Origin: Thermococcus stetteri
GTDB taxonomy: Archaea; Methanobacteriota_B; Thermococci; Thermococcales; Thermococcaceae
Assembly (NCBI RefSeq): GCF_017873335.1
Contig: NZ_JAGGKB010000002.1
Span: forward strand, 1-64,000
DNA: 64,000 nt
Reading direction: 5' to 3'
The notes beneath the pieces are model-generated. The model ran no database searches. It was not told the origin of the DNA and worked only from the letters and a program-made list of their open reading frames with translations. Made by a program: the position numbers and the translations under genes. Each line of letters starts with the position of its first letter. Positions within the stretch are counted from its first letter, which is position 1. Below, piece after piece: positions 1 through 64,000 of this stretch.

Positions 1-60
1 CCAGCTTGTTAGAAGTGCATACTCCTCTTCCGCCAGCGCTTTCGCAAAAAAGGGCTGTTA
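1..60 (-). repeat. Element directly 3' of tRNA-Ile, copy 1 (cut by window edge)
   Basis: Read on the minus strand directly after the encoded CCA of tRNA-Ile, these 60 bases align with the 72 bases after tRNA-Arg at 17060-17131. The shared core AGCGCTGGCGG is followed by AGTATGC and TAAC.AGC. Several differences fall at third codon positions if read as protein (..ALA...YA.LTS in both copies), which hints at a coding origin, but no start codon or full gene is visible. The function is not known to me. Candidate roles are a processing or termination signal, or the remnant of a gene once joined to a tRNA-targeted integrative element. Confidence 0.5.
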
Positions 61-138
61 TGGTGGGCCCGCGGGGATTCGAACCCCGGACCTCCCGCTT
101 ATCAGGCGGGCGCTCTGACCAGGCTGAGCCACGGGCCC
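61..138 (-). tRNA. tRNA-Ile (GAT)
   Basis: The minus strand folds into a full cloverleaf: acceptor GGGCCCG pairs with CGGGCCC, the anticodon stem CCCGC/GCGGG encloses loop CTGATAA (anticodon GAT), and the T arm carries GGTTCGAATCC. The CCA end is encoded at 61-63. It lies 11 bases after tRNA-Glu and is probably co-transcribed with it from the promoter near 255. No intron is seen. Confidence 0.95.
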
Positions 139-149
139 GAGAGAAATTC

Positions 150-227
150 TGGTGCCCCGGCCGGGATTTGAACCCGGGTCGCGGGATCGAGAGTCCCGCA
201 TGATTGACCGGGCTACACCACCGGGGC
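150..227 (-). tRNA. tRNA-Glu (CTC)
   Basis: Minus-strand cloverleaf with acceptor GCCCCGG/CCGGGGC, anticodon loop CTCTCGA (anticodon CTC), T loop GTTCAAATC and encoded CCA at 150-152. A TATA box, GTTTATAAA on the minus strand near 253-261, lies about 30 bases ahead of the tRNA 5' end. This promoter probably drives Glu and Ile as one transcript. Confidence 0.95.
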
Positions 228-639
228 GCGTCCGAGATTAGAGCAGAGGGAGGGTTTATAAACTTTTCGGCCCCCTTGGTTTAAAGTTGTCAACTCAGTG
301 AGGGTATGTTGATGTCCCTTAACTTAATGTTCTATTTTGCGTATTTTAATTTAACTTTAATTTTATATCATTTTGCATTTATTCTTCTTTGGATACTATT
401 GTGGGCCCTAATTGTTACTTTATGTTGGATCAGTATGTACAAATATGTCAGTTTTCCTTATTGAAGAATTTTCACAGTGCTATTTAGTGTTCGGTTTGTA
501 TTGAAAAAATGTATGAAATTGTGGATGTTCTCTTTGAAGTTTTGAATAATACACAATGTTGCGCAAGACTTATAACCAATGGACTAAGACAAATAGAGAT
601 GCCCACGTAGGGGCATTCAAGTACTTGGAGGTGTTGTAG
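228..639. promoter_or_regulatory. AT-rich intergenic region with divergent promoters
   Basis: This region of more than 400 bases is much richer in A and T than its surroundings and shows no convincing gene. It holds the tRNA promoter near 255 (minus). For the subtilisin gene (plus) there is a TATA-like ACTTATAACC at 568-577, then a probable start near 600. The resulting leader of about 40 bases contains a small hairpin, ATGCCC/GGGCAT at 599-616, and the ribosome site GGAGGTG at 627-633. Confidence 0.5.
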
Positions 640-2640
<2,001 letters not shown>

Positions 2641-2684
2641 AGTCTTTTTAACTCCCTCTTCTTTTCTTCCTTGAGGTGGTTGGG

Positions 2685-4439
2685 ATGAGAAGGGTTCTTG
2701 CTGCCATACTGATTGTGGGCTTTATGCTCTCGCTTATCTCTTCACCTCTCGTTGTTTCGGCTGAAATCAGGCCTTATGTATATGAACCGACTGTTCCAGA
2801 TACGGCCTTCTCGGTTATCGCCCTCTACAAGACTGGTGATTATGATAAAGTCCTAGAGGGCTGTGAGTGGCTGATGGCCATTAGGACGCCCTTCGACTCC
2901 TGGGGCTACGCATACGGCGAGGATCACGAGGCGAAGTACACCGCCATGGCAATAATGGCCCTTATCAGGGGAGAGAGCATAGCCAACGGCAGGTATAAGG
3001 ATGTTATCAACAGCGCCGCCTACTGGCTCATATACAAACAGAAAACCGATGGGTCTTGGAACGACTACCTCGATGCCGCTATGGCAGCTATAGCTCTAAA
3101 AGAGCTCCTCAAGAGCAAATACGTTGAAGAGAATATGACGGGACTTGAAGATCAGCTCAGGGAGGGCTTGAACCGCGCACTCGGCTGGCTTCAAGTTCAT
3201 GAACCTACAAACGACGTGGAGAGGATATTCCGCGACATCGCACTTGAAGACAGGGAAGACCTGGAGAAACTGAAAGTTGAAGGGGATCTTAAAGCTTATA
3301 GGGCTTTTGCCCTGGCGTATCTTGGGGAGAAAGTCTCTCTTGACGGGAACTTCTCATCGCCGATGACCGTTGCGATGGCCCTCTACGCTACGGGGAGCGA
3401 GGAGTACAGAGAGAAGCTCTTGGCGATGGAACACTTCGGTTTCTGGGGAAGGCTCCACTACCGCGTCCTTGACCTGCTCGACGTTTCTCAGATCAGCGGC
3501 TTTGAAGAGCTTAGAGAGATTGCTTGCCCTTACCTCAAGAAGATACCACTGACTGAGGAGTGGCAGAAAGCCGTTTACGCCCACTATTACGTCCTCTGCT
3601 CGAAGAGGCCACTCCTCCCTGAGAACTACAGCGCCCTCCTCCCCTGGCAGGTGGCCGAGGTGGTGAGGATAAAGGCCCTTCTTGGAGAGCCCTACGGTGA
3701 TGCCGTTGATTACCTCCTCTCCAGCTCCGAGAACGGAACCTGGAAGGACTTCTACAACACCGCCTACGTTCTCTGGGTTCTCAAGAGCCTCAACGTTTCC
3801 TACGACTACGAAAAGTCCCTCCGCTATCTCTCAGCCAACCTCACCTGGATGCTCAACGAAAGGGACTCGAAGACCGGAAACCCCGTCTACTACTCGATAC
3901 CGACCTACTACTTCTCTCAAGCGGCCATAGTCTTCAAACAGTTCAGGATGAATAGGGAGCTGAATGAAACTCTTAAGGTCCTAAAGGAGCGGCAGTACTC
4001 AAACGGAGCCTTCGCATATACCCACCAGTCGGTGACGGGAATAACGACAACCGCCCGCGTGGTCTGGAACCTACAGACGGCTGGGTTAACCGATACAGAC
4101 CTGTACAAGAAGGGCGTCGGCTTCCTCCGGAAGATTCTGTATGCGGAGATCCCAGAGGTAAAGCCTGAGATGGCTAACACGACGTTCCTCATGGTGAGAG
4201 ACGGAAGATACGTCGGCAACTCGACGGAGAAGGTCGATACAGCTGGGCTTGACGGGTACGTTGCAATATATCCATCAAAGAACCCGCTGATGATAAAGGC
4301 CGTTGCAGTGAAGGGCTTTAGTGCAGAGAGCCCGTGGAGGGAGGATAGGATCAAGTATGCAGTCGCTATAACGGTTGTCGGAGTACTCTTCCTGGCAATG
4401 TATGGCGTCATCTGGTTCGAGAACCGGCGCAGGAAGTGA
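2685..4439 (+). CDS. Membrane-anchored alpha/alpha-toroid (prenyltransferase-repeat) surface protein
   Basis: Protein of 584 residues with an N-terminal signal peptide ending near VVSA and one C-terminal membrane helix before a basic tail (ENRRRK), so the bulk should face outside the cell. It carries repeats of the prenyltransferase/squalene-cyclase toroid type: FDSWGYAYG, TDGSWNDY, ENGTWKDF and SNGAFAYT, each followed by an alanine-rich helix. No catalytic Asp cluster of a terpene cyclase is evident, so I infer a binding or structural role. The start at 2685 uses GAGGTGG; an upstream GTG at 2676 is less likely because it overlaps that site. A second protein of this fold is encoded at 30793-33039. 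Confidence 0.8.
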   Translation: MRRVLAAILIVGFMLSLISSPLVVSAEIRPYVYEPTVPDTAFSVIALYKTGDYDKVLEGCEWLMAIRTPFDSWGYAYGEDHEAKYTAMAIMALIRGESIANGRYKDVINSAAYWLIYKQKTDGSWNDYLDAAMAAIALKELLKSKYVEENMTGLEDQLREGLNRALGWLQVHEPTNDVERIFRDIALEDREDLEKLKVEGDLKAYRAFALAYLGEKVSLDGNFSSPMTVAMALYATGSEEYREKLLAMEHFGFWGRLHYRVLDLLDVSQISGFEELREIACPYLKKIPLTEEWQKAVYAHYYVLCSKRPLLPENYSALLPWQVAEVVRIKALLGEPYGDAVDYLLSSSENGTWKDFYNTAYVLWVLKSLNVSYDYEKSLRYLSANLTWMLNERDSKTGNPVYYSIPTYYFSQAAIVFKQFRMNRELNETLKVLKERQYSNGAFAYTHQSVTGITTTARVVWNLQTAGLTDTDLYKKGVGFLRKILYAEIPEVKPEMANTTFLMVRDGRYVGNSTEKVDTAGLDGYVAIYPSKNPLMIKAVAVKGFSAESPWREDRIKYAVAITVVGVLFLAMYGVIWFENRRRK

Positions 4440-5078
4440 GGAACTTTTCTTTTATCCACTCAACCCTTCTTATCACGAACTCCCTCAGGAACTCTTCTGG
4501 GAATGGAGTTTTCCTTCCACTCAGGTTATGCCCTATAGATTTTAAGGGCCTCCTCGTCCCCGATTTGCTCCAGCGTTCTCAAAACATCGTCTTTCTTGAG
4601 ACTTGAGCCGTTGAGGTGTGCAATGAGGCGCGCCACCTCTCCGGCTTGGATGTGAATCATCTTTGGTGTTTCCCCTGAACCTCTCTAGGCCGTTAATAAT
4701 CCCTTCGAGCCTCACCGGGAGGACTTCACTGACAGAATACCTGGGAAGATACTCCAAAATCTCATTGCCCAGGATAACAATGTGGTTCTCCCTGAAGTCG
4801 GCCTGGTAGATCGTGAGGAACTTGTATGGGTAGCCGAGCCTCAGCGGATCCCTTAAGTTTGAGAGCCATTCCCATGCGATATCGACTTCAACGGGATTTA
4901 AATGAGCCGAGCACTCTTCGAGAACAGGCTTAATTTGGGAAATAACGGTGTCTGGATCGGCGTTGTCTTCAAGAACTATGAAGAAGTCAACGTCGCTTAT
5001 TCCGGGAAGGAAATCTTCTCTCACGAGGGAGCCGTAGAGAATGAGAGAATAGAGGCCGGGAACCCGGCCGATTCTCAT
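4408..5078 (-). pseudogene. Nucleotidyltransferase-domain gene broken by two frameshifts
   Basis: The N-terminal part encodes a minimal nucleotidyltransferase fold (LILYGSLVRE, then GISDVDFF with the metal-binding D-x-D, and EVDIAW). The frame is lost near 4660, where one extra base (ACCAAAG instead of ACCAAG) moves the reading from ..RFRGNTK into nonsense. The next frame restores GEVARLIAHLNGS..EEALKIYRA. A second extra base near 4527 (GCATAACC instead of GCATACC) shifts it again to YLSGRKTPFPEEF..RVEWIKEKF. The fact that both continuations read as good protein supports one ancestral gene of about 220 codons. Start and 3' end are approximate; the tail overlaps the convergent toroid gene. It follows bpsA closely. 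Sequencing error is the alternative explanation. Confidence 0.75.
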
Positions 5079-5097
5079 TCTAATGCACTCGACCAGC

Positions 5098-6153
5098 TCA
5101 GGTAGTTGATGCTTCCTCGTCGTTGTAGAGCTCGTCTCCAACGGTTATCTCCTCCTCGAAGCCCCTGGAGCCTTCGAGGGTCTGTATCCTGAACATGTAG
5201 CTCTTGTACCAGTTGTAGCTCGGCATGACCTTTATCGGGAGCAGTCTCCAGGCCCTCGTCTCCTCGACGTAGCCCCAGTTCACGTACTCGTTGAAGTTCC
5301 TGATGATGTCGGTAATGACGACGCCGAACTCGTTGAGGAGAACCCTCTGTATGTCCCTCCACTTGTCGAGAGAGCTCTCGCGCCTCGTTATTCCAAAGTA
5401 GCCGGTGCAGCCGGGCCCCTTGAGGGTCGCTATGCCCCTTCCAACGAAGGAGCGGATGGCGTGGACGGTCTCGGGTGGATCCGTGATGAAGGTGTCGAAC
5501 TTGTGGAGCGCATAGTCCGGAAGGGGCTTCCTGAGGTCGAAGGTGAATATCTCGATGTTCTCATAGCCTATCTCGTCGGCGGCCTTCTCTATGAAGTTCG
5601 TGAGCCTCTCGTCTATGTCGAGGACGGCTATCCTCTTCGGGAGCCCGCTGAGCATCAAGGCGACGCTGGTGAGGTCGTCATCCCCGAGAACGAAGACCTC
5701 CTTGTTCTCGAGGTCGCCCCTGCTGTGCATGAGGGCAACCTTGGCGACTGTTGTCTCGGGAGTAACGTAGGCCTGGTCGAACTGGTGCACCGGCTCTGGC
5801 CTGTCCTTGGTTATCTCCTTGAACTCCTCGAGGAGCTCGGAGAAGGCGTCTATCTCAACCGTCCTTCCCTGGCAGTGGGAGCAGGTGTAGTCTGCCCTCG
5901 GCCCGATTCCATACTTCTCCACCAGCTCCTTGCCCTTCCTCGTGAGGATCACCTGGTTGTTATCAAAGGCCACGTAGCCGAGCTCGTAGAGGGCAGTAAC
6001 CACCGCAACGACGAGCGGAAGCGGCTCCTCGCTGAGGTCGACGATGCGCCACACGTCACCGCTCGCCTGGATGGCGCTCAGAACGTTCTCAACGGTTCTC
6101 TCATAGACCGGGATGCTGGTCTTCTCCTTGACCCTCTCAACTATCTCCCTCAT
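5098..6153 (-). CDS. bpsA: N4-bis(aminopropyl)spermidine synthase
   Basis: Makes the branched polyamine N4-bis(aminopropyl)spermidine by adding two aminopropyl groups, from decarboxylated S-adenosylmethionine, to spermidine; in Thermococcus this supports growth at the highest temperatures. The 351 residues match the family length. An N-terminal winged-helix-like domain (1-120, with a CSHC motif at 91-94) precedes a Rossmann aminopropyltransferase domain. LGDDDLTS contains D159, the residue assigned as catalytic base in the T. kodakarensis enzyme, and TDPPET is the substrate loop. ATG 6153 lies 7 bases after GGAGGT; a GTG nine bases upstream overlaps that site and is unlikely. The nucleotidyltransferase remnant lies just downstream. 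Confidence 0.95.
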   Translation of the reverse strand: MREIVERVKEKTSIPVYERTVENVLSAIQASGDVWRIVDLSEEPLPLVVAVVTALYELGYVAFDNNQVILTRKGKELVEKYGIGPRADYTCSHCQGRTVEIDAFSELLEEFKEITKDRPEPVHQFDQAYVTPETTVAKVALMHSRGDLENKEVFVLGDDDLTSVALMLSGLPKRIAVLDIDERLTNFIEKAADEIGYENIEIFTFDLRKPLPDYALHKFDTFITDPPETVHAIRSFVGRGIATLKGPGCTGYFGITRRESSLDKWRDIQRVLLNEFGVVITDIIRNFNEYVNWGYVEETRAWRLLPIKVMPSYNWYKSYMFRIQTLEGSRGFEEEITVGDELYNDEEASTT

Positions 6154-6261
6154 CTCACGCACCTCCAGAAGGATTTTCGGTTCGTAAAGGGAGCTCGTAA
6201 AAGCCCCTTTTAAGGGTTTTCCCGCCGGCAGATTTTAAAGTTCAGTCCTGAATTTAACCCC

Positions 6262-7002
6262 ATGCTGAAGCCTGCTGGAGAAGACTTCGTGAAGAGGTAC
6301 CGCTTGGAATACAACCTTGAGGCACTTGAACTGGTTAGGAAAGACATTGGTGATACCTCTTACTCCCGCCTAAAGGCCCTGATAGAGTACCGCCTGACTG
6401 GAAAAGAGTTCGACCGTTCTCCAACGGAGGTCAAGGTTGCCCTTGCTTTCTCCGCTGGCTCCGACAGTACTGCTACATTGGAGATACTCCGCTGGGCCAG
6501 TTTCGATGTAGTCCCTGTAACGGTTAAACTTCCCCAAATGGGTGAAAAGGCAATTGAAAAGGCCCGGAGCTATGGTGCAGTTTTCATCGAGGTTCCGGAG
6601 TACTTGGACGTTATACGGCCCCAGATTGAGAAGGGCGCTCCAATCTGCGGCAGATGCCACTCCCTGGTCATGGATGCCGTCGAGGAGTACGCCAGAGAGA
6701 ACGGGATAAAAATCGTCGCCTCTGGAGACATGCTCAGCTCCGGCTTGATATCGATTTACCGAAAAGATGATCTCGTAATCCTCAACCTTCCGGCCTTTCT
6801 GGCACTGGACAAGGCTGAGATAATCGAGATTATTGGAGGGGATTACGATCTCAAGTTCGGCTGCCCACTCCTCTGGGAGCTCTTCAGGAAGGCCCCCTCA
6901 ACGAAGAGGCTCTCCATCCAAAGGGTTCTGAGGGAGACGAGGGCAAGGGCCCTAACGCCCGAGATGGCCAAGAAATTAATCCTCGACATACTCTCCCGCT
7001 GA
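6262..7002 (+). CDS. PP-loop ATP pyrophosphatase superfamily protein
   Basis: Protein of 246 residues with the PP-loop motif SAGSDSTATLEIL at about 69-81, which binds ATP to adenylate a substrate in tRNA thiolation, lysidine, queuosine-type or NAD pathways. A CGRCH motif near 130 and a later Cys (FGCPLL) could bind a metal or a sulfur carrier. The C-terminal part (LFRKAPSTKRLSIQRVLRE) resembles the tail of PP-loop proteins of the ThiI/TtuA class, but I cannot assign a substrate. It is divergent from bpsA, with a 108-base gap holding TATA-like AGATTTTAAAG at 6231-6241. Confidence 0.7.
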   Translation: MLKPAGEDFVKRYRLEYNLEALELVRKDIGDTSYSRLKALIEYRLTGKEFDRSPTEVKVALAFSAGSDSTATLEILRWASFDVVPVTVKLPQMGEKAIEKARSYGAVFIEVPEYLDVIRPQIEKGAPICGRCHSLVMDAVEEYARENGIKIVASGDMLSSGLISIYRKDDLVILNLPAFLALDKAEIIEIIGGDYDLKFGCPLLWELFRKAPSTKRLSIQRVLRETRARALTPEMAKKLILDILSR

Positions 7003-7064
7003 ATACCCATCTCTGTCCCAAAAGGTTTAAATGTGTATTCTCTGAGGCTCTCCAGGTGGTGTTG

Positions 7065-7598
7065 ATGGTCACGAAAGAGGAAGTTGAGAAGGTCGTTAAG
7101 TCCATAGTTGATGAGAAGTTCATACGCTCAATCGAGGTTGATGAGAAGGGCAACGTTACGGTTACGCTGGCAAAGGACACCCCCGATATTGACAACGTCC
7201 TGATAAAGCTCCACTCGGAGATCGGGAAGCTCGATGGCGTCGGGCTGATAACCATAAACCGCGAGAGGGGGACCCAGGAAACAGGGGAGAACGTACAGCT
7301 CACGGAAGAGGTCATCCTTGAGAAGCTCAAGGAGGTCATCGACCCCGAGATAGGCATCGACGTTGTCAACCTCGGTCTCATATACGAGCTCGAGATAAAG
7401 CCCGACAACACCGTGTACGTTAAAATGACGATGACCACCCCCGGCTGCCCGCTCACGATGTGGATTCTGAGGGCCGTTGAGGACAAGATACTCGAGATTC
7501 CGGGAGTTAAGGACGCTGAGATCGAGCTTACCTTCGACCCGCCCTGGACCCCCGACAGGATAAGCCCGGAGTACAAGAAGAAGCTGGGCCTCTACTGA
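7065..7598 (+). CDS. MIP18/SufT-family Fe-S assembly protein (DUF59) with extra N-terminal FSCA-like domain
   Basis: Protein of 177 residues. The C-terminal half (about 80-175) is a MIP18/DUF59 domain with IDPEIGIDVVNLGLIY and the TTPGCPL loop that carries the conserved Cys; such proteins assist Fe-S cluster insertion. The N-terminal half (EEVEKVVKSIVDEKF.. GNVTVTLAKDTPDID) reads like a second degenerate domain of the same fold, so it may be a tandem duplication. ATG 7065 is chosen because AGGTGGTG lies just upstream; in-frame GTG and TTG codons overlap that site. A TATA-like TTTAAAT lies at 7026-7032. The ferredoxin gene follows. Confidence 0.85.
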   Translation: MVTKEEVEKVVKSIVDEKFIRSIEVDEKGNVTVTLAKDTPDIDNVLIKLHSEIGKLDGVGLITINRERGTQETGENVQLTEEVILEKLKEVIDPEIGIDVVNLGLIYELEIKPDNTVYVKMTMTTPGCPLTMWILRAVEDKILEIPGVKDAEIELTFDPPWTPDRISPEYKKKLGLY

Positions 7599-7722
7599 CC
7601 CACTCCGCTTCTTTTTGTTCATTAAAGGACTTTTCGGAGGCAGTTTATCCCCTTTTAACCCACCAGCTGGTTTCTCCCCTACGAAAACTTTATATTCGTC
7701 ATCGTTTATTTAAACCCGGTGA

Positions 7723-7920
<198 letters not shown>

Positions 7921-8010
7921 AGATCCTTCTTTTTCTTCCCATTGTTCCCGTCTTCAGAAGTTGCTTCATAACTGGTTTTATCTCGGTGTGAAACAGAAAA
8001 AAAGACAGGC

Positions 8011-9183
8011 TCAATCGAGCGTTAAATTGAACGTCTTTGCCTGCTCCAAAACATACTCCCTTATCTCCCTTGCCTTTGGAAGTTCAGCGACGATTTCACC
8101 GTTCTCGATGAGGGGCTTTAGGAGAGGTTCAACTTTTGCACCGCAGATTGGACAGCGCTCGAGCTTTTTATCCGCTGGAACCCTGTGGTAGTGGCCGTTC
8201 TCGCAGCGGTATATCTGCTTCCTTCCGCTCAGCTTCCCGCGCTTCGTTATCGGTTTTCCTTCCACCTCAACTATATCCAATGAGAAGTCCACTGGTTTGG
8301 CGCTCGCTATTGATGAGCCCACGCCGAAGGCATCTGCAACGTCCGCAAGCTCCTTAAGACTTTCTTCGTCGAGGCCGCCACTGAGGAAGATTTTAACGTG
8401 TTTGTAGCCCCTTAAATCCAGCTCCCAGCGGACTTCTTCGACGATCCTCTTGAAGTTGCCCCTCCTTGAACCAGGTGTGTCAAGCCTTACTGCGTTGAGC
8501 CTCTCTCCGAGGGCCTCTGCCGCCATCAAAGCTTCGAACTTCTCGTCGCAGAGGGTATCCACCAAAGCCGTCCTCGGGACCTCTGGCGGCATGACCTCGT
8601 CGTAGTACTTCCAGGCCTTCACTTGGTCTCCAACTGTCAAGATTAGCGCATGCGGCATCGTCCCGACGGCCTTCTCGCCGATCATCTCAGCTCCAAGAAC
8701 ACCGGAGACGCCGTCACACCCACCTATGAATGCGGAGCGGTCTATCATTGGTGCTATCGCAGGGTGCATGTGTCTTATCCCGAAGGAGTAGACGGGCTTG
8801 AACTTGGCCGCTATCTTGACCCTCAGCGCGGCCGTCGCTATTCCGCTTGCCTGGCTGAGCATTCCGAGCAGGGCTGTCTCGTAGATGCCGAACTCGTCGT
8901 AATAGCCCTCTATCTGGAGAACCGGCTCGTAGGGATGGAATATCGTACCTTCAGGCATTGCATAGACGTTCACCGGAAGGCCCTCGAGGAGCTTCGCGAC
9001 CTCTTCTATTCCCGCAAGAACGCCCCACTTCCAGCCGTAGGGGAGGGAAGTCGTTGTCACGTCGGCGAAGACCCTCTTCTTTATCCCCTTCTCGTGGAGG
9101 ATCTTCTGAGTTCTGATGAAGTAAACGTCGGTCGTTTTGCCCGCTTTAATGTCATCTTCGTGGGCAATGTAGAAATCGCGCAT
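8011..9183 (-). CDS. Nicotinate phosphoribosyltransferase with C-terminal zinc ribbon
   Basis: Converts nicotinate and PRPP to nicotinate mononucleotide in NAD salvage. The 390 residues start with MRDFYIAHEDDIKAG and contain the family motifs FGIRHMHPAIAPM, RLDTPGSRRGNF (PRPP binding) and IFLSGGLDE. The C-terminus has a Cys pair (YRCENGHYHRV..RCPICGAKV) likely to bind zinc. ATG 9183 follows GGGTGA; the longer frame upstream lacks a ribosome site. The 5' region has TATA-like CTTAAATC and a small palindrome CGAAT-CGTT-ATTCG at 9194-9207. A nicotinamidase at 48618 would supply its substrate. Confidence 0.92.
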   Translation of the reverse strand: MRDFYIAHEDDIKAGKTTDVYFIRTQKILHEKGIKKRVFADVTTTSLPYGWKWGVLAGIEEVAKLLEGLPVNVYAMPEGTIFHPYEPVLQIEGYYDEFGIYETALLGMLSQASGIATAALRVKIAAKFKPVYSFGIRHMHPAIAPMIDRSAFIGGCDGVSGVLGAEMIGEKAVGTMPHALILTVGDQVKAWKYYDEVMPPEVPRTALVDTLCDEKFEALMAAEALGERLNAVRLDTPGSRRGNFKRIVEEVRWELDLRGYKHVKIFLSGGLDEESLKELADVADAFGVGSSIASAKPVDFSLDIVEVEGKPITKRGKLSGRKQIYRCENGHYHRVPADKKLERCPICGAKVEPLLKPLIENGEIVAELPKAREIREYVLEQAKTFNLTLD

Positions 9184-9229
9184 GTTCGTCACCCGAATCG
9201 TTATTCGTCCGGGTTGATTTAAGGGTTTC

Positions 9230-10132
9230 TCATCCAAGCCCGAAGGGAACCTCCGCAGCTTCCCCCTTCTCGATTTTGTGGAGCTCCCTCCTGTAAGCCT
9301 CAAGGGGCCTGTCCTCAACCCCTATGTAGCGGGCGAAGGTCTTCGGGGTTTTCTCAAGCTCCGAGAAGAACTCGGGATAGCGCTTATCCCTGACTATGTG
9401 GTGGTCGAGGATTATCTCGGCGCCGGTTTCCCTGATTATTTCGTTGAGGTTCTTTATGCCAGTTTCCCACGAACCAGCGGCTCTCGGGCCGAGGTATGTG
9501 GGTGGCCCGCCGGTTATGAGCAGATCCGGGTTCTTCTCGACTATCCACTCGACGGCTTTTCTGTTCAACAGCTGAATGTCGCTGGCGTGAATTATCCTCC
9601 TGCTTCCGTCGTCTATGAGAACCATGACCACGAAGCCGAGCTTAGAGCCTTCGCTTCCATGGGGAACGGCCGGTGAGAACTCAAGGGCAACTCCTCCGAG
9701 GTCGAAGCTTTTCCCATCCGCATACTCGATTTTCTTCGCTATCGGCTCAGCGTTCTTGAGAAAGGCCCAAGCCCTCTTCCTCTGGCTGAAGTTGATGTTT
9801 TCCGTCGGGTGCTTGATGAAGAGGAGCTTTCCTGAGTAAATTTCCCTCGCAAAGGCTTCGCTGGAGCTCTCGTATAGACCCTCAAAGAAGGGCGTGTGGT
9901 GGTCGTAGTGGTAGTGGGAGATCGTTACAACCTCGGCCTTTCTTGCGTAGCCCTGGAGCTTCCTCCTCATCTGCTGGAGAGCTCTCAGCTCGATCTCCGC
10001 AGGCGGGAGGCCGTAGCGCTTCGGGCCGAGTGCGACGCCGGGATCGATGAGGATCTTCACTCCAGATGCTTCCATGAAGGTCGCTAAACTCCTCACGCCG
10101 AGGCTTTCCGATGCGAGGGGGATTACGCGCAT
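9230..10132 (-). CDS. UPF0282-type metallo-beta-lactamase-fold protein
   Basis: Predicted metal hydrolase of 300 residues, function unknown. HYHYDHHTPF gives the metallo-beta-lactamase HxHxDH signature, IIHASDIQL a further metal ligand and ILDHHIVRD the C-terminal His. The N-terminus MRVIPLASESLGVRSLATF is typical of the UPF0282 group. ATG 10132 follows GGAGGTG; the GTG nine bases upstream overlaps it. A TATA-like AAATTTAAAT lies near 10169-10180 on the minus strand. It ends 46 bases ahead of the nicotinate phosphoribosyltransferase start and may be co-transcribed with it. Confidence 0.85.
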   Translation of the reverse strand: MRVIPLASESLGVRSLATFMEASGVKILIDPGVALGPKRYGLPPAEIELRALQQMRRKLQGYARKAEVVTISHYHYDHHTPFFEGLYESSSEAFAREIYSGKLLFIKHPTENINFSQRKRAWAFLKNAEPIAKKIEYADGKSFDLGGVALEFSPAVPHGSEGSKLGFVVMVLIDDGSRRIIHASDIQLLNRKAVEWIVEKNPDLLITGGPPTYLGPRAAGSWETGIKNLNEIIRETGAEIILDHHIVRDKRYPEFFSELEKTPKTFARYIGVEDRPLEAYRRELHKIEKGEAAEVPFGLG

Positions 10133-10460
10133 GGTGTTCACCTCCTTGGTGCTTGTACACCATAAGATTTAAATTTCTGCCCATAAATAACACACGAGGG
10201 CAGTGTTATGGGTGTTCTCAGGGCAGCGGCCTGTTCCAATAGTGATAATGTTCCTCCTTACGAGTATTGTGGGCCACAACACAGGCAGGCTGAGGGATAT
10301 TCCCCTCGTTGGTCCCTCTTGGGATGACCTAACAACACGCGCCATTGATGGTACCTATGAGCTCCTTGGGATTTGCTTGGGGGCTGTTTCAGTTTTAAAC
10401 GGCAATACATCGGAGTTGATAATCCCAAGTAATTCATACACTTACTTTTTTCTTCTGAAA

Positions 10461-10491
10461 GCCTCGCCCTTCAGGGCGGGGAGGAGGTCAG
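10461..10491 (+). repeat. TnpB-type element right end (solo copy A)
   Basis: These 31 bases are identical to 55269-55299 and differ at one base from 14991-15021 (minus). The core is a hairpin, GCCTCGCCCT/AGGGCGGGG, ended by AGGAGGTCAG. This is the form of the right end of IS605/IS607-type elements, which also forms the 3' end of the TnpB guide RNA scaffold. No tnpA or tnpB is next to this copy, so it is a solo end or a non-autonomous derivative. The bases just downstream (AAAGGGGAATCTGC) would be its guide if it is transcribed. Confidence 0.75.
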
Positions 10492-10496
10492 AAAGG

Positions 10497-10752
10497 GGAA
10501 TCTGCTGGAGGTATCGGTTCGGACTACATTGACTTGGACGGGTACTGCCCGATGTTTCTGGATTCAAAGAACGACTGTGTGGTGAAGATAAGAAGGTTCA
10601 AAAACTACTCTTCTTTAAGCGAATTCTATGCCCACAATGGTGTAAGGTGGTATAGCATAACCTTTTCAGGTTTCCCGAGCTCAGGTATGTCTCCCTGGAT
10701 GAAGTCCTTAAAGAGGAGGACCCATTGCTAAGGCATTTAAAAGGGAGTTAAC
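10497..10752 (+). pseudogene. Truncated and frameshifted unknown gene fragment
   Basis: Directly after the element end, one frame reads GSDYIDLDGYCPMFLDS..VKIRRFKNYSSLSEFYAHNG, then the likely continuation moves to another frame, RFPELRYVSLDEVLKEEDPLLRHLKGS and stop. The switch would be near 10660-10680. No start codon with a ribosome site exists; the 5' end appears to have been lost at the element boundary. The family was not recognised. The strong acidic C-terminal helix is the main reason to think it was once coding. Confidence 0.4.
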
Positions 10753-10991
10753 AATTAAGGAATGTCCGATAAGGCGTATGATCATTTCATGTGACACGTT
10801 TATTCCATAGGCCGGAAACATAGCATCCCTCCTACTGCATAATCTCGTATATACTGACTGACTCAGAACTCAAGTTCTTGCCCTATCGTCGCTTATTCCA
10901 TCTTTCCAGGTAATCACCAGCACATTGGTCGCCCTCCCTATTGTTCCAACGGCAAAACCTTTTAACTCTATTTCAAAAGCAACTTTGAAGG

Positions 10992-11110
10992 GGTGGGATG
11001 ACAAAGGGCCTTCAACCGATGACACCACTCCCTGGAAAACTCTCCTTTGGCCGAAAAAGGCTATAGAAGGGAGATCTGGCCTGTCAACCGATGAGGAGTG
11101 TCATCCCTCC
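10992..11110. repeat. 119-bp miniature element with terminal inverted repeats
   Basis: The ends GGTGGGATGACA (10992-11003) and TGTCATCCCTCC (11099-11110) are inverted repeats matching at 11 of 12 bases. Inside are two direct repeats, GGCCTTCAACCGATGA (11007-11022) and GGCCTGTCAACCGATGA (11078-11094), differing by one inserted base and a substitution. A central CTCCTTT...AGAAGGGAG can pair, so the whole can fold back. No coding capacity is evident. It looks like a MITE or a structured RNA; the family is unknown to me. Confidence 0.5.
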
Positions 11111-11152
11111 TGATACCAAGATGATGACATTATCCCCACCTGAGGTGTTCAT

Positions 11153-11617
11153 ATGCTCGGCTTTCTCCGGAGAAAGAAGAAGAGCGGCCCGTTCGTTTAC
11201 CTAAGCGAGCCCACCTTTCTATATCACACTAGAACGGAGAAGGCCATAGTTGAGATAATTCGCGAGAAGCTCAACACCGACAACATACTCGTGCCATCAA
11301 AGTACGGAATGAAGGACACGAGCCACCGCATCGCTGAAGCCGAGTACTTCGTTGCCGTTGCACCCCTCGGGAAGTTCACCTCCCTCGTGGGCAGGGAGGT
11401 CAGGATGGCCGTTGAAAAGGGAATAAAAGTGTTTACACTCCTCATCGCCAGGAGGGAGGATGAGCTCGTCTACTTCTGGGTGGAGGGAGTGCCAGAGGAC
11501 ATCGAATGGCTGTCCCCCGAAGAGACCATGGAGTTCACAAAACTCTTTGTCAATTCAGAGTTCATGGACTACCTCAAGCACGGCCTAGTCTTCGGCTCAA
11601 GAAAAAGGGAATGGTGA
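11153..11617 (+). CDS. Conserved hypothetical protein, possible deoxyribosyltransferase-like fold
   Basis: Protein of 154 residues starting MLGFLRRKKKSGPFVYLSEP, preceded by GAGGTG. The middle, AEAEYFVAVAPLGKFTSLVGREVRMAVEKGIKVFTL, has the layout of nucleoside 2-deoxyribosyltransferase or TIR/SLOG-like Rossmann proteins (hydrophobic strand, loop, acidic residue before a helix and a second strand). This is a fold guess only; no catalytic set could be confirmed. It has no signal peptide and ends 2 bases from the convergent nfnL gene. Confidence 0.6.
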   Translation: MLGFLRRKKKSGPFVYLSEPTFLYHTRTEKAIVEIIREKLNTDNILVPSKYGMKDTSHRIAEAEYFVAVAPLGKFTSLVGREVRMAVEKGIKVFTLLIARREDELVYFWVEGVPEDIEWLSPEETMEFTKLFVNSEFMDYLKHGLVFGSRKREW

Positions 11618-11619
11618 AG

Positions 11620-13068
<1,449 letters not shown>

Positions 13069-13923
13069 TCAGATCACCCCCTTCTCGCGGAGCTTGGCAA
13101 GGTATCTTTCCCTCGCGAGGGCCTGCTGCTCGGCAAAGCGGGAGTCTCTCCTTATCACGTCATCCCAGTCAACCTTGTGGGCATCGAACATTGGCCCGTC
13201 CCTGCAGGCGAACTTTATCTCCCCATCGTAGAGTATCCTGCAGGAGCCGCACATCCCGGTTCCGTCGACCATGATCTGCCTCACCGTCGTTATAGTAGGA
13301 ATGCCGTAGGGCCTCGTTAGCTCGGCGAGCTTGGCCAGGGAACCGAGCTTTCCGCCCGCGAAGATTATGTCGACCTTATCCTGCTCGATGAGCTTCTTAA
13401 CGACGTCCAAATAGTGCCCCTTGATACCGACGCTCCCGTCCTCGGTGGTCAGGTAGTATTCATCCGCCACCGGCTTGGCCAAGAACTCCTCAGGATAGAC
13501 GTTGGCCCTGTTCTCGAAGCTCTGGATTGAGATCGTGTAGTTTCCTGCTTCCTTCATCGCCTTGAGCGTTGCGTAGTTCTCGGCCTGCCCGCAGACGGCG
13601 TCGGAGGCAAAGACGACGTTCCCGTAGTACTTAACCTTTATCGGCTTCCCGAGTGGCCCGAGAAAGCTCCAGAGCTCGTCCCCAACGTTGAACTCGTAGT
13701 AGAGCTGCAGGCTGGTCTTTCCGAGCTTCCTGATGAACATGCTCACCCTGCCTGTTTCCTTGTCGGCCTTGTAGACGGACATTGGAACCCTCTCGCCCTT
13801 CTCATGAAGAATGAAAACCACAAACTGCCCCGGCTTCCAGGCCTTTGCCACGTGCGGCGCTTCCACCTCCATGAAGAAGTCTATCACTGAAAGGTTCTCT
13901 TTGGCAGTTATCCTATATCCCAT
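13069..13923 (-). CDS. nfnS: NfnS/SudB: ferredoxin-NADP oxidoreductase small subunit
   Basis: FNR-family subunit of 284 residues with an N-terminal flavin domain (PGQFVVFILHEKGERVPMSVY), a central nucleotide-binding part (VVFASDAVCGQAENYATL, IIFAGGKLG) and a C-terminal cluster site DGTGMCGSCRI..FACRDGPMFD. Here C(G)SC plus CRDG would hold a [2Fe-2S] cluster. It is the first gene of the two-gene operon; GAGGTGGTG precedes ATG 13923. The promoter carries two GTTn3AAC motifs, which implies redox/sulfur control by SurR. Confidence 0.92.
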   Translation of the reverse strand: MGYRITAKENLSVIDFFMEVEAPHVAKAWKPGQFVVFILHEKGERVPMSVYKADKETGRVSMFIRKLGKTSLQLYYEFNVGDELWSFLGPLGKPIKVKYYGNVVFASDAVCGQAENYATLKAMKEAGNYTISIQSFENRANVYPEEFLAKPVADEYYLTTEDGSVGIKGHYLDVVKKLIEQDKVDIIFAGGKLGSLAKLAELTRPYGIPTITTVRQIMVDGTGMCGSCRILYDGEIKFACRDGPMFDAHKVDWDDVIRRDSRFAEQQALARERYLAKLREKGVI

Positions 13924-13965
13924 AATGCACCACCTCGGACATATGACCAGATATGTTCACCTCTA

Positions 13966-14014
13966 GTTTTGAACTCAAGGCTTATACGCTTTTTTTGAAC
14001 CAAAGGTTTAGAAC
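13966..14014 (-). promoter_or_regulatory. nfnSL promoter with two SurR-type GTTn3AAC sites
   Basis: Two perfect matches to the SurR consensus GTT-NNN-AAC lie at 13966-13974 (GTTTTGAAC) and 14006-14014 (GTTTAGAAC), 40 bases apart. A minus-strand TATA-like GCGTATAAGCC sits between them at 13979-13989, about 60 bases ahead of the nfnS start. One site is therefore upstream of TATA/BRE and one near the start of transcription. In P. furiosus SurR activates or represses redox genes through this motif in response to sulfur. The consensus is 6 fixed bases, so single hits occur by chance; two flanking a TATA box are less likely to. Confidence 0.6.
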
Positions 14015-14126
14015 CCAAATTCTCTGCAGAAAACCTCTAAAAGGCCTTCTTTTGGGAAGAATCCAGGGCTTTTTCATTGATTGCAAGGTTTTTATTTGGT
14101 TTGACCAACTGTGAGCAGGTGATAGT

Positions 14127-14912
14127 ATGGTGAACATCCCGAAGAGTCATCCGCGCTACTGGAGTCTCTACTACCGCGAGAAGATAATCGAGGGAATGGA
14201 GAAGGGAATGACAGCGAAGGCTGGTTTGATAGCCCATGGCAGGGGAGAGGCCTTCGACTACCTGATTGGGGAAAAAACCATAGAACCCGCGGAGAGGGCC
14301 ATGAGAGCGGCCGTTGCGAAGTTCCTTCTGGCCGAGCACCCGGTCATCTCCGTGAATGGGAATGTCGCCGCTCTAGTCCCGAAGGAGACGATTGAGCTCG
14401 CAAAGGCCCTCAACGCGAAGCTTGAGATAAACCTCTTCTACCGCACCGAGGAGAGGGTTAAGGCCATAGCCGAGGAGTTGAGGAAGTACGATCCGGAGAT
14501 GGAGATACTCGGGATAAACCCGACGAGGAGGATTCCCGGATTGGAGCACGAGCGCGGAAAGGTCGATGAGAACGGTATATGGAAGGCGGACGTTGTCCTG
14601 GTCCCCCTCGAAGACGGCGACAGGACCGAAGCTCTCGTCAGGATGGGCAAGTTCGTCGTTACCGTTGACTTGAACCCCCTCTCCAGGAGCGCCAGGATGG
14701 CCGACATAACAATAGTGGACAACATCGTGAGGGCCTACCCGAGGATGACAGAGCTCGCGAGGGAGATGAAGGACTACAGCAGGGAAAAGCTTGAGAGAAT
14801 CCTGGAAGAATACGACAACGGAAAAGTCCTGAGTGACGTTTTGCTCCATATAAGAGACAGACTCACTAAGCTGGCGGAAGAGGGAATATGGAGAAGGAAG
14901 GAGCTTGAGTGA
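14127..14912 (+). CDS. 4-phosphopantoate--beta-alanine ligase (phosphopantothenate synthetase)
   Basis: Archaeal coenzyme A pathway enzyme that joins 4-phosphopantoate to beta-alanine using ATP. The protein of 261 residues has the family pattern: N-terminal IPKSHPRYWSLYYREK, the nucleotide region VISVNGNVAALVP, RRIPGLEHERGKV, VVLVPLEDGDRTEALVRMGK and TVDLNPLSRSARMADI. The last segments match the T. kodakarensis enzyme active site. ATG 14127 follows AGGTGATAG. TATA-like TTTTTATTT at 14089-14097 is followed at 14096-14108 by a palindrome, TTGGT-TTG-ACCAA, a possible operator. Dephospho-CoA kinase of the same pathway is at 24265. Confidence 0.92.
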   Translation: MVNIPKSHPRYWSLYYREKIIEGMEKGMTAKAGLIAHGRGEAFDYLIGEKTIEPAERAMRAAVAKFLLAEHPVISVNGNVAALVPKETIELAKALNAKLEINLFYRTEERVKAIAEELRKYDPEMEILGINPTRRIPGLEHERGKVDENGIWKADVVLVPLEDGDRTEALVRMGKFVVTVDLNPLSRSARMADITIVDNIVRAYPRMTELAREMKDYSREKLERILEEYDNGKVLSDVLLHIRDRLTKLAEEGIWRRKELE

Positions 14913-14990
14913 AGCTTTTCCTTTTGTTGCCTTTTTCTTGTGTCGGCTTTTAAGAACACGTGCTGTGGCTAGAGGTAAAAATTGGAATGA

Positions 14991-15021
14991 CTGACCTCCT
15001 CCCCGCCCTGAAGGGCGGGGC
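14991..15021 (-). repeat. TnpB-type element right end (solo copy B)
   Basis: On the minus strand this matches copies A and C over 31 bases with one difference (GCCCCGCC for GCCTCGCC), which improves stem pairing and so may be compensatory. Homology to the copy at 55269 continues about 20 bases upstream (GACTTTTTCTTTTTAACAAG). It lies between the phosphopantothenate synthetase and cysteine synthase genes, with no transposase gene nearby. The bases after AGGAGGTCAG on the minus strand are TCATTCCAATTTT. Confidence 0.75.
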
Positions 15022-15076
15022 TTGTTAAAAAGAAAAAGTCAAAAAAGAACAGTACGAGAAAATGCCAAAGACATCA

Positions 15077-15983
15077 CTACCCCTCGCGCAGATATTTCTC
15101 AAACACCTCTACGTACTTAAACGCGTCGTCTGGAAATATCAGGATCGCCGTTCCGGGATACCTGTCCCTAGTCTTCTCAAGGGCACTGACGACGGCACCC
15201 GAGCTGAGGCCTATTAAGATGCCTTCCCTTCTGGCCACCTGGATGGATCCTTCAATCGCTTCCCTCTGTGTTGCCTCGACTACCTCATCAATGCCAGCGT
15301 CAAAAAACCACTTAGGCCTTGTTTCGAGCCGTTTTATGCCCGGAATCTTCTCGCCCCTGGCAGGGACCACCCCGATGACTTTCGTGTCGTAGCGCTCTTT
15401 GAAATACTTTGCAATCCCTGCTATGTGTCCAGAAGTCCCGACTCCAGCGATTATTACATCGGGGCTCTCTCCTATGCTTCTGAGCTGTTCGTCTATTTCC
15501 CTCGCCGTGTACCTGTAATGGGCCTCAAAGTTGTCGTCGTTCTCGAACTGGTTCAGGTTCACTGCCCCTGCTTTCCCTGCCTCATCTCTGACGAACTCAA
15601 TCATCTCCCGGTCAATCACTTCGAAGTCTGTCTTCACGACCTCTGCCCCGAGGACTTTCAGAAGGGTTAATGTTGCGTCTGGAGTCGGCTTCGGCAGATA
15701 GGCCCTGAATTCAACGTCAAAAATGTTTGATATAGCTGCCATTGATATGCCAACGTTTCCAGAGGTTGCCTCAAAAAGCCGCCTGGTGCCGTCGATGTCT
15801 CCGCGCTTCAAAGCGTTCATTACGAGGTTAAAAACAGCCCTGTCTTTTATGCTCCTGCTGAAGGGGTTAAAGAACTCCAACTTCGCAAAATACATCCCCC
15901 CTCTCGTCCGAAAGAGAAAGCCTGAGCAGGGGGGTCGGCTTGTACTTCTCAAAGAGTTCTATTGGGTTGTTGAAGACGTTCAT
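15077..15983 (-). pseudogene. Cysteine synthase-family PLP enzyme, frameshifted near its N-terminus
   Basis: Fold-type II PLP enzyme related to cysteine synthase; Thermococcus homologues use O-phosphoserine. From ATG 15983 (after GGTGATC) the frame reads NVFNNPIELFEKYKPTPLLR..SDERGDV and then breaks near 15890, where GTATTTTGCG is two bases short of a GTATATTTTGCG-like ancestor. The other frame continues YFAKLEFFNPFSRSIKDRAV, with the PLP lysine in SIKDRA, EATSGNVGI and GVGTSGHIAG, to the normal C-terminus (IFPDDAFKYV). An internal ATG just before YFAKLEFF has no spaced ribosome site. It is either a recent pseudogene or a sequence error. TATA-like ATTTATAAT lies at 16018-16026. Confidence 0.75.
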
Positions 15984-16043
15984 CCGGGATCACCGAGCCG
16001 GTTTAAAATACGGGCATTATAAATGTTTTGTCCCAGACAACAG

Positions 16044-16094
16044 TACCCAACAATGGGTAAGTCATGGACATTAAATATGAGGTTAGATAACCTC
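16044..16094. promoter_or_regulatory. Two perfect palindromes upstream of the cysteine synthase promoter
   Basis: TACCCA-ACAA-TGGGTA lies at 16044-16059 and GAGGTTA-GA-TAACCTC at 16079-16094, both in the 187-base gap between the cysteine synthase and HTH genes (both minus). They lie about 20 and 55 bases upstream of the minus-strand TATA box. The positions suit activator or repressor sites; alternatively the second could help terminate the HTH transcript. The binding factor is unknown. Confidence 0.35.
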
Positions 16095-16170
16095 TATTGA
16101 GATCAGGTGGAGAATAGAAGCAGGTCTATGCCAACTCAACGTTATGGCGGTACTGAATTGAAAAAAGCCG

Positions 16171-16902
16171 TTAAAACTCTTTTTCAGTTTTTTCGACGAG
16201 TTTCCTAAGGCCGTTAATGAGTTCGGTCTCGCTTGAAGCCTTTGAAACGACGAGGGGTATTCTCTCGCGCTCCGCCAGCTTGACGGCGAGCTGATCGAGC
16301 TTCTTGACGCCGTGGAGGACTATGACTGCCGGCTTGAGGCCCTGGACGCGGACAGCTATCATGGGGCTTCTCCCGGTGCTCACCTTCGTGAAGACGAGCG
16401 CCCTCTCTGTCGTCCAGCCGTAGAGCTTTAGGAACTCCTCACTGCTCATCTCGAGGATGGCCCTTATGCTGTCCACCACGGTGTAGCCGTATATCTTCCT
16501 GTCGAGGAGGTCGTGGTTTGCCGTGACTTCTCCCTTAACGGCTTCAACAACGTCTCTTATTGGGACAGGAACTGAGAACTCTCTGATATCGAGAATAGCG
16601 TCAGTTGGGAGCTCTCCCTCAATGGTCTTGCTGAAAGCCCTAATGACGTTGCCGCCCCTCTTCTCGTCTATCTCAAGGAGGGCCTCAACGAACTTCCTTA
16701 TCGTCGAGGCTCCAGGGCTCTTCCTTCTGCCGCCTTCGTAGTCACTAATTACCGAGGAAGAAACGCCGAGATAATCTGCAAGCTCAGTCTGGCTTATACC
16801 GAATATCTCACGCCACTTCCTCATCGTCTTGCCCGGATCAGAAGAAAGGGTTATCTCACCAGCAATCCTCTTGGCAAGGGCTTCCTTTTCTTTCTCCAGC
16901 AT
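16171..16902 (-). CDS. HTH (Xre-type) transcription regulator with C-terminal sensor-like domain
   Basis: Protein of 243 residues. A Cro/C1-type helix-turn-helix spans about 26-75 (RKWREIFGISQTELADYLGVSSSVISDYEGGRRKSP is split here as ISQTELADYLGVSSSVISDY plus EGGRRKSP). The remainder (100-243) is an alpha/beta domain of the type seen in Thermococcales HTH proteins, ending with VVSKASSETELINGLRKLVE. No ligand can be named. The ATG at 16902 has little ribosome site. It is close to tRNA-Arg on the same strand and may regulate the neighbouring cysteine synthase. Confidence 0.8.
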   Translation of the reverse strand: MLEKEKEALAKRIAGEITLSSDPGKTMRKWREIFGISQTELADYLGVSSSVISDYEGGRRKSPGASTIRKFVEALLEIDEKRGGNVIRAFSKTIEGELPTDAILDIREFSVPVPIRDVVEAVKGEVTANHDLLDRKIYGYTVVDSIRAILEMSSEEFLKLYGWTTERALVFTKVSTGRSPMIAVRVQGLKPAVIVLHGVKKLDQLAVKLAERERIPLVVSKASSETELINGLRKLVEKTEKEF

Positions 16903-17059
16903 AATCTCTGCTACCTCTGAAAGATTATAAGTCTTTCGGCAATTGCAGAAAGGGGGTAATGCCCATCTGACACGACGGTATGAGAAGGTAGACTATTTTG
17001 AACAAAATTCTCTGTCTAAGGTTCCATTTTTTAGTTCGGACAATTTGGAGTGTTTGTAT

Positions 17060-17131
17060 TTCTTGGAAACAAGTCGGCTCGTTAAAAACGCATACTTCCT
17101 TCCCGCCAGCGCTTGCACAAGCAATGGCTGA
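17060..17131 (-). repeat. Element directly 3' of tRNA-Arg, copy 2
   Basis: Immediately after the encoded CCA of tRNA-Arg, the minus strand reads TCAGCCATTGCTTGTGCAAG then CGCTGGCGGG.AAGGAAGTATGCG and TTTTTAACGAGC. About 45 of 58 positions agree with the bases after tRNA-Ile at 1-60. The open frame across it continues to a stop near 16993 (..ALAGRKYAFLTSRLVSKKYKHSK). Two different tRNA genes sharing the same 3' flank is unusual; see the findings. Confidence 0.5.
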
Positions 17132-17209
17132 TGGCGGGCCGGGCGGGATTTGAACCCGCGACCTTCGGCTCCGGAGGCCGACGCCCTGTCCAGACTAGGC
17201 CACCGGCCC
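17132..17209 (-). tRNA. tRNA-Arg (CCG)
   Basis: Minus-strand cloverleaf with acceptor GGGCCGG/CCGGCCC, anticodon stem TCGGC/GCCGA around loop CTCCGGA (anticodon CCG), T arm GCGGGTTCAAATCCCGC and encoded CCA at 17132-17134. A minus-strand TATA box GATTTTTAAG near 17237-17246 is about 30 bases ahead of the 5' end. Confidence 0.95.
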
Positions 17210-17367
17210 ATTTCCCACATTGAAAAGGAAAGAGAGCTTAAAAATCTAACCACTGGAAGGAAGTTCCTGGGCAGTGCTAGACGCATCAGAAGGGTATCCA
17301 GGGGTGGTATCAGTGCCCTATGAGGAGTAAAATTTATAAATCTACCATCGGAGCTAACACCGGGTAC

Positions 17368-17443
17368 AGCCCCGTGGTGTAGCGGCCAAGCATGCGGGAC
17401 TCTGGATCCCGCGACCGGGGTTCGAATCCCCGCGGGGCTACCA
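17368..17443 (+). tRNA. tRNA-Gln (CTG)
   Basis: Cloverleaf with acceptor AGCCCCG/CGGGGCT, anticodon stem CGGGA/TCCCG around loop CTCTGGA (anticodon CTG), T arm CGGGGTTCGAATCCCCG and encoded CCA at 17441-17443. TATA box ATTTATAAATC at 17332-17342 lies 28 bases upstream. It is divergent from tRNA-Arg. Confidence 0.95.
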
Positions 17444-17797
17444 TTCAACTGGGCTCCAGACGAACTTCGAACCCCGTGTTTTACTCCCCTTTGTAATCCT
17501 CCCTTCTGGAGAACCTCCAGCTTCTCAGGATGTCCCGTTTTGATTTCGAGGTTTCACTTCCTCACGTGGGTTTGTCTGCCTCACTTCAACATCCCCGATC
17601 GGATAGATATTTACGTGTTCGCTTTTATTGCTGGATTTTTTCCAGATATCTGCTTCCAAAAAATCTCCTTTCAGCCTGAAAAGCGGGGAGATCGAACTTT
17701 TCGGGAACCCTTTTAAGGGGATGCGCCTAATTGGTATTAAGTGAGGTTTTAGTAACTTGGCTGAATAACGCATTTTGAATCAGCTGATAATGAAGAT
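17444..17797. other. Intergenic region, no supported gene
   Basis: About 350 bases between tRNA-Gln and the winged-helix pair. An 82-codon minus frame at 17525-17773 has low-complexity, basic content and no ribosome site, so it is not called. TTTTAAGG near 17711 and TATTAAGTG near 17736 could be promoter parts for the downstream genes. Nothing else is evident. Confidence 0.5.
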
Positions 17798-17806
17798 GTG
17801 AAAGAG

Positions 17807-18028
17807 ATGAACGGAAACCTGAACCTTGAGCGCGAGATCATTGCCCTTTTGAAGAAAAAGGGGCCCTTAAGTGTTGCTTTTATCACGAGGTTCTTGACCG
17901 ATATGGGGTTTGAGTGCACCCATCAACGAGTTGAGAGGGTCTTGAGGGGCCTAGTCTCAAGGGGTGTGATCGAGGCATTTTACAATGGCGGCCTTTACAA
18001 CAAGAGAAAGCACTACAGGGTGAGATAA
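17807..18028 (+). CDS. Small winged-helix DNA-binding protein
   Basis: Protein of 73 residues from ATG 17807 (76 from GTG 17798; neither has a clear ribosome site). LEREIIALLKKKGPLSVAFI, RVERVLRGLVSRGVIE and the basic C-terminus form a compact winged helix of MarR/ArsR-like type. The stop codon overlaps the next gene's ATG (TAATG), so the two are translationally coupled. Position ahead of the DUF1102-like secreted proteins suggests it regulates that locus. Confidence 0.65.
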   Translation: MNGNLNLEREIIALLKKKGPLSVAFITRFLTDMGFECTHQRVERVLRGLVSRGVIEAFYNGGLYNKRKHYRVR

Positions 18029-18525
18029 TGAGCGTAGTAAACAATAAACTGCCCTCCAGTATGATACTCGGCAACAAGAGGAGAATGCTCCTCATAGAGT
18101 TCCTCCAGAGAAAAAACGGGAGCGCCGAGCTCAGGGATGTTGTGGAGTACATTGCCGAGAAGGAGGGCAACACCGAGAGAAAGCACAGGAAGAGCGTCTA
18201 CGTCAGCCTCATGCAGACACACCTGCCAAAGCTAGAGCGAGAGGGAGTCGTCGCTTTCAGTAGAGGCACCATAACCCTCCTCAAAGTGCCAAGCAATGTC
18301 ACCCTCTACATGGAAGTAGTTCAGAAGAACGATATAAGCTGGAGTGTGTTCTATGCGGGCCTCTCGGTAATCTTCGCCATCATGGCCCTGTGGTTAGGCG
18401 ACGGTCTTCTTCTCTTTGCCGGGGTGACTTATTTGATAGTCTCGGTCGTACACCACACAAAGACCTATCCCATAGCTAGGCCGAGAGACAGGAAAAACAC
18501 CGAAAAATCAGGGGACAATGCATAG
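18028..18525 (+). CDS. Membrane-bound winged-helix protein (DUF7344-like)
   Basis: Protein of 165 residues. The first 90 residues form a winged-helix domain of the DUF7344 kind (LGNKRRMLLIEFLQRKNG, then ELRDVVEYIAEKEG and HLPKLEREGVV). Two membrane helices follow (about 108-145: VFYAGLSVIFAIMALWLG, LLLFAGVTYLIVSVVHH). Such one-component membrane regulators sit beside surface-structure genes in archaea. It is co-translated with the small winged-helix gene and precedes the structured leader of the secreted-protein operon. Confidence 0.7.
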   Translation: MSVVNNKLPSSMILGNKRRMLLIEFLQRKNGSAELRDVVEYIAEKEGNTERKHRKSVYVSLMQTHLPKLEREGVVAFSRGTITLLKVPSNVTLYMEVVQKNDISWSVFYAGLSVIFAIMALWLGDGLLLFAGVTYLIVSVVHHTKTYPIARPRDRKNTEKSGDNA

Positions 18526-18683
18526 GTAACCTCCAACTTCATATATACCAGGAGAGCCCACATGGTTGTGGAGCGGTCGTAATGGCCGTCCGCCAAGGGC
18601 ACTGTGTTGCCCACCAATGTGGTGTCGAAGCACCTTCGATACCTGCTTCCATACCACAGTGCCTCCGTATAGGAGGCGAAAAA
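18526..18683 (+). promoter_or_regulatory. Promoter and hairpin-rich leader of the TasA-like locus
   Basis: TATA-like TTCATATATACC lies at 18537-18548, so transcription should begin near 18570, leaving a leader of about 110 bases. It holds hairpins CGGTC-GTAAT-GGCCG (18574-18588), GGGCA-CTGTGT-TGCCC (18597-18612) and a 9-bp stem GGTGTCGAA/TTCGATACC (18621-18643, loop GCACC). The 3' hairpin competes with a second pairing, TGTGGTGT (18618-18625) with ATACCACA (18651-18658). AGGAGGCG at 18671-18678 is the ribosome site. Mutually exclusive stems suggest control by a switch or an RNA-binding factor. Confidence 0.5.
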
Positions 18684-19277
18684 ATGAGAAAGAATCTTGC
18701 TTTGGGAATTTTTGGCCTGTTGGTGGCCTTTGGCCTCGTTCTGGGGGCTGGAGCTAACTTCAGGGACTACAACGCGGACAGGAGCGTGCATTGGAACATC
18801 GTGACCGATGACAACGAGCTCATCGACCTGACCCCAATTCAGCCCTACGCGTACATTAACGGCGGCGGCGTCCTCGTTGTGGACATCAGCCCGAACAACC
18901 CGAACTACCCAGGCTATGGAAATGGCCTGAGCCCGAACTCAGAGTACAACTTCGACGAAGTCTTTGAAGTCAGCAACGACCTCTGGGAGGAGAACATGAG
19001 CATAGTCGTGAGGATAACCAGCGACAACAGCGTGATCCAGTTCTACGGAGCCGACTTTGACATCCACGACAGCACCACCGGTCAGACAGTTTACGCCAGC
19101 GACATGGCAAAGAACGACGTCTGCTTTGTTGTGCACAACGGAGACGCGGTTAAGGTAGGCATGGACTTCACAGTCGGAAACGACGCACCGGGCACGGTAA
19201 ACAGCGCGGCGGTACACATCGAAGCCTACAGGCTCGGCACAGAGCCGGCCGAGATAGCTGGAAACTGCGGTCAGTGA
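18684..19277 (+). CDS. Secreted DUF1102/TasA-like fibre protein 1
   Basis: Protein of 197 residues with a signal peptide ending GAGA/NF at about residue 24. The mature N-terminus NFRDYNADRSVHWNIV and the segment DDNELIDL are shared with the next gene's product; the rest is beta-rich and low in Lys, with two Cys. DUF1102-like proteins include archaeal bundling-pilus subunits related to bacterial TasA, which polymerise by inserting the N-terminal strand into a neighbour. That role is inferred from family resemblance and the adjacent SipW-type peptidase. Strong ribosome site AGGAGGCG. First gene of a five-gene run ending at 22854. Confidence 0.8.
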   Translation: MRKNLALGIFGLLVAFGLVLGAGANFRDYNADRSVHWNIVTDDNELIDLTPIQPYAYINGGGVLVVDISPNNPNYPGYGNGLSPNSEYNFDEVFEVSNDLWEENMSIVVRITSDNSVIQFYGADFDIHDSTTGQTVYASDMAKNDVCFVVHNGDAVKVGMDFTVGNDAPGTVNSAAVHIEAYRLGTEPAEIAGNCGQ

Positions 19278-19291
19278 AGGAGGAATGAAAG

Positions 19292-19828
19292 ATGAATAAA
19301 CTATTTGGACTGGCATTGTTAATGGTTGGAATGCTCCTGGCCGTCGGCGCGGGTGCTAACTTCCGCTACTACTCCGCCGACAGGACTGCGAGCTTCGACG
19401 TCGTCTCCGACGACAACGAACTTATTGATCTGACCGCACTCCAGCCCTACGTGACCTACGACGCTGGAAAGCTCTACGTGGACATAAGCGAGTACAACCC
19501 GAACCACCCCGACTGGGGCGGAAACGGTATGAGCCCGAACACGACCTACGTCTTTGAGGAGATGTTCCACGTAAGCAACGAGCTGTGGGAGAACAACCAG
19601 ACTGACTACCCGATCTGCGTCACCATAAAGAGCAACCACGACAACGTTCTGCTCTTTGCAGGGAACTACACTAACCCGATAGCGGGACCATCACAGAACC
19701 TTGAATTCACAGTCTACCACAACAACCCAATACCGATTGGTATGATATTCGACAACACCAACGCAACACTCGGCATGGACCAGTTCCAGCTCAGCTTTGA
19801 GGCGCATGCAGGAGCCTGCACTCAGTGA
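19292..19828 (+). CDS. Secreted DUF1102/TasA-like fibre protein 2
   Basis: Protein of 178 residues, paralogue of the preceding one: signal peptide ending GAGA/NF, mature start NFRYYSADRTASFDVV, DDNELIDLTALQPYV, then DISEYNPNHPDW and a beta-rich body. Several N-x-T/S sites (NTTY, NQTD, NYTN, NATL) could be glycosylated. GGAGG lies 7 bases before ATG 19292, 14 bases after the first paralogue. Duplicate subunits suggest a major/minor pair in one filament, as with AbpA/AbpB or TasA/TapA. Confidence 0.8.
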   Translation: MNKLFGLALLMVGMLLAVGAGANFRYYSADRTASFDVVSDDNELIDLTALQPYVTYDAGKLYVDISEYNPNHPDWGGNGMSPNTTYVFEEMFHVSNELWENNQTDYPICVTIKSNHDNVLLFAGNYTNPIAGPSQNLEFTVYHNNPIPIGMIFDNTNATLGMDQFQLSFEAHAGACTQ

Positions 19829-19871
19829 TTTCCTTTTGGGGCTTTTGCCTCATTTTGTTAGTCTTGAAGAG

Positions 19872-20945
19872 ATGTTGAGGATGAAAAAACTGCTCGAAGG
19901 CGCTATCACAGCCGTAATTTTTATGATACTCATAGCCTCAGTGATGGGCTTCATCCTTGGCAGGCCGATTCTGATATCTTACGCTTATTCCGAGAGCATG
20001 ACGCCCACGATCAACAAGGGCGACCTCTTCTTCATGGATCCCCTCTCGAGGGGCGCCAATGTCGGGGATATCATTGTTTTCCACAGGAGCGACGGCTGGA
20101 CCGTCCACAGGGTTTATGCTGTAGTAGATGGAAAGTACATAACCAAAGGGGATCACAACGTTGCCACAGACCAGCAGGATGGAGTGTATCCAGAGGTTAA
20201 GCCCAAGGACGTGGCCGGAAAGGTAGTCCAAATTTCAAACCACCCCCTGGTGATCAGGGGCGGTGGGGACTTCATAGTGAACCTCAGGAAAAGATTGACA
20301 AACGTCTATGCCATCGTGATAATAGTGATCCTCGGGGGCCTGCTCACCTTCTCTGGCGATACTAAAAAGAGGAAAAGGAGATCGAAGCGGAATAAGTTCA
20401 TCAGAATTCGGGCAAAGACTCTCTATGGGATCGTCTCAGTCCTTATAATCTCCGGTTTTCTGGCAGTTGTCATTGCTTCCTGGGGGACACTGGCGTTTAC
20501 GTACTCATCAACACTGGCTGGAGGCCAGAGGGAGGGCTGGTATCTGCCGGGGAGCGTGTTCGAGAAGAACATAAGTGTTGAGAACCACGCGGTTTATCCG
20601 TTCTACTACTTCTTCAAGGACGAGAGCGGCAGGGTCGAACTGAAAACAACTGAGTTCCGGCTTGCGGGGGGAGAGGCCCAGAACCTCAGCCTTACCGTGA
20701 GGGTTCCCGAAGACACTAGAATTTACAGGGAAGAAATCTCTGTGTGGTCTTATCCGGCTTTCATGCCTGCTGGTCTAGTAAGTCGGGCGTATTCAATAAG
20801 CCCTTACTTCCCGCTGGTGCTTTACCTGATTCCGCTCTCGGCTCTGCTGTTTGCGTTTTACTGGGTCTCCGGGATCTCGGGGGAGTTCGTCTCAATAAGA
20901 AAAGGGAAGATTTTATCCAAACTAACGGGAGATGGTAGGTTATGA
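19872..20945 (+). CDS. SipW-type signal peptidase I with C-terminal membrane extension
   Basis: Membrane serine protease of about 357 residues. After the first membrane helix (AVIFMILIASVMGFILG) comes the catalytic SESMTPTI serine, then GDIIVFH, VHRVYAVV with the His that replaces the bacterial Lys (ER/SipW type), and the Asp of TKGDHN. A second helix closes the peptidase domain near 165. The extra C-terminal part has another helix, an exposed beta-type domain (about 225-320) and a last helix; this is not in standard peptidases and could hold the fibre substrates. The start is uncertain: ATG 19881 is the alternative. Its stop overlaps the next start (ATGA). Confidence 0.85.
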   Translation: MLRMKKLLEGAITAVIFMILIASVMGFILGRPILISYAYSESMTPTINKGDLFFMDPLSRGANVGDIIVFHRSDGWTVHRVYAVVDGKYITKGDHNVATDQQDGVYPEVKPKDVAGKVVQISNHPLVIRGGGDFIVNLRKRLTNVYAIVIIVILGGLLTFSGDTKKRKRRSKRNKFIRIRAKTLYGIVSVLIISGFLAVVIASWGTLAFTYSSTLAGGQREGWYLPGSVFEKNISVENHAVYPFYYFFKDESGRVELKTTEFRLAGGEAQNLSLTVRVPEDTRIYREEISVWSYPAFMPAGLVSRAYSISPYFPLVLYLIPLSALLFAFYWVSGISGEFVSIRKGKILSKLTGDGRL

Positions 20946-21874
20946 AGGCACTTATGGTTCTTGTTTTCCTCATGGGGGCTTTTCTCATAGTGGGTTCCAG
21001 CGGGAACTTCAGGGAGTATTCCTCGTCCAGAGCGGCGAGCGTGATGGTCGTCCCCCATGAGGACGAGTACGTTGGTTTCAACTGCTCGGATGGCGAAATT
21101 GCATCCGTTGTTGTTTCCAATGGGGGAGAAAATGAGTTTGACGTAATGACATTGGAGAACCAGCTCATAACAAACGAGTACGTGAGTATCACTCTGGAGC
21201 CTGCTTACTCCTACGTTCCAGGCGGGGTTTATCTGGACGTCGAGAGCGGTACTGGAACACCCGTTGATATAGCACCGGGGGACTCTCATACGTTTGGGGG
21301 GCACGTTGCGGCCAGCTCGGCAACACCCGGGGAGTACTACGTTCCGGTTACGGTCTATGCCACCTGGGAAGGGGGTGGCGCGGTGATTGAGAGTTGCCCG
21401 ATAAAGATTACCGTGCTTGACGATCCGATGATAAAGAAGGTTCTCCTCTCGGGAAACACAAGCGATATTCCCCTTAAAACGTACCAAGAGTGGACTTTCC
21501 AGATAGAGGTGTCTAACCCCACGAACCACGACATGAACCTAACGGTCAGGGACACGATCCCAGCGGAGTTCAACGTCAGCCTCTCGGAAGTCTCGGCAAG
21601 CTCTGGGACATACAGCTTTTGGGCCTCGAACCAGGGGAACGGCAATGGAAACGGGAACTCTCAACCGGCCACCAAGATGAAGTGGGAAGTCTTAGTGCCA
21701 GCTGGTGGAAGCGAGCACATAAACGTGACGATATTCACGAGGGTGAACCACGGCAACCAGCAGGAGTTCACATCGTGCGGAACTTACTCGCTCAACAATG
21801 GCGCCACGATAGACGGCTACCCAGGAAGGAGCAACGGAATAGAGGTTAGCGTCGCCTGTTCAGACGACGATTGA
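20942..21874 (+). CDS. Secreted DUF1102-like protein 3 (larger paralogue)
   Basis: Protein of 310 residues with a signal peptide ending VGSSG/NF. The mature start NFREYSSSRAASVMVV fits the NFRxYxxxR pattern of the two smaller paralogues, but it lacks their DDNELIDL segment. The body has two predicted beta-sandwich parts; the second (about 165-300) resembles DUF11/CARDB-type adhesive domains (QIEVSNPTNHDMNLTVRDTI) and has a Gly/Asn stretch NGNGNGNS. It may be a minor, anchoring or tip subunit. Translationally coupled to the peptidase by ATGA overlap. Confidence 0.75.
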   Translation: MKALMVLVFLMGAFLIVGSSGNFREYSSSRAASVMVVPHEDEYVGFNCSDGEIASVVVSNGGENEFDVMTLENQLITNEYVSITLEPAYSYVPGGVYLDVESGTGTPVDIAPGDSHTFGGHVAASSATPGEYYVPVTVYATWEGGGAVIESCPIKITVLDDPMIKKVLLSGNTSDIPLKTYQEWTFQIEVSNPTNHDMNLTVRDTIPAEFNVSLSEVSASSGTYSFWASNQGNGNGNGNSQPATKMKWEVLVPAGGSEHINVTIFTRVNHGNQQEFTSCGTYSLNNGATIDGYPGRSNGIEVSVACSDDD

Positions 21875-21891
21875 AGATGGAGTTGATTTGG

Positions 21892-22854
21892 ATGAAGGTA
21901 AACAAAAAGAAGGCCCTGATTGCGGGCCTTGGAATTTCACTGTCATTGGCGGTTCTTTTCGGCATTTACTCGGCCGTGGCCTACGCCACACCTATATCTA
22001 CAAGGGATGTAAGCTACACTACCGCCTATTCTGAGGAAGGTTCACTGAAGCACTACGGCCTCTTCTCGAACGAGACCGTCTACCAGAACGGCACCTCGCT
22101 GGAGTACTATCCCTCGGGAATAACCGGCGCAATAATCGGGGAATACGGGTATTCAACGTCACCGGAGGCTTCTGGCAGTTATAAAATAGAGATACACTCG
22201 AACTACTACGTCTCTGTAAACAGGAAGTCCGTTTACCTGCTCAACCGGACTGCGGAGATAGCATCAGGGACTTTTGACGGCTCGTTCTCGGTTCCGGTAG
22301 AGTTCAACATGACGTCGCTTGGAGAGGAGCTCAGAACGATACGGGAGGGCACAGACCTGCACAGGGCCGAGAACGAGGTCTACCTAACCGTTACCGTCGG
22401 TATAGACGGACGTGAGCCTTTTACACAGAAGATCCAGCTGAAAAAAGACACCTCTGGAATGTTGAGCCTCGATGGAGCTTCCAAAGAGTACCAGAAGGTT
22501 GAGAGGAACGTGAGCATCACTGAAAACAGCGTGGGCTTTTTGGGGACAAACGTCAGGGACTCTACCGCCAGAAAGGTCTTCCCTGCGATGGCACTGCTCT
22601 TTGCGATTCCACCTCTGGGTTTTGGATACTCAAAGAGGGAAAAGAGGCCCAAAGACGAACTCGCTTCCCTGAGGAAGTACGTCGTCGAGGGCAAATCCCC
22701 CGAGGGAACGAGAAAGGTCGAACTCAAAACTCCCGAAGACCTGAAGAGGGTTTTTGAGCTCGTGGACAGGCCGATAGTCCACGATGGCAGTGGCAAATGG
22801 GATATCTACTCAATAGCGGACGGCGACACGGTCTACGAATACCAACAACTTTAA
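21892..22854 (+). CDS. DUF5305-like membrane protein of the TasA-like locus
   Basis: Protein of 320 residues: N-terminal membrane helix (ALIAGLGISLSLAVLFGIYS), an external beta-rich domain (about 40-220), a second membrane helix (VFPAMALLFAIPPLGFGY) and a cytoplasmic tail with TPEDLKRVFELVDRPI and a final DGDTVYEYQ. This layout fits DUF5305 proteins, which lie beside signal peptidases and DUF1102 genes in archaea. The start at 21892 is favoured by GGAG 9 bases ahead; TTG 21871 and ATG 21877 are alternatives. Probably an anchor or assembly factor. Confidence 0.7.
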   Translation: MKVNKKKALIAGLGISLSLAVLFGIYSAVAYATPISTRDVSYTTAYSEEGSLKHYGLFSNETVYQNGTSLEYYPSGITGAIIGEYGYSTSPEASGSYKIEIHSNYYVSVNRKSVYLLNRTAEIASGTFDGSFSVPVEFNMTSLGEELRTIREGTDLHRAENEVYLTVTVGIDGREPFTQKIQLKKDTSGMLSLDGASKEYQKVERNVSITENSVGFLGTNVRDSTARKVFPAMALLFAIPPLGFGYSKREKRPKDELASLRKYVVEGKSPEGTRKVELKTPEDLKRVFELVDRPIVHDGSGKWDIYSIADGDTVYEYQQL

Positions 22855-22911
22855 AAGCAGAACCGGAAAGCAAAGCTAGAGTTCTAGGAAAAAGGTTAGA
22901 GGTGGTTAGAG

Positions 22912-23448
22912 ATGAACCCGTTCCACGAGCTTGAACCCGGGCCGGAGGTTCCAGAGGTTGTCTACGCCCTTATAGAGATTCCGAAGGGGAGCAGGAACAA
23001 GTACGAGCTCGACAAGAAGACCGGACTGCTCAAGCTCGACAGAGTCCTCTACAGCCCGTTCTTCTACCCAGTTGACTACGGAATAATCCCGCAGACCTGG
23101 TACGACGACGGCGACCCGTTCGACATCATGGTCATAATGCGCGAGCCGGTTTATCCGCTCACCATCATCGAGGCCAGGCCGATAGGCATAATGAAGATGG
23201 AGGATTCCGGAGACAAGGACTGGAAGGTCCTCGCCGTTCCCGTTGAGGACCCGTACTTCAAGGACTGGAAGGACATAGACGACGTTCCAAAGGCCTTCCT
23301 CGACGAGATAGCCCACTTCTTCCAGAGGTACAAGGAGCTCCAGGGCAAGGTAACCAACGTTGAGGGCTGGGGCAACGCCGAGGAGGCCAAGAAGGAGATC
23401 CTCAGGGCGATTGAGCTCTACAAGGAGAAGTTCGGCAAGAAGGAGTGA
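22912..23448 (+). CDS. ppa: Inorganic pyrophosphatase (family I)
   Basis: Hydrolyses pyrophosphate to drive biosynthesis. The 178 residues carry the family signature: RGSRNKYE-like [23 protein letters not shown], the metal-binding [10 protein letters not shown], and [14 protein letters not shown] plus KDWKDIDD. This is a normal length and complete. GAGGTGG precedes the ATG. It starts the informational cluster that runs to 25259 on this strand. Confidence 0.97.
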
Positions 23449-23484
23449 TACCCTCTCTTTTTTCCTTCTGAAGGAGGTTGAAGC

Positions 23485-24057
23485 ATGTACAAGCTCCTGA
23501 AAGTTAAAGACGTCGTGAGGATTCCGCCCAGGATGTTCACTATGGATCCAAAGGAAGCGGCAAAGCTCGTTCTCAGGGAGACCTACGAGGGCATCTACGA
23601 CAGGGACGAGGGAGTTATTCTGGCAATCCTCGACGTTGAGGAGATCAGCGATGGAATGATAGTCCCAGGAGACGGTGCAACGTATCATGAGGCGGTGTTC
23701 AACGTTCTCGTCTGGGAGCCGAGCGTCCACGAGGTCGTTGATGGCGAAGTCGTCGAGATGATGCCCTACGGCGCCTTCATCAGAATCGGCCCGATGGACG
23801 GTCTCGTCCACATCAGCCAGCTCATGGACGACTACGTTGTCTTCGACGAGAAGAACAGGCAGTTCATAGGCAAAGAGACCAACAGGGTTCTCAAGCTCGG
23901 CGACTACGTGAGGGCCAGGATAATCGGCGTGAGCGTCAAGAGCAGGGTCATCAGGGAAAACAAGATAAACATGACGATGCGCCAGCCAGGCCTTGGAAAG
24001 TTCGAGTGGATTGAGAAGGAGAAGAGGAAAGCTAAGGAAGAGCTCAAGGAGGAGTGA
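23485..24057 (+). CDS. rpo7: RNA polymerase subunit Rpo7 (E')
   Basis: Stalk subunit of archaeal RNA polymerase, 190 residues. The N-terminal tip-associated domain (MYKLLKVKDVVRIPPRMF) precedes an S1/OB RNA-binding domain (about 80-165: GEVVEMMPYGAFIRIGPMDGLVHISQ). It pairs with Rpo4 and aids open-complex formation and termination. GGAGGTTG ribosome site. Spt4 follows 2 bases later, a conserved archaeal pairing. Confidence 0.97.
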   Translation: MYKLLKVKDVVRIPPRMFTMDPKEAAKLVLRETYEGIYDRDEGVILAILDVEEISDGMIVPGDGATYHEAVFNVLVWEPSVHEVVDGEVVEMMPYGAFIRIGPMDGLVHISQLMDDYVVFDEKNRQFIGKETNRVLKLGDYVRARIIGVSVKSRVIRENKINMTMRQPGLGKFEWIEKEKRKAKEELKEE

Positions 24058-24059
24058 AC

Positions 24060-24263
24060 ATGGCCAAGGAGAGGGCCTGCAGGCACTGCCACTATATAAC
24101 AACCGAAGACCGCTGTCCTGTCTGCGGGAGCAGGGATCTGAGCGACGACTGGTTCGACCTCGTGATAATAATAGACGTTGACTCAAAGATAGCAAAGAAG
24201 CTCAGGGAGAGCATACCCGAAGCCGCCAAAGTTCCCGGCAAGTACGCCATCAGGGTAAGGTAA
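24060..24263 (+). CDS. spt4: Transcription elongation factor Spt4 (formerly RpoE'')
   Basis: Zinc-ribbon protein of 67 residues: CRHCHYITTEDRCPVC supplies the four Cys, and DWFDLVIIID leads the Spt5-binding face. It partners Spt5/NusG to make RNA polymerase processive. ATG 24060 is chosen over GTG 24054 because GGAGGAG lies just ahead. The next ATG is 1 base after its stop. Confidence 0.95.
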   Translation: MAKERACRHCHYITTEDRCPVCGSRDLSDDWFDLVIIIDVDSKIAKKLRESIPEAAKVPGKYAIRVR

Positions 24264-24264
24264 A

Positions 24265-24792
24265 ATGTTCTTCAGGCCCACTAGGGAACTCAGGGACCAG
24301 CTCAAGAAGCCCCTGGGCGAGTTAGTTCGGGGGCCGATTCCCGAGCCATACCTCAAGGTTAGGGGTGAGCTTGAAAGTCACCCCGTGGTCACGGTGGGGG
24401 ACGTCGTTACCGAGAACGTCCTCAAACTTGGAATAAGGCCGGTTATAGCTCTCTATGACCTCAGGACGAAGAGAAAGGACTACTCACCTGAGATCGAGGA
24501 CAGTGCTGTATTTTTAACCGTTACAAACCCTCCCGGAGTCATAACGAAAGCTTTATTAGATGCCGTTAGGAAGGCCTTCGGGCTGGCTGAGAGAGGTAAG
24601 CACGTTCACATCCTGGTCAGCGGGGAGGAGGACCTCGCGGCCATTCCGGCAGTCCTCTATGCTCCGCTCGGGACGCTTGTCCTGTACGGCCAGCCCGACG
24701 AGGGGGTAGTGCTTATAAAGGTAACACCCGAATGCAAGCGCAGGTGCGCCAAGATACTCGCGAGTATGGAGGTGGTTCGTGATGGAGATTAA
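24265..24792 (+). CDS. GTP-dependent dephospho-CoA kinase (DUF359)
   Basis: Last step of coenzyme A synthesis in many archaea, phosphorylating dephospho-CoA with GTP. The 175 residues have the DUF359 layout: [67 protein letters not shown] and YGQPDEGVV. The T. kodakarensis homologue was the first characterised. It sits, as there, between Spt4 and S24e and overlaps S24e by 11 bases. Confidence 0.92.
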
Positions 24793-25078
24793 GGTTACCG
24801 AGATAAGGGAGAACAAGCTCCTGGGAAGGAAGGAAATATACTTCGACGTGATACACGAGGGCGAGCCTACCCCGAGCAGGGAAGCGGTGAAGGGTAAGCT
24901 CGTCGCGATGCTCGACCTCGACCCGAACACGACCGTTATCCAGTACATAAGGAGCTACTTCGGAAGCACCGTTTCAAAGGGCTACGCCAAGGCCTACGAG
25001 ACGAGGGAGAGGATGCTCTACATAGAGCCCGAGTACATCCTCGTTAGGGACGGCCTCGTCCAGAAGCAGGAGGAGTGA
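24782..25078 (+). CDS. rps24e: Ribosomal protein S24e
   Basis: Small-subunit protein of 98 residues with the S24e pattern: [24 protein letters not shown] is represented here by [10 protein letters not shown] and HEGEPTPSR, then [27 protein letters not shown] precedes ATG 24782 and lies inside the end of the kinase gene. S27ae follows. Confidence 0.95.
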
Positions 25079-25088
25079 GGTGGTGTAG

Positions 25089-25259
25089 ATGGCCAAGAAG
25101 AAAAAGACCAGCCAGAAGTGGAAGCTCTACGAGGTCAAGGGCGGTAAGGTCATAAGGAAGAACAAGTTCTGCCCGCGCTGTGGGCCCGGAGTTTTCATGG
25201 CCGACCACGGCGACCGCTGGGCCTGCGGAAGATGCGGCTACACCGAGTGGAAGAAGTGA
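25089..25259 (+). CDS. rps27ae: Ribosomal protein S27ae
   Basis: Short gene (56 residues) encoding a basic zinc protein: [16 protein letters not shown], then [27 protein letters not shown] with the four-Cys zinc site. GAGGTGGTG precedes ATG 25089. It lies 10 bases after S24e, the standard archaeal pair. Confidence 0.95.
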
Positions 25260-25359
25260 CGTTTTCTCGATTCCTTCTTTCTCCATTTAGGTTAAAACTT
25301 CCCTTGAAACGAACTTTTCTATGATGGCAAGAACAGAAGGGAAAAGAAAAGGTGTTTAC

Positions 25360-26637
<1,278 letters not shown>

Positions 26638-26708
26638 TCAAATACACATCCATCTTCTAATGGGCATGTATATACAGGGGGGTATTCTTATAAGGATTTT
26701 TGCCGTTC

Positions 26709-26728
26709 TTTTGGAAGTTATTCCAAAA
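26709..26728. promoter_or_regulatory. Perfect palindrome upstream of the subtilisin promoter
   Basis: TTTTGGAA-GTTA-TTCCAAAA is a perfect 8-bp inverted repeat with a 4-base centre. It lies about 10 bases upstream of the minus-strand TATA box of the subtilisin gene, in an otherwise featureless AT-rich gap (26638-26860). The position fits an activator or competing repressor site. The factor is unknown. Confidence 0.35.
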
Positions 26729-26860
26729 ATGGCTGTGTATGTTGCAATATTGACAATTTTCCATATCGGAATTTCTAACTCGCTTGTGGGAATGGCGATA
26801 CAGCACGGCATAGAGGTTTTTCAGTACTGGAAAAACAGTGAAATAAAGTTGGTTTGGTTT

Positions 26861-28729
<1,869 letters not shown>

Positions 28730-28861
28730 GCTCCTCTTCCAAATGAATTTCAACGGAGCCACTGCGAACGTTGAGTGCAAGATAACTGAGAGGGCTGCAA
28801 TAGGTACATAACTGAGAATAGCCAGCGGAAAGGCTTTAACCTCACCTTCTTTTTCAACGTC

Positions 28862-29446
28862 ATGTTCCTCGAATACAAAGGCCTCAGGATAAGGCTCCAC
28901 CCCCAGGTGTACGAGCCCGCAGAGGACACGTTCCTGCTTGCAGAGAACCTTGCCGTCAAAGAGGGGGATATCGCACTCGACGTTGGAACTGGAACCGGGA
29001 TAATAGCCCTTCTCATGGCAAGAAAAGCCCGTTGGGTTCTGGGTGTTGACATTAATCCCATAGTCGTTGAGATTGCAAAGGAAAACGCGAGATTGAACAA
29101 CATAACCAACGTTGAATTTCGACTCAGCGACCTTTTTGAGAACGTTTCCGGTGAGTTTGACGTTATAACGTTCAACGCCCCCTATCTTCCAGGTGAACCT
29201 GAGGAGCCCATAGACCTTGCCCTCGTGGGTGGAGAAAGCGGTAGGGAGGTTCTCGACAGGTTCATAGATGATGTCCCCAACTACCTAAAGCCAGGTGGAG
29301 TCGTCCAGATAGTTCAGAGTTCCATAACTGGGGTAGGGGAGACCCTTAAAAGGCTGGAAGAGAGAGGACTAACGGCTAGGGTCGTTGCCAAAAGACACAT
29401 CTTCTTTGAGGACATTGTGCTGATAAACGCTTATGCCAGAGAGTAG
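28862..29446 (+). CDS. HemK2-type N5-glutamine methyltransferase
   Basis: SAM-dependent methyltransferase of 194 residues. ALDVGTGTGIIALLMA is the SAM site and FNAPYLPG the catalytic motif, here NAPY in place of the usual NPPY. Family members with Trm112 methylate the GGQ glutamine of the release factor aRF1. The Pro-to-Ala change in the first proline position is seen here directly and may alter activity or specificity. No ribosome site is present; TATA-like GCTTTAACCT ends about 22 bases before the ATG, so the mRNA is probably leaderless. Confidence 0.85.
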   Translation: MFLEYKGLRIRLHPQVYEPAEDTFLLAENLAVKEGDIALDVGTGTGIIALLMARKARWVLGVDINPIVVEIAKENARLNNITNVEFRLSDLFENVSGEFDVITFNAPYLPGEPEEPIDLALVGGESGREVLDRFIDDVPNYLKPGGVVQIVQSSITGVGETLKRLEERGLTARVVAKRHIFFEDIVLINAYARE

Positions 29447-29568
29447 CGCTTGATCTCGTGAAGGAGTTTCACTCTTGGCTTTTCCGCGTCGGTTTCCTCG
29501 TCCTCGAAGAAGTCAATTTTAATCTCCCTTGCTTTCAGCTCACCTAGTGGTTTTATTCTCTTGAACAT
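29431..29568 (-). CDS. Small acidic/basic protein of 45 residues, unknown
   Basis: Short frame MFKRIKPLGELKAREIKIDF, followed by an acidic stretch FEDEETDAEK and a basic end LLHEIKRYSLA. It has a minus-strand TATA-like GGTTTAAAAGC about 25 bases before ATG 29568 and no ribosome site, which fits a leaderless gene. It overlaps the 3' end of the methyltransferase gene by 16 bases. Charge pattern and promoter make it likely real. No function is suggested. Confidence 0.6.
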   Translation of the reverse strand: MFKRIKPLGELKAREIKIDFFEDEETDAEKPRVKLLHEIKRYSLA

Positions 29569-29714
29569 GAGGGGAGAACGTATGAACAGCTTTTAAACCT
29601 TTCGCACATTGACGAATTGCTTTTCGACGATAAAACCGATGGTCACATCCGACCCATCACATTTTTAAAAACCTGGCCCGAGTTGAGCACAGAGAGAGGT
29701 GTTAGGTGAGACTA

Positions 29715-30713
29715 ATGGCGATAACGTTCGTATCAACCCCCAACATGCCTGAGGAGATAGCCGAGCTGTTCAAAAAGCAGCACTACGCGATAGTGGGTCA
29801 CCACAGCGGCGTCAAGCTCTGCCACTGGCTCAAGGAGAGCCTCACGAAGGGCCGCTTCTGCTACAAGCAGAAGTTCTACGGGATAGCGAGCCACCGCTGC
29901 CTCCAGATGACCCCGGTCCTAGCTTGGTGCACCCACAACTGCATCTTCTGCTGGCGCCCGATGGAGAGCTTCCTCGGCACAGAACTTCCCCAGCCGTGGG
30001 ACGACCCAGCGTTCATCGTGGAGGAGAGCATAAAGGCCCAGAGGAAGCTCCTCGTTGGCTACAAAGGCAACCCGAAGGTTCCAAAGGAGAAGTTTGAGGA
30101 GGCCTGGAATCCGAAGCACGCCGCCATAAGTCTCTCCGGCGAGCCGATGCTCTACCCCTACATGGGAGACCTGGTTGAGGAGTTCCACAAGAGGGGCTTC
30201 ACAACATTCATAGTTACCAACGGAACCCTTCCGGAGAGGCTCGAGGAGATGAAGAGGGAGGACAAGCTTCCGACCCAGCTCTACGTCTCTCTGACCGCTC
30301 CCGACCTCGAGACCTACAACCGCGTGAACGTTCCCATGATTCCCGACGGCTGGGACAGGATAAAGGAGTTCCTCAGGCTCATGAGCGACGCCCAGACGAG
30401 GACGGTAATAAGGCTCACGCTCGTCAAGGGGGAGAACATGCACAACCCGGAGGGCTACGCCAAGCTCATAAAGCTCGCCAACCCGATGTTCGTCGAGGCA
30501 AAAGCCTACATGTTCGTCGGCTTCTCCAGGCAGAGGCTCACGATAAACAACATGCCGAGGCACGAGGAGATAAAGGCCTTCGCGGAGGAGCTGGTCAAGC
30601 ACCTTCCGGGGTACCACATCGAAGATGAATACGAGCCGAGCAGGGTCGTCCTCATCATGAGAGACGACGTCGATCCCCGCGGAAGAGGGTTGAACGGGCG
30701 GTTTATAGAGTAA
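29715..30713 (+). CDS. taw1: tRNA 4-demethylwyosine synthase Taw1 (radical SAM)
   Basis: Builds the tricyclic 4-demethylwyosine base at G37 of tRNA-Phe from pyruvate and methylguanosine. Among its 332 residues, CTHNCIFCW carries the radical-SAM C-x3-C-x2-C set, with additional N-terminal Cys (KLCHW, RFCYKQ, HRCLQ) available for the second cluster. SLSGEPMLYPYM and FIVTNGTLPERL are the SAM-binding strands. ATG 29715 follows GGTGAG; GTG 29706 is the in-frame alternative. Confidence 0.93.
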   Translation: MAITFVSTPNMPEEIAELFKKQHYAIVGHHSGVKLCHWLKESLTKGRFCYKQKFYGIASHRCLQMTPVLAWCTHNCIFCWRPMESFLGTELPQPWDDPAFIVEESIKAQRKLLVGYKGNPKVPKEKFEEAWNPKHAAISLSGEPMLYPYMGDLVEEFHKRGFTTFIVTNGTLPERLEEMKREDKLPTQLYVSLTAPDLETYNRVNVPMIPDGWDRIKEFLRLMSDAQTRTVIRLTLVKGENMHNPEGYAKLIKLANPMFVEAKAYMFVGFSRQRLTINNMPRHEEIKAFAEELVKHLPGYHIEDEYEPSRVVLIMRDDVDPRGRGLNGRFIE

Positions 30714-30792
30714 ACGGCTTTTTCATTTTTAATCACTCACTACAAAAAGTTTATTTATCTGGGTTACATTCTATTGTATTAGGTGAGGTAAG

Positions 30793-33039
30793 ATGCGGAG
30801 CTTCGGAAAGGTTATCGTGTTACTGCTGTTTCTGCTCCTGGTTCCCTACTCCCAGGCGGCGGTCTTAGACGATGCCCATGAGTTTTTGTACAGTGGGGGA
30901 GAATCCCATGATCAGGTACCACTGAAGGCTCTTGCCTTGATGGCCTTAACATCTAGCCTTGGAAAAGTCCAGGATGAGCCTGATCTTGAGCTTGAGGTTG
31001 AGAAGTTAACTGCAGAATTAGTTGATCTTCAGAATCCCGATGGTGGTTGGGGTAGGTATAAAAATGAGGTAAGCTCTCCCCAAGACACTGCTATGGCCCT
31101 GATAGCTCTGGTTAGGGTGAGGAAGGCAGCTAAAGAATACCCAACTGTTACCCTGCCGGCCACTATACACTCGGCCATAGCCAAGGGCAGGACTTACCTT
31201 ATGGAATCTTTTTCCTCCTATGGGTGGGGCTATACCAAGGCTTCCAAACCCGATTTCTATCCGACTGTTCTCTCAGTCTGGGCCTTGGGCGAAATGGGGT
31301 ATAAATACAGGACAAGCTATCACGTAAAGAAGGCCGTAGATTATCTGGCCACCTTCAAGAACATCCCTCCGGACCACCTGGCTCTTCGCCTTATAGCCTA
31401 TTACTACGTTGGTTACACGAATGTTTCCAATGACCTGGCAAGGTGTAAAGAACTCCTTGAGGGCTCATCTATAAACGCACGCCAGAGGGCAATGTTAACC
31501 TATGCTTTGCTTCTGTATAAGCCGGAATTTGACTTTGAAACTGTGAAGTTTTTGACCATTCTAGAAACAATGGGGGATAAAAACGGAACTTACGTCCTCA
31601 CCAGCGATGAGAAGCCGTTTATGGGGTCTTCTACGCTGGTGGGTACTGCCTACGCGGTTATGGCCTTTGCCCTCCTTACAGACAAAAGGGTAGGTTCAGA
31701 AACGATCATCAACCCGGAGTATAAACTCTGCGATGAGCTCCTCTCCACCAGGTACCCGAATGGCGCTTGGCCGATGTACCCCGGTGGCGAGCCCAATGCC
31801 GAGGCTACTTACTATGCCCTCAGGGCAGTCTCCAAATGCGAGCACGTGCACTCTGAAGAACTAATCTCAGAGGGTGTTTCATGGGCTAAGTCTCACCTTC
31901 CCGTTGCCATGAAGTCTGCGGAGTTCTACAGGACAATAACTGGGGACTACTACTATACAGTCAAAATCCTGGCAGAATTTGGGAACCTCTCTGAAAGCGA
32001 ACGGTCCGCCCTCGTTAGCTTCACCCTCTCAATTAGGGACAAGAGTGGCCTCTGGAGGGGTGCGCTGTTCATCCCACAGCCCTATGAGACGGCCCTCGCA
32101 GTTGACATACTCCAGACGTTGGGCTATAATGGAAAGGAAGTTTCCAATGCTAAAACCTGGCTCCTGAGCCTGAGCAGGGCTGGTTTTGGATTCTCCATCT
32201 CCTATCCAGTCCCCAAGATCGTTACAAAGACCGTACCCACGACTATTGCTGTTATAGAAGCGATATCCGAGCCCGATCTGGTCAAGCCACACCTGGAATG
32301 GCTACTGAGCCAGAGACTTCCGAACGGTGTCTGGGGGGTAATTGGTAAGTGGGTAGACATAAACGGAAATGTTAACTATGGTGAGCCATCAGTTGAGTGG
32401 ACTGTTAGGGTTGTGGAGCTCCTCGCGAGGTTCGGTATAGACGTCGGCAATGACGCGGTCACTTGGGTCATAGACCAGGCGTTAAGTGGGAATCTACGCA
32501 CGGTTGTTGATACTGCCCTCGCCTTGGAATTCATAAGCAATCTTAACCTAATTCCTCCAACGACCCTCTCTGAAGTCATTTTGAACATGACTCCCTCCGG
32601 TTGGGTGCTCAACTACGACGATTGCGAATTGGCCAAAGCGGTTATGGACTATCTTGGGCAGTATGGCTATGACCTTGCTCCAGTGGGGGAGATCGGCTAC
32701 TTTGAGGACGGAAACCACCTGATACTGGTAAAGCTAGGGAAACTCGATGTTTCAAAGTACAACAGCGGAGTGTACGTTTCCTTCGAGAACGGGACTTTGA
32801 AGGTGAACGATAAGATTTACGACGTCTCACCGGTGGTCGTGATAGTTCCGGGTAGGACTATGAACGGCTATGTGCTGATAGTCATGTACTCGCCGGGTGC
32901 AGAGGACATAGTCCTGAACATATTTAAGTACGGGATGTTCAGGTATCTCCACGGAGGCTACATTGTCCTATCTGGTCAGGACGTCAACCACAATGGCAAG
33001 ATCGATGTCAAGGAGATAAAGGTTGTTGCAATGGGGTGA
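30793..33039 (+). CDS. Secreted alpha/alpha-toroid protein with terminal EF-hand/dockerin-like loop
   Basis: Protein of 748 residues: signal peptide ending near SQAA, then many prenyltransferase/squalene-cyclase type repeats (NPDGGWGRYKN, YGWGYTKAS, PNGAWPMYPGG, SGLWRGAL, PNGVWGVIG) forming an alpha toroid to about 600. A beta-rich C-terminal domain ends with DVNHNGKIDVKEIKVV, a calcium loop of the EF-hand or dockerin kind. There is no C-terminal membrane helix. TATA-like GTTTATTTAT lies at 30749-30758. The CetZ gene starts 7 bases after the stop, which ties this protein to the CetZ/pilin-like operon. Confidence 0.75.
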   Translation: MRSFGKVIVLLLFLLLVPYSQAAVLDDAHEFLYSGGESHDQVPLKALALMALTSSLGKVQDEPDLELEVEKLTAELVDLQNPDGGWGRYKNEVSSPQDTAMALIALVRVRKAAKEYPTVTLPATIHSAIAKGRTYLMESFSSYGWGYTKASKPDFYPTVLSVWALGEMGYKYRTSYHVKKAVDYLATFKNIPPDHLALRLIAYYYVGYTNVSNDLARCKELLEGSSINARQRAMLTYALLLYKPEFDFETVKFLTILETMGDKNGTYVLTSDEKPFMGSSTLVGTAYAVMAFALLTDKRVGSETIINPEYKLCDELLSTRYPNGAWPMYPGGEPNAEATYYALRAVSKCEHVHSEELISEGVSWAKSHLPVAMKSAEFYRTITGDYYYTVKILAEFGNLSESERSALVSFTLSIRDKSGLWRGALFIPQPYETALAVDILQTLGYNGKEVSNAKTWLLSLSRAGFGFSISYPVPKIVTKTVPTTIAVIEAISEPDLVKPHLEWLLSQRLPNGVWGVIGKWVDINGNVNYGEPSVEWTVRVVELLARFGIDVGNDAVTWVIDQALSGNLRTVVDTALALEFISNLNLIPPTTLSEVILNMTPSGWVLNYDDCELAKAVMDYLGQYGYDLAPVGEIGYFEDGNHLILVKLGKLDVSKYNSGVYVSFENGTLKVNDKIYDVSPVVVIVPGRTMNGYVLIVMYSPGAEDIVLNIFKYGMFRYLHGGYIVLSGQDVNHNGKIDVKEIKVVAMG

Positions 33040-33046
33040 GGAAAGT

Positions 33047-34222
33047 TTGAAAGCCCTGATAATAGGTGTTGGCCAGTGCGGGACTAAGATAGCCGACCTG
33101 TTTGCACTTGTTGATTTCGATGCAGTGGCCCTAAACACATCAAGGGGGGACCTGGAGTACCTCAAACACATCCCCCAAGATAGGAGAATACTCATAGGAG
33201 AGAGTATCACCGGGGGCAAGGGCGTCAACGCCAACCCCCTGCTCGGAAGGGAGGCCATGAAACGTGACCTGCCCATGGTCATGAAGAAAATCGGGTCAAT
33301 AGTCGGCTACGATGAGGTGGACATCTTTTTCTTAACTTTCGGCTTTGGTGGGGGCACTGGGGCTGGGGGAACCCCCGTTTTGGCCGAGGCGCTCAAAGAA
33401 GAGTACCCCGATTCTCTGGTTGTGGCAATAGGTGCGCTCCCACTGAAAGAAGAGGGAATCCGTCCAACGATAAACGCGGCGATAACGATAGACAAACTGT
33501 CCAAGATAGCCGACTCAATAATAGCCATTGACAACAACAAACTCAGGGACAGTGGCGATGACATAAGCAGGGCATACGAGAAAATAAACTACACCATCGT
33601 TGAGAGGATAGCCTCTCTGCTTGCTCTAGTTGATGTACCAGGCGAGCAAACTCTTGATGCGAGCGACCTGAAGTTCGTCCTCAAGGCCTTCGGCAGTTTT
33701 GCAACTGTCGGATACGCAAAGGCCGAGGCCTCAAAGGTCAAAAACCTATCGAGGCTCATACTCAAGTCCTTTGAAAGCGAAGGCCTCTACCTCGATGCCA
33801 ACATTGAGTCTGCCCTTTACGGTCTTGTCGCGATTCACGGCCCATCCGAGGTACTCAGAGCGAACGATATCTTTGAGGCCCTGGATTATCTAACGTCCAA
33901 GATAAGGGGCAAACAGATATTCAGAGGCTTCTATCCCGACCCGAGGGAGAGGGATGTCGAAGTTGTCACGCTCCTCAGTGGCATATATGAGAGCAAGAGC
34001 ATTGAAGAGATAGTTAGGATAGCGAAGGAGTACGCAAAGTCTTTTATGGAGGCAAAGAACGAGGCTGAAATGAAAAAACGGGAACTGCTCTCTGGGCTGC
34101 CCGATTTTGATGACCTCTACCCTTCAGTTTCCATGGAAGACAGTCCGGGGCTAGCTAAAATACTTGAGGACGTTGATAAGGACATTCCCCCAGTATCTAA
34201 GCTCAGGAGGGTGAACGAGTGA
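33047..34222 (+). CDS. CetZ/FtsZ-family tubulin-like GTPase
   Basis: Cytoskeletal GTPase of 391 residues. The N-terminal IIGVGQCGTKIAD nucleotide strand and the tubulin signature FGFGGGTGAGGTP (about 98-110) are clear, followed by an FtsZ-like core. The signature GGGTGAGG fits the archaeal CetZ branch better than cell-division FtsZ (GGGTGTGA). CetZ proteins affect shape and motility in haloarchaea. TTG 33047 is chosen as start because GGTGAGG lies 5 bases ahead and the protein then begins MKALIIG. The next gene starts inside its stop (GTGA). A tubulin homologue opening a pilin-like operon is unusual. Confidence 0.85.
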   Translation: MKALIIGVGQCGTKIADLFALVDFDAVALNTSRGDLEYLKHIPQDRRILIGESITGGKGVNANPLLGREAMKRDLPMVMKKIGSIVGYDEVDIFFLTFGFGGGTGAGGTPVLAEALKEEYPDSLVVAIGALPLKEEGIRPTINAAITIDKLSKIADSIIAIDNNKLRDSGDDISRAYEKINYTIVERIASLLALVDVPGEQTLDASDLKFVLKAFGSFATVGYAKAEASKVKNLSRLILKSFESEGLYLDANIESALYGLVAIHGPSEVLRANDIFEALDYLTSKIRGKQIFRGFYPDPRERDVEVVTLLSGIYESKSIEEIVRIAKEYAKSFMEAKNEAEMKKRELLSGLPDFDDLYPSVSMEDSPGLAKILEDVDKDIPPVSKLRRVNE

Positions 34223-34833
34223 GTAATATGAAGGACTCTGTAGAGGCAGTCCTTGAGCTGGACGAGAGATCCGTCTACTCCCACATAGCCCACGAAAGTG
34301 CCGAGGACATAATTAGAATAATCTCTTCCATAGATGCGGAGAGGGCTAAACTTAGGGGAGAGGTTATATACTACGCCGATGACTGGGACGACTTAATTCG
34401 GCAGAGGATAGCTAAAGGAAAAAGGCACACTGCTTTCGACTTTTACAATCCTACCCTTTTGGATATATGGGAGGCGAAGGTGAAGGAGATAAAGAAACTA
34501 AAGCACATCGAGGCGGCTGCCTTTGGGATTTACGTAGCTACGTTAGCCTTTTCCGTAATTGCACTCTTTACATACGGGGTCCCAGTCCTGCCCATAGTTT
34601 TGGGGCTTGGTCCGATACTCTTATTTGCGAAGCAGAAAATTAAAGAGAGGATTGACTTAAGTTATTATGAGCTAACTCAGTTTTTTATAGACGAACTTTC
34701 CGAGCTAATTAACCGCTACAACCTTAACCCCGAAAACTACAAATTTAGAATATTCACCGCGGGATACTTTGGAATTGGGACTAAAAAAACTCCTTCTGGC
34801 GTATTCGCATACATACAGCATGATTCCGGATAA
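34219..34833 (+). CDS. Membrane protein of the CetZ/pilin-like operon, unknown
   Basis: Protein of 204 residues (GTG start overlapping the CetZ stop, GGAGGGTG 6 bases ahead). The first 100 residues are helical and charged, probably cytoplasmic (ELDERSVYSHIAHESAEDII). Two membrane helices follow (about 103-136: FGIYVATLAFSVIALFTYG, LPIVLGLGPILLFA), then a soluble tail. No family was recognised. Direct coupling to CetZ makes it a candidate membrane anchor for the tubulin homologue. Confidence 0.7.
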   Translation: MSNMKDSVEAVLELDERSVYSHIAHESAEDIIRIISSIDAERAKLRGEVIYYADDWDDLIRQRIAKGKRHTAFDFYNPTLLDIWEAKVKEIKKLKHIEAAAFGIYVATLAFSVIALFTYGVPVLPIVLGLGPILLFAKQKIKERIDLSYYELTQFFIDELSELINRYNLNPENYKFRIFTAGYFGIGTKKTPSGVFAYIQHDSG

Positions 34834-34845
34834 GAACAGTAATTG

Positions 34846-34873
34846 TTAAAAGGTTCTTCTAATAAATTATTAG
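34846..34873 (+). promoter_or_regulatory. Internal promoter with palindrome before the pilin-like genes
   Basis: TATA-like TTAAAAGG at 34846-34853 is followed by the palindrome CTAATAA-A-TTATTAG at 34859-34873. Both lie in the 53-base gap between the membrane protein and the first pilin-like gene, the widest gap within the CetZ/pilin-like block. The palindrome sits between the TATA box and the expected start, a position typical for an archaeal repressor. This would allow the pilin-like genes to be controlled apart from CetZ. Confidence 0.4.
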
Positions 34874-34886
34874 ACAGGTGGAGATA

Positions 34887-35447
34887 ATGAAAGCCATTAT
34901 GGCTCATAGGGGTCAACTGTCTCTGGAGTTTATGTTGATTGCGGGTGTTATGCTTATAATGTTAGCCTATAGTGTAAATACTGTGACGTTTAGTAGTGAT
35001 TATCCTTCGTCAGAAACGCTGAAAGTCCAGGTTGCTTTGGAAGCGAAGAACGTTGCAAACCAGATCGCTGGCGTGATCAGTCAGGTGTACTCCCAAGGCC
35101 CCGGTTCAAAGGCCGCGATTTACGTGAAGACGTCGATTCTTGATGACCCCGACATGCTTCAGGACGCTTTTGGGTCTTCTAAGGTAAGTATATACCAGGT
35201 GGGGAACGTTGTTCGCGTGACTATAGGAGATACCCCCATTCTAGTGGGCGACAATAAAAACACATTCTCGGCCGTTACCCTTTACAACAGAACTTCAGCA
35301 GGAATCGTAGGGTTATCTTTCCCACAGGGGCTACCGGGAACCCTAAAGGTGGTAGTGGAGTGGAACCCCGATCAACCTGAATCGTGGGAGTTTAATAATA
35401 CCACGAGGGTTCTCAGGATAAACATAAAACCCGGTGGTGGCCCATGA
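34887..35447 (+). CDS. Pilin-like protein 1 (QxSxE class III signal)
   Basis: Protein of 186 residues. The N-terminus MKAIMAHRGQLSLEFMLIAG has the archaeal prepilin form: basic stretch, RG/Q cleavage site, QLSLE with Glu at +5, and a hydrophobic helix. QxSxE is the pattern of pilins processed by the EppA peptidase. The rest is beta-rich with N-x-T/S sites (NRTS, NNTT). GGTGGAG precedes ATG 34887. It is a likely major or minor filament subunit, first of six in a row, and its stop overlaps the next start. Confidence 0.8.
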   Translation: MKAIMAHRGQLSLEFMLIAGVMLIMLAYSVNTVTFSSDYPSSETLKVQVALEAKNVANQIAGVISQVYSQGPGSKAAIYVKTSILDDPDMLQDAFGSSKVSIYQVGNVVRVTIGDTPILVGDNKNTFSAVTLYNRTSAGIVGLSFPQGLPGTLKVVVEWNPDQPESWEFNNTTRVLRINIKPGGGP

Positions 35448-35887
35448 AGAAGGGCCAGCTGAGCATTGATTTCATGTTTGCAGTTGTTTTAGTGATGATA
35501 ACTGTTCTCGACTTAGTCTATATTGCCAGTGGTGAACAGGCCCGCGCTGAAGACTTTGATGTGGCTGCTAAGGTGAAGGCGTTCACTATAGATGTTCGTG
35601 ATACCGTGGTAAAAGTGTACTCCATGGGTGACGGTTACAAAGTAAGGAAGGAGGTACCCCTAAACCTTGGCCCCGGCGACTCGGTATCCGTTGTTCTTGA
35701 TTCCGCCGACAATAAAATTAAAATCCTGGCCAGGGTGGGTGAAAAATCTTACTACTCTGAGCAAAGGGTTCCAGTTCCAGTCTATGAGAGCTCATCTGTT
35801 ACGCTTAACTCCGTCAGCAGGGACTTCTGGATAGTGGCCGAATACAACAAGACGGAGGGGAAGACGTATGTCACCTTCTCCCCGTAG
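35444..35887 (+). CDS. Pilin-like protein 2
   Basis: Protein of 147 residues starting MKKGQLSIDFMFAVVLVMIT: basic residues, KG/Q, then QLSID with Asp at +5 in place of Glu, and a hydrophobic helix. The mature part is a small beta-type domain (KVYSMGDGYKVRKEVPLN). ATG overlaps the preceding stop (ATGA), so the proteins are made in step. Probably a minor pilin. Confidence 0.75.
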   Translation: MKKGQLSIDFMFAVVLVMITVLDLVYIASGEQARAEDFDVAAKVKAFTIDVRDTVVKVYSMGDGYKVRKEVPLNLGPGDSVSVVLDSADNKIKILARVGEKSYYSEQRVPVPVYESSSVTLNSVSRDFWIVAEYNKTEGKTYVTFSP

Positions 35888-36359
35888 AGCCCAGGTTGCA
35901 ATTGAATCTCTGTTTGTGCTGGCTATTGTGCTCACCGGGGTGGCAGTGGTAGTTGGGCCTTACCTATCCTCAAGTGAGGCTGTTTCGGCTGATGTCTACG
36001 TGAAAAACGCCGCCTCGGATGCGTGCGCCTATCTCAATATGGGTGTTCTCCTCAGTGATAGTCTACACCAGCCCCTTAATGAAATACTCCAGCTGTCAAA
36101 CTACTCTCCAGGCACTTTTATGGTTGAGGGCATATCCTCAGAAGGGGAAAAGACTTTAACTGTTACCGTTGTGATGTCCCACAAAGGCTCTCTCCAGTTC
36201 TGGTATGGGAACGGGAAGTCTCAGGAAGACCTCGAGAACGCGTTTAAAGAGTACATCCTGCGCTACATCACTACTTCGAACCCACACATTCCCCGTGAGG
36301 GTGATGAGCTGGTCTTTGGGGAGACCCGGGTTAAAATAAATGTGTACGTGAGAGGGTGA
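35868..36359 (+). CDS. Pilin-like protein 3
   Basis: Protein of 163 residues. MSPSPRRAQVAIESLFVLAI contains a basic pair, A/Q and QVAIE with Glu at +5, followed by a hydrophobic segment. Two Cys-poor beta stretches follow; a single Cys lies at SDACAYLN. It overlaps the preceding gene by 20 bases and has GGAGGGG upstream. Its size fits a pilin. Confidence 0.75.
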   Translation: MSPSPRRAQVAIESLFVLAIVLTGVAVVVGPYLSSSEAVSADVYVKNAASDACAYLNMGVLLSDSLHQPLNEILQLSNYSPGTFMVEGISSEGEKTLTVTVVMSHKGSLQFWYGNGKSQEDLENAFKEYILRYITTSNPHIPREGDELVFGETRVKINVYVRG

Positions 36360-36364
36360 GCGGG

Positions 36365-37849
36365 ATGAGCAGGCGAGGTCAGGTGTTCTCGGTTGATGCT
36401 TTGGTGATGATCGTCATGTTAATCTTTGTCGTTGGCGCTATTACAGACACTTCCTCCGCCCTGAAGAGCGAGATAGCGGGGATGCTTGAGTGGTATGAGA
36501 GGGCAAACATAGCAGAGAACATGCTAGACGTTCTGACTAAAAATCCGGGGGAGCCAGAGGACTGGTATCTGCATCCGGCAGACGCTAGAGTAAGTGGCCT
36601 GAGGGACTCGAACATCTCCTATGCACTAGATTATGAAAAATTCATCGTCTTTAATTCCTCTAAGGAGCAGATTAAAGACAAACTCGTTGAGCTGGCTATG
36701 GGGAAGGACTTTAAGATAGTCAGCTTTATTTCGAACTTTAATGTGGACATCGTGGGAAGTTATCCCAAGGTGTACCTCGACAATGTAACGTTCAGCCGGA
36801 AAGGCGGGAATGTGAGGTTTGACATTCAGGGAAGCCCCAATGGGAACGACTTCTTCTCGATAGAGTCAATAGCGATAACCCGTGGGGGGCAGACTTACAT
36901 TAATTCGAGTATCACAGCACTGGCGGACAACAGCCACCGAAAGATTCCCCTCGTTGGTGGAGATATCGTTGAGTTTGTCACGACATCCACAACCTACATA
37001 ACAACGACTAAGGCCGATATACCCCCTGGACTCTGCAACAGTGCTCTCTCAACTAGCGGCACCTGTGTTATCGGTCCGCTTCCACCTAGAACCAAGTTTA
37101 CTATCTACGTTAACCCCCATAGTAATTTCCAGATACAGATGAACGGACAGGACAACTGGCAGTCAATCAGGCTGACCGCGGGTCAGGGTCAGGTCATTGT
37201 CACAGTTTCTGCCCGTGACAGTCAGCTTCCTCAGATTGTCGCCAACTACACGCCGGCCTCTGTAGTTGAGGAGGACAACAAGCCTGCCTGGGAGTTTGCA
37301 GTCATAAACGGAAGTATTGTGAATGATGAAAACGTAATAAACGCCTCCATGAACCGTTCGCCCTGGATCGAAGTTGAAAAGAGAGTATCAGTCCTAAACA
37401 GGCTGGAATACAACCTCTCCGCTCAGCCCTCTAAGAGTGTTCCTATGGTCTACGGCGTTCTGAGGAGTAACTTACCCGTGGGTGGCTACTTCAAAGTGTC
37501 TGTTCCAAGTGGTGAGGGAGACCTCTCGTTTGTGATTATCTCTGGAACCCAAAAACGGGCGCTCTTCGTATATCGTGAAGCAGGAAGCAAAGTCAGGGCG
37601 GTTATGGTTTACAACAACTCCAGCATAGAGCCGACTTATTACTCTGGCGACGCCAATTCAGTTGCGGTGCCCCTAGAGACACTGTTCGGAAATCCCAGCC
37701 CGGGAGATACGATCGCCATATGGTTTGTCTCCATCAATGGGTGGGAGCGGAGCTCTGTGGAAATGAAGTTTGAACCTTCTCTAGGGGTCGTACTGGCTCC
37801 AAAATTTGATGCGATTATATTAAAACTCTGGGTGTGGGATGACTCATGA
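36365..37849 (+). CDS. Pilin-like surface protein 4 (large)
   Basis: Protein of 494 residues. MSRRGQVFSVDALVMIVMLI starts with RRGQ and a hydrophobic helix with Asp at about +6 after the Gly, then ERANIAENMLDVLTKNPGEP. The latter pattern (AxNxLxxLxxxPG) recurs in the next protein. The long mature part is beta-rich with a Cys pair (PPGLCNSALSTSGTCVIGP) that may form a disulfide. It is far larger than a normal pilin, so it is more likely an adhesin or tip protein anchored like a pilin. ATG 36365 is favoured over GTG 36356. Confidence 0.7.
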   Translation: MSRRGQVFSVDALVMIVMLIFVVGAITDTSSALKSEIAGMLEWYERANIAENMLDVLTKNPGEPEDWYLHPADARVSGLRDSNISYALDYEKFIVFNSSKEQIKDKLVELAMGKDFKIVSFISNFNVDIVGSYPKVYLDNVTFSRKGGNVRFDIQGSPNGNDFFSIESIAITRGGQTYINSSITALADNSHRKIPLVGGDIVEFVTTSTTYITTTKADIPPGLCNSALSTSGTCVIGPLPPRTKFTIYVNPHSNFQIQMNGQDNWQSIRLTAGQGQVIVTVSARDSQLPQIVANYTPASVVEEDNKPAWEFAVINGSIVNDENVINASMNRSPWIEVEKRVSVLNRLEYNLSAQPSKSVPMVYGVLRSNLPVGGYFKVSVPSGEGDLSFVIISGTQKRALFVYREAGSKVRAVMVYNNSSIEPTYYSGDANSVAVPLETLFGNPSPGDTIAIWFVSINGWERSSVEMKFEPSLGVVLAPKFDAIILKLWVWDDS

Positions 37850-39915
37850 GGCGGAGAGGTTTTGTATTCACCCTAGACGCTCTCCTTGCCCTCTTCCTTG
37901 TCATAATCGTCATGGCGAGTGTAGTTACCGTAACTGAGAGCAAGCCGTACTCAACTTACCTCCGCTCCCAGTCTAAGTACGCGGCCGAGAACATCCTTAG
38001 GGTGCTCCAGATTACTCCCCTGAGTCATTTAGTTCCGAAAGAGAAAATCGAAGAATGGGAGACAGGTTCTGAAACCGAAAAAGTACTTTATCTTGATCTC
38101 GTCAGTCCGGACATGCCAGTTCTTGATATAATCGCGACTTACTGGGCGACTGAGCCAATATATCCAAATAGACATCTGAGATCCAAAGCCGAAGAGATAG
38201 CCCGTTATGTCCTAGATCGGGCCCTTAAAGGCTACCGCTATGAGCTTATAATAAACAACTACACTGTGCCATACATAGCTGGGGCGAACGCTAACTACTC
38301 TTTGGCCTCTGACGTTTCATCTGCCACCATAGTGCTAAGCGGCTACAAATACAACCAGACGCCGAGGGGGTATATGGCTAGGGCGTATATAACGAAGGCA
38401 ACTGTTGTCAGGGAAGACCTTTATGGGTGGTTTAGAGTTCTTGCTGGTGCTGATTGGGGGCATAATGGTCCGCTCAACCAGCTTGTTATAAAAAGGGCGA
38501 TAACTTTGCCAAGCGATGCTAGTATAATCTATTCGGATGGAAAGTTCGTCTCTAGGCAGGGGGAGTATATAGATCTGTACATAAACGGTCAGCATGTTGC
38601 GGGAGAATACAACAAAATAGACATTGACCACCTTGAGGGATACTTGCATGGGGGCGACAATACGGTGACTCTCGTGTTCTCCCACGCCAAGGGAAACGAG
38701 ATAGGATCGGCAAGTGGTACCACACTTTACGTTAAGTACCGGAGCAACAGCCTCGATGTTGAAGATCCGGGGTTGGTCAAGGTGTACGATGTTACATCTA
38801 AGACAACTGGAATGATGTATTTATTTGAGATGTTCGTCCCTGGCAATATAACTAGAATAAACATGCACTTCAAAATTAAAAACGTTGGCAACGTTAATCT
38901 CTATTTTGGTCTTGGCGGGAACTTGGTTCCCCTATTAACGAAGAGTGGGAATACCAACGGCGATGCTGTCGTTGATTTCACGGACAACGAAATAAAGGCG
39001 GCATTGAGGAGAATTGGGATTACATATGATAACCTGACAAAGATGGTGTTTGACTTTGTAGTTGGGTTTGATGCTTATTACAAGAAAGGTACATGGTACT
39101 ACGAAGGCGGAGATAACTACAATGATAATGCAAACAGGGAGAGGAAGGTGTATGGATATCCAGATTCATACGTTAGGATTGATTACGTCCCAACTGCAAT
39201 AGTGACAGAATATAGCATTCCTCTCTCGGTGTACTTCCCGTATGGTGATAGCAGGGTGACGTACAACGGTAACGGTCTTCAGGTCACGTATTCTCTCCCC
39301 AGCTATGCCGAGCCGTGGTACGCCGACTTTTGGGTAGGGTATCAGTTCTGGGACTACACAACACAGCAAGAACTGTGGGAAAACGGAAGGATGTTCTACT
39401 CTGGTCCCCTGGGAAGGTATGCTATTAGAGTCGCCTATACGAGGCTCTACGACTGGATGATGGTTCCTGGACAGCAGAATACCTTTGAGATTAGGATGAC
39501 AAACGGCGATTCACGAGTTAGGGATGGGGAGACTAGGGGTATTATAAAATACTTTATAAGGGGCTATGTGGGCTATGGTGACATCTTCCCGTACCTGATG
39601 CAGGGCTATCCGAACTATAAGGGGTACAACCTGACCTATTACTACACCGATGGAACGGGCACGTATGAGAGCACAGTTAAAATTGGTCAGCCACCATATT
39701 ATTCCCTGTCAATATACGACCTTGATCCCACCAAGTATGCAGTTGACGATGCCATATTCAGGCTGTTTGAACGTCTCGGTGGAAAGGGAACATCCGATTC
39801 GCCAATTGAGGTGAGGCTTCCTGAGAGCGTTAACATAGACTTTGCACCGATGGGCAACATACCGGGACTGTTTGAACCAATTCAAATAACGCTCCGCGTC
39901 TGGAGGGAGGGCTGA
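37846..39915 (+). CDS. Pilin-like surface protein 5 (very large)
   Basis: Protein of 689 residues: MRRRGFVFTLDALLALFLVI, then AAENILRVLQITPLSHLVP, the same layout as protein 4. The exterior has several beta domains, aromatic-rich segments (YQFWDYTTQQELWENG) and many N-x-T/S sites, as expected for a glycosylated surface protein. Start and stop overlap both neighbours (ATGA and TGATG). No enzyme motif is recognised. Confidence 0.7.
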   Translation: MRRRGFVFTLDALLALFLVIIVMASVVTVTESKPYSTYLRSQSKYAAENILRVLQITPLSHLVPKEKIEEWETGSETEKVLYLDLVSPDMPVLDIIATYWATEPIYPNRHLRSKAEEIARYVLDRALKGYRYELIINNYTVPYIAGANANYSLASDVSSATIVLSGYKYNQTPRGYMARAYITKATVVREDLYGWFRVLAGADWGHNGPLNQLVIKRAITLPSDASIIYSDGKFVSRQGEYIDLYINGQHVAGEYNKIDIDHLEGYLHGGDNTVTLVFSHAKGNEIGSASGTTLYVKYRSNSLDVEDPGLVKVYDVTSKTTGMMYLFEMFVPGNITRINMHFKIKNVGNVNLYFGLGGNLVPLLTKSGNTNGDAVVDFTDNEIKAALRRIGITYDNLTKMVFDFVVGFDAYYKKGTWYYEGGDNYNDNANRERKVYGYPDSYVRIDYVPTAIVTEYSIPLSVYFPYGDSRVTYNGNGLQVTYSLPSYAEPWYADFWVGYQFWDYTTQQELWENGRMFYSGPLGRYAIRVAYTRLYDWMMVPGQQNTFEIRMTNGDSRVRDGETRGIIKYFIRGYVGYGDIFPYLMQGYPNYKGYNLTYYYTDGTGTYESTVKIGQPPYYSLSIYDLDPTKYAVDDAIFRLFERLGGKGTSDSPIEVRLPESVNIDFAPMGNIPGLFEPIQITLRVWREG

Positions 39916-42269
39916 TGAGGAGGAGGGGCTTTTTCATAAACTCCGCTGTCATAGTCCTAATAATCCCTCTTCTTCTCCTTTTGGCAACCTATGAAGATGT
40001 TTCCTCTTTTATAGTCCACTCCCAGAGCGTCAGAGTTCAATCGGAGAGGACATACAACGTGGTTAATTCTGTCACTCTGGACTTCCAGAAAGCTCTGAAG
40101 ATATCGGGAAAGAGGGCATTGGTCGCTGCCGTTGATTACGTGGTGAACACGGGTAACTTCCTTAACACCGATGCCGACAAGGCTATTAAAGAACTTGTCC
40201 TTCAAGGTCAGTTGCCTGGTGTGAATTATGATTTTGATAGAGTTATGAAAGATCAAAGCATCAAGACATGGGTGAGTAATATATCTGCTATTCTGAAATC
40301 CCAGGGTTTCAGAGTTCAGGAATCTCCTGATGAGGTTATTAACAACATTGACATGACAGTTGCACTCCTCGATGCTTTTACCGTTGTGATAAAGGCAAGG
40401 ATAACCAATATAACAATAGTTGACATGCTCGGACAAGTTGTTTACCAGGGTCCAATACCCTCTTCGGGAGACTATCTTTACGCTTTTATAGATATTAATG
40501 GCCTCGAGGACCCACTTCACTCCGCAAAATCTAGGGGCAAATATTTCAGATCAATACAGGCCTGTGAGTATCCGTATCCCAAGCTAATACCTCCGTTTTC
40601 ACTGGCAAACGGTACCGGACAGGGGAGTGGGGTTGTCGTTGGAAGGTTTGGAACAGAGCTGGAGTACAATTTAACTCATGTCTGGGATTTAGACAATGAT
40701 TACATCACAAACCTCACAATAAATGGGGTGAAGGTTACGACTGATGCGGTGATCCTCAAGAATGACGATAGAGGTGTGCTGGTACTTGGGAATGGAGAAT
40801 CAGAGGTTTCAAATTGGTGTTCCTCTCTTGGTTACAGAATAAACATAACTATCAGAAACGATGTTGGAATAAATCTGGACGATTACCAGATACCTCTTTT
40901 AATTTCAGATTCCAAGGGGTTCACAAGTGATATGCTCAACTTCATCTTTTCTCATACTCAGACAAGCTCTGATTCAGACGTTTTCAGAAAGGGCGCTTCA
41001 GTTGAGATATACGACTCAAACTGCAATCCCGTTCCATTCTGGATTGAATACTGGGATCCCGATAATAAAAAGGCCTTGATATGGATAAGGGATACAATAC
41101 CCAAGGGGGCTCAAGAGACGTACTCCCTCTACTTTGGTTCAGGTGCACTAACTAAGGGAAATGGAGAAACAGTGTTTGAATTTTTTACTGGCAATATTAC
41201 TATCAATGGGGGCGATGAGGTTCCATATTTGCTCACTGCATCTCCTTTAAATCTCAATGGAGGATTTGCAGTTAGATTCCGGATGAAAGCTGATGGCGAT
41301 TACTCTGACTGGGATAGCGGTATTGGTGTTGAGGATTCTAGTGGTAGAGTCCTCCTATTTACTGATGATACTACTAAAAGCGGGGATGGGCTGGCTATCC
41401 ATAGGCCGTGGTGGAGGTACTTGTCATATACTACTGCTAGATATCCAATAACTACATATCATGTATACGAAGCATTGATGAAGCCTTATTCAAGTACTGA
41501 GAAAGACTCCAAGTTTAAAGACATAACTGATATGAGAGTCAATGATGATTACACGCGAAACTGGCAGGATCCTCTTACCAATATTTACCTCGTTACGGAT
41601 AGTGAGAAAAAGAAGAGAAAGACAACCTATGAGTGGGTGCTAGTTAGAAAATATGATATCTCTTCTGACCTACTGGAGGATCCAAACTTCAATGGAATAA
41701 ACTTCTACTGGAGAACCACCACCCTCGACGAAGTTATTGAAAGAAAACCAAGCAACCCTGGTTCCCCGGGTGGTATGACCAGTGCATCAGTCTATGACCT
41801 CCAGCCGCTAATTGACTGCCTCCTTGGGAACCGCTACTTTGCCATCGAGGACGGCTGGTCTTTCTTCGAGCGCCTGGAAGGCGGTACCCACAACCATAAT
41901 AGGTATGTCCGGCTGGCCCATCAGATGCAGGACAAACTCGATTACAAGCCTGAGAAGGGATACTACCCGATAGGACTTGTCAGCTTTATGATACCACACG
42001 CGGTTTACGACGAGAGGCTCTTTAATGTCATGAGCTCCAACGGAATACCCGTCGAGGAAGGTCAGAGCAGTGCGGACTACTACTTCCTCGACTACTACTT
42101 TGGAAGCGGCCCCAAAGTCAGTGGAAACAGGGTTTGGGGTATCTCAAGGGGCAGTTCACCGCTAATTGGGAACCTGGGGGAGATACCCTTCTTCCTCGAC
42201 AAGACAACCGCATGCGAGCTACTGGGCTGGCAGGGTGCACTCCAGTTGGCGGGTTACAACTGTTCGTGA
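39915..42269 (+). CDS. Pilin-like surface protein 6 with DUF2341-like domain
   Basis: Largest of the set, 784 residues. MRRRGFFINSAVIVLIIPLL has the basic start and hydrophobic helix but no +5 acid. A segment near 300-420 (GYRINITIRNDVGINLDDYQ, then WIEYWDPDNKKALIWIRD and YSLYFGSG) matches the DUF2341 pattern found in archaeal surface and binding proteins. The last 150 residues form another domain (DGWSFFERLEGGTHNHNRYV). The codon use is AT-richer in the middle third than at the end. It may be the outermost or ligand-binding component. Confidence 0.7.
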   Translation: MRRRGFFINSAVIVLIIPLLLLLATYEDVSSFIVHSQSVRVQSERTYNVVNSVTLDFQKALKISGKRALVAAVDYVVNTGNFLNTDADKAIKELVLQGQLPGVNYDFDRVMKDQSIKTWVSNISAILKSQGFRVQESPDEVINNIDMTVALLDAFTVVIKARITNITIVDMLGQVVYQGPIPSSGDYLYAFIDINGLEDPLHSAKSRGKYFRSIQACEYPYPKLIPPFSLANGTGQGSGVVVGRFGTELEYNLTHVWDLDNDYITNLTINGVKVTTDAVILKNDDRGVLVLGNGESEVSNWCSSLGYRINITIRNDVGINLDDYQIPLLISDSKGFTSDMLNFIFSHTQTSSDSDVFRKGASVEIYDSNCNPVPFWIEYWDPDNKKALIWIRDTIPKGAQETYSLYFGSGALTKGNGETVFEFFTGNITINGGDEVPYLLTASPLNLNGGFAVRFRMKADGDYSDWDSGIGVEDSSGRVLLFTDDTTKSGDGLAIHRPWWRYLSYTTARYPITTYHVYEALMKPYSSTEKDSKFKDITDMRVNDDYTRNWQDPLTNIYLVTDSEKKKRKTTYEWVLVRKYDISSDLLEDPNFNGINFYWRTTTLDEVIERKPSNPGSPGGMTSASVYDLQPLIDCLLGNRYFAIEDGWSFFERLEGGTHNHNRYVRLAHQMQDKLDYKPEKGYYPIGLVSFMIPHAVYDERLFNVMSSNGIPVEEGQSSADYYFLDYYFGSGPKVSGNRVWGISRGSSPLIGNLGEIPFFLDKTTACELLGWQGALQLAGYNCS

Positions 42270-42279
42270 GGTGAGATCA

Positions 42280-43035
42280 ATGGACATTGAGGAGCTCCTA
42301 TACAGAGTCGGTGAGCTTGTAGAGGACACGGTAAAGCGGCTTGGATCTTCGACAGTTCGTTTTCTGTTTCCCCGTCCTTCTAAAGTTCCTCCTAGTTCCA
42401 GTGCCTTAGTCCGCCTATTTAAAAAGGCCCTTACGCCGCATGAAATTTTGAGTTTGCGGGTGCAGTTAGCTTTCTTGGCATACCTGGTCGTTGCGCTGAT
42501 TTTAGTCTTTCTAAATCTCCCCTGGATTTTCCTCGCTGTGAGTTTGCTCTATATCCTCTACCTCCGCTATCTTCTCGTGACATATCAGGAGTTTATTCTG
42601 GAATATTCCGCGTACAAGACCTTCTATTTTTGGCTGTCTATTATTGCAATTTTTGCCTACGGCGGGTACTTTGCGGTTAGAAAGTACGCCTTCAGCCCCT
42701 ATCATTTTTACCTGTATATCCTTTTGGTCTTAGCTGTAGTACTGTCTTTCCGCTATTACTTCAAGTCCCGCTACGGCAGGGACTACACCTACGGTGTCGT
42801 TGAAGAAGTCAAGAACGACCTGGTTAAAGTCTTCGTCCACGACGACATAGCGGCAAACGTTAAACCCGGCTACTACTGGGTGCCAGCGGTTCCCGATGCG
42901 GAGCCAGGCCTCGTGGTTAAGCTCCTCGTTGAGGAGAGGGCGTTCAGGAGCGCTAGACCAGTGAGAATACTGGAAGTGTATCTAGAGAGTCAATCTTCCC
43001 AGACCGAGACCGAACCAAAGGAGGAGACCGAGTGA
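42280..43035 (+). CDS. DUF2101-like multi-pass membrane protein
   Basis: Protein of 251 residues: a short amphipathic N-terminus (MDIEELLYRVGELVEDTVKR), four likely membrane helices (about 66-170), and a soluble beta-type C-terminus (VVEEVKNDLVKVFVHDDIAA, AVPDAEPGLVVKLLVEERAF). The layout fits DUF2101. GGTGAG precedes ATG 42280, 10 bases after the last pilin-like gene, so it closes the operon. It could serve as membrane platform or quality-control factor; no ATPase partner is encoded nearby. Confidence 0.75.
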   Translation: MDIEELLYRVGELVEDTVKRLGSSTVRFLFPRPSKVPPSSSALVRLFKKALTPHEILSLRVQLAFLAYLVVALILVFLNLPWIFLAVSLLYILYLRYLLVTYQEFILEYSAYKTFYFWLSIIAIFAYGGYFAVRKYAFSPYHFYLYILLVLAVVLSFRYYFKSRYGRDYTYGVVEEVKNDLVKVFVHDDIAANVKPGYYWVPAVPDAEPGLVVKLLVEERAFRSARPVRILEVYLESQSSQTETEPKEETE

Positions 43036-43265
43036 AGTATCAGGAGATATATCGAGTGCTCCGGCTCGATTAGGTTGGTCTTTGCGAAGCCTTCTCCTTC
43101 TTTTTCAATTCGGAGGGCTTCAACGCCTTTTTTCGTTGGTGTTATCGTGAGGGCCTCGTTTTCTTCCTCTAACTGGTAGCCAATTCCCTCGCATACTTTC
43201 CTCATGAATTTCTTAAATTCACACCATTTCTGTATTGAAGTATTATAATAAATTGTGTGTCCCAT
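42990..43265 (-). CDS. Small conserved hypothetical protein
   Basis: Protein of 91 residues, MGHTIYYNTSIQKWCEFKKF, followed by RKVCEGIGYQLEEENEALTITP and a C-terminal hydrophobic stretch. The alternation of strands and helices resembles Thermococcales small proteins that begin MGYTLYY. A minus-strand TATA-like CTTTTTAAAG near 43292-43301 lies about 27 bases before the ATG, so the mRNA is probably leaderless. It overlaps the 3' end of the DUF2101-like gene by 46 bases. No function can be given. Confidence 0.65.
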   Translation of the reverse strand: MGHTIYYNTSIQKWCEFKKFMRKVCEGIGYQLEEENEALTITPTKKGVEALRIEKEGEGFAKTNLIEPEHSIYLLILHSVSSFGSVSVWED

Positions 43266-43363
43266 AATACATCAAAAAAGAGTAATTCTAAACTTTAAAA
43301 AGTTTTTGCCAAAACCCTCCGGGACATTTTTAACGGCTTTGACATAGGGATGTCGGTGGTTGT

Positions 43364-44014
43364 ATGGAGGGAGTAGTTGAGTTTCTCAAGTACCTGATAC
43401 TTCTCTACGGCGGCTTATTTGCAATAACAAATCCCGTGGGAGCAGTTCCCGTCTTTTTGAGCGTTACTCATGACCTGTCTTGGAGGGAGCGAAGGGAAAT
43501 AGCGTCTAAGACCTCCATATCCGTAGTGGTGACCCTCGTGGTGTTCGCCCTCCTCGGGCAGTGGATATTCAAGTTCTTTGGCTCCAGCACCGACGCGTTT
43601 GCTATCGCCGGTGGGATACTCCTCTTCAGGATGGCCCTCGAGATGCTCTCTGGAAAGCTCTCGTCGGTAAAGATAAGCAACGAAGAAACCGAGGAGTTCA
43701 GCGAGGAAGTTGTAACGCTTGAGGAAGTGGCAATAATTCCGCTTGCAATCCCCCTTATCTCAGGCCCTGGAGCTATAACGACTGTGATGCTCTACATGGC
43801 CCAAAGCATGACCAACCTTCAGAGGCTCGCTGTGATCCTGACGATAGTCCTGATTGGGATCACCGTCTGGCTTGTCCTCTGCTCTGCCAACAGGATAAAG
43901 GCTCGGCTTGGGAGGGTTGGGATCAAGGTGATGACGAGGATGATGGGTTTGATCTTAACTTCGATGGCCGTTCAGATGATAATCAACGGCATAAAGGGTG
44001 CGTTTGGACTTTAG
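43364..44014 (+). CDS. MarC-family transporter (SnatA-like, small neutral amino acids)
   Basis: Integral membrane protein of 216 residues with six predicted helices and the MarC motifs: FAITNPVGAVPVFLSVT in helix 1 and PLAIPLISGPGAITTVM in the second half. The Thermococcus KS-1 homologue SnatA carries glycine and alanine. GGTGGTTG precedes the ATG. It is a single-gene unit divergent from the small gene at 42990. Confidence 0.9.
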   Translation: MEGVVEFLKYLILLYGGLFAITNPVGAVPVFLSVTHDLSWRERREIASKTSISVVVTLVVFALLGQWIFKFFGSSTDAFAIAGGILLFRMALEMLSGKLSSVKISNEETEEFSEEVVTLEEVAIIPLAIPLISGPGAITTVMLYMAQSMTNLQRLAVILTIVLIGITVWLVLCSANRIKARLGRVGIKVMTRMMGLILTSMAVQMIINGIKGAFGL

Positions 44015-44064
44015 GACGTCAACGTTTATAACTCCCGCCTCCTACTAACACTGGAGGTACAAAA

Positions 44065-44319
44065 ATGAAGGTTACCCTTGAAGTTACGTTTCGGATGGGC
44101 GGTGTCGATTTTAGAGGACACCGCTGGGATGGCGACACCTTAGTCTTTGAGTTCGAGCGCCGCGGAGATGCCTACATCCAGGTTCTCAGCGACAGAAAGG
44201 TTGAAGTCGATGTTGAGAAGAGGCCCAAAAAGGTCGTCGTTGAACTTCACACAAAGGAAGGTACGAAGACCTACGAGGCCTTTGAGCGGGACGGCGTTTA
44301 CATGGCCGCGGAGCTTTGA
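44065..44319 (+). CDS. Small beta-rich conserved hypothetical protein
   Basis: Protein of 84 residues with alternating charged and hydrophobic residues (MKVTLEVTFRMGGVDFRGHR, VEVDVEKRPKKVVVELHTKE) suggesting a small beta sheet or barrel. TATA-like GTTTATAACT at 44023-44032 and ribosome site GGAGGTAC support expression. No family recognised; cytosolic. Confidence 0.7.
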   Translation: MKVTLEVTFRMGGVDFRGHRWDGDTLVFEFERRGDAYIQVLSDRKVEVDVEKRPKKVVVELHTKEGTKTYEAFERDGVYMAAEL

Positions 44320-44389
44320 GGTTGCGTATTTCTTGTGGGCCTCTCAAACTTTTTAAGTACGTGAACGTTAGCTCTTTCTGGTGGTGCCC

Positions 44390-44602
44390 ATGTTCATGGC
44401 AGAGTTCAAGCTCCGCTTTGGAGACAGGAAGTGGTATGTAAGAAGAATAATCGAGGCTGAGAGCCTTGAAGAGGCCGAAGAAAAGGCCAGACGCTACGCC
44501 GAGCTGATGAATAGAGGCGAAGTAACCTGGGAGCTCAGCTACGTCATTGAGTCAAAGAGGCCTCTCATAGTCGGAGACGAGGAGCTGAAAAAGCTTGCTT
44601 AA
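44390..44602 (+). CDS. Small conserved hypothetical protein
   Basis: Protein of 70 residues from ATG 44390 (MFMAEFKLRFGDRKWYVRRI). ESLEEAEEKARRYAELMNRG forms an amphipathic helix and SYVIESKRPLIVGDEELKKL the end. ATG 44396 is an alternative with better spacing from GGTGGTG. It overlaps the end of the convergent asparaginase gene by 4 bases. Function unknown. Confidence 0.65.
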   Translation: MFMAEFKLRFGDRKWYVRRIIEAESLEEAEEKARRYAELMNRGEVTWELSYVIESKRPLIVGDEELKKLA

Positions 44603-45585
44603 CTCCCACGGATCTCGCCCGCAATGTTCCATTCCATAGTTCTTCTAATTTCTTCTAAGTCCTTGGTATGTCCCAGCGCCCACATGAGCTTTGTCAAAGT
44701 CGCCTCCTTTGTCATGTCCCCCGCGGGAATCACGCCGGCTTCAAGGGCCCTTCTCCCCACCTCATAGCGCGTGAGGTCAACCCCTCCGTAAAGGGCCTGC
44801 GTTGTCATGACAACGGGTTTTTCCCTGGCAGTCTCAGAAACTACTCTTAGGAGGTTTCTGCCCCTGTAGGGAATTCCTCCGGCCCCGTAACCTTCGAGGA
44901 CGATTCCATTAGCGGTTCTAGAGAGTGCCCTGAGAACCTCTGGTGAAAGCCCCGGAGTAAGTCTTATGTGGACGACGTTCGGGTCAAGCTCCGGATCAAA
45001 CAATGGTTCGCCATTTCCAATTCTGGGCCTGTGTCTAACTAGGACTTCGTCGCCCTTCACGTATGCCACGTCGGGATAGTTGATGCTCTGAAAGGCGTTG
45101 AGACCAAGGGAGTGAACCTTAGAAACGCGCGTCCCGAGCATTATCTTGTCCATGAAAGCTACGTATATCCCGGGAAACCCCTTCCCTGCAAAGGTGAGTG
45201 CCGTTCTGAGGTTCCTTGGTGCGTCGCTGTTCGGTTCGGTTATCGGGAGCATTGAACCAGTCAGGACGACCGGCACCGGTGGATTCCTTATCATGAAGCT
45301 CAGTGCGGAGGAAGTGTAGGCGAGGGTGTCGGTACCGTGTGTTATCACTATGCCGTCGTATTCATTAAAGGCTTCGAAAACTGCCCTCCCTATAGTTACC
45401 CAGTCTTCGGGCTGTATAAGGGTGCTATCTAAGTTCAAGATGTCCTGTGTCTCTATCTTGACCCCGTCTTCTTTCTTAATCCCCGCCAGCTGGAGGATAT
45501 CGTCTGCGCTAAGGGTGGCCTTGTAGCCCATTTCCGTCCTGGCACTAGCTATCGTGCCCCCCGTCCCGAGAACTAGAATTTTCAT
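44599..45585 (-). CDS. L-asparaginase (type I)
   Basis: Hydrolyses asparagine to aspartate and ammonia. The 328 residues carry both threonine motifs, LGTGGTIAS (T11) and ITHGTDTLAY (T85, D86), and the catalytic Lys in TRVSKVH (K156). Length and layout match the characterised Thermococcus and Pyrococcus enzymes. It has its own AT-rich promoter region (45586-45674, shared with the end of the MFS gene). Confidence 0.95.
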   Translation of the reverse strand: MKILVLGTGGTIASARTEMGYKATLSADDILQLAGIKKEDGVKIETQDILNLDSTLIQPEDWVTIGRAVFEAFNEYDGIVITHGTDTLAYTSSALSFMIRNPPVPVVLTGSMLPITEPNSDAPRNLRTALTFAGKGFPGIYVAFMDKIMLGTRVSKVHSLGLNAFQSINYPDVAYVKGDEVLVRHRPRIGNGEPLFDPELDPNVVHIRLTPGLSPEVLRALSRTANGIVLEGYGAGGIPYRGRNLLRVVSETAREKPVVMTTQALYGGVDLTRYEVGRRALEAGVIPAGDMTKEATLTKLMWALGHTKDLEEIRRTMEWNIAGEIRGS

Positions 45586-45674
45586 GTCCCCACCCGCATC
45601 TCCTACGCTCTTCCCTTTTTAGTCTTTTTGACAAAAAATATGAAAATATTGGGAAAAAATTTGTCACAATGACA

Positions 45675-46871
45675 TTAGCGCTCGCGGATGAAGAACATGA
45701 GGACAAGCGCCAGAAGGTTCATCGCCGAGGAAAAGAGGAAGCTGTAAGTTAGGGAGTACGTCTTCCACAGGTAACCGGCTATCACTGACGCGGGAAGCAC
45801 GAAGAGGCCAAAGACGGTGTGATACGCCCCTATTATCGTGCCCTTCTCGTAGTCCTTGGAGAGGTCTGCCATGTAAGCCCGTGGAACGGTGTCTTCAATC
45901 GCTATGTAAAGGCCATAGAGAACGAATGCTCCTATCAACGTTGCTAGTCCCTGGGCGTAGGCGAAGGCCAGGGAAGCGAGGGCAGCAACGGCAAAGCCAG
46001 CAGTTATCATTCTCTTCTTTCCGAACCTGTCTGAGTAGAGGCCTATTGGGTATGCCGAGAGCGCGTAGATTGTGTTGAAAAGCGCATAGAAGGCCATTCC
46101 CTGAACGACCGTGTAGCCAAGCTCCTCGGCCTTCCAGAGTGTGAACGCATAGCTGTACCTTCCCAGCGCTCCCACCGCGACAACCGCGAGGAAGAGCTGA
46201 AGGCTCCTGTCCCTGAGCGTTGAGATTCCGGTTATCTTCTTCTTAACTTCCCTGCCCCTGTCTTTCACGAAGAGTACAATGACGATGAGCGAGACCAGCC
46301 CTGGAACTGCCGACAGCAGGAAAACATAGCGGTAGGCCTTTTCAACGGGCAGGCTTTCAAGGAGCTTGAGGAGCCCTATGGCGACGAGCGGACCCGTAAC
46401 GGCCCCAAGTGTGTCCATCATCCTGTGGAAGCCGAAGGACTTCCCTAGCTTGCCCCTCTCGCTTGACTCAGCTATTAGAGCGTCCCTTGGTGCGGTTCTT
46501 ATTCCCTTGCCTACTCTGTCAAGCGCTCTGAGCGTTAAAAAATCCCACCATGAGCGGGTAAATGCCAAAGCACCCTTGGCGAAGGTTGAGAGTGTATATC
46601 CTATAAAGACGAATGTCTTCCTCTTTCTAAAGCGGTCGCTGACGTAACCGAACGCCACCTTGAAGAGGGAGCTCATGCTCTCTATGGCACCCATTATGGA
46701 GCCGCTGATGAGCTTGCCCTCCCCGAGGACGTCGGTTAGATAGCTCGGCACTATCGGGCTTATCATCTCGCTGCTCATGTCGTTAAGGAAGCTGACTATT
46801 CCGAGCAGGAAGACGTTCCAACTTATCCCGAAGATCTTTCGCTCCGTTTTGTCCCCATCTCCGTTTTTCAT
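45675..46871 (-). CDS. Major facilitator superfamily transporter
   Basis: Protein of 398 residues with about 12 membrane helices. The MFS loop motif appears twice (GYVSDRFRKRK after helix 2 and GLYSDRFGKKR after helix 8), and RALDRVGKGIRTAPRDALIAE is the helix 4-5 motif of a drug or metabolite exporter subgroup. It follows a PadR regulator by 3 bases on the same strand, so the pair likely forms an efflux operon controlled by PadR. Confidence 0.9.
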   Translation of the reverse strand: MKNGDGDKTERKIFGISWNVFLLGIVSFLNDMSSEMISPIVPSYLTDVLGEGKLISGSIMGAIESMSSLFKVAFGYVSDRFRKRKTFVFIGYTLSTFAKGALAFTRSWWDFLTLRALDRVGKGIRTAPRDALIAESSERGKLGKSFGFHRMMDTLGAVTGPLVAIGLLKLLESLPVEKAYRYVFLLSAVPGLVSLIVIVLFVKDRGREVKKKITGISTLRDRSLQLFLAVVAVGALGRYSYAFTLWKAEELGYTVVQGMAFYALFNTIYALSAYPIGLYSDRFGKKRMITAGFAVAALASLAFAYAQGLATLIGAFVLYGLYIAIEDTVPRAYMADLSKDYEKGTIIGAYHTVFGLFVLPASVIAGYLWKTYSLTYSFLFSSAMNLLALVLMFFIRER

Positions 46872-46874
46872 GGC

Positions 46875-47183
46875 TCACTCCTCCAGAAGTTCTGAACATA
46901 GCTCCCAGACTTTCTTCCTAGCCTCTTCAAGGAGCTCCTCACCTTTGGACGTCGCCCTGTAAAGGCGAACACGCTTTCTGTTTTTGACTTCCCATTTACT
47001 TTTTAGCAGACCCATCTCCTCCATCCTGTGGAGGAGAGGATAGATCGTGCCAGGACTCACGTTGTAGCCGTGTCTTTTCAGCTCCTCCATCATAATTGAG
47101 CCAGTTACCTCCCCCTTGCTCGCATGGTGAAGTACATGAATCCCCATGAAGCCGAGGATAATTCGCCTTATCATATCGAACAC
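46875..47183 (-). CDS. PadR-family transcription regulator
   Basis: Protein of about 100 residues: RRIILGFMGIHVLHHASKGE, then the PadR winged-helix core HGYNVSPGTIYPLLHRMEEM and a coiled C-terminal helix for dimerisation. The start is GTG 47183 or ATG 47174. Both are inside a 28-bp dyad at 47174-47201, and TATA-like CTTTTATAC (minus, 47208-47216) predicts transcription starting at about the start codon, so the mRNA may be leaderless. It should repress itself and the MFS gene until a ligand binds. Confidence 0.9.
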   Translation of the reverse strand: MFDMIRRIILGFMGIHVLHHASKGEVTGSIMMEELKRHGYNVSPGTIYPLLHRMEEMGLLKSKWEVKNRKRVRLYRATSKGEELLEEARKKVWELCSELLEE

Positions 47184-47201
47184 CGATATCGGTTTTCGAT
47201 A
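47174..47201. promoter_or_regulatory. 28-bp dyad operator at the padR start
   Basis: TATCGA, then AC, the perfect palindrome ACCGATATCGGT (47182-47193), TT and TCGATA form one dyad in which 13 of 14 base pairs are symmetric (mismatch at 47181/47194). It covers the expected transcription start and first codons of padR. The length and position fit an operator for the PadR dimer itself. The divergent membrane gene starts 49 bases away, so it may be co-regulated. Confidence 0.65.
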
Positions 47202-47249
47202 AAAATGTATAAAAGGATTTCTGCCTAATTACCACTGAGGGACAGCAAG

Positions 47250-47723
47250 ATGTTCAGATCACTCTCAGTACTTTCTGCAACCACTGGAATGCTAATAGTG
47301 GTAGTGGAACTGCTGATGGTCCTTCACGCTAGATTTTCCACTCTGTCCCTTTTCATCGAGGGCGGGGACAGATACGTGTCCTTTGGCCTGCTGATAGTTA
47401 CCCTCCTTCTCTACTCTCCAGTGCCCCTGTCATTTTTCCTGCTCGCTGGCCTCATCCATCCAGGGGAAATTAAGTACCTGAAAGCAATCAGCCCCTTCCT
47501 AACTGCTGTTGCCGTTGTGAGTCTGGCCATCTCAGTGCTAATGGCGCTTCGCATGGATGTGCTCGGTTTTCTCTCCTTTCTAACAGTGGCCCTCTTTTCA
47601 GCTTCTCTCGTCAGAAAAGAAAGGCTTCATAAGAGTGAAAAGTTCAAACCCCTGGCCTGGAGCCTCACAGCCCTCTGCGTTCTCCAGGCTATTTTGTTTG
47701 GAGCGTTGCTTTTGCTTCCTTAA
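47250..47723 (+). CDS. Four-helix membrane protein, unknown
   Basis: Protein of 157 residues, almost all hydrophobic, with four predicted membrane helices (for example LSVLSATTGMLIVVVELLMV and AWSLTALCVLQAILFGALLL) and a short basic loop RKERLHKSEKFK. The start follows GAGGGAC. It is divergent from padR and may share its operator. No family recognised. Confidence 0.7.
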   Translation: MFRSLSVLSATTGMLIVVVELLMVLHARFSTLSLFIEGGDRYVSFGLLIVTLLLYSPVPLSFFLLAGLIHPGEIKYLKAISPFLTAVAVVSLAISVLMALRMDVLGFLSFLTVALFSASLVRKERLHKSEKFKPLAWSLTALCVLQAILFGALLLLP

Positions 47724-48112
47724 TCCTTCTCGAGCACGTGCCTTTCCAGAACGTAGCAGTGGAAAGTTCCCTCGAACACCTTCTCGTCTTTTTCGTTTAA
47801 CACTTCAGCTTCCACTATCTTCTTCCTTCCTAGGTCTTCCCTTATTCTGGCCTTAGCCATAAGTCTCTCCCCTGCCCTCACGGGCTTGAGGAACCTCACT
47901 TCCGCTTTTCCTAGGACGACCGTCGGCTCGTTGACGGCCAGCATAGCCGCATAATCTGCAAGACCAAAGGTGAAGCCTCCGTGGACGAGTCCGTATTCGT
48001 CAACGGCCATCTCCTCAGTCGTTTTCAGAACTACCTCCGCTTCGGGCGGTCCAACTTTCACGGGCTTCCCGAGAAGACTCTCGGAGGCGAGCTTATGCGT
48101 GCGTATCTCCAT
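47720..48112 (-). CDS. Hotdog-fold thioesterase (PaaI-like)
   Basis: Protein of 130 residues: GLVHGGFTFGLADYAAMLAV is the hotdog helix with the HGG motif of acyl-CoA thioesterases, and GKAEVRFLKPVRAGERLMAKARI the central strand region. Substrate unknown. The start is ATG 48112, after GGTGGTCAGG; the longer upstream frame is antisense to the next gene. TATA-like TTTATTAAATC at 48126-48136 may serve both directions. Confidence 0.85.
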   Translation of the reverse strand: MEIRTHKLASESLLGKPVKVGPPEAEVVLKTTEEMAVDEYGLVHGGFTFGLADYAAMLAVNEPTVVLGKAEVRFLKPVRAGERLMAKARIREDLGRKKIVEAEVLNEKDEKVFEGTFHCYVLERHVLEKD

Positions 48113-48155
48113 CCTGACCACCAGGTTTATTAAATCTAAAGAAGTAATAAGTTTG

Positions 48156-48563
48156 ATGGATATGCACCCGCTCGAGGAGGCTATCAAGATTAAAAGCTCC
48201 GCCGAGTTCACGAGGAGTGAGCTAGTCGGCATTCTCAGCTTCAGACTCAGGAGAATGTCGCCTACTGAGGCCAAGACGGCCATCGAGGAGTGGATTGAGG
48301 AAGGGCTCTTGGAGGAAAGGGAGGGAAAGCTCTTTGCCGTCGTTGAAAAGCTGGAAGAGAAGAAAGAGGCGGGCTCTCTTCTTGGCGAGATAGTGACCTA
48401 TATAGCCCGCTCCCTTGAATGGAGTGAGCTTGAGGTCATTGAGGGTATCAAAAGGATGCGCGAGCGCTACGGAGACCTTGACGAGGTTATTCTCGCCTAT
48501 CTGTTTGGCATGGAGAGGGGAGTTGACATGTCGAAGTTCAGGGACAGGCTTCCCGAGTTCTGA
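48156..48563 (+). CDS. DUF2240-family protein
   Basis: Protein of 135 residues with a winged-helix-like N-terminus (EFTRSELVGILSFRLRRMSP, EWIEEGLLEEREG) and a C-terminal helical part (YGDLDEVILAYLFGMERGVD). The pattern fits archaeal DUF2240 proteins of unknown function. A TATA-like box about 20-30 bases before ATG 48156 and no ribosome site suggest a leaderless mRNA; ATG 48162 is an alternative. Divergent from the thioesterase. Confidence 0.75.
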   Translation: MDMHPLEEAIKIKSSAEFTRSELVGILSFRLRRMSPTEAKTAIEEWIEEGLLEEREGKLFAVVEKLEEKKEAGSLLGEIVTYIARSLEWSELEVIEGIKRMRERYGDLDEVILAYLFGMERGVDMSKFRDRLPEF

Positions 48564-48617
48564 GTCCCGTTTAACCCTTTTAAGTTTCAATGGCGAATAT
48601 ACAGTTGGTGAGGCTCG

Positions 48618-49154
48618 ATGCCGAAGGAGGCCCTCATAGTTGTTGATATGCAGCGGGACTTCATGCCGGGAGGGGCACTTCCAGTACCCGATGGGGATTC
48701 CATTATCCCTCGGTGCAACGAGTACATCAGGAGGTTCAAGGAGAAGGGTGCCCTTATTGTGGCAACGAAGGACTGGCACCCACCGAACCACATCAGCTTT
48801 AAGGAGAGGGGCGGGCCGTGGCCGGCTCACTGCGTCCAGAACACACCGGGGGCGGAGTTTGTTGTTGACTTGCCCGAGGACGCCGTGATAATCTCGAAGG
48901 CGACTGAACCCGACAAGGAGGCCTACTCGGGCTTTGAGGGAACTAATCTGGCTGAGATTCTCAAAGAGAACGGCGTTGAGAAGATCTACGTCTGCGGTGT
49001 TGCCACTGAGTACTGTGTGAAGGCGACCGCCCTCGACGCTGTCAAGCACGGCTTTGAAGTTTACCTCCTGAGCGACGCCGTTAAGGGCATCAACCCTGAG
49101 GACGAGAAGAAGGCCCTTGAGGAGATGAGGAAGGCTGGTGTGAAGATTCTGTGA
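48618..49154 (+). CDS. Nicotinamidase (pyrazinamidase)
   Basis: Converts nicotinamide to nicotinate in NAD salvage. The 178 residues show the full catalytic set: D10 (VVDMQRDFM), K94 and C133 (GVATEYCVKAT), plus metal ligands D52, H54 (KDWHPPNH) and H71. It would feed the nicotinate phosphoribosyltransferase at 8011-9183. GGTGAGG precedes the ATG. Its 3' end overlaps the convergent transporter by 65 bases. Confidence 0.95.
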   Translation: MPKEALIVVDMQRDFMPGGALPVPDGDSIIPRCNEYIRRFKEKGALIVATKDWHPPNHISFKERGGPWPAHCVQNTPGAEFVVDLPEDAVIISKATEPDKEAYSGFEGTNLAEILKENGVEKIYVCGVATEYCVKATALDAVKHGFEVYLLSDAVKGINPEDEKKALEEMRKAGVKIL

Positions 49155-50127
49155 GCTTTTTCCACTCCTTTATCAGAACGAGCAGGACGTTCAGCACGAT
49201 TGGGCCGATTATTATGCCTTTGAGACCCATAGCCCACGTTCCACCAACCATCCCAATAAAGACCAGCGTTTCATCCAGTTCAGTGTCCCTGGCGACGAGC
49301 ATGGGCCTTATGGTGTAATCCGGCATCGGTGAGACCAGAAGGGCGCCGTAGACCGAGATGCCGATGGCATGAAGGTACATCCCGTTGAGGGCGAAGTAGA
49401 TGGCCGCCGCCAGCCATATCATCCAGCCCTCGAAGAGGGGCACAAACGAGAATGCGAACGTCAGGAACCCGGCTACTACCGCGGTGTAGATGTCTGAAAC
49501 ACTGAAGATTATGTATCCGAGCGTCATCAGAATGCCCTTCGCAACGTTCAGGAGGAGCCACGCCCTGACGAGGGCCGATAGGGTTTTGTGAACGCTTGTG
49601 AGAATCTCCTCGCCCAGTTCCTTGTTTTTCTCTGGCAGGAGCTCTCTGATAGCCCGTGCTATTTGGTCTGAATATGCGAGTCCGTAATAAAAGGCCAGAA
49701 AGAACACTATGAGCTGTATTACGTAGAGGGGTATTGAAAACGCCATGTTTGAGACGTAGTCGGCTATCCTTGTAGTCGCTTCGCTTTGGATGTTGAGGAT
49801 AAAGGCTCTGGCATCAGCTGGAAGGGGAAGGGTCAGAAGCCAGTCGAGAACATCCTTCACCCTTTCCGCGAAGGATGCCGCAAGCCTTAGGGACATCATT
49901 GCCAGTTCGAGCGTTAAAGTCCCGCCGAGAACCAGGAACGTGAAGCTAATGAAGACCGCCGATTCCCTATTTCCTACGAACCCTCTCATCTTTCGATGGA
50001 GTGGGTAGAAAGCGTATGCTAGGATAAACCCGAAGAAAAGCGGCTCAAGAAAGGGTTCAGTAACCCTCCACGATACGTACAGAACGACTGCAATGACGGT
50101 TGCCCACACTGCAGTTTCGACTTTCAT
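49090..50127 (-). CDS. AI-2E/PerM-family membrane protein
   Basis: Protein of 345 residues with about eight membrane helices. The layout fits the AI-2E transporter/PerM group: FGFILAYAFYPLHRKMRGFV, then GYIIFSVSDIYTAVVAGFLT, FVPLFEGWMIWL and MGLKGIIIGPIVLNVLLVLI. Substrate is unknown. The tail (SSHQPSSSPQGPSSRPQG) is Ser/Pro rich and lies in the overlap with nicotinamidase, so the true stop reading is unusual. ATG 50127 is the likely start. Confidence 0.85.
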   Translation of the reverse strand: MKVETAVWATVIAVVLYVSWRVTEPFLEPLFFGFILAYAFYPLHRKMRGFVGNRESAVFISFTFLVLGGTLTLELAMMSLRLAASFAERVKDVLDWLLTLPLPADARAFILNIQSEATTRIADYVSNMAFSIPLYVIQLIVFFLAFYYGLAYSDQIARAIRELLPEKNKELGEEILTSVHKTLSALVRAWLLLNVAKGILMTLGYIIFSVSDIYTAVVAGFLTFAFSFVPLFEGWMIWLAAAIYFALNGMYLHAIGISVYGALLVSPMPDYTIRPMLVARDTELDETLVFIGMVGGTWAMGLKGIIIGPIVLNVLLVLIKEWKKLTESSHQPSSSPQGPSSRPQG

Positions 50128-50180
50128 GTTCCCCGGAGGGTTTATTTGGTCTTGATTATAAAAACCTCCCGGTGGTTGGG

Positions 50181-50495
50181 ATGGAAGAGCTTGTATCGAA
50201 GTTTGAAAGGCTGGTTGCTGATGGGGATAGGATGCTCTCCCGTGGGGATTACAGCGGCGCTTATGAGTCCTATTTAAACGCCCTCTATGCCCTGGCCGCG
50301 ATCGTTGTTTACAACGGCACCGGTATGCTGGTTCCTCCTGAACGGCTTCCCGGTTTTCTGGGTGAGTTCCCGGAGCTTGAAGGTGCGATACGGAAGTACT
50401 CAAGTGGTTCTCCGAGAGAAGAAACGGCAAGGTCTTTAAGGGAGGAGCTCGAGAGGCTCAGGGGAATGATGAATTTGCCGAGTTCTGAGCTGTGA
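50181..50495 (+). CDS. Small helical protein, unknown
   Basis: Protein of 104 residues. LVSKFERLVADGDRMLSRGD and YSGAYESYLNALYALAAIVV resemble HEPN- or TPR-like paired helices; the end is a charged coiled helix (REETARSLREELERLRGMMN). GGTGGTTGGG precedes ATG 50181. Divergent from the AI-2E gene. No function assigned. Confidence 0.65.
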   Translation: MEELVSKFERLVADGDRMLSRGDYSGAYESYLNALYALAAIVVYNGTGMLVPPERLPGFLGEFPELEGAIRKYSSGSPREETARSLREELERLRGMMNLPSSEL

Positions 50496-50672
50496 CGAGA
50501 ACTAGCGTCTGACCCCGGTAAGGTATGCTCTGACTTGGGCGCCCCTTCAGGGGTTCAGTTCCTTATGCCATGTTTTGGCCGATAATGGGACTTCTGAGCC
50601 ACCAAAACTTCATAAATCTCAGTGTGTTCCAATGGATATTGGCTTGTGGAGAGGTGAAGCCAGGTGATTGCC

Positions 50673-51356
50673 ATGAGGATAGTGGCCGCTGACACTGGGG
50701 GTGCGCTTCTTGATGATGCTTATAACCCGATTGGGCTTATAGCGACGGCTGCAGTGCTCGTTGAAAAGCCCTACAGGACAGCTTCGCTGAGCAGGGTCAA
50801 GTACGCTGACCCGTTCAACTACGATATGAGCGGCAGGCAGGCCATCAGGGACGAGGCTTATCTGGCCGTTGAACTCGCCAGGGAAGTTAACCCAGATGTC
50901 GTGCACCTGGATTCCACCATTGGTGGAATAGAGGTCAGGAAGCTCGACGAACCCACGATAGAGGCGCTGGGCATAACTGACAGGGGCAAGGAAGTCTGGA
51001 AGGATCTCTCTAAAGACCTCCAGCCGCTGGCAAAGAAGCTTTGGGAAGAGACTGGGATTGAGGTAGTTGCCATAGGGAAGTGGAGCGTTCCGGTTAGGAT
51101 AGCGGAGATATACTCCGGAATCTACACGGCCAAGTGGGCTATAGAGTACGCCAGAGAGCACGGAAAGGCCGTCGTTGGACTTCCGAGGCACATGAAGGTT
51201 GAGATAAGGCCAGGGAAAATATACGGCGAGAGCTTAGACCCAAGGGAGGGCGGCCTCTTCGGAGAGATCGAGGCAGAGACAGAGGGCATCGGCTGGGAGC
51301 TATATCCTAACCCGCTCGTGAGGAGGTATATGGTTCTTGAGGTGTGGAAGGAGTAG
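50673..51356 (+). CDS. DUF4152-family protein
   Basis: Protein of 227 residues: MRIVAADTGGALLDDAYNPI, DVVHLDSTIGGIEVRKLDEP, KWSVPVRIAEIYSGIYTAKW. The acidic N-terminal ADTGG and HLDSTIGG look like an RNase H-fold arrangement, but this is a fold guess. DUF4152 is archaeal and uncharacterised. AGGTGAT precedes ATG 50673; GTG 50664 is an alternative. Confidence 0.7.
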   Translation: MRIVAADTGGALLDDAYNPIGLIATAAVLVEKPYRTASLSRVKYADPFNYDMSGRQAIRDEAYLAVELAREVNPDVVHLDSTIGGIEVRKLDEPTIEALGITDRGKEVWKDLSKDLQPLAKKLWEETGIEVVAIGKWSVPVRIAEIYSGIYTAKWAIEYAREHGKAVVGLPRHMKVEIRPGKIYGESLDPREGGLFGEIEAETEGIGWELYPNPLVRRYMVLEVWKE

Positions 51357-51392
51357 CGCAAGATTTTTAGCCTTCTACAGTTATTTTCCTCC

Positions 51393-51698
51393 ATGCCAGT
51401 AGTTGCGCTTGTTTATACTGCCGTGGTTATAATCGAACTGATAATCGTCTGGGTGAAGAGCACGGATTTCTTCTACTACTTCCACGACCGTTTTGATCCT
51501 GCCAACGTTGGAAACCCTGGCTACCTTGGACCCCAGAACTGGAGAAGAATTCTCAGAGGGGCGACCATAGCGGCACTTCCTGTTGTGGCGGCATTGTGGT
51601 TGATCTATTATATCAACGAGTTCTACGCTGCCCTCTCCGGCTTTGTGTTTCTCGCTCTCTACAACCTTCTGCTCAGGGGCTCATCTCCGCGGAGGTAA
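51393..51698 (+). CDS. Small membrane protein, unknown
   Basis: Protein of 101 residues with three hydrophobic segments: VVALVYTAVVIIELIIVWV, ATIAALPVVAALWLIYY and YAALSGFVFLALYNLLL. A short exposed loop is rich in Asn/Pro/Gly (RFDPANVGNPGYLGPQNW). No ribosome site; TATA-like AGATTTTTAG about 30 bases ahead, so probably leaderless. Convergent with iorA. Confidence 0.65.
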   Translation: MPVVALVYTAVVIIELIIVWVKSTDFFYYFHDRFDPANVGNPGYLGPQNWRRILRGATIAALPVVAALWLIYYINEFYAALSGFVFLALYNLLLRGSSPRR

Positions 51699-51735
51699 GC
51701 GAGGGAAGAAGAAAAGACTGGCACTACGGCTGGTA

Positions 51736-53649
51736 TTAGTTCTCGTTTTCCAGCTCGCTCGGGAACTTTATGGCGTCGAAGGGGCACGTCTGGTTGCAGA
51801 CTCCACAGCCAGTACAGAGGAGCTCGTCTATCCTGACCTTCCTCGTCTCCGGGTCGTAGATCAATGCTGGACAGCCGGTCAGGAGTATGCAGGCCTTACA
51901 GCCGGTGCACTTGTCCTCGATGACTATCGGCAGTTCTCCAATCTCACCGCGCCTTATGACCGGGATGACGCACTCGCGCCTCGCTATTATCACTGCCGGC
52001 CCTTCGACCTGCATCGCTTCCTTTATCGCCTCCCTAGTCTGCTTGAGGTCGTAGGGATCGACCGTCTTGACGTACTTGACACCCAGAGCCTTAACGAGGG
52101 CCTCTATGTCGATCTCGTTGAACTTCCTTCCGGTCTCGCTTCCTCCCGTTCCAGGGTGCGGCTGATGACCTGTCATTGCAGTCGTCCTGTTGTCGAGTAT
52201 CATCACGAGGACGTTCAGGTTCTTGTAGACGGCATCGATAAGCGGCTGGATTCCGTTGTGGAAGAATGTTGAGTCTCCTATGGTCGCTATGATCTTCTTA
52301 TCCATGACGACGCTCTGGCCGTTGGCTAAGCTTATGCTCGCGCCCATGACGAACTCCGTCCATATCGCCTCGAGCGGCGGGAGGAGCGATAGGGCGTAGC
52401 AGCCTATGTCGCCATGAATCGGAACCTTGTAGCGGCCGAGCTTGAGGTCTCTGAGGGCATCGAGGGCAGCTCTGTACGAGCCTCTGTGCGGACAGCCGGG
52501 GCACATGACTGGCGGCCTCTTTGGAGCCAGGCTTTCAGCGTAGGCGACCTCTTCAGGCTTGATGTACTCTTCGCCCTCCTCGCCGATAAGTTTGAGAAGG
52601 GCGTTTCTAACGAGGGAAGGCGTAAGCTCGCCCTCAAGAGGAAGATGTCCAGTTCTCTTGCCGTAGATCGGGACGTTAAGCCCGGCTTCGTAGGCGGCTA
52701 TTTTGACTTCTTCCTCAAGGAATGGGGCGCCGTCCTCAATTACTATGACCTCATCGACGCTCCTGAGGAACTCAACAACGAGCTTTCTCGGGAGCGGGTG
52801 TGGCGTTGAGAGCTTGAGAACCTTGAAGTCGGCGTTTATCTTCGGAAGGACTTCCTTAACATAGCTGTAGGGAGCACCCTCGACGATTATTCCCAGCCTG
52901 GCGTCTTCCTTCCCCTCAACCCAGTTGAAGGGCATCTCGTTGAACTCATCCTCGATCTTCCTCAGCGTCTCGTTGAGCCACTTGTGCCTCCTCCTGTTCC
53001 CTTCCATGCTGGCCCTCACGTATCTTTCAATGTCCTTCTTGAAGACCGGCTTTCTGTCAAGCTCGACGAACTCGCCGACTTCCACATCAGCCGTGGTGTG
53101 GTTCACCCTCGTCGTTGTGCGGAAGATTATCGGGACCTTGTACTTCTCGCTCAGCTCGTAGGCGTACTTTATGAGGTCGTGGGCCTCCTGCGGGTCGGCT
53201 GGTTCGAGAACCGGGAGAAGGGAAATCTTGCCGTAGTACCTGTCGTCCTGCTCGGTCTGGCTCGTGTGCGGCCCGGGATCATCCGCCACGAGAATTAAAA
53301 GGCCTCCCTCAACGCCAGAATAGGCGAGGCTCATGAGCGGGTCAGCGGCAACGTTTAGGCCGACGCACTTCATCGTAACGAGAGCTCTTAAGCCGGTGTA
53401 GGCGACTCCAGCGGCCTCTTCTAAGGCTACCTTCTCGTTCGGCGCCCACTCGGCGAAGACCTCCGGCTTCAGCCTCGCTATTGTCTCAATAACTTCAGTT
53501 GATGGAGTTCCAGGATAACCGGTGGCGAAGACGACTCCGCTCTCAAGCGCGCCATAGGCTATCGCCTCGTTTCCCATCAGGAGCTTTCTCTCTTTTTTAG
53601 CCGAAACCTCGAGTGAAGCGTTAGAAGGAGCGTTCTTTAGAGCCTCCAC
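51736..53649 (-). CDS. iorA: Indolepyruvate ferredoxin oxidoreductase, alpha subunit
   Basis: Oxidises aryl pyruvates to aryl-CoA with ferredoxin as acceptor in amino acid fermentation. The 637 residues contain the pyrimidine domain (GALESGVVFATGYPGTPSTE), the ThDP domain (CPGCPHRGSYRA, GDIGCYALSLLPP, GDSTFFHNG, LDNRTTAMTG) and two C-terminal 4Fe-4S motifs (CTGCKACILLTGCPALIY, CTGCGVCNQTCPFD). The first motif has an unusual spacing with LLTGC. GTG 53649 follows GGTGGTC; GTG 53658 is an alternative. The beta subunit gene iorB, usually adjacent, is not next to it here. Confidence 0.93.
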   Translation of the reverse strand: MEALKNAPSNASLEVSAKKERKLLMGNEAIAYGALESGVVFATGYPGTPSTEVIETIARLKPEVFAEWAPNEKVALEEAAGVAYTGLRALVTMKCVGLNVAADPLMSLAYSGVEGGLLILVADDPGPHTSQTEQDDRYYGKISLLPVLEPADPQEAHDLIKYAYELSEKYKVPIIFRTTTRVNHTTADVEVGEFVELDRKPVFKKDIERYVRASMEGNRRRHKWLNETLRKIEDEFNEMPFNWVEGKEDARLGIIVEGAPYSYVKEVLPKINADFKVLKLSTPHPLPRKLVVEFLRSVDEVIVIEDGAPFLEEEVKIAAYEAGLNVPIYGKRTGHLPLEGELTPSLVRNALLKLIGEEGEEYIKPEEVAYAESLAPKRPPVMCPGCPHRGSYRAALDALRDLKLGRYKVPIHGDIGCYALSLLPPLEAIWTEFVMGASISLANGQSVVMDKKIIATIGDSTFFHNGIQPLIDAVYKNLNVLVMILDNRTTAMTGHQPHPGTGGSETGRKFNEIDIEALVKALGVKYVKTVDPYDLKQTREAIKEAMQVEGPAVIIARRECVIPVIRRGEIGELPIVIEDKCTGCKACILLTGCPALIYDPETRKVRIDELLCTGCGVCNQTCPFDAIKFPSELENEN

Positions 53650-53782
53650 GATGACCACCGTAGGCTGTCCGTGAATAAGGTTAAAACTCTATGCTCAGGA
53701 AAACACCGACGAAAATCGAAAAATATTCGAAACAGTGAAGGTGAGGGGTGCGCTTAAATAGTCCTCCACCATAGTTATCCCC

Positions 53783-54070
53783 ATGAAGGTTAAAGAGCTC
53801 CTTGAGAAGGTCGATGAGACAATAGCGAGCCTGAAAATAGCCATAGTCGCCAACCAGCAGAGGGCTATGGAGACCCCATACACTAGCCTGGAGTTCACCC
53901 AAAGGGCCATTGAGCTCCAGGAGGATCTGGACGACCTCCTGAAGGCCAGGGAATTCCTGCTCTCCCTCGATTCCGAGACCGATGCCGAAGAGCACTTCTC
54001 AAAGGAAGAGCTTGAGAAGTTCCTCAAACTTCTTGAGCTCCTTAGGAGTGTAGATGCCCACTTCTACTGA
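53783..54070 (+). CDS. Small coiled-coil protein, unknown
   Basis: Protein of 95 residues, almost wholly helical and acidic (KELLEKVDETIASLKIAIVA, ELQEDLDDLLKAREFLLSLD, KEELEKFLKLLELLRSVDAH). TATA-like GCTTAAATAG near 53753-53762 supports its own, probably leaderless, promoter. It lies 10 bases before mazG and may be co-transcribed. Function unknown. Confidence 0.7.
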   Translation: MKVKELLEKVDETIASLKIAIVANQQRAMETPYTSLEFTQRAIELQEDLDDLLKAREFLLSLDSETDAEEHFSKEELEKFLKLLELLRSVDAHFY

Positions 54071-54080
54071 GGTGATGCCC

Positions 54081-54401
54081 GTGGACTTCCGGGAGCTTGA
54101 AAAGTTGCTCGTTGAATTCAGGGACGCCAGGAACTGGAAAAAGTACCACACGCCAAAAAACCTGGCTATCTCCGCTGTGGTTGAGCTGGGAGAGCTTTTT
54201 GAACACTTCCAGTGGCTCAGTGATGAGGAAATCCTTGAGGCCGTAAAGGATCCTCAGAAAAAGGAGGATATCGCGGATGAGATAGCGGACGTTATAATAT
54301 ACCTCGTTCTCTTGGCACACGAGCTTGAAATAGACCTGGATAAGGCCGTTGACAGGAAAATCAGAGAGAACAAGGCTAAGTATCCTCTTTCCAAAGGCTG
54401 A
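54081..54401 (+). CDS. MazG-like nucleotide pyrophosphohydrolase
   Basis: House-cleaning all-alpha NTP pyrophosphatase of 106 residues (MazG/RS21-C6 type). ISAVVELGELFEHFQWLSDE and KKEDIADEIADVIIYLVLLA contain the E-x-x-E and E-x-x-D metal set. GTG 54081 is chosen since GAGGTG lies 6 bases ahead; ATG 54075 abuts that site. Its 3' end overlaps the remnant of the HIT gene. Confidence 0.85.
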   Translation: MDFRELEKLLVEFRDARNWKKYHTPKNLAISAVVELGELFEHFQWLSDEEILEAVKDPQKKEDIADEIADVIIYLVLLAHELEIDLDKAVDRKIRENKAKYPLSKG

Positions 54402-54576
54402 GGAACGCCTTCTTTAGGGATTCTGCCTCTTCTTTGTTCAGCCTGTTTTTCTCCCAGCGCCCCTTCATGCTCAGGTTTTCGTCCTCGATGTCCAATACCG
54501 CCTTTCTCACGCCGCCTTGCTTAACTGTTCTCTCTGAACGAAAGCTTTGAATATTTTCGTGAATAATTGTGAGTGT

Positions 54577-55206
54577 ATGGTAGTGAAAGAGAAACTCTAC
54601 ACGGTAAAGCAAGCAAGCGAAATTCTCGGCGTTCACCCAAAAACAATTCAAAAATGGGATAAGGAAAGGAAAATCAAAACCATTAGGACACCCGGCGGAA
54701 GACGAAGAATACCAGAAAGCGAAATCAAGAGACTTCTCGGCATAAGCGAAGAGAAAGGCATAATCATAGGCTATGCAAGAGTCTCAAGCCATACCCAAAA
54801 AGATGACTTGGAAAGGCAGGTTGAAGCTATCAAGCAATACGCAAAAGAACGAGGCTGGCAAGTCCAAATACTCAAAGACATCGGTTCAGGATTGAACGAG
54901 AACAGGAAAAACTACCGCAAACTCCTCAAACTCGTCGCAAAGGGAGAAGTCTCAAAAGTCATAGTCACTTATCCCGACAGGCTCACCCGCTTCGGCTTCA
55001 AAACTATCGAATTCTTCTTCAAGGAAAACGGTGCAGAGATAATAATCATCAACGAGAAAGAAAAATCCCCACGAGAAGAACTCATTGAAGACTTGATAAC
55101 AATAATCAGCCACTTCGCCGGCAAGCTCTACGGAGCTCGTTCCCACAAATACAAAAAGCTCAAAGAAGGCGTGAAAAAATTAATCGGGGAGGTCGAGAAT
55201 GACTAA
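54577..55206 (+). CDS. tnpA: IS607-family serine recombinase TnpA
   Basis: Protein of 209 residues. A MerR-type helix-turn-helix at 8-52 ([33 protein letters not shown]) is followed by the serine-recombinase catalytic domain: [12 protein letters not shown] with nucleophile S70, [17 protein letters not shown], and [19 protein letters not shown]. It appears complete. The C-terminal KLIGEVEND overlaps the tnpB start (ATGAC). Its codon use is more A-rich than the neighbours, as expected for a mobile gene. Confidence 0.95.
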
Positions 55207-55243
55207 AGTCGTTCTCACATACAGAATGCCTCACAACTGGAAT
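55199..55243 (+). pseudogene. tnpB: tnpB remnant (5' end only)
   Basis: ATG 55199 overlaps the tnpA stop as in intact IS607 elements and reads [14 protein letters not shown]. Then the sequence passes into the T-rich stretch that precedes the right-end hairpin. The body of TnpB, including the RuvC and zinc-finger domains, is missing. The frame runs on to a stop at 55303 through the hairpin, which is not meaningful coding. Confidence 0.7.
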
Positions 55244-55268
55244 ATTGACTTTTTCTTTTTTTTAACAA

Positions 55269-55299
55269 GCCTCGCCCTTCAGGGCGGGGAGGAGGTCAG
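55269..55299 (+). repeat. TnpB-type element right end (copy C, in situ)
   Basis: Identical in all 31 bases to the solo copy at 10461-10491. Hairpin GCCTCGCCCT/AGGGCGGGG then AGGAGGTCAG, preceded by GACTTTTTCTTTTTTTTAAC. Because it sits at the end of a recognisable tnpA element, it identifies the other two copies as ends of the same element family. The flank TTGACGTGCCTCC is HIT gene sequence. Confidence 0.85.
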
Positions 55300-55479
55300 T
55301 TGACGTGCCTCCTCGGGACGACGAGCACATGCCCCTTGTTCGCTGGGTATCCGTCGAGGAGTATCCTTATCAGCTCGTCCTCGTACAGCAGGTTTTCCCT
55401 CTTTGGGGTGCAAAACGGACAGCTCATGGGACCACCAAAGACTTAAAACCACCTATCTTAAAAAGTCCCTGGTGGGAGC

Positions 55480-55701
55480 ATGGATGAGGAACTTAAAGGG
55501 CTTGAAAGGACTTACCGAAAGCTTCTCTCCGCAGGTTTGCTGCTGCTTCTGGTGGGATTTGGGCTCCTCATATTTAAGCCCCTGGGGTGGACCGCATCCA
55601 TGATACTTGGGGCTGTTGTCTTTGCCCTGTCCTTCATCCCGCTGGAGCTTGCGAAGAGAACCGCCAGGAGGATGGCAGTCATCGCTTTTAGGGGAGAATA
55701 G
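55480..55701 (+). CDS. Small two-helix membrane protein
   Basis: Protein of 73 residues with two membrane helices (KLLSAGLLLLLVGFGLLIF and SMILGAVVFALSFIPLELA) and a basic end AKRTARRMAVIAFRGE. GGTGGGAG precedes ATG 55480, and TATA-like TCTTAAAAAG lies near 55457. Divergent from the split HIT gene, upstream of the proteasome gene. Function unknown. Confidence 0.65.
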   Translation: MDEELKGLERTYRKLLSAGLLLLLVGFGLLIFKPLGWTASMILGAVVFALSFIPLELAKRTARRMAVIAFRGE

Positions 55702-55763
55702 AAAAGCTTAATAGATTGCCTGTAGAGTAAGCTAAAGGAGTAAGGGAATAGAGGTGATGGGAA

Positions 55764-56546
55764 ATGGCGTTTGTACCACCGCAGGCCGGTTACGACCGGG
55801 CGATTACAGTATTCAGTCCTGACGGAAGGCTCTTCCAGGTCAACTACGCCAGAGAGGCAGTTAAGAGGGGAGCGACTGCAGTTGGTGTTAAGTGGAAGGA
55901 GGGCGTTGTTCTGGCAGTTGAGAAGAGGATCACAAGCAAGCTCATCGAGCCGAGTAGCTACGAGAAGATTTTCCTCATTGACGATCACATAGCGGCCGCT
56001 CCGAGCGGTATTATTGCCGACGCCAGAGTTCTCGTTGACAGGGCCAGGCTGGAGGCTCAAATCTACCGCCTCACCTACGGCGAACCCGTCCCGCTCACCG
56101 TTCTGGTGAAGAAGATATGCGACCTCAAGCAGGCCCACACCCAGTACGGGGGTGTGAGGCCCTTCGGCGCCGCCCTGCTCATGGCGGGCGTAAACGAGAA
56201 GCCCGAGCTGTTTGAGACCGATCCGAGCGGCGCCTACTTCGAGTGGAAGGCAGTCGCTATAGGAAGCGGAAGGAACACCGCGATGGCGATTTTCGAGGAG
56301 CACTACAGGGACGACATCGGAAAAGACGACGCAATAAAGCTCGCAATCCTCGCCTTGGCCAAAACGCTCGAAGAGTCTAGTGCCGATGCCATAGAGGTAG
56401 CTTACATAACCATGGAAGACAAGCGCTGGAAGAAGCTCCAGAGGGAGGAGCTTGAGAAGTACCTCAACGAGATCCTCCAGGAAGTCAAGGAAGAGGAAGT
56501 CGAGGAGAGGGAAGAGGACTACTCCGAACTCGACCAGAACTACTGA
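55764..56546 (+). CDS. psmA: Proteasome alpha subunit
   Basis: Forms the outer, gate-bearing rings of the archaeal 20S proteasome. The 260 residues begin with the gate segment [20 protein letters not shown] and [13 protein letters not shown], diagnostic of alpha subunits, and end in a long acidic tail ([20 protein letters not shown]). No N-terminal threonine, as expected. It begins the proteasome-SBDS-exosome operon (55764-59582), where genes overlap or are a few bases apart. Confidence 0.97.
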
Positions 56547-56557
56547 GGTGACGGGCG

Positions 56558-57268
56558 ATGCCAATAAGTGTTGATAAAGCCGTCATCGCCCGTCTGAAGA
56601 CCCATGGTGAGACTTTCGAGATACTCGTTGATCCCTATCTCGCTAGGGACTTCAAGGAGGGCAAGGACGTCCCGATAGAGGAGATCCTCGCCACTCCCTA
56701 TGTTTTTAAGGATGCCCACAAGGGCGACAAAGCTAGCGAGCACGAGATGGAGAAGATATTCGGCACCAGCGATCCCTACGAGGTCGCGAAGATAATCCTC
56801 CGAAAGGGTGAAGTCCAGCTGACGGCGGAGCAGAGGCGGAAGATGCTCGAGGACAAGAAGCGCTACATAGCAACGGTGATTCACAGGCATGCCGTTGATC
56901 CGAGGACTGGCTATCCGCATCCGGTTGACAGAATCCTCAGGGCCATGGAAGAGGCAGGAGTGCACATTGACATATTCAAAGATGCCGAAGCCCAGGTTCC
57001 GCAGGTGATAAAGGCGATAAGGGCCCTACTCCCTATAAAGCTTGAGGTCAAGGTCATAGCGGTCAAGATACCCGGGGACTACGTTGGAAAGGCCTACGGT
57101 GAGGTCAGGAAGTTCGGCAACATCAAGAGGGAGGAGTGGGGAAGCGACGGCTCCTGGATGTTCGTGATCGAGATACCCGGTGGGGTTGAGGAGGAGTTTT
57201 ATGAAAAGCTCAACGCCCTTACAAAGGGCGAAGCGATAACTAAACTGTTAGAGAGGAAGGGCCTATGA
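56558..57268 (+). CDS. Ribosome maturation protein SBDS (Sdo1)
   Basis: Protein of 236 residues with the three SBDS domains: N-terminal FYSH ([36 protein letters not shown]), central helical part ([20 protein letters not shown]) and C-terminal ferredoxin-like domain. It helps release aIF6 from the large ribosomal subunit. The gene overlaps rrp4 by 4 bases, the conserved archaeal arrangement. Confidence 0.95.
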
Positions 57269-58038
57269 AGAAGATTTTTGTAAAACCCAGAGAACTCGTT
57301 GTCCCTGGGACTTTACTCGCCCAGGGGCCTTTTAAGAACGGAAGAGGGACTTTCAGGGAAGGCAACGCAATCTATTCCACAGTCATTGGCCTCGTTGAGA
57401 TCAGGGGAAACGTGATAAGGGTCATACCACTCGAAGGCCCGTACATTCCAGAGGTCGGAGACAGCGTCCTGGGGAAGATCGTTGACGTCAAGTTCTCCAG
57501 CTGGACGGTGGACATCGGAGCACCGTATCAGGCAAGCCTCAGGGTTCAGGATGCCGTTGAGGAGAGGATAGACCTGCTCAAGACCGACCTGAGGAAGATA
57601 TTCGACATCGGGGACATAATCTATGCCAAAGTTAAGGCCTTCAATGAGGTAAACCAGATTGACCTCACAACTAAAGGAATGCCCTTCAAGGGCGGCCCGC
57701 TCAGGGGCGGTCAGCTGGTCACAATAACACCGTCCAAAGTTCCCAGGCTTATAGGCAAGGGCGGTTCGATGATCAACATGATAAAGACCCTAACTGGAAC
57801 GAGGATAATAGTCGGTCAGAACGGCTGGGTATGGGTCAGCGGAAAGAACGACGAGCTTGAGAGGCTCGCAATCGAGGCAATACTCAAGGTTGACAGGGAG
57901 AGCCACACCCAGGGCCTCACCGACCGCGTTAAGGAGTTCCTCCTTAGCAGGCTCAGGGAGCTTAAGGAGCAGGGAGTAATAGAGGAAATACCCGAGGTTA
58001 ACGGAGAAGAGGGTGGAGAAGATGATGGGCAGGCCTGA
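57265..58038 (+). CDS. rrp4: Exosome RNA-binding subunit Rrp4
   Basis: Cap protein of the archaeal exosome, 257 residues. N-terminal domain ([20 protein letters not shown]), S1 domain ([20 protein letters not shown]) and KH domain with [11 protein letters not shown]. It recruits RNA to the Rrp41/Rrp42 ring. It ends with an acidic tail ([14 protein letters not shown]) that overlaps the rrp41 start. Confidence 0.96.
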
Positions 58039-58771
58039 AGGATTAAAGCTCATCGATGAGAACGGTAAGAGGATTGATGGTAGAAAGAAGTACGAGCTTA
58101 GGCCTATCAAGATGGAAGTGGGTGTCCTCAAGAACGCCGACGGTTCGGCGTACGTTGAGTGGGGCAAGAACAAGGTTTTAGCTGCCGTCTACGGCCCGAG
58201 AGAGATACACCCCAAGCACCTCCAGAGGCCGGACAGGGCCATACTCAGGGTCAGGTACAACATGGCGCCCTTCAGCGTTGAGGAGAGGAAGAAGCCCGGG
58301 CCGGACAGGAGGAGCGTTGAGATAAGCAAGGTCATAAGGGGTGCGCTTGAGCCAGCGTTGCTCCTTCACATGTTCCCAAGGACTGCCATAGACGTCTTCA
58401 TCGAAATACTCCAGGCGGATGCCGGTACGAGGGTTGCCGGAATAACGGCCGCTTCGCTCGCTCTAGCGGATGCGGGGATACCGATGAAAGACCTGGTTGC
58501 CGCGTGCGCCGCTGGAAAGATAGACGGCGAGATAGTGCTCGACCTCAACAAGGAGGAGGACAACTACGGCGAGGCGGACGTGCCAGTCGCTATAATGCCG
58601 CTCAAGAACGACATAACTCTCCTCCAGATGGACGGCTACCTGACGAAGGATGAGTTCCTCGAGGCAGTGAGACTTGCCATAAAGGGCGCCAAAGCCGTTT
58701 ACCAGAAGCAGAGGGAGGCCCTCAAAGAAAAGTACCTCAAAATAGCCCAGGAGGTTGAGGGAAATGAGTGA
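58022..58771 (+). CDS. rrp41: Exosome catalytic subunit Rrp41
   Basis: RNase PH-fold phosphorolytic 3'-5' exonuclease, 249 residues: [57 protein letters not shown] and the catalytic Asp region [23 protein letters not shown] 58022 follows GGGTGGAG. It overlaps rrp4 by 17 bases and rrp42 by 8. Confidence 0.96.
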
Positions 58772-59582
58772 GATGGAAGTCATGGCAAGCATAATGCGCG
58801 ATCACATCATCGAACTGCTCCGCGAGGGCAAGAGAATAGACGGCCGCTCCTTTGAGGACTACCGCGACCTTGAGATCAAGGTCAACGTCATTGAGAAGGC
58901 GGAGGGCTCGGCGTGGGTTAAGCTTGGCGACACTCAGGTTCTCGTCGGCATTAAGGCTGAACTTGGCGAACCCTTCCCTGACCTGCCCGATAGGGGCGTC
59001 ATAACGACAAACGTTGAGCTCGTTCCGCTCGCATCACCTACCTTTGAACCCGGCCCACCGGATGAGAACGCAATCGAACTGGCGCGTGTCGTTGACAGGG
59101 GGATCAGGGAGAGCCAGGCCGTTGACCTGGAGAAGCTCGTCATAGTTCCGGGCAAGCTCGTCAGGGTTATATTCATAGACGTTCATGTCCTCGACCACGG
59201 CGGCAACCTTCTCGACGCCAGCGGAATCGGTGCCATAGCGGCTCTCCTCAGCACGAAGCTGCCAAGGGTCAACTACAACGAGGAAACTGGTGAAGTCGAG
59301 GTACTCGACGAGTACGAGCCTCTTCCAGTTAACCACGTCCCGATTCCAGTCACCTTCGCCAAGATCGGCAACTCAATAATAGTTGACCCGAACCTCGACG
59401 AGGAGCGCGTCATGGACGGCAGGCTCACCATAACGACCGATGAGACCGGACACATCTCAGCGGCCCAGAAGGGTGAAGCTGGAGCCTTCAAACTTGAGGA
59501 GGTTATGTACGCCCTTGAAGTTGCCCTGAAGAAGGGCAACGAGATAAAGGAAAAGGTTCTGAAGGCCGTTGGAAAGGCCTGA
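58764..59582 (+). CDS. rrp42: Exosome subunit Rrp42
   Basis: Structural RNase PH-like partner of Rrp41, 272 residues: [20 protein letters not shown]-type start (here [18 protein letters not shown]), [36 protein letters not shown], then [20 protein letters not shown]. It lacks the active-site acids of Rrp41. ATG 58764 lies inside the rrp41 end. Last exosome gene of the operon. Confidence 0.96.
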
Positions 59583-59612
59583 TGTTCTTCTCTTTTGTTT
59601 TGGGTGGTTGTT

Positions 59613-59894
59613 ATGGACGTCATCATGGCCTTAGCTGCAGTAGTTTTTGCGGGATTTGCAGTGAGGACAGTATACCTTCTTTTCCGTGAGGAGCGCAAGA
59701 AAGACCTACTCCTTACATCCGCCATGTGGGGCTTAGCCCTCGTTGTTTGGGGGCTGTATCTCATTACAGTCAGGGGGAAAACTCCGGTTCGATTTGGAGT
59801 CGTGATGTTCGGTTTGACCGCGTTCCTGCTCTCTTTCATAGGTTTGTTCAGGCTTCTTGAGGAGAGTCCATCGGAGTTTGGGAAAGAGCTATAA
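59613..59894 (+). CDS. Small membrane protein after the exosome operon
   Basis: Protein of 93 residues with three likely membrane helices (IMALAAVVFAGFAVRTVYLL, LTSAMWGLALVVWGLYLI, FGVVMFGLTAFLLSFIGLF). GGGTGGTTG precedes ATG 59613, 30 bases after rrp42, so it may be expressed with the exosome genes. In many archaea a ribosomal protein gene follows here instead. Function unknown. Confidence 0.7.
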   Translation: MDVIMALAAVVFAGFAVRTVYLLFREERKKDLLLTSAMWGLALVVWGLYLITVRGKTPVRFGVVMFGLTAFLLSFIGLFRLLEESPSEFGKEL

Positions 59895-59945
59895 AGGAAA
59901 ACATCAAAAGGTAAGACAGTTCACGGTCAATCGGGGGGAATCGTT

Positions 59946-60359
59946 ATGGGACTGTTTGACAGCTTAAAAAAGAAGGATATAAAGCCAAGTGTGAAACCTC
60001 CCAGCATAAAGAAGGAGGTAACGGGCAAGAAGGCTCCCGTCCCTACCAGGACGGAGGTGGATGTCATACCTGTTGAGGAGGATGTTCTTGCTAAGGAGCT
60101 TGTTAAGCCGCAGCTAAGGTACCTGCACAAGATAACTATCACCAGCTACTCCGATCTGGAAAAGGTGTCCAGAGAACTCCAAGACGGCAACATCGTGCTC
60201 GTTGATCTCACTCCTCTTGAGAAGAAGCCCGACATACTTGAGAAGGTTGTCCAGCAGATCAAAGGCATGGTCAGTGCTCTCGACGGACAGGCCGCTAAGG
60301 TCTGCAAGCATGAGATAAAGCTCATCCTCCTGCCAAACGATATAAGGATCGCCAAGTGA
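59946..60359 (+). CDS. sepF: SepF-like cell division protein
   Basis: Membrane anchor for FtsZ in archaea. The 137 residues have the typical layout: N-terminal membrane-targeting helix (MGLFDSLKKKDI), a Pro/Lys linker and the SepF core (ELQDGNIVLVDLTPLEKKPD, VSALDGQAAKVCKHEIKLIL). GGGGGGAATC precedes the ATG. No ftsZ1/2 lies in this window, but a CetZ gene is at 33047. Confidence 0.9.
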   Translation: MGLFDSLKKKDIKPSVKPPSIKKEVTGKKAPVPTRTEVDVIPVEEDVLAKELVKPQLRYLHKITITSYSDLEKVSRELQDGNIVLVDLTPLEKKPDILEKVVQQIKGMVSALDGQAAKVCKHEIKLILLPNDIRIAK

Positions 60360-60441
60360 GGCTTTCCTTTTACACCTGTTCTTCTTCGGTTCTACCATGA
60401 ATTTATAAACGGTTCTCGGTACTTTAGCCTCGGTGATGCTC

Positions 60442-61209
60442 ATGGGTGAAAACGGCGAGAAGAAGGAGAAGGTTGAGGTTCACGAGGAGATAGGCGAGGT
60501 TCAGGTCATTTCCCTTGGAGACTGTCCAATCTGCGGCGGGAAGGGCACGCTCAAGGCCATCCAGTACATCCACGAGATACCCTACTTCGGCAAGGTCATG
60601 GAGAGCACGATATACTGCGAGAGATGCGGCTACCGCAACGCCGACGTCATAATCCTCGAGGACAGGCCTCCAAAGCTCTACACCGTCAAGGTTGAGGAGG
60701 AGAAGGACCTCTTCACGAGGGTCGTCAGGAGCAAGAGCGGAACGATAGAGCTTGACGAAATCGGCGTCAAGATAGAGCCAGGCCCGGCCGCAGAGGGCTT
60801 CGTGACCAACGTTGAGGGAGTCCTTGAGAGGGTCCGCGAGACCCTTCTGATGGCCAGGGAGTTCAAGAGGCAGGAGGGCGACGAAGAGGCCGTTAAGAAG
60901 GCAGATGAGATACTCCAGTACATCGAAGATGTCAAGGAAGGCAAAAAACCCATAACCGTTAGGATAATGGACCCCCTCGGAAACAGCGCCCTCATAGGAG
61001 AAAAAGTCAAGAGCAGGCTTTTGACCGAGGAGGAAATAAAGAAGCTGAGCCTCGGCCCGTACGTCATCGTTCCAGAGGCCGAGGAAGAGAACACTTCAGA
61101 AGGCGAGAAGAAGGAGCTCGATGAAGGAAACTCTCTAGAGGTAAACGACGTCCCTCGCGAGCAGGTCTTCAATAAGCGCCCTCACCCAGGGCTTCCTCGT
61201 TTTTCTTGA
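60442..61209 (+). CDS. ZPR1-type zinc finger protein
   Basis: Protein of 255 residues. CPICGGKGTLKAIQYIHEIP and CERCGYRNADVIILE form one C4 zinc finger followed by the ZPR1 beta domain (VVRSKSGTIELDEIGVKIEP, GFVTNVEGVLERVRETLL). Eukaryotic ZPR1 has two such units and chaperones eEF1A; archaeal forms have one. ATG 60442 after CGGTGATG; ATG 60436 is possible. The last 25 codons overlap the convergent ASCH gene by 75 bases and are not conserved in character, so the stop may have drifted. Confidence 0.88.
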   Translation: MGENGEKKEKVEVHEEIGEVQVISLGDCPICGGKGTLKAIQYIHEIPYFGKVMESTIYCERCGYRNADVIILEDRPPKLYTVKVEEEKDLFTRVVRSKSGTIELDEIGVKIEPGPAAEGFVTNVEGVLERVRETLLMAREFKRQEGDEEAVKKADEILQYIEDVKEGKKPITVRIMDPLGNSALIGEKVKSRLLTEEEIKKLSLGPYVIVPEAEEENTSEGEKKELDEGNSLEVNDVPREQVFNKRPHPGLPRFS

Positions 61210-61659
61210 GAGGTGGATTATGCCCTCCACGTGGATTCCGTAGCGCTCCTTCATCTCCTCCCTGCTCATCGGCTCCTTGAAGAGGAACGGCCTCTCGATC
61301 GTGAAAGCATAACCGTACTCCCTTATGTAGTTACCGAGCCAGTTTTTCCCGTTCTCTCCGTGAACCAGCGTCAGCCCGCTGGCCTCCTTGGTCATCTCCC
61401 AGAGGGTGTCCAGGTCTGCCTTGATGACCTCTCCCACCTCGAAGCCTCCCGCTATCGTCCCCCTCTTCGTTAGGGTCTGCTCCTCGTGGAGGCCGAGTCT
61501 TCTCAGCGTATCCCTCAGCTCGTAAGGGTTCCCCCTAGCGACGTAGAGGAAAACTATGTCCCCCTCACCGAAGGCCCTGCTCTTCCTGAGCTCTACCGTC
61601 TTAAGCCCCCTGAATATCAGCTCCGCGTAGACCTGGTGCAGGGCTATGACGTGCTCCAT
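61135..61659 (-). CDS. ASCH-domain protein (DUF365-like)
   Basis: Protein of 174 residues: MEHVIALHQVYAELIFRGLK and TVELRKSRAFGEGDIVFLYV give the ASCH/PUA-like RNA-binding barrel, followed by GTIAGGFEVGEVIKADLDTL and a C-terminal part with RKTRKPWVRALIEDLLA. Such proteins are thought to bind RNA or modified bases. It has TATA-like TTTTAACCG on the minus strand near 61689-61697. Function not assigned. Confidence 0.8.
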   Translation of the reverse strand: MEHVIALHQVYAELIFRGLKTVELRKSRAFGEGDIVFLYVARGNPYELRDTLRRLGLHEEQTLTKRGTIAGGFEVGEVIKADLDTLWEMTKEASGLTLVHGENGKNWLGNYIREYGYAFTIERPFLFKEPMSREEMKERYGIHVEGIIHLSRKTRKPWVRALIEDLLARDVVYL

Positions 61660-61709
61660 GCTTCCACCGATTCGAAAGATATAAAATCGGTTAAAAAGAG
61701 TTTGGTTTG

Positions 61710-62102
61710 ATGAGGAAAACTCGGGTGGTTGATGAAAGGCGACACAAGTTTCTTGTGCGCTCTGCCCTGTTAGACTTTGTCATTGCCATAGTGAGTTATA
61801 CCTTTTCTGGTTCAGGGCCTTTCCTTGTGTTCCTGACTCTTGGGGTTATTTTCATTCTCCTCGACAGACTCGGAACACCTGCCGTTGAGCTTGATATTGA
61901 CGGCACCACCTACTGGATATATCCAAGCTGGAACTTCTCCGAGATTGTAGTTGATGGGGGAGATAGAAGGACCTTTCCCCTGCTTCCTGGCAAGAACACT
62001 ATCGAGGTTGGTAGAAAGGTCATTAACGTTTACCAAATGCCAAGGCGCTTCTTTCCAGCTCTCTTTGTTGAGTTTGAAGGAGAGAAGATCAAACTGCTCT
62101 AA
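61710..62102 (+). CDS. Membrane protein with small external or cytoplasmic beta domain
   Basis: Protein of 130 residues: two hydrophobic segments (SALLDFVIAIVSYTFSG, PFLVFLTLGVIFILLD) and a beta-rich C-terminal half (AVELDIDGTTYWIYPSWNFS, KNTIEVGRKVINVYQMPRRF). No ribosome site; TATA-like CGGTTAAAAAG about 20 bases ahead, so probably leaderless and divergent from the ASCH gene. Overlaps the end of the convergent homoserine dehydrogenase by 14 bases. Confidence 0.7.
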   Translation: MRKTRVVDERRHKFLVRSALLDFVIAIVSYTFSGSGPFLVFLTLGVIFILLDRLGTPAVELDIDGTTYWIYPSWNFSEIVVDGGDRRTFPLLPGKNTIEVGRKVINVYQMPRRFFPALFVEFEGEKIKLL

Positions 62103-63093
62103 GTCCAGCCTTAATAATGTCGCTCACAACACCGCTGGCGGTCTCCTTGAGCCCCGCTCCCGCGCCCTTTATTACCAGCTCCCCCAGCAGGTCAGTCCTT
62201 ATGACCGCCGCGTTCTCGTGGCTTTCCACCGCGAGCGGGCTTTCCCTCGGTATCTCTGCAGGTTCTACGGCAACTCTCCCCTTTTCCACTCTCGCTACCA
62301 ATCTGATAGTCTTCCCCTTGGTCTTTGCCCTTTCAATCTCCCCCTCGGTGACCTCGGCAATGCCTCTGACCCTGATCTCATCGTACGTTATCGGATGGAA
62401 GGCGAGGCAGTGAAGTATCGTGGCTTTGTATCCAGCGTCGATGCCGAGTACGTCCCCGCTCGGGTCCCTCTCGGCTATTCCGAGTTTCTGGGCCTTTGCC
62501 AGCGCCTCCTCAAAGCTCAATCCCCTTTCCATCTGGGTCAGGATAAAGGTCGTTGTCGCGTTGAGGACTGCTTCGATACTCTGGACGTCATCACCCAGCA
62601 GGTTCTCCCTCAGAAGGCCTACTATCGGCGTCCCGGCCATTACTGTTGCCTCGAAGAGGTATAGGACTCCCCTCTTTTCGGCCTCGCCTATAAGCTCCCT
62701 GTAGTGGTACGCAAGGGGCGGCTTGTTGCTCGTTACAACGCTTTTTCCTTCTTTCAGGGCCGCCAGGTGCCACTTCCAGGCTTCTTTATCGTTGGTAACG
62801 TCCACGACAACCTCAGCATCGACCTCCCTGACCACATCCCCTGGCGTTAGCTCGTAGACCTCGTAGTCGTTGGTCCACGCGGAGAGCTTACCGAAGGTCT
62901 CCTTCACGAGGAGCGCTTCCATCAGGTCTATCCCCTCGGGGAGCCAAACCGTTCCACTGGTGTCTGAAATGCTGACGACGTTTATCTTTACCCCGTAGCG
63001 ATCCTCAAAAAACCTGCTCTTTTTGAGAAGAACGCTCGCCGTTGCCCTTCCAACGTTTCCAAAACCCACAAGCGAAACCCTAACTTCCTTCAA
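62089..63093 (-). CDS. Homoserine dehydrogenase
   Basis: Reduces aspartate semialdehyde to homoserine in threonine and methionine synthesis. The 334 residues start VRVSLVGFGNVGRATASVLL (NADP-binding), with TNDKEAWKWHLAALKEGKSV, SNKPPLAYHYREL, EATVMAGTPIVGLLRENL and ERDPSGDVLGIDAGYKATIL, the catalytic block with the conserved Lys and Asp. It lacks the C-terminal ACT domain. TTG 63093 is my choice since GGTGGTG lies just ahead; GTG 63102 is an alternative. Confidence 0.93.
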   Translation of the reverse strand: MKEVRVSLVGFGNVGRATASVLLKKSRFFEDRYGVKINVVSISDTSGTVWLPEGIDLMEALLVKETFGKLSAWTNDYEVYELTPGDVVREVDAEVVVDVTNDKEAWKWHLAALKEGKSVVTSNKPPLAYHYRELIGEAEKRGVLYLFEATVMAGTPIVGLLRENLLGDDVQSIEAVLNATTTFILTQMERGLSFEEALAKAQKLGIAERDPSGDVLGIDAGYKATILHCLAFHPITYDEIRVRGIAEVTEGEIERAKTKGKTIRLVARVEKGRVAVEPAEIPRESPLAVESHENAAVIRTDLLGELVIKGAGAGLKETASGVVSDIIKAGLRAV

Positions 63094-63135
63094 GAACACC
63101 ACCGGAGTAAAATAGGAAAAAAGCTTAAAGCCCTT

Positions 63136-63978
63136 TCACTTGTTCAGGATGACTCTAATGAGGTTCATATCCCTGACTATTCCAACGAGTTCGTCCTGGC
63201 CCCTTATGACGGGAAGCTGTTCTATCTCGTACTTGACCATCTTCTGGGCAACATCGTAGACGCTCATATGGGGTGTAGCCACGACGACGTGGGGGTTCAT
63301 TATCTCCTCAACTGGCTTCTTCGGGAGATGGAGTTCGGCCTTCTCGAAGAGGAGCGTTGGGTGGCTTTCTAGTATCCACTCCTCCTCACTGGAAGCGGCG
63401 AGCTCGGTGCTCTTCATGACCCTGACCACTTCGCTGTCCCTGAGGAGGTCGGTTTCATCGACCATGCCTATGAGGTTCCCGTCGTCGTCTATGACAGGTA
63501 TCGCCATTGCATTGCAGAGGAGGAGGGCCTTGAGCGCTGCCTTCAGAGGTGTTCCACGCCATACGACGCTGACGTTCCTCTGGTAGTACGGCTCTATCGT
63601 CACTTCCTTGAGCTTTTCATTCTTTGAGAGGTATCTCCTTATTATGTCGCCAACGGTCAGAATGCCAACGGGCCTGTTCTCCTCGTCAACCACGATAACG
63701 CGCCTGTAGTCCATTTCGAGCATTTTCTTAACGGCTTTCTTCAGGTCGTCGTTCGCCTTTACTGTTGGAACCTCCCTCTTGACGAGCATGGCCAGCTGGT
63801 CCTCGTCAGGGTGGAGGAGAACCCTCTTTATGCTGACTATTCCGACGAGCCTTCCGTCCTTTCCAACCACCGGGAACGAGCGAACGTTGTGCTTCCTGAA
63901 GAGCTCGATGGCGTACTCCCTCGTCGCGGGGAGCTGGATCACAACTGGGTCCTTTGTCATCAGTGTCTTTACCCTCAT
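63136..63978 (-). CDS. Four-CBS-domain regulatory protein
   Basis: Protein of 280 residues made of four CBS motifs in two Bateman pairs: RVKTLMTKDPVVIQLPATRE, REVPTVKANDDLKKAVKKML, NVSVVWRGTPLKAALKALLL and IMNPHVVVATPHMSVYDVAQ, each followed by a PVVxxxGxLVGIV strand. CBS pairs bind adenosyl ligands and act as energy sensors. There is no fused enzyme domain. ATG 63978 follows GGTGGTG. It is 43 bases upstream of homoserine dehydrogenase on the same strand and may be co-transcribed. Confidence 0.92.
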   Translation of the reverse strand: MRVKTLMTKDPVVIQLPATREYAIELFRKHNVRSFPVVGKDGRLVGIVSIKRVLLHPDEDQLAMLVKREVPTVKANDDLKKAVKKMLEMDYRRVIVVDEENRPVGILTVGDIIRRYLSKNEKLKEVTIEPYYQRNVSVVWRGTPLKAALKALLLCNAMAIPVIDDDGNLIGMVDETDLLRDSEVVRVMKSTELAASSEEEWILESHPTLLFEKAELHLPKKPVEEIMNPHVVVATPHMSVYDVAQKMVKYEIEQLPVIRGQDELVGIVRDMNLIRVILNK

Positions 63979-64000
63979 CTTCACCACCGCTCTATCTAAA

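Follow-up and report, generated by a model that had tools for sequence, protein, structure and literature searches.

Gene content of the locus

The window analysed is a stretch of 64,000 nucleotides of Thermococcus stetteri contig NZ_JAGGKB010000002.1, in which a single run of seven genes was observed at positions 17798-22854, all on the + strand. Along this strand the genes follow one another as wHTH1, wHTH2, A, B, S (signal peptidase), C and DUF5305, and every gene claimed for this region by the initial annotation was found at its place. The features are listed below.

17798..18028, + strand: wHTH1, candidate small winged-helix-like regulator of 76 aa (Pfam matches below cut-off only)
18028..18525, + strand: wHTH2, DUF7344 winged helix (PF24035, 67.1 bits; cut-off 27.8)
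18538..18547, + strand: TATA-box-like sequence TTCATATATA, 5' of gene A (read from the sequence)
18660..18678, + strand: hairpin GCCUCC/GGAGGC, pairing with the ribosome-binding sequence of gene A (leader folding)
18684..19277, + strand: A, candidate DUF1102 fibre subunit (PF06510, 195 bits; signal peptide, then NFRDYNADR)
18756..18782, + strand: proposed donor-strand motif of A, NFRDYNADR (motif alignment)
19292..19828, + strand: B, candidate DUF1102 fibre subunit (PF06510, 190.5 bits)
19358..19384, + strand: proposed donor-strand motif of B, NFRYYSADR (within residues 1-20 of the B model, which are unstructured)
19872..20945, + strand: S, signal peptidase of archaeal/ER type (start inferred, ORF from TTG 19797; TIGR02228, 59.6 bits; cut-off 51.85)
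20942..21874, + strand: C, donor motif and two Ig-like domains, candidate TapA-like initiator or cap (profile, model and fold matches)
21005..21031, + strand: proposed donor-strand motif of C, NFREYSSSR (motif alignment and model)
21871..22854, + strand: DUF5305 membrane protein that may act as an anchor or in assembly (PF17231, 33.8 bits; cut-off 29)

The start of gene C overlaps gene S by 4 nt, and the TTG start of the DUF5305 gene overlaps C, with an alternative ATG at 21892. The DUF5305-like membrane protein had been proposed from the sequence, and the PF17231 score above cut-off bears this out.

The secreted proteins and the signal peptidase

The mature start NFRxYxxxR, said to be common to three proteins, was found in A, B and C directly after each signal peptide. 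The description of these proteins as three paralogues holds for A and B, both DUF1102 proteins at about 190 bits each against the curated PF06510 cut-off of 22.2 bits; it does not hold for C, which stays below this cut-off and is a remote relative through domain 1 only. When domain 1 of C was compared with DUF1102 by hhalign, the probability was 97.7% for the mature form and 40.4% without the first 14 residues, and domain 2 was unrelated to A and B by profile. DUF1102 is listed by Pfam as a family "of unknown function" (PF06510). Among the open-access papers searched, none dealt with DUF1102 or with Taf. In the PDB sequence search, a single match was recorded for A, the phage major tail protein 9lwa (E 0.0025, residues 12-101).

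A signal peptidase amid the secreted proteins had also been claimed, and S indeed lies between B and C, extended and with Ser-His-Asp residues. Among near-full-length sequences these residues were conserved in 33/33 (Ser), 33/33 (His) and 32/33 (Asp) cases. The set is the usual one of archaeal/ER signal peptidases and thus nothing special; the distinctive feature of S is its C-terminal extension, and its hydrophobic segments total four. By passing TIGR02228, S qualifies as an operon-borne ER/SipW-type signal peptidase, while the SipW model itself gave 27.5 bits against a cut-off of 190. The nearest solved relatives are SEC11A/C. Two further archaeal signal peptidases are encoded in the T. stetteri genome. 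By tblastn, the extension of S aligns to proteins of Halarchaeum and Halobaculum; neither it nor the extracytoplasmic part of DUF5305 was related to A/B, C or PF12389 by profile, no value exceeding 0.1%.

Conservation of the locus

DUF1102 was detected in 87 of 94 Thermococcales genomes, and from these 87 a set of 20 loci was picked to span genera and copy numbers. The order A-B-(A2)-S-C-DUF5305, including the DUF5305 gene itself, was kept in all 20. The start F..[YF]...R was present in 20/20 loci for A and likewise for B (20/20), and the C motif was intact in 18/20; of the two exceptions, L060 reads FREASMER and in L062 the frame is broken just 3' of the motif. Since the NFRxYxxxR start is retained in A, B and C across the chosen loci, its occurrence is beyond chance. 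In many relatives a further DUF1102 protein is encoded that lacks the donor motif and may serve as an acceptor-only end piece; the T. stetteri genome has no such protein.

A matching set, consisting of a DUF1102-like or Taf-like protein, a signal peptidase and DUF5305, is borne by haloarchaeal plasmids. In five of the seven plasmid regions examined, DUF5305 was adjacent to the signal peptidase or one gene apart from it, and two of the sets also encode a small C-like protein whose start resembles that of the neighbouring subunit. A tblastn search of A against the plasmids gave no match.

Relation to known filament families

In hhalign comparisons, DUF1102 was joined to Taf-like proteins from haloarchaea and class relatives with 99.0% for the mature sequences and 98.7% without the donor motif. 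A mixed DUF1102/Taf-like profile matched the Natrinema Tafi pilin 9p0a with E 1.1e-18, with no second convincing match. No filament was matched when the PDB was searched by sequence with A, C or the thermococcal A/B profile, so the link from DUF1102 to Taf requires the haloarchaeal intermediates. Against the NCBIfam models, A remained far below the cut-offs, with 28.1 bits for TafA (cut-off 190) and 18.5 bits for TafE (cut-off 155). TafA was found in 0/94 genomes, a count that does not demonstrate absence because the controls also gave 0.

The HMM comparison with TasA gave a different outcome: no TasA or PF12389 match was obtained for any protein of the locus, and membership in the TasA/camelysin family was therefore not upheld. 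The only PF12389 match of the T. stetteri genome sits on another contig. A relationship of A/B to 17 Thermococcales PF12389 proteins was considered and rejected, since the profile probability of 49.8% with signal peptides vanished to 1.0% once these were removed. Judged by sequence, the nearest filament family of the locus is haloarchaeal Taf and not TasA/camelysin.

Likeness to the Taf fimbriae (NCBIfam TafA/TafC/TafE; 9p0a) extends to the mature start (GAFSSVEADR in 9p0a, GANFRDYNADR in A), to a core related by profile to DUF1102, and to a signal peptidase and DUF5305 near the Taf-like gene in Natrialba magadii. In contrast to Taf, the thermococcal locus has DUF1102 proteins, two shaft candidates (A and B) and a C protein often carrying a second Ig-like domain.

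Predicted folds of B and C

The monomer model of B (pLDDT 74.1, pTM 0.73) was built on 20 close sequences and is of moderate confidence, one of the five models reaching a pLDDT of only 49. Instead of a fold unrelated to TasA/AbpA, which the initial annotation had named as contrary to its reading, the B model has AbpA (7ueg) as its top Foldseek match (E 1.3e-3, prob 1.00); the Sulfolobus thread (7pnb) stands at rank 14. With VIA-align, AbpA, thread 7pnb and the Natrinema Tafi pilus 9p0a occupied ranks 1, 2 and 8 with Z of 7.5, 6.7 and 6.2, all below 8 and hence in the range where the tool warns that a match can be a common arrangement. Entries ranked just below are unrelated (major sperm protein, Z 6.5), and the "Hyper2 tube" protein (9bab), at rank 11 with Z 6.1, practically ties with the pilins. 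B. subtilis TasA structures were absent among the best 50 matches listed for B, which is uninformative on the fold.

In the wide sense, the features of a donor-strand fibre found here are a beta-sandwich core like that of solved archaeal filaments in the B model, at Z below 8, and a free N-terminal segment with a conserved motif in the B and C models, behind a presumed cleavage site. Residues 1-20 of the B model and residues 1-22 of the C model have pLDDT below 50, which fits a strand needing a partner. The flexible, probably disordered N-terminus of A/B is most likely the donor strand.

For C, the best Foldseek matches were a mixture of Ig-like adhesin, integrin and axoneme domains, and domain 1 resembles Ig-type chaperone domains with Z of about 10. 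In the model, the Ig-like domains of C look complete, so that a strand is probably given and none taken. According to PMC10151520, TapA has a complete Ig fold and donates its N-terminus, and the tapA stop codon overlaps the sipW start. The third protein had been suggested to be an anchor or cap; the cap is retained in the form of a candidate TapA-like, donor-only end piece, on the basis of the donor motif and the modelled Ig-like domains.

Among the systems compared, AbpA is the best fold match of B, being a beta-sandwich with the N-terminal segment outside the aligned core, although no sequence similarity to B was detected. The S. acidocaldarius thread (Saci_0406, 7pnb), the second VIA match of B, is an archaeal donor-strand filament using signal peptidase I; no sequence link to the locus was found. 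The B. subtilis tapA-sipW-tasA operon shares a dedicated signal peptidase, an Ig-domain minor protein whose N-terminus is donor-like, and an overlap of the minor-protein gene with the peptidase gene (here C with S). It differs in gene order, in subunits that here lie outside the TasA family by sequence, and in the added C-terminal part of S.

Proposed fibre and alternative explanations

The product of the operon is quite probably a thin fibre outside the cell, of the archaeal AbpA/Taf type, in which S-cut A and B exchange strands, C starts or caps the fibre, and DUF5305 and S hold it. A and B would be exported and cut by the dedicated S, which would free the N-terminal segment NFRxYxADR... This segment, disordered in the monomer, would be the donor beta-strand that enters the next subunit, with A and/or B forming the shaft. 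C, combining the same kind of donor segment with complete-looking Ig-like domains, would start or cap the fibre, in a role like that of TapA towards TasA; its place at one end follows from its giving a strand and probably being unable to take one. For retaining the growing fibre at the membrane, the strongest candidates are DUF5305 and the extension of S, which is extracytoplasmic. A role in biofilm may be envisaged. The initial reading of a TasA/AbpA-type fibre is kept as to the kind of structure, a donor-strand surface fibre whose B fold matches AbpA, and given up as to the TasA/camelysin family name.

It is rather unlikely that A, B and C never polymerise and are Ig-like surface or S-layer-associated glycoproteins or soluble adhesins, the shared N-terminus serving only signal-peptidase recognition or anchoring. 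Ig-like folds are common, unrelated beta-sandwiches reach Z of 5-6.5 where B itself stays below 8, and the matches of C are mixed. However, the nearest solved structures to B are archaeal donor-strand filaments, the homologous haloarchaeal pilin 9p0a is a subunit of a solved pilus with the same kind of start, and the motif extends some 10 residues beyond the signal peptide, presumably more than a cleavage site should require. Assembly outside the cell into something other than a thin pilus, for instance a tube or a vesicle-linked coat, to which the rank of 9bab would point, is considered very improbable, as AbpA and the thread rank above 9bab and the sequence links point to a pilus.

Least probable of all, if by little, is that the locus belongs to the TasA/camelysin (PF12389) fibre operons proper, even though the logic is similar, with a signal peptidase dedicated to the operon, a protein resembling an initiator and secreted subunits of beta-sandwich type, and AbpA is described as TasA-related in PMC10151520 and PMC9674648. 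No TasA, camelysin or SipW-cognate model matches A, B or C, the similarity to PF12389 proteins is lost with the signal peptides, and the T. stetteri PF12389 gene sits elsewhere in the genome.

Within the favoured AbpA/Taf-type fibre, a strict donor/acceptor grammar can be entertained only as a doubtful extension. C would give only and mark one end, A/B would give and take in the shaft, and the motif-free DUF1102 protein would take only, at the other, possibly membrane-held end. With the S extension in the assembly platform, subunit release and fibre addition would be one coupled step. As the acceptor-only piece is missing in T. stetteri, its place would be filled by DUF5305 or S. Such a system would be an archaeal counterpart of the chaperone-usher system without an usher.

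Donor-strand fibres are already known, whereas DUF1102 had no function on record. The present reading assigns a likely function to this widespread thermococcal family, tying it to haloarchaeal Taf pili and AbpA. If the proposal is true, donor-strand fibres would be commonplace across several archaeal lineages, and the operon would be one where fibre start, shaft and end, as well as the role of the dedicated signal peptidase, become separable by gene deletion.

Candidate regulators and leader of gene A

The operon may be regulated by wHTH1 and wHTH2, orthologues of which were present in 17/20 and 20/20 of the chosen loci, respectively. wHTH2 has two C-terminal hydrophobic segments (hydropathy peaks 103-121 and 123-141) and is, from its sequence, probably a membrane-bound regulator.

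Upstream of gene A, the TATATA columns of the TATA-like box were unchanged in 18/18 aligned leaders. No Rfam family was matched within 18300-18900. The leader of gene A (133 nt) gave a folding z of -5.28, and its hairpin stem was retained, nearly invariant, in 16/16 leaders.

Organisation and conservation of the locus

As the initial annotation had described, a run of seven consecutive genes with short gaps or overlaps between them was found in the host Thermococcus genome of 2.03 Mb, with the N-terminal start NFRxYxxxR shared by the secreted proteins A, B and C, and a signal peptidase (S) encoded between B and C.

17798–22854, + strand: two winged-helix candidates (wHTH1, wHTH2), A, B, S, C and a DUF5305 membrane protein, in this order

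Genes S and C overlap by 4 bases, and the start of the DUF5305 gene is overlapped by C if a TTG start is taken. Visual inspection suggested an inorganic pyrophosphatase for the gene that follows at 22912, and the operon end was therefore set at 22854. A and B were assigned to Pfam DUF1102 with 195 and 190.5 bits, respectively (cut-off 22.2), wHTH2 was assigned to DUF7344, and the DUF5305 gene product scored above its Pfam cut-off; for C, no Pfam match above cut-off was obtained.

Twenty Thermococcales loci, picked to span genera and copy numbers, were compared. The order A–B–(extra DUF1102)–S–C–DUF5305 was kept in all of them, counting C of one locus (L059) that was missed by BLAST; wHTH2 was present in all 20 and wHTH1 in 17. 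The start F..[YF]...R was observed in every A and every B, and in 18 of the 20 C proteins. DUF1102 was found in 87 of 94 Thermococcales genomes (72 of 74 among those of good quality). In one locus S was split over two frames (L061) and in another the C frame was broken (L062), the rest of the operon being intact in both; these breaks may reflect sequencing error, decay or on/off switching.

Predicted fold and relation to archaeal filaments

The model of B (pLDDT 74.1, pTM 0.73) was built on 20 sequences, and its best Foldseek match was the solved archaeal filament AbpA (7ueg; E 1.3e-3, probability 1.00). With VIA-align, AbpA ranked first (Z 7.5, rmsd 3.1, 115 residues aligned), the Sulfolobus thread 7pnb second (Z 6.7, rmsd 3.4, 114 aligned) and the Natrinema Tafi pilus 9p0a eighth (Z 6.2, rmsd 3.8, 118 aligned). 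Z values below 8 would be unconvincing alone, but three archaeal surface filaments among the top eight, one of them a sequence relative, make the modelled likeness convincing. Model confidence was very low for residues 1–20 of B and 1–22 of C.

Haloarchaeal and class-relative proteins with a GAFxxVxADR-like start matched DUF1102 by profile with 99.0% probability, and with 98.7% without the motif (eight sequences; a ninth was left out, as it did not conform to the trimming pattern). NCBIfam names relatives of these proteins TafA, TafC and TafE and labels them "fimbrial". A protein of Natrialba magadii is encoded two genes before a signal peptidase that is adjoined by DUF5305; it scored 107 bits against TafE (cut-off 155) and matched the solved Tafi pilin 9p0a with E 4.1e-15. 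A mixed profile of 14 sequences (five thermococcal, nine haloarchaeal or class-relative) also matched 9p0a, with E 1.1e-18. Since thermococcal sequences alone did not find 9p0a and stayed below the NCBIfam Taf cut-offs, the sequence link to Taf is homology at the superfamily level and not membership of TafA or TafE.

Relation of A, B and C

Signal peptides were trimmed before profile comparisons because they inflate them. Mature A/B then matched domain 1 of C with 97.7% probability (E 9.5e-12, calculated for a single comparison). Without the first 14 residues the probability dropped to 40.4%, and the shared start itself therefore makes part of this link. Domain 1 of C resembles chaperone-type Ig domains (Z ~10). 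Domain 2 showed no relation to A/B in the profile comparison; its fold resembles Gram-positive pilin and adhesin domains, with which a weak NCBIfam match of C to an isopeptide-forming fimbrial domain agrees. Likeness to isopeptide-forming pilin domains was seen at residues ~160–310 (window 21420–21870), and among the 24 proteins having the domain, inspected by eye, the first-strand Lys was retained in all, while the end position was Asn in 18, Asp in three, Glu in two and Ser in one.

C changes fastest of the three: seven aligned Thermococcus C proteins were 27–60% identical to that of the window, and nine aligned B orthologues were 78–88% identical. C was reduced to one small domain in three loci (L058–L060) and enlarged to 423–458 aa in three others (L069, L071, L073).

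A third DUF1102 protein was encoded directly before S in 13 of the 20 loci. Its core is DUF1102 (100% profile match; 13 of 15 such sequences used), and the motif was absent in every case. Provided that grooves function here like those of TasA, this protein could act as an acceptor, not a donor. Its N-terminal stretch (L061–L068, L070–L074) resembles the start of the adjoining signal peptidase, with a hydrophobic segment often followed by an RPIPVxYA-like sequence. No copy of this protein was found in the window genome.

Comparison with TasA and proposed assembly

In B. subtilis, the N-terminal strand of each TasA subunit is described as going to the next subunit. TapA is described as a complete Ig fold whose N-terminus is donated to start the fibre and which cannot accept a strand (PMC10151520). 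C is proposed as the TapA counterpart because it combines a donor-like start with Ig-like domains, the first of them similar to the chaperone type; it would thus take TapA's role in the fibre. Membership of A, B and C in the TasA/camelysin family (PF12389) was not supported, as profile comparison showed no sequence relation. For this reason, the label "TasA-like" of the initial annotation stands for logic and fold but not for family membership. The favoured reading places the locus, as a branch found in Thermococcales, among the archaeal donor-strand fibres of the AbpA/Taf type. A fibre is predicted, possibly with a role in biofilms, and the branch would be set apart by an end protein resembling TapA and by a dedicated signal peptidase with an extension.

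The TasA/camelysin family proper was matched in 73 of 94 Thermococcales genomes, and the window genome carries its own gene of this family on another contig (C1:731847-732116). These archaea may therefore possess two fibre systems.

Leader of A and candidate regulation

A TATA-like box and a structured leader lie between wHTH2 and A. The predicted folding of the leader (18563–18695) is much stronger than that of shuffled sequences (z −5.28); Rfam gave no match within 18300–18900. Across 16 aligned leaders, four pairs of the first hairpin were changed on both sides, and the last hairpin paired with the ribosome-binding sequence of A in all 16; two short leaders that failed to align there (L028, L074) were excluded. 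The 5' arm of the terminal hairpin overlaps a possible competing helix, GGCACTG/CAGTGCC. Inverted repeats GGTAA...TTACC were seen directly before the TATA-like box of A in several loci (L019, L023, L035, L048, L074 and others) and are a candidate operator for the winged-helix proteins of the operon. Together, box, leader and repeats suggest transcriptional control by these proteins and translational control of A, the leader possibly serving as a translational switch or thermometer.

Signal peptidase and haloarchaeal loci

S scored above the family cut-off as an archaeal signal peptidase, its solved relatives being SEC11A/C. Two further archaeal signal peptidases are encoded in the genome, in open frames of just 173 and 190 codons. 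Four hydrophobic segments were counted in S; the long C-terminal part could be aligned with haloarchaeal signal peptidases (Halarchaeum and Halobaculum, each with 83% query coverage).

Relatives of S were present in 11 haloarchaeal plasmid records, seven of which were examined. DUF5305 was the next or next-but-one gene in five of the seven regions, and a DUF1102-like or Taf-like protein was encoded nearby in four: L078 (DUF1102, 33.7 bits, above cut-off), L079 (TafE, 107 bits) and, as weak matches, L076 (DUF1102, 20.0 bits, slightly under cut-off) and L081 (TafE, 21.1 bits). In the Halorubrum and Haloferax regions neither was found by the S relative. The haloarchaeal loci repeat the thermococcal picture on a small scale, with a subunit and a C-like protein having similar starts: AFTTASVDR and AYTTGALDR, respectively, in Halarchaeum, and AYTSGSVER and SFTTADATR in Halobaculum. 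One class-relative genome of ~1.5 Mb (G109; L037, L043) carries eleven TafE-like genes scoring below the cut-off, an unusual expansion.

What the first reader, a model, noticed from the sequence alone, without database searches (positions are those of the whole stretch)
30793..43035. CetZ-linked pilin-like superoperon: candidate new surface or motility system
Seen: a 12-kb same-strand run encodes a secreted alpha-toroid with a calcium loop, a CetZ/FtsZ-like GTPase, a two-helix membrane protein coupled to it by GTGA, six successive proteins with prepilin-like N-termini (147 to 784 residues) and a DUF2101-like membrane protein. Most junctions overlap (ATGA, GTGA, TGATG). Known: CetZ proteins act in haloarchaeal shape and motility; QxSxE prepilins are processed by EppA. 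Inference: a tubulin homologue may position or drive assembly of a large pilin-anchored surface complex. No PilB/FlaI ATPase or PilC/FlaJ platform is present, so either one is borrowed or assembly differs. I know of no described system with this gene set.
Basis: partly seen in the sequence, partly recalled or inferred. Interest (0 to 1): 0.85.

Follow-up and report, generated by a model that had tools for sequence, protein, structure and literature searches.

The report
CetZ-linked pilus-tip operon of Thermococcaceae
This 12-kb gene row is a real, family-wide operon that encodes the tip (minor pilins and sugar-binding-type adhesins) of an archaeal type IV pilus together with a tubulin relative; the gene set is already published and its motor is simply encoded elsewhere in the genome, but its tip genes prove to be swapped between species like cassettes.

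Summary
In detail: one same-strand, overlapping run of alpha-toroid, CetZ, a two-helix membrane protein (called P3 here), six prepilin-like proteins and DUF2101. Its order is kept in 29/29 genus loci (one has lost the toroid) and in five further genera. The claim that the system is undescribed fails: Makarova 2016 (PMC4858521, crediting Szabo 2007) and Brown & Duggin 2023 (PMC9856176) describe this Thermococcales locus as clade 1 type IV pilus genes with CetZ and a squalene-cyclase-like protein. "No ATPase or platform" is also resolved. This genome has a conserved engine locus (DUF515, PilB-type ATPase, two TadC-like proteins) and EppA elsewhere, and genomes without FlaI keep the operon. Best reading: this is the minor-pilin/tip-adhesin operon of a two-locus type IV pilus, with CetZ plus P3 as an accessory membrane-linked cytoskeletal module that positions or scaffolds the machine. 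CetZ is unlikely to be its motor, because M. jannaschii has EppA, DUF515 and DUF2341 but no CetZ_C. I found no published report of one result: CetZ is 86% conserved while the distal pilins and the toroid are replaced as blocks with sharp DNA breakpoints.

The parts
30742..30757 (+). BRE/TATA-like promoter (caaaaag-tttattta) 36-51 bases before the first gene
   Evidence: Read directly from the sequence; inference, no transcript data
30793..33039 (+). Secreted alpha-alpha toroid protein (arCOG03396 'squalene cyclase'-like; the arCOG number comes from the literature), probably non-catalytic
   Evidence: Profile match to squalene-hopene cyclase structures E 8e-17; no DxDD catalytic motif in 29/29 family members; signal peptide visible; cleanly lost in G003
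33050..34222 (+). CetZ, tubulin-superfamily GTPase (TTG start at 33050)
   Evidence: Tubulin 9e-31 and CetZ_C 1e-16; GGGTGAG and LDxSDLK kept in 30/30; C-terminal GLPDF[DE]DxY motif in 30/30; 3 tubulin-family genes in the genome, only this one with CetZ_C
34219..34833 (+). P3: membrane protein with a conserved cytoplasmic-type N-terminal domain and a two-helix hairpin; candidate CetZ membrane tether
   Evidence: 46 of 62 invariant columns lie in residues 1-88; AF2 pLDDT 80, pTM 0.75; no fold match in the PDB; found in all near-complete Thermococcaceae genomes searched but one, effectively absent outside the family
34878..35447 (+). Minor pilin 1 (GQLSLEF, QxSxE type)
   Evidence: Class III signal 7.9e-05; signature 30/30
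35444..35887 (+). Minor pilin 2 (GQLSIDF)
   Evidence: Signature 30/30; overlaps its neighbour
35868..36359 (+). Minor pilin 3 (AQVAIES)
   Evidence: Signature 30/30; weak class III signal hit at C2:35883
36356..37849 (+). Large tip pilin 4 (GQVFSVDA), cassette-swapped
   Evidence: Signature 30/30 and 20 sequence groups at 60% identity; some alleles carry a bactofilin-like beta-helix
37846..39915 (+). Large tip pilin 5 (GFVFTLDA), cassette-swapped
   Evidence: Signature 30/30; tree conflicts with the CetZ tree
39915..42269 (+). Tip adhesin: long pilin helix without the acidic residue at position 5, DUF2341 and a lectin-like beta-sandwich
   Evidence: DUF2341 1.7e-15; AF2 helix 4-79, pLDDT 83; matches to ConA-like/lectin domains, E 8e-06 and weaker
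42280..43035 (+). DUF2101 multi-pass membrane protein with a C-terminal domain
   Evidence: PF09874 1.3e-83; found only in Thermococcaceae; unlinked in G072

Best explanation
The block is the minor-pilin and tip-adhesin operon of the Thermococcaceae clade 1 (EppA-type) type IV pilus, a machine encoded at several loci. Steps inferred: EppA, encoded beside the archaellum operon, cleaves the six prepilins. The PilB-type ATPase and two TadC-like platform proteins, encoded with DUF515 in a separate engine locus, push a priming complex made of these minor pilins out of the membrane. The three large ones, ending in the DUF2341/lectin-fold protein, form the tip adhesin, and small stand-alone class III pilins build the shaft. 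CetZ polymerises under the membrane and is probably held there by P3. It positions or scaffolds the machine; it does not power it. The toroid is a secreted accessory, probably binding and not catalysing. The toroid and tip alleles are exchanged between species by recombination while CetZ and P3 stay fixed. This fits a constant cytoplasmic chassis with a variable recognition surface. Shown: gene content, synteny, engine and EppA presence, the FlaI dissociation, the lectin-like fold, block replacement. Inferred: the CetZ-P3 contact, positioning, tip location, and adhesion or DNA uptake as the use.
For: Operon order toroid-CetZ-P3-six pilins-DUF2101 in 29/29 genus loci, one lacking the toroid, while the downstream flank is kept in only 5; also in genera g11-g15. 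Engine locus C1:695114-701477: DUF515 2e-125, T2SSE 7e-53, T2SSF 2e-23 and 1e-17; ATPase in 41/41 and EppA in 41/41. FlaI-less near-complete genomes keep EppA and engine (G002, G008, G010, G018, G061), and G008, G010 and G018 keep the whole operon. EppA and DUF515 ring only in M. jannaschii among 14 controls; DUF2341 rings there too. Stand-alone 62-70 aa class III pilins in the genome. DUF2341, epd genes and eppA are needed for transformation in M. maripaludis (PMC10133366). CetZ1 affects archaellum positioning in Haloferax (PMC11621097). Lectin-type fold. Block replacement. P3 invariants; CetZ C-terminal motif.
Against: No transcript, protein or imaging data from any Thermococcales. The ATPase was not placed on a tree, so 'clade 1' rests on the literature plus co-markers. 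P3 has no known fold relative and no complex was predicted. The tip location of the large pilins is by analogy. DUF515 in this assembly has a frameshift in a short GA run, so one engine gene may be damaged or mis-sequenced here. The DUF2341 adhesin is lacking in some cassettes.
Confidence: 0.8

Rival explanations
1. A new surface machine in which CetZ polymerisation itself drives export or assembly, with no PilB/TadC engine.
For: No engine gene lies inside the operon; CetZ is by far its most conserved member.
Against: A dedicated ATPase/TadC engine is in this genome, with the ATPase and EppA in every genus genome. M. jannaschii has the related parts but no CetZ_C.
Confidence: 0.04
2. The operon serves the archaellum: its pilins are archaellum accessories, use FlaI/FlaJ, and CetZ positions the archaellum as CetZ1 does in Haloferax.
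For: EppA lies just downstream of the archaellum operon; CetZ1 affects archaellum proteins in Haloferax.
Against: Near-complete genomes without FlaI keep EppA and the engine ATPase, and those whose locus was read keep the whole operon.
Confidence: 0.06
3. CetZ is only a co-transcribed neighbour (shape or metabolism) with no physical role in the pilus.
For: CetZ is near-invariant while the pilins swap; CetZs of other archaeal orders outside Halobacteria are not pili-linked (PMC9856176).
Against: Linkage with overlapping start/stop kept across all genera sampled; an independent CetZ2-pilB2/C2 linkage in haloarchaea (PMC9856176).
Confidence: 0.15
4. The divergence of tip genes is plain fast evolution and not allele exchange.
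For: All extracellular members evolve fast.
Against: Sharp breakpoints: 92% DNA identity, then no alignment over about 6 kb, then 89%. Different blocks are replaced in different pairs, and trees conflict (PIL5 p-AU 1e-46; groups chosen after seeing identities).
Confidence: 0.08

Closest known systems
Thermococcales cetZ/type IV pilus-like locus (Makarova 2016 PMC4858521; Brown & Duggin 2023 PMC9856176; Szabo 2007 as cited there)
   Same: Same locus: FtsZ-family CetZ, squalene-cyclase-like protein, five to six pilins, two large envelope proteins with DUF2341 described, order conserved.
   Different: Nothing in gene content. The allele-block exchange, natural toroid loss, FlaI dissociation and P3 analysis were not found in the passages read.
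Methanococcus maripaludis epd/eppA type IV-like pilus (PMC10133366, PMC3875500)
   Same: EppA, many minor pilins, a DUF2341 protein, further epd genes (epdJ-L) at a second site; by the literature, the same clade 1 system.
   Different: No CetZ_C in the related M. jannaschii; DUF2101 absent there.
Haloarchaeal cetZ2-pilB2/C2 locus (PMC9856176)
   Same: A CetZ next to type IV pilus genes.
   Different: Engine genes lie in the same locus; a different ATPase clade (4F) and a different CetZ subfamily.
Sulfolobus Ups pili (PMC7064770)
   Same: Variable pilin regions decide which cells are recognised.
   Different: There a short region of the pilin UpsA varies; here whole large pilins are replaced.
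VARTIG modules of Thermococcales (PMC8416519)
   Same: Hypervariable surface-protein locus shaped by recombination in the same order.
   Different: Ig-domain proteins in recently acquired islands; no CetZ.

Membership tests
Archaeal clade 1 (EppA-type) type IV pilus | Dedicated prepilin peptidase EppA (PF06819) in the genome | tested here: met
   41/41 genus genomes; only M. jannaschii among 14 controls
Archaeal clade 1 (EppA-type) type IV pilus | Secretion ATPase with two TadC-like platform proteins | tested here: met
   L076 ATPase and two T2SSF proteins in a row, in a different locus from the pilins
Archaeal clade 1 (EppA-type) type IV pilus | Several class III signal peptide minor pilins in one locus | tested here: met
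   Six N-terminal signatures, 30/30 each
Archaeal clade 1 (EppA-type) type IV pilus | Large DUF2341 adhesin | tested here: met
   39915-42269, 1.7e-15
Archaeal clade 1 (EppA-type) type IV pilus | Stand-alone small (~70 aa) class III pilins | tested here: met
   62 aa at C2:235 kb, 68 aa at C3:253 kb; a 70-aa frame at C1:191 kb
Archaeal clade 1 (EppA-type) type IV pilus | ATPase falls in clade 1 of the secretion-ATPase tree | not tested
   No tree built; assignment taken from PMC4858521
CetZ family | Tubulin GTPase domain plus CetZ C-terminal domain | tested here: met
   108 and 61 bits, above cut-offs
CetZ family | GTP-dependent polymerisation | not testable with these tools
   G-box and T7-loop motifs intact in 30/30
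Archaellum | Depends on FlaI/FlaJ | tested here: not met
   FlaI-less genomes keep EppA, the engine ATPase and, where the locus was read, the whole operon
Squalene/hopene cyclase (enzyme) | Catalytic DxDD motif | tested here: not met
   0 of 29 toroid orthologues; the fold resemblance stands

The most novel reading that the evidence does not exclude
A membrane-tethered CetZ module (CetZ with its C-terminal GLPDFDDxY motif plus P3, a membrane protein of no known fold) is a fixed chassis onto which Thermococcaceae plug exchangeable pilus-tip cassettes. That would make it a family-wide, recombination-driven recognition system whose tubulin homologue directly organises a type IV pilus base.
Probability: 0.3. 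Interest if true: 0.75.

Novelty: already known. Interest (0 to 1): 0.42.

Why it matters
The gene linkage is known but untested in any Thermococcales, several of which are genetically tractable and naturally competent. Sorting out that the operon has its own engine elsewhere, is independent of the archaellum, and pairs a near-invariant tubulin homologue with swappable adhesins turns a vague link into clear tests: does CetZ place pili, is P3 its membrane receptor, and do tip alleles set partner, virus or surface specificity? If CetZ organises a pilus base, that would be a direct cytoskeletal role for an archaeal tubulin outside cell shape.

Tried and rejected
ATPase-free assembly: rejected, engine found. 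The first peptidase query (PF06847) gave a sub-threshold hit; PF06819 showed that gene to be EppA. The 540-aa ATPase next to EppA is FlaI and the 602-aa weak hit is a PIN-domain ATPase, not the pilus engine. P3 fold search gave nothing significant, nor did family scans. The tip-adhesin profile search in the PDB found nothing meaningful by sequence; the fold search did. An AU test on PIL4 for one clade was not significant (p 0.057) while PIL5 was. VARTIG was considered and set aside as a different locus. CetZ-P3 complex modelling was not available.

Full report
What is there. The window lies in a 2.03-Mb genome in 7 contigs whose close relatives in the named genome collection are Thermococcus. 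The 12-kb run was confirmed gene by gene: secreted toroid, CetZ, a two-helix membrane protein (P3), six proteins with prepilin-like N-termini and DUF2101, most junctions overlapping. A BRE/TATA-like site lies just before the first gene. In relatives the gap between P3 and the first pilin shrinks to a few bases or overlaps, which favours one transcript; this is inference, as no RNA data were available.

Conservation. Of 61 genomes searched with CetZ, those of the genus carry one close orthologue (81-91% identity in the loci listed), except a few incomplete ones. In 29/29 fetched genus loci the order from CetZ to DUF2101 is the same; the toroid is missing in one (G003), where only 134 bases separate the radical-SAM gene from CetZ. 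The downstream neighbour MarC is kept in only 5 of 29, so this is more than general synteny. Representatives of genera g11 to g15 show the same block; in G072 DUF2101 has moved about 36 kb away while the toroid, CetZ, P3 and the pilins stay together. P3 and DUF2101 are spread through the family and effectively absent from the other families of the class; one weak P3 hit (E 5e-4) outside the family is probably chance. Contigs from the named collection repeat the picture wherever they are long enough.

It is already described. Makarova et al. 2016 (PMC4858521) model clade 1 type IV pili on a Thermococcus locus and note the FtsZ-family GTPase and squalene cyclase in it, crediting Szabo 2007. Brown & Duggin 2023 (PMC9856176) report that all analysed Thermococcales cetZ regions are pili-associated with conserved organisation and suggest that CetZ scaffolds pilus assembly. 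Its novelty as a gene set is therefore nil.

Where the motor is. The genome holds an engine locus at C1:695114-701477: DUF515 (with weak RcpC/CpaB similarity), a secreted protein, a 683-aa secretion ATPase and two T2SSF proteins. EppA sits next to the archaellum operon. ATPase and EppA are in 41/41 genus genomes. Near-complete genomes without FlaI (G002, G008, G010, G018, G061) keep EppA and the engine ATPase, and the three whose locus was read in full (G008, G010, G018) keep the whole operon, so the operon goes with this engine and not with the archaellum. Among 14 control genomes EppA and DUF515 ring only in M. jannaschii, and DUF2341 rings there too, but CetZ_C does not. The related methanogen system thus works without CetZ, which makes CetZ an accessory, not a motor. 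In M. maripaludis the matching genes, DUF2341 included, are needed for DNA uptake (PMC10133366).

Parts. CetZ keeps its G-box and T7-loop motifs in 30/30 and has a constant C-terminal GLPDF[DE]DxY motif before a variable tail, which looks like a partner-binding peptide. P3 has 46 of its 62 invariant columns in residues 1-88, and basic residues on both flanks of the hairpin suggest that both ends are cytoplasmic. Its model (pLDDT 80) has no PDB match. That P3 anchors CetZ is inference. The last pilin folds as a 76-residue N-terminal helix plus beta domains and matches ConA-like/lectin domains (E 8e-06 and weaker). It lacks the acidic residue at position 5, as do tip pilins such as GspK (own knowledge), which fits a tip role. 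The toroid resembles squalene-hopene cyclases but has no DxDD in 29/29, so it is probably not a cyclase.

Cassette exchange. Median pairwise identity is 86% for CetZ, 62% for P3 and 54% for DUF2101, but 31-49% for the pilins and 35% for the toroid, against 89% for the flanking radical-SAM gene. At 60% identity CetZ and P3 form one group each, PIL4 20 groups and PIL6 19. Between G013 and G032 DNA identity is 92% from the radical-SAM gene into PIL3, then apart from a short PIL3/PIL4 junction (68%) nothing aligns over PIL4-PIL6, then 89% resumes in DUF2101. Other pairs break elsewhere: PIL2 onward in L041/L043, PIL4 in L051/L053, the toroid alone in L036/L038. Trees conflict (groups were picked after seeing identities, and one PIL4 test was not significant). 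N-termini are kept (46-61%) while the rest diverges (26-45%). This is best read as recombination of recognition modules, comparable in spirit to Ups pilin specificity (PMC7064770) and to VARTIG (PMC8416519). I found no published report of it in this locus; the library is open-access only and the searches were few.

Verdict. A real and ordinary-in-kind operon, already described; the "no ATPase, new assembly" reading is refuted. What remains open is what CetZ does, and the swappable tip is the most useful new lead.

Noticed in passing
G021:C1 1094609-1098205 (L080:8610-12206) and 17 other genus genomes: The pilus engine ATPase frame is 1071-1234 aa in 18 of 41 genomes against 616-699 in the rest, with the match ending near profile position 238: probably an intein in the ATPase.
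   Followed up: no
L076:6920-7115 (G000:C1 about 694920-695115): DUF515, first gene of the engine locus, is frameshifted in a short GA run in this assembly, while relatives have an open 484-487 aa frame; either a sequencing error or a real lesion.
   Followed up: partly
L079:7263-7451 (G000:C2 about 235262-235450): A 62-aa stand-alone class III pilin (probable major pilin) lies about 1 kb upstream of an ftsZ gene, with one gene between them.
   Followed up: no
L041/L054, L036/L038: The toroid gene is replaced on its own in some species pairs, independently of the pilin block, so the operon has at least two exchangeable modules.
   Followed up: partly
L034 PIL4 (289-381), L037 PIL4 (361-447): Some large-pilin alleles carry a bactofilin-like beta-helix stretch, probably an extracellular stalk.
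   Followed up: no
G058:C37:12556-16637: A genome outside the phylum has three CetZ/FtsZ-like genes in a row (up to 38% identity to the query) and seven tubulin-family hits in all.
   Followed up: no
L113:4468-6576, L115:15613-17694, L116:15786-17870 (genus g12): An extra secreted protein of about 700 aa sits directly upstream of the toroid in the three genus g12 loci read, and not in the other genera.
   Followed up: partly
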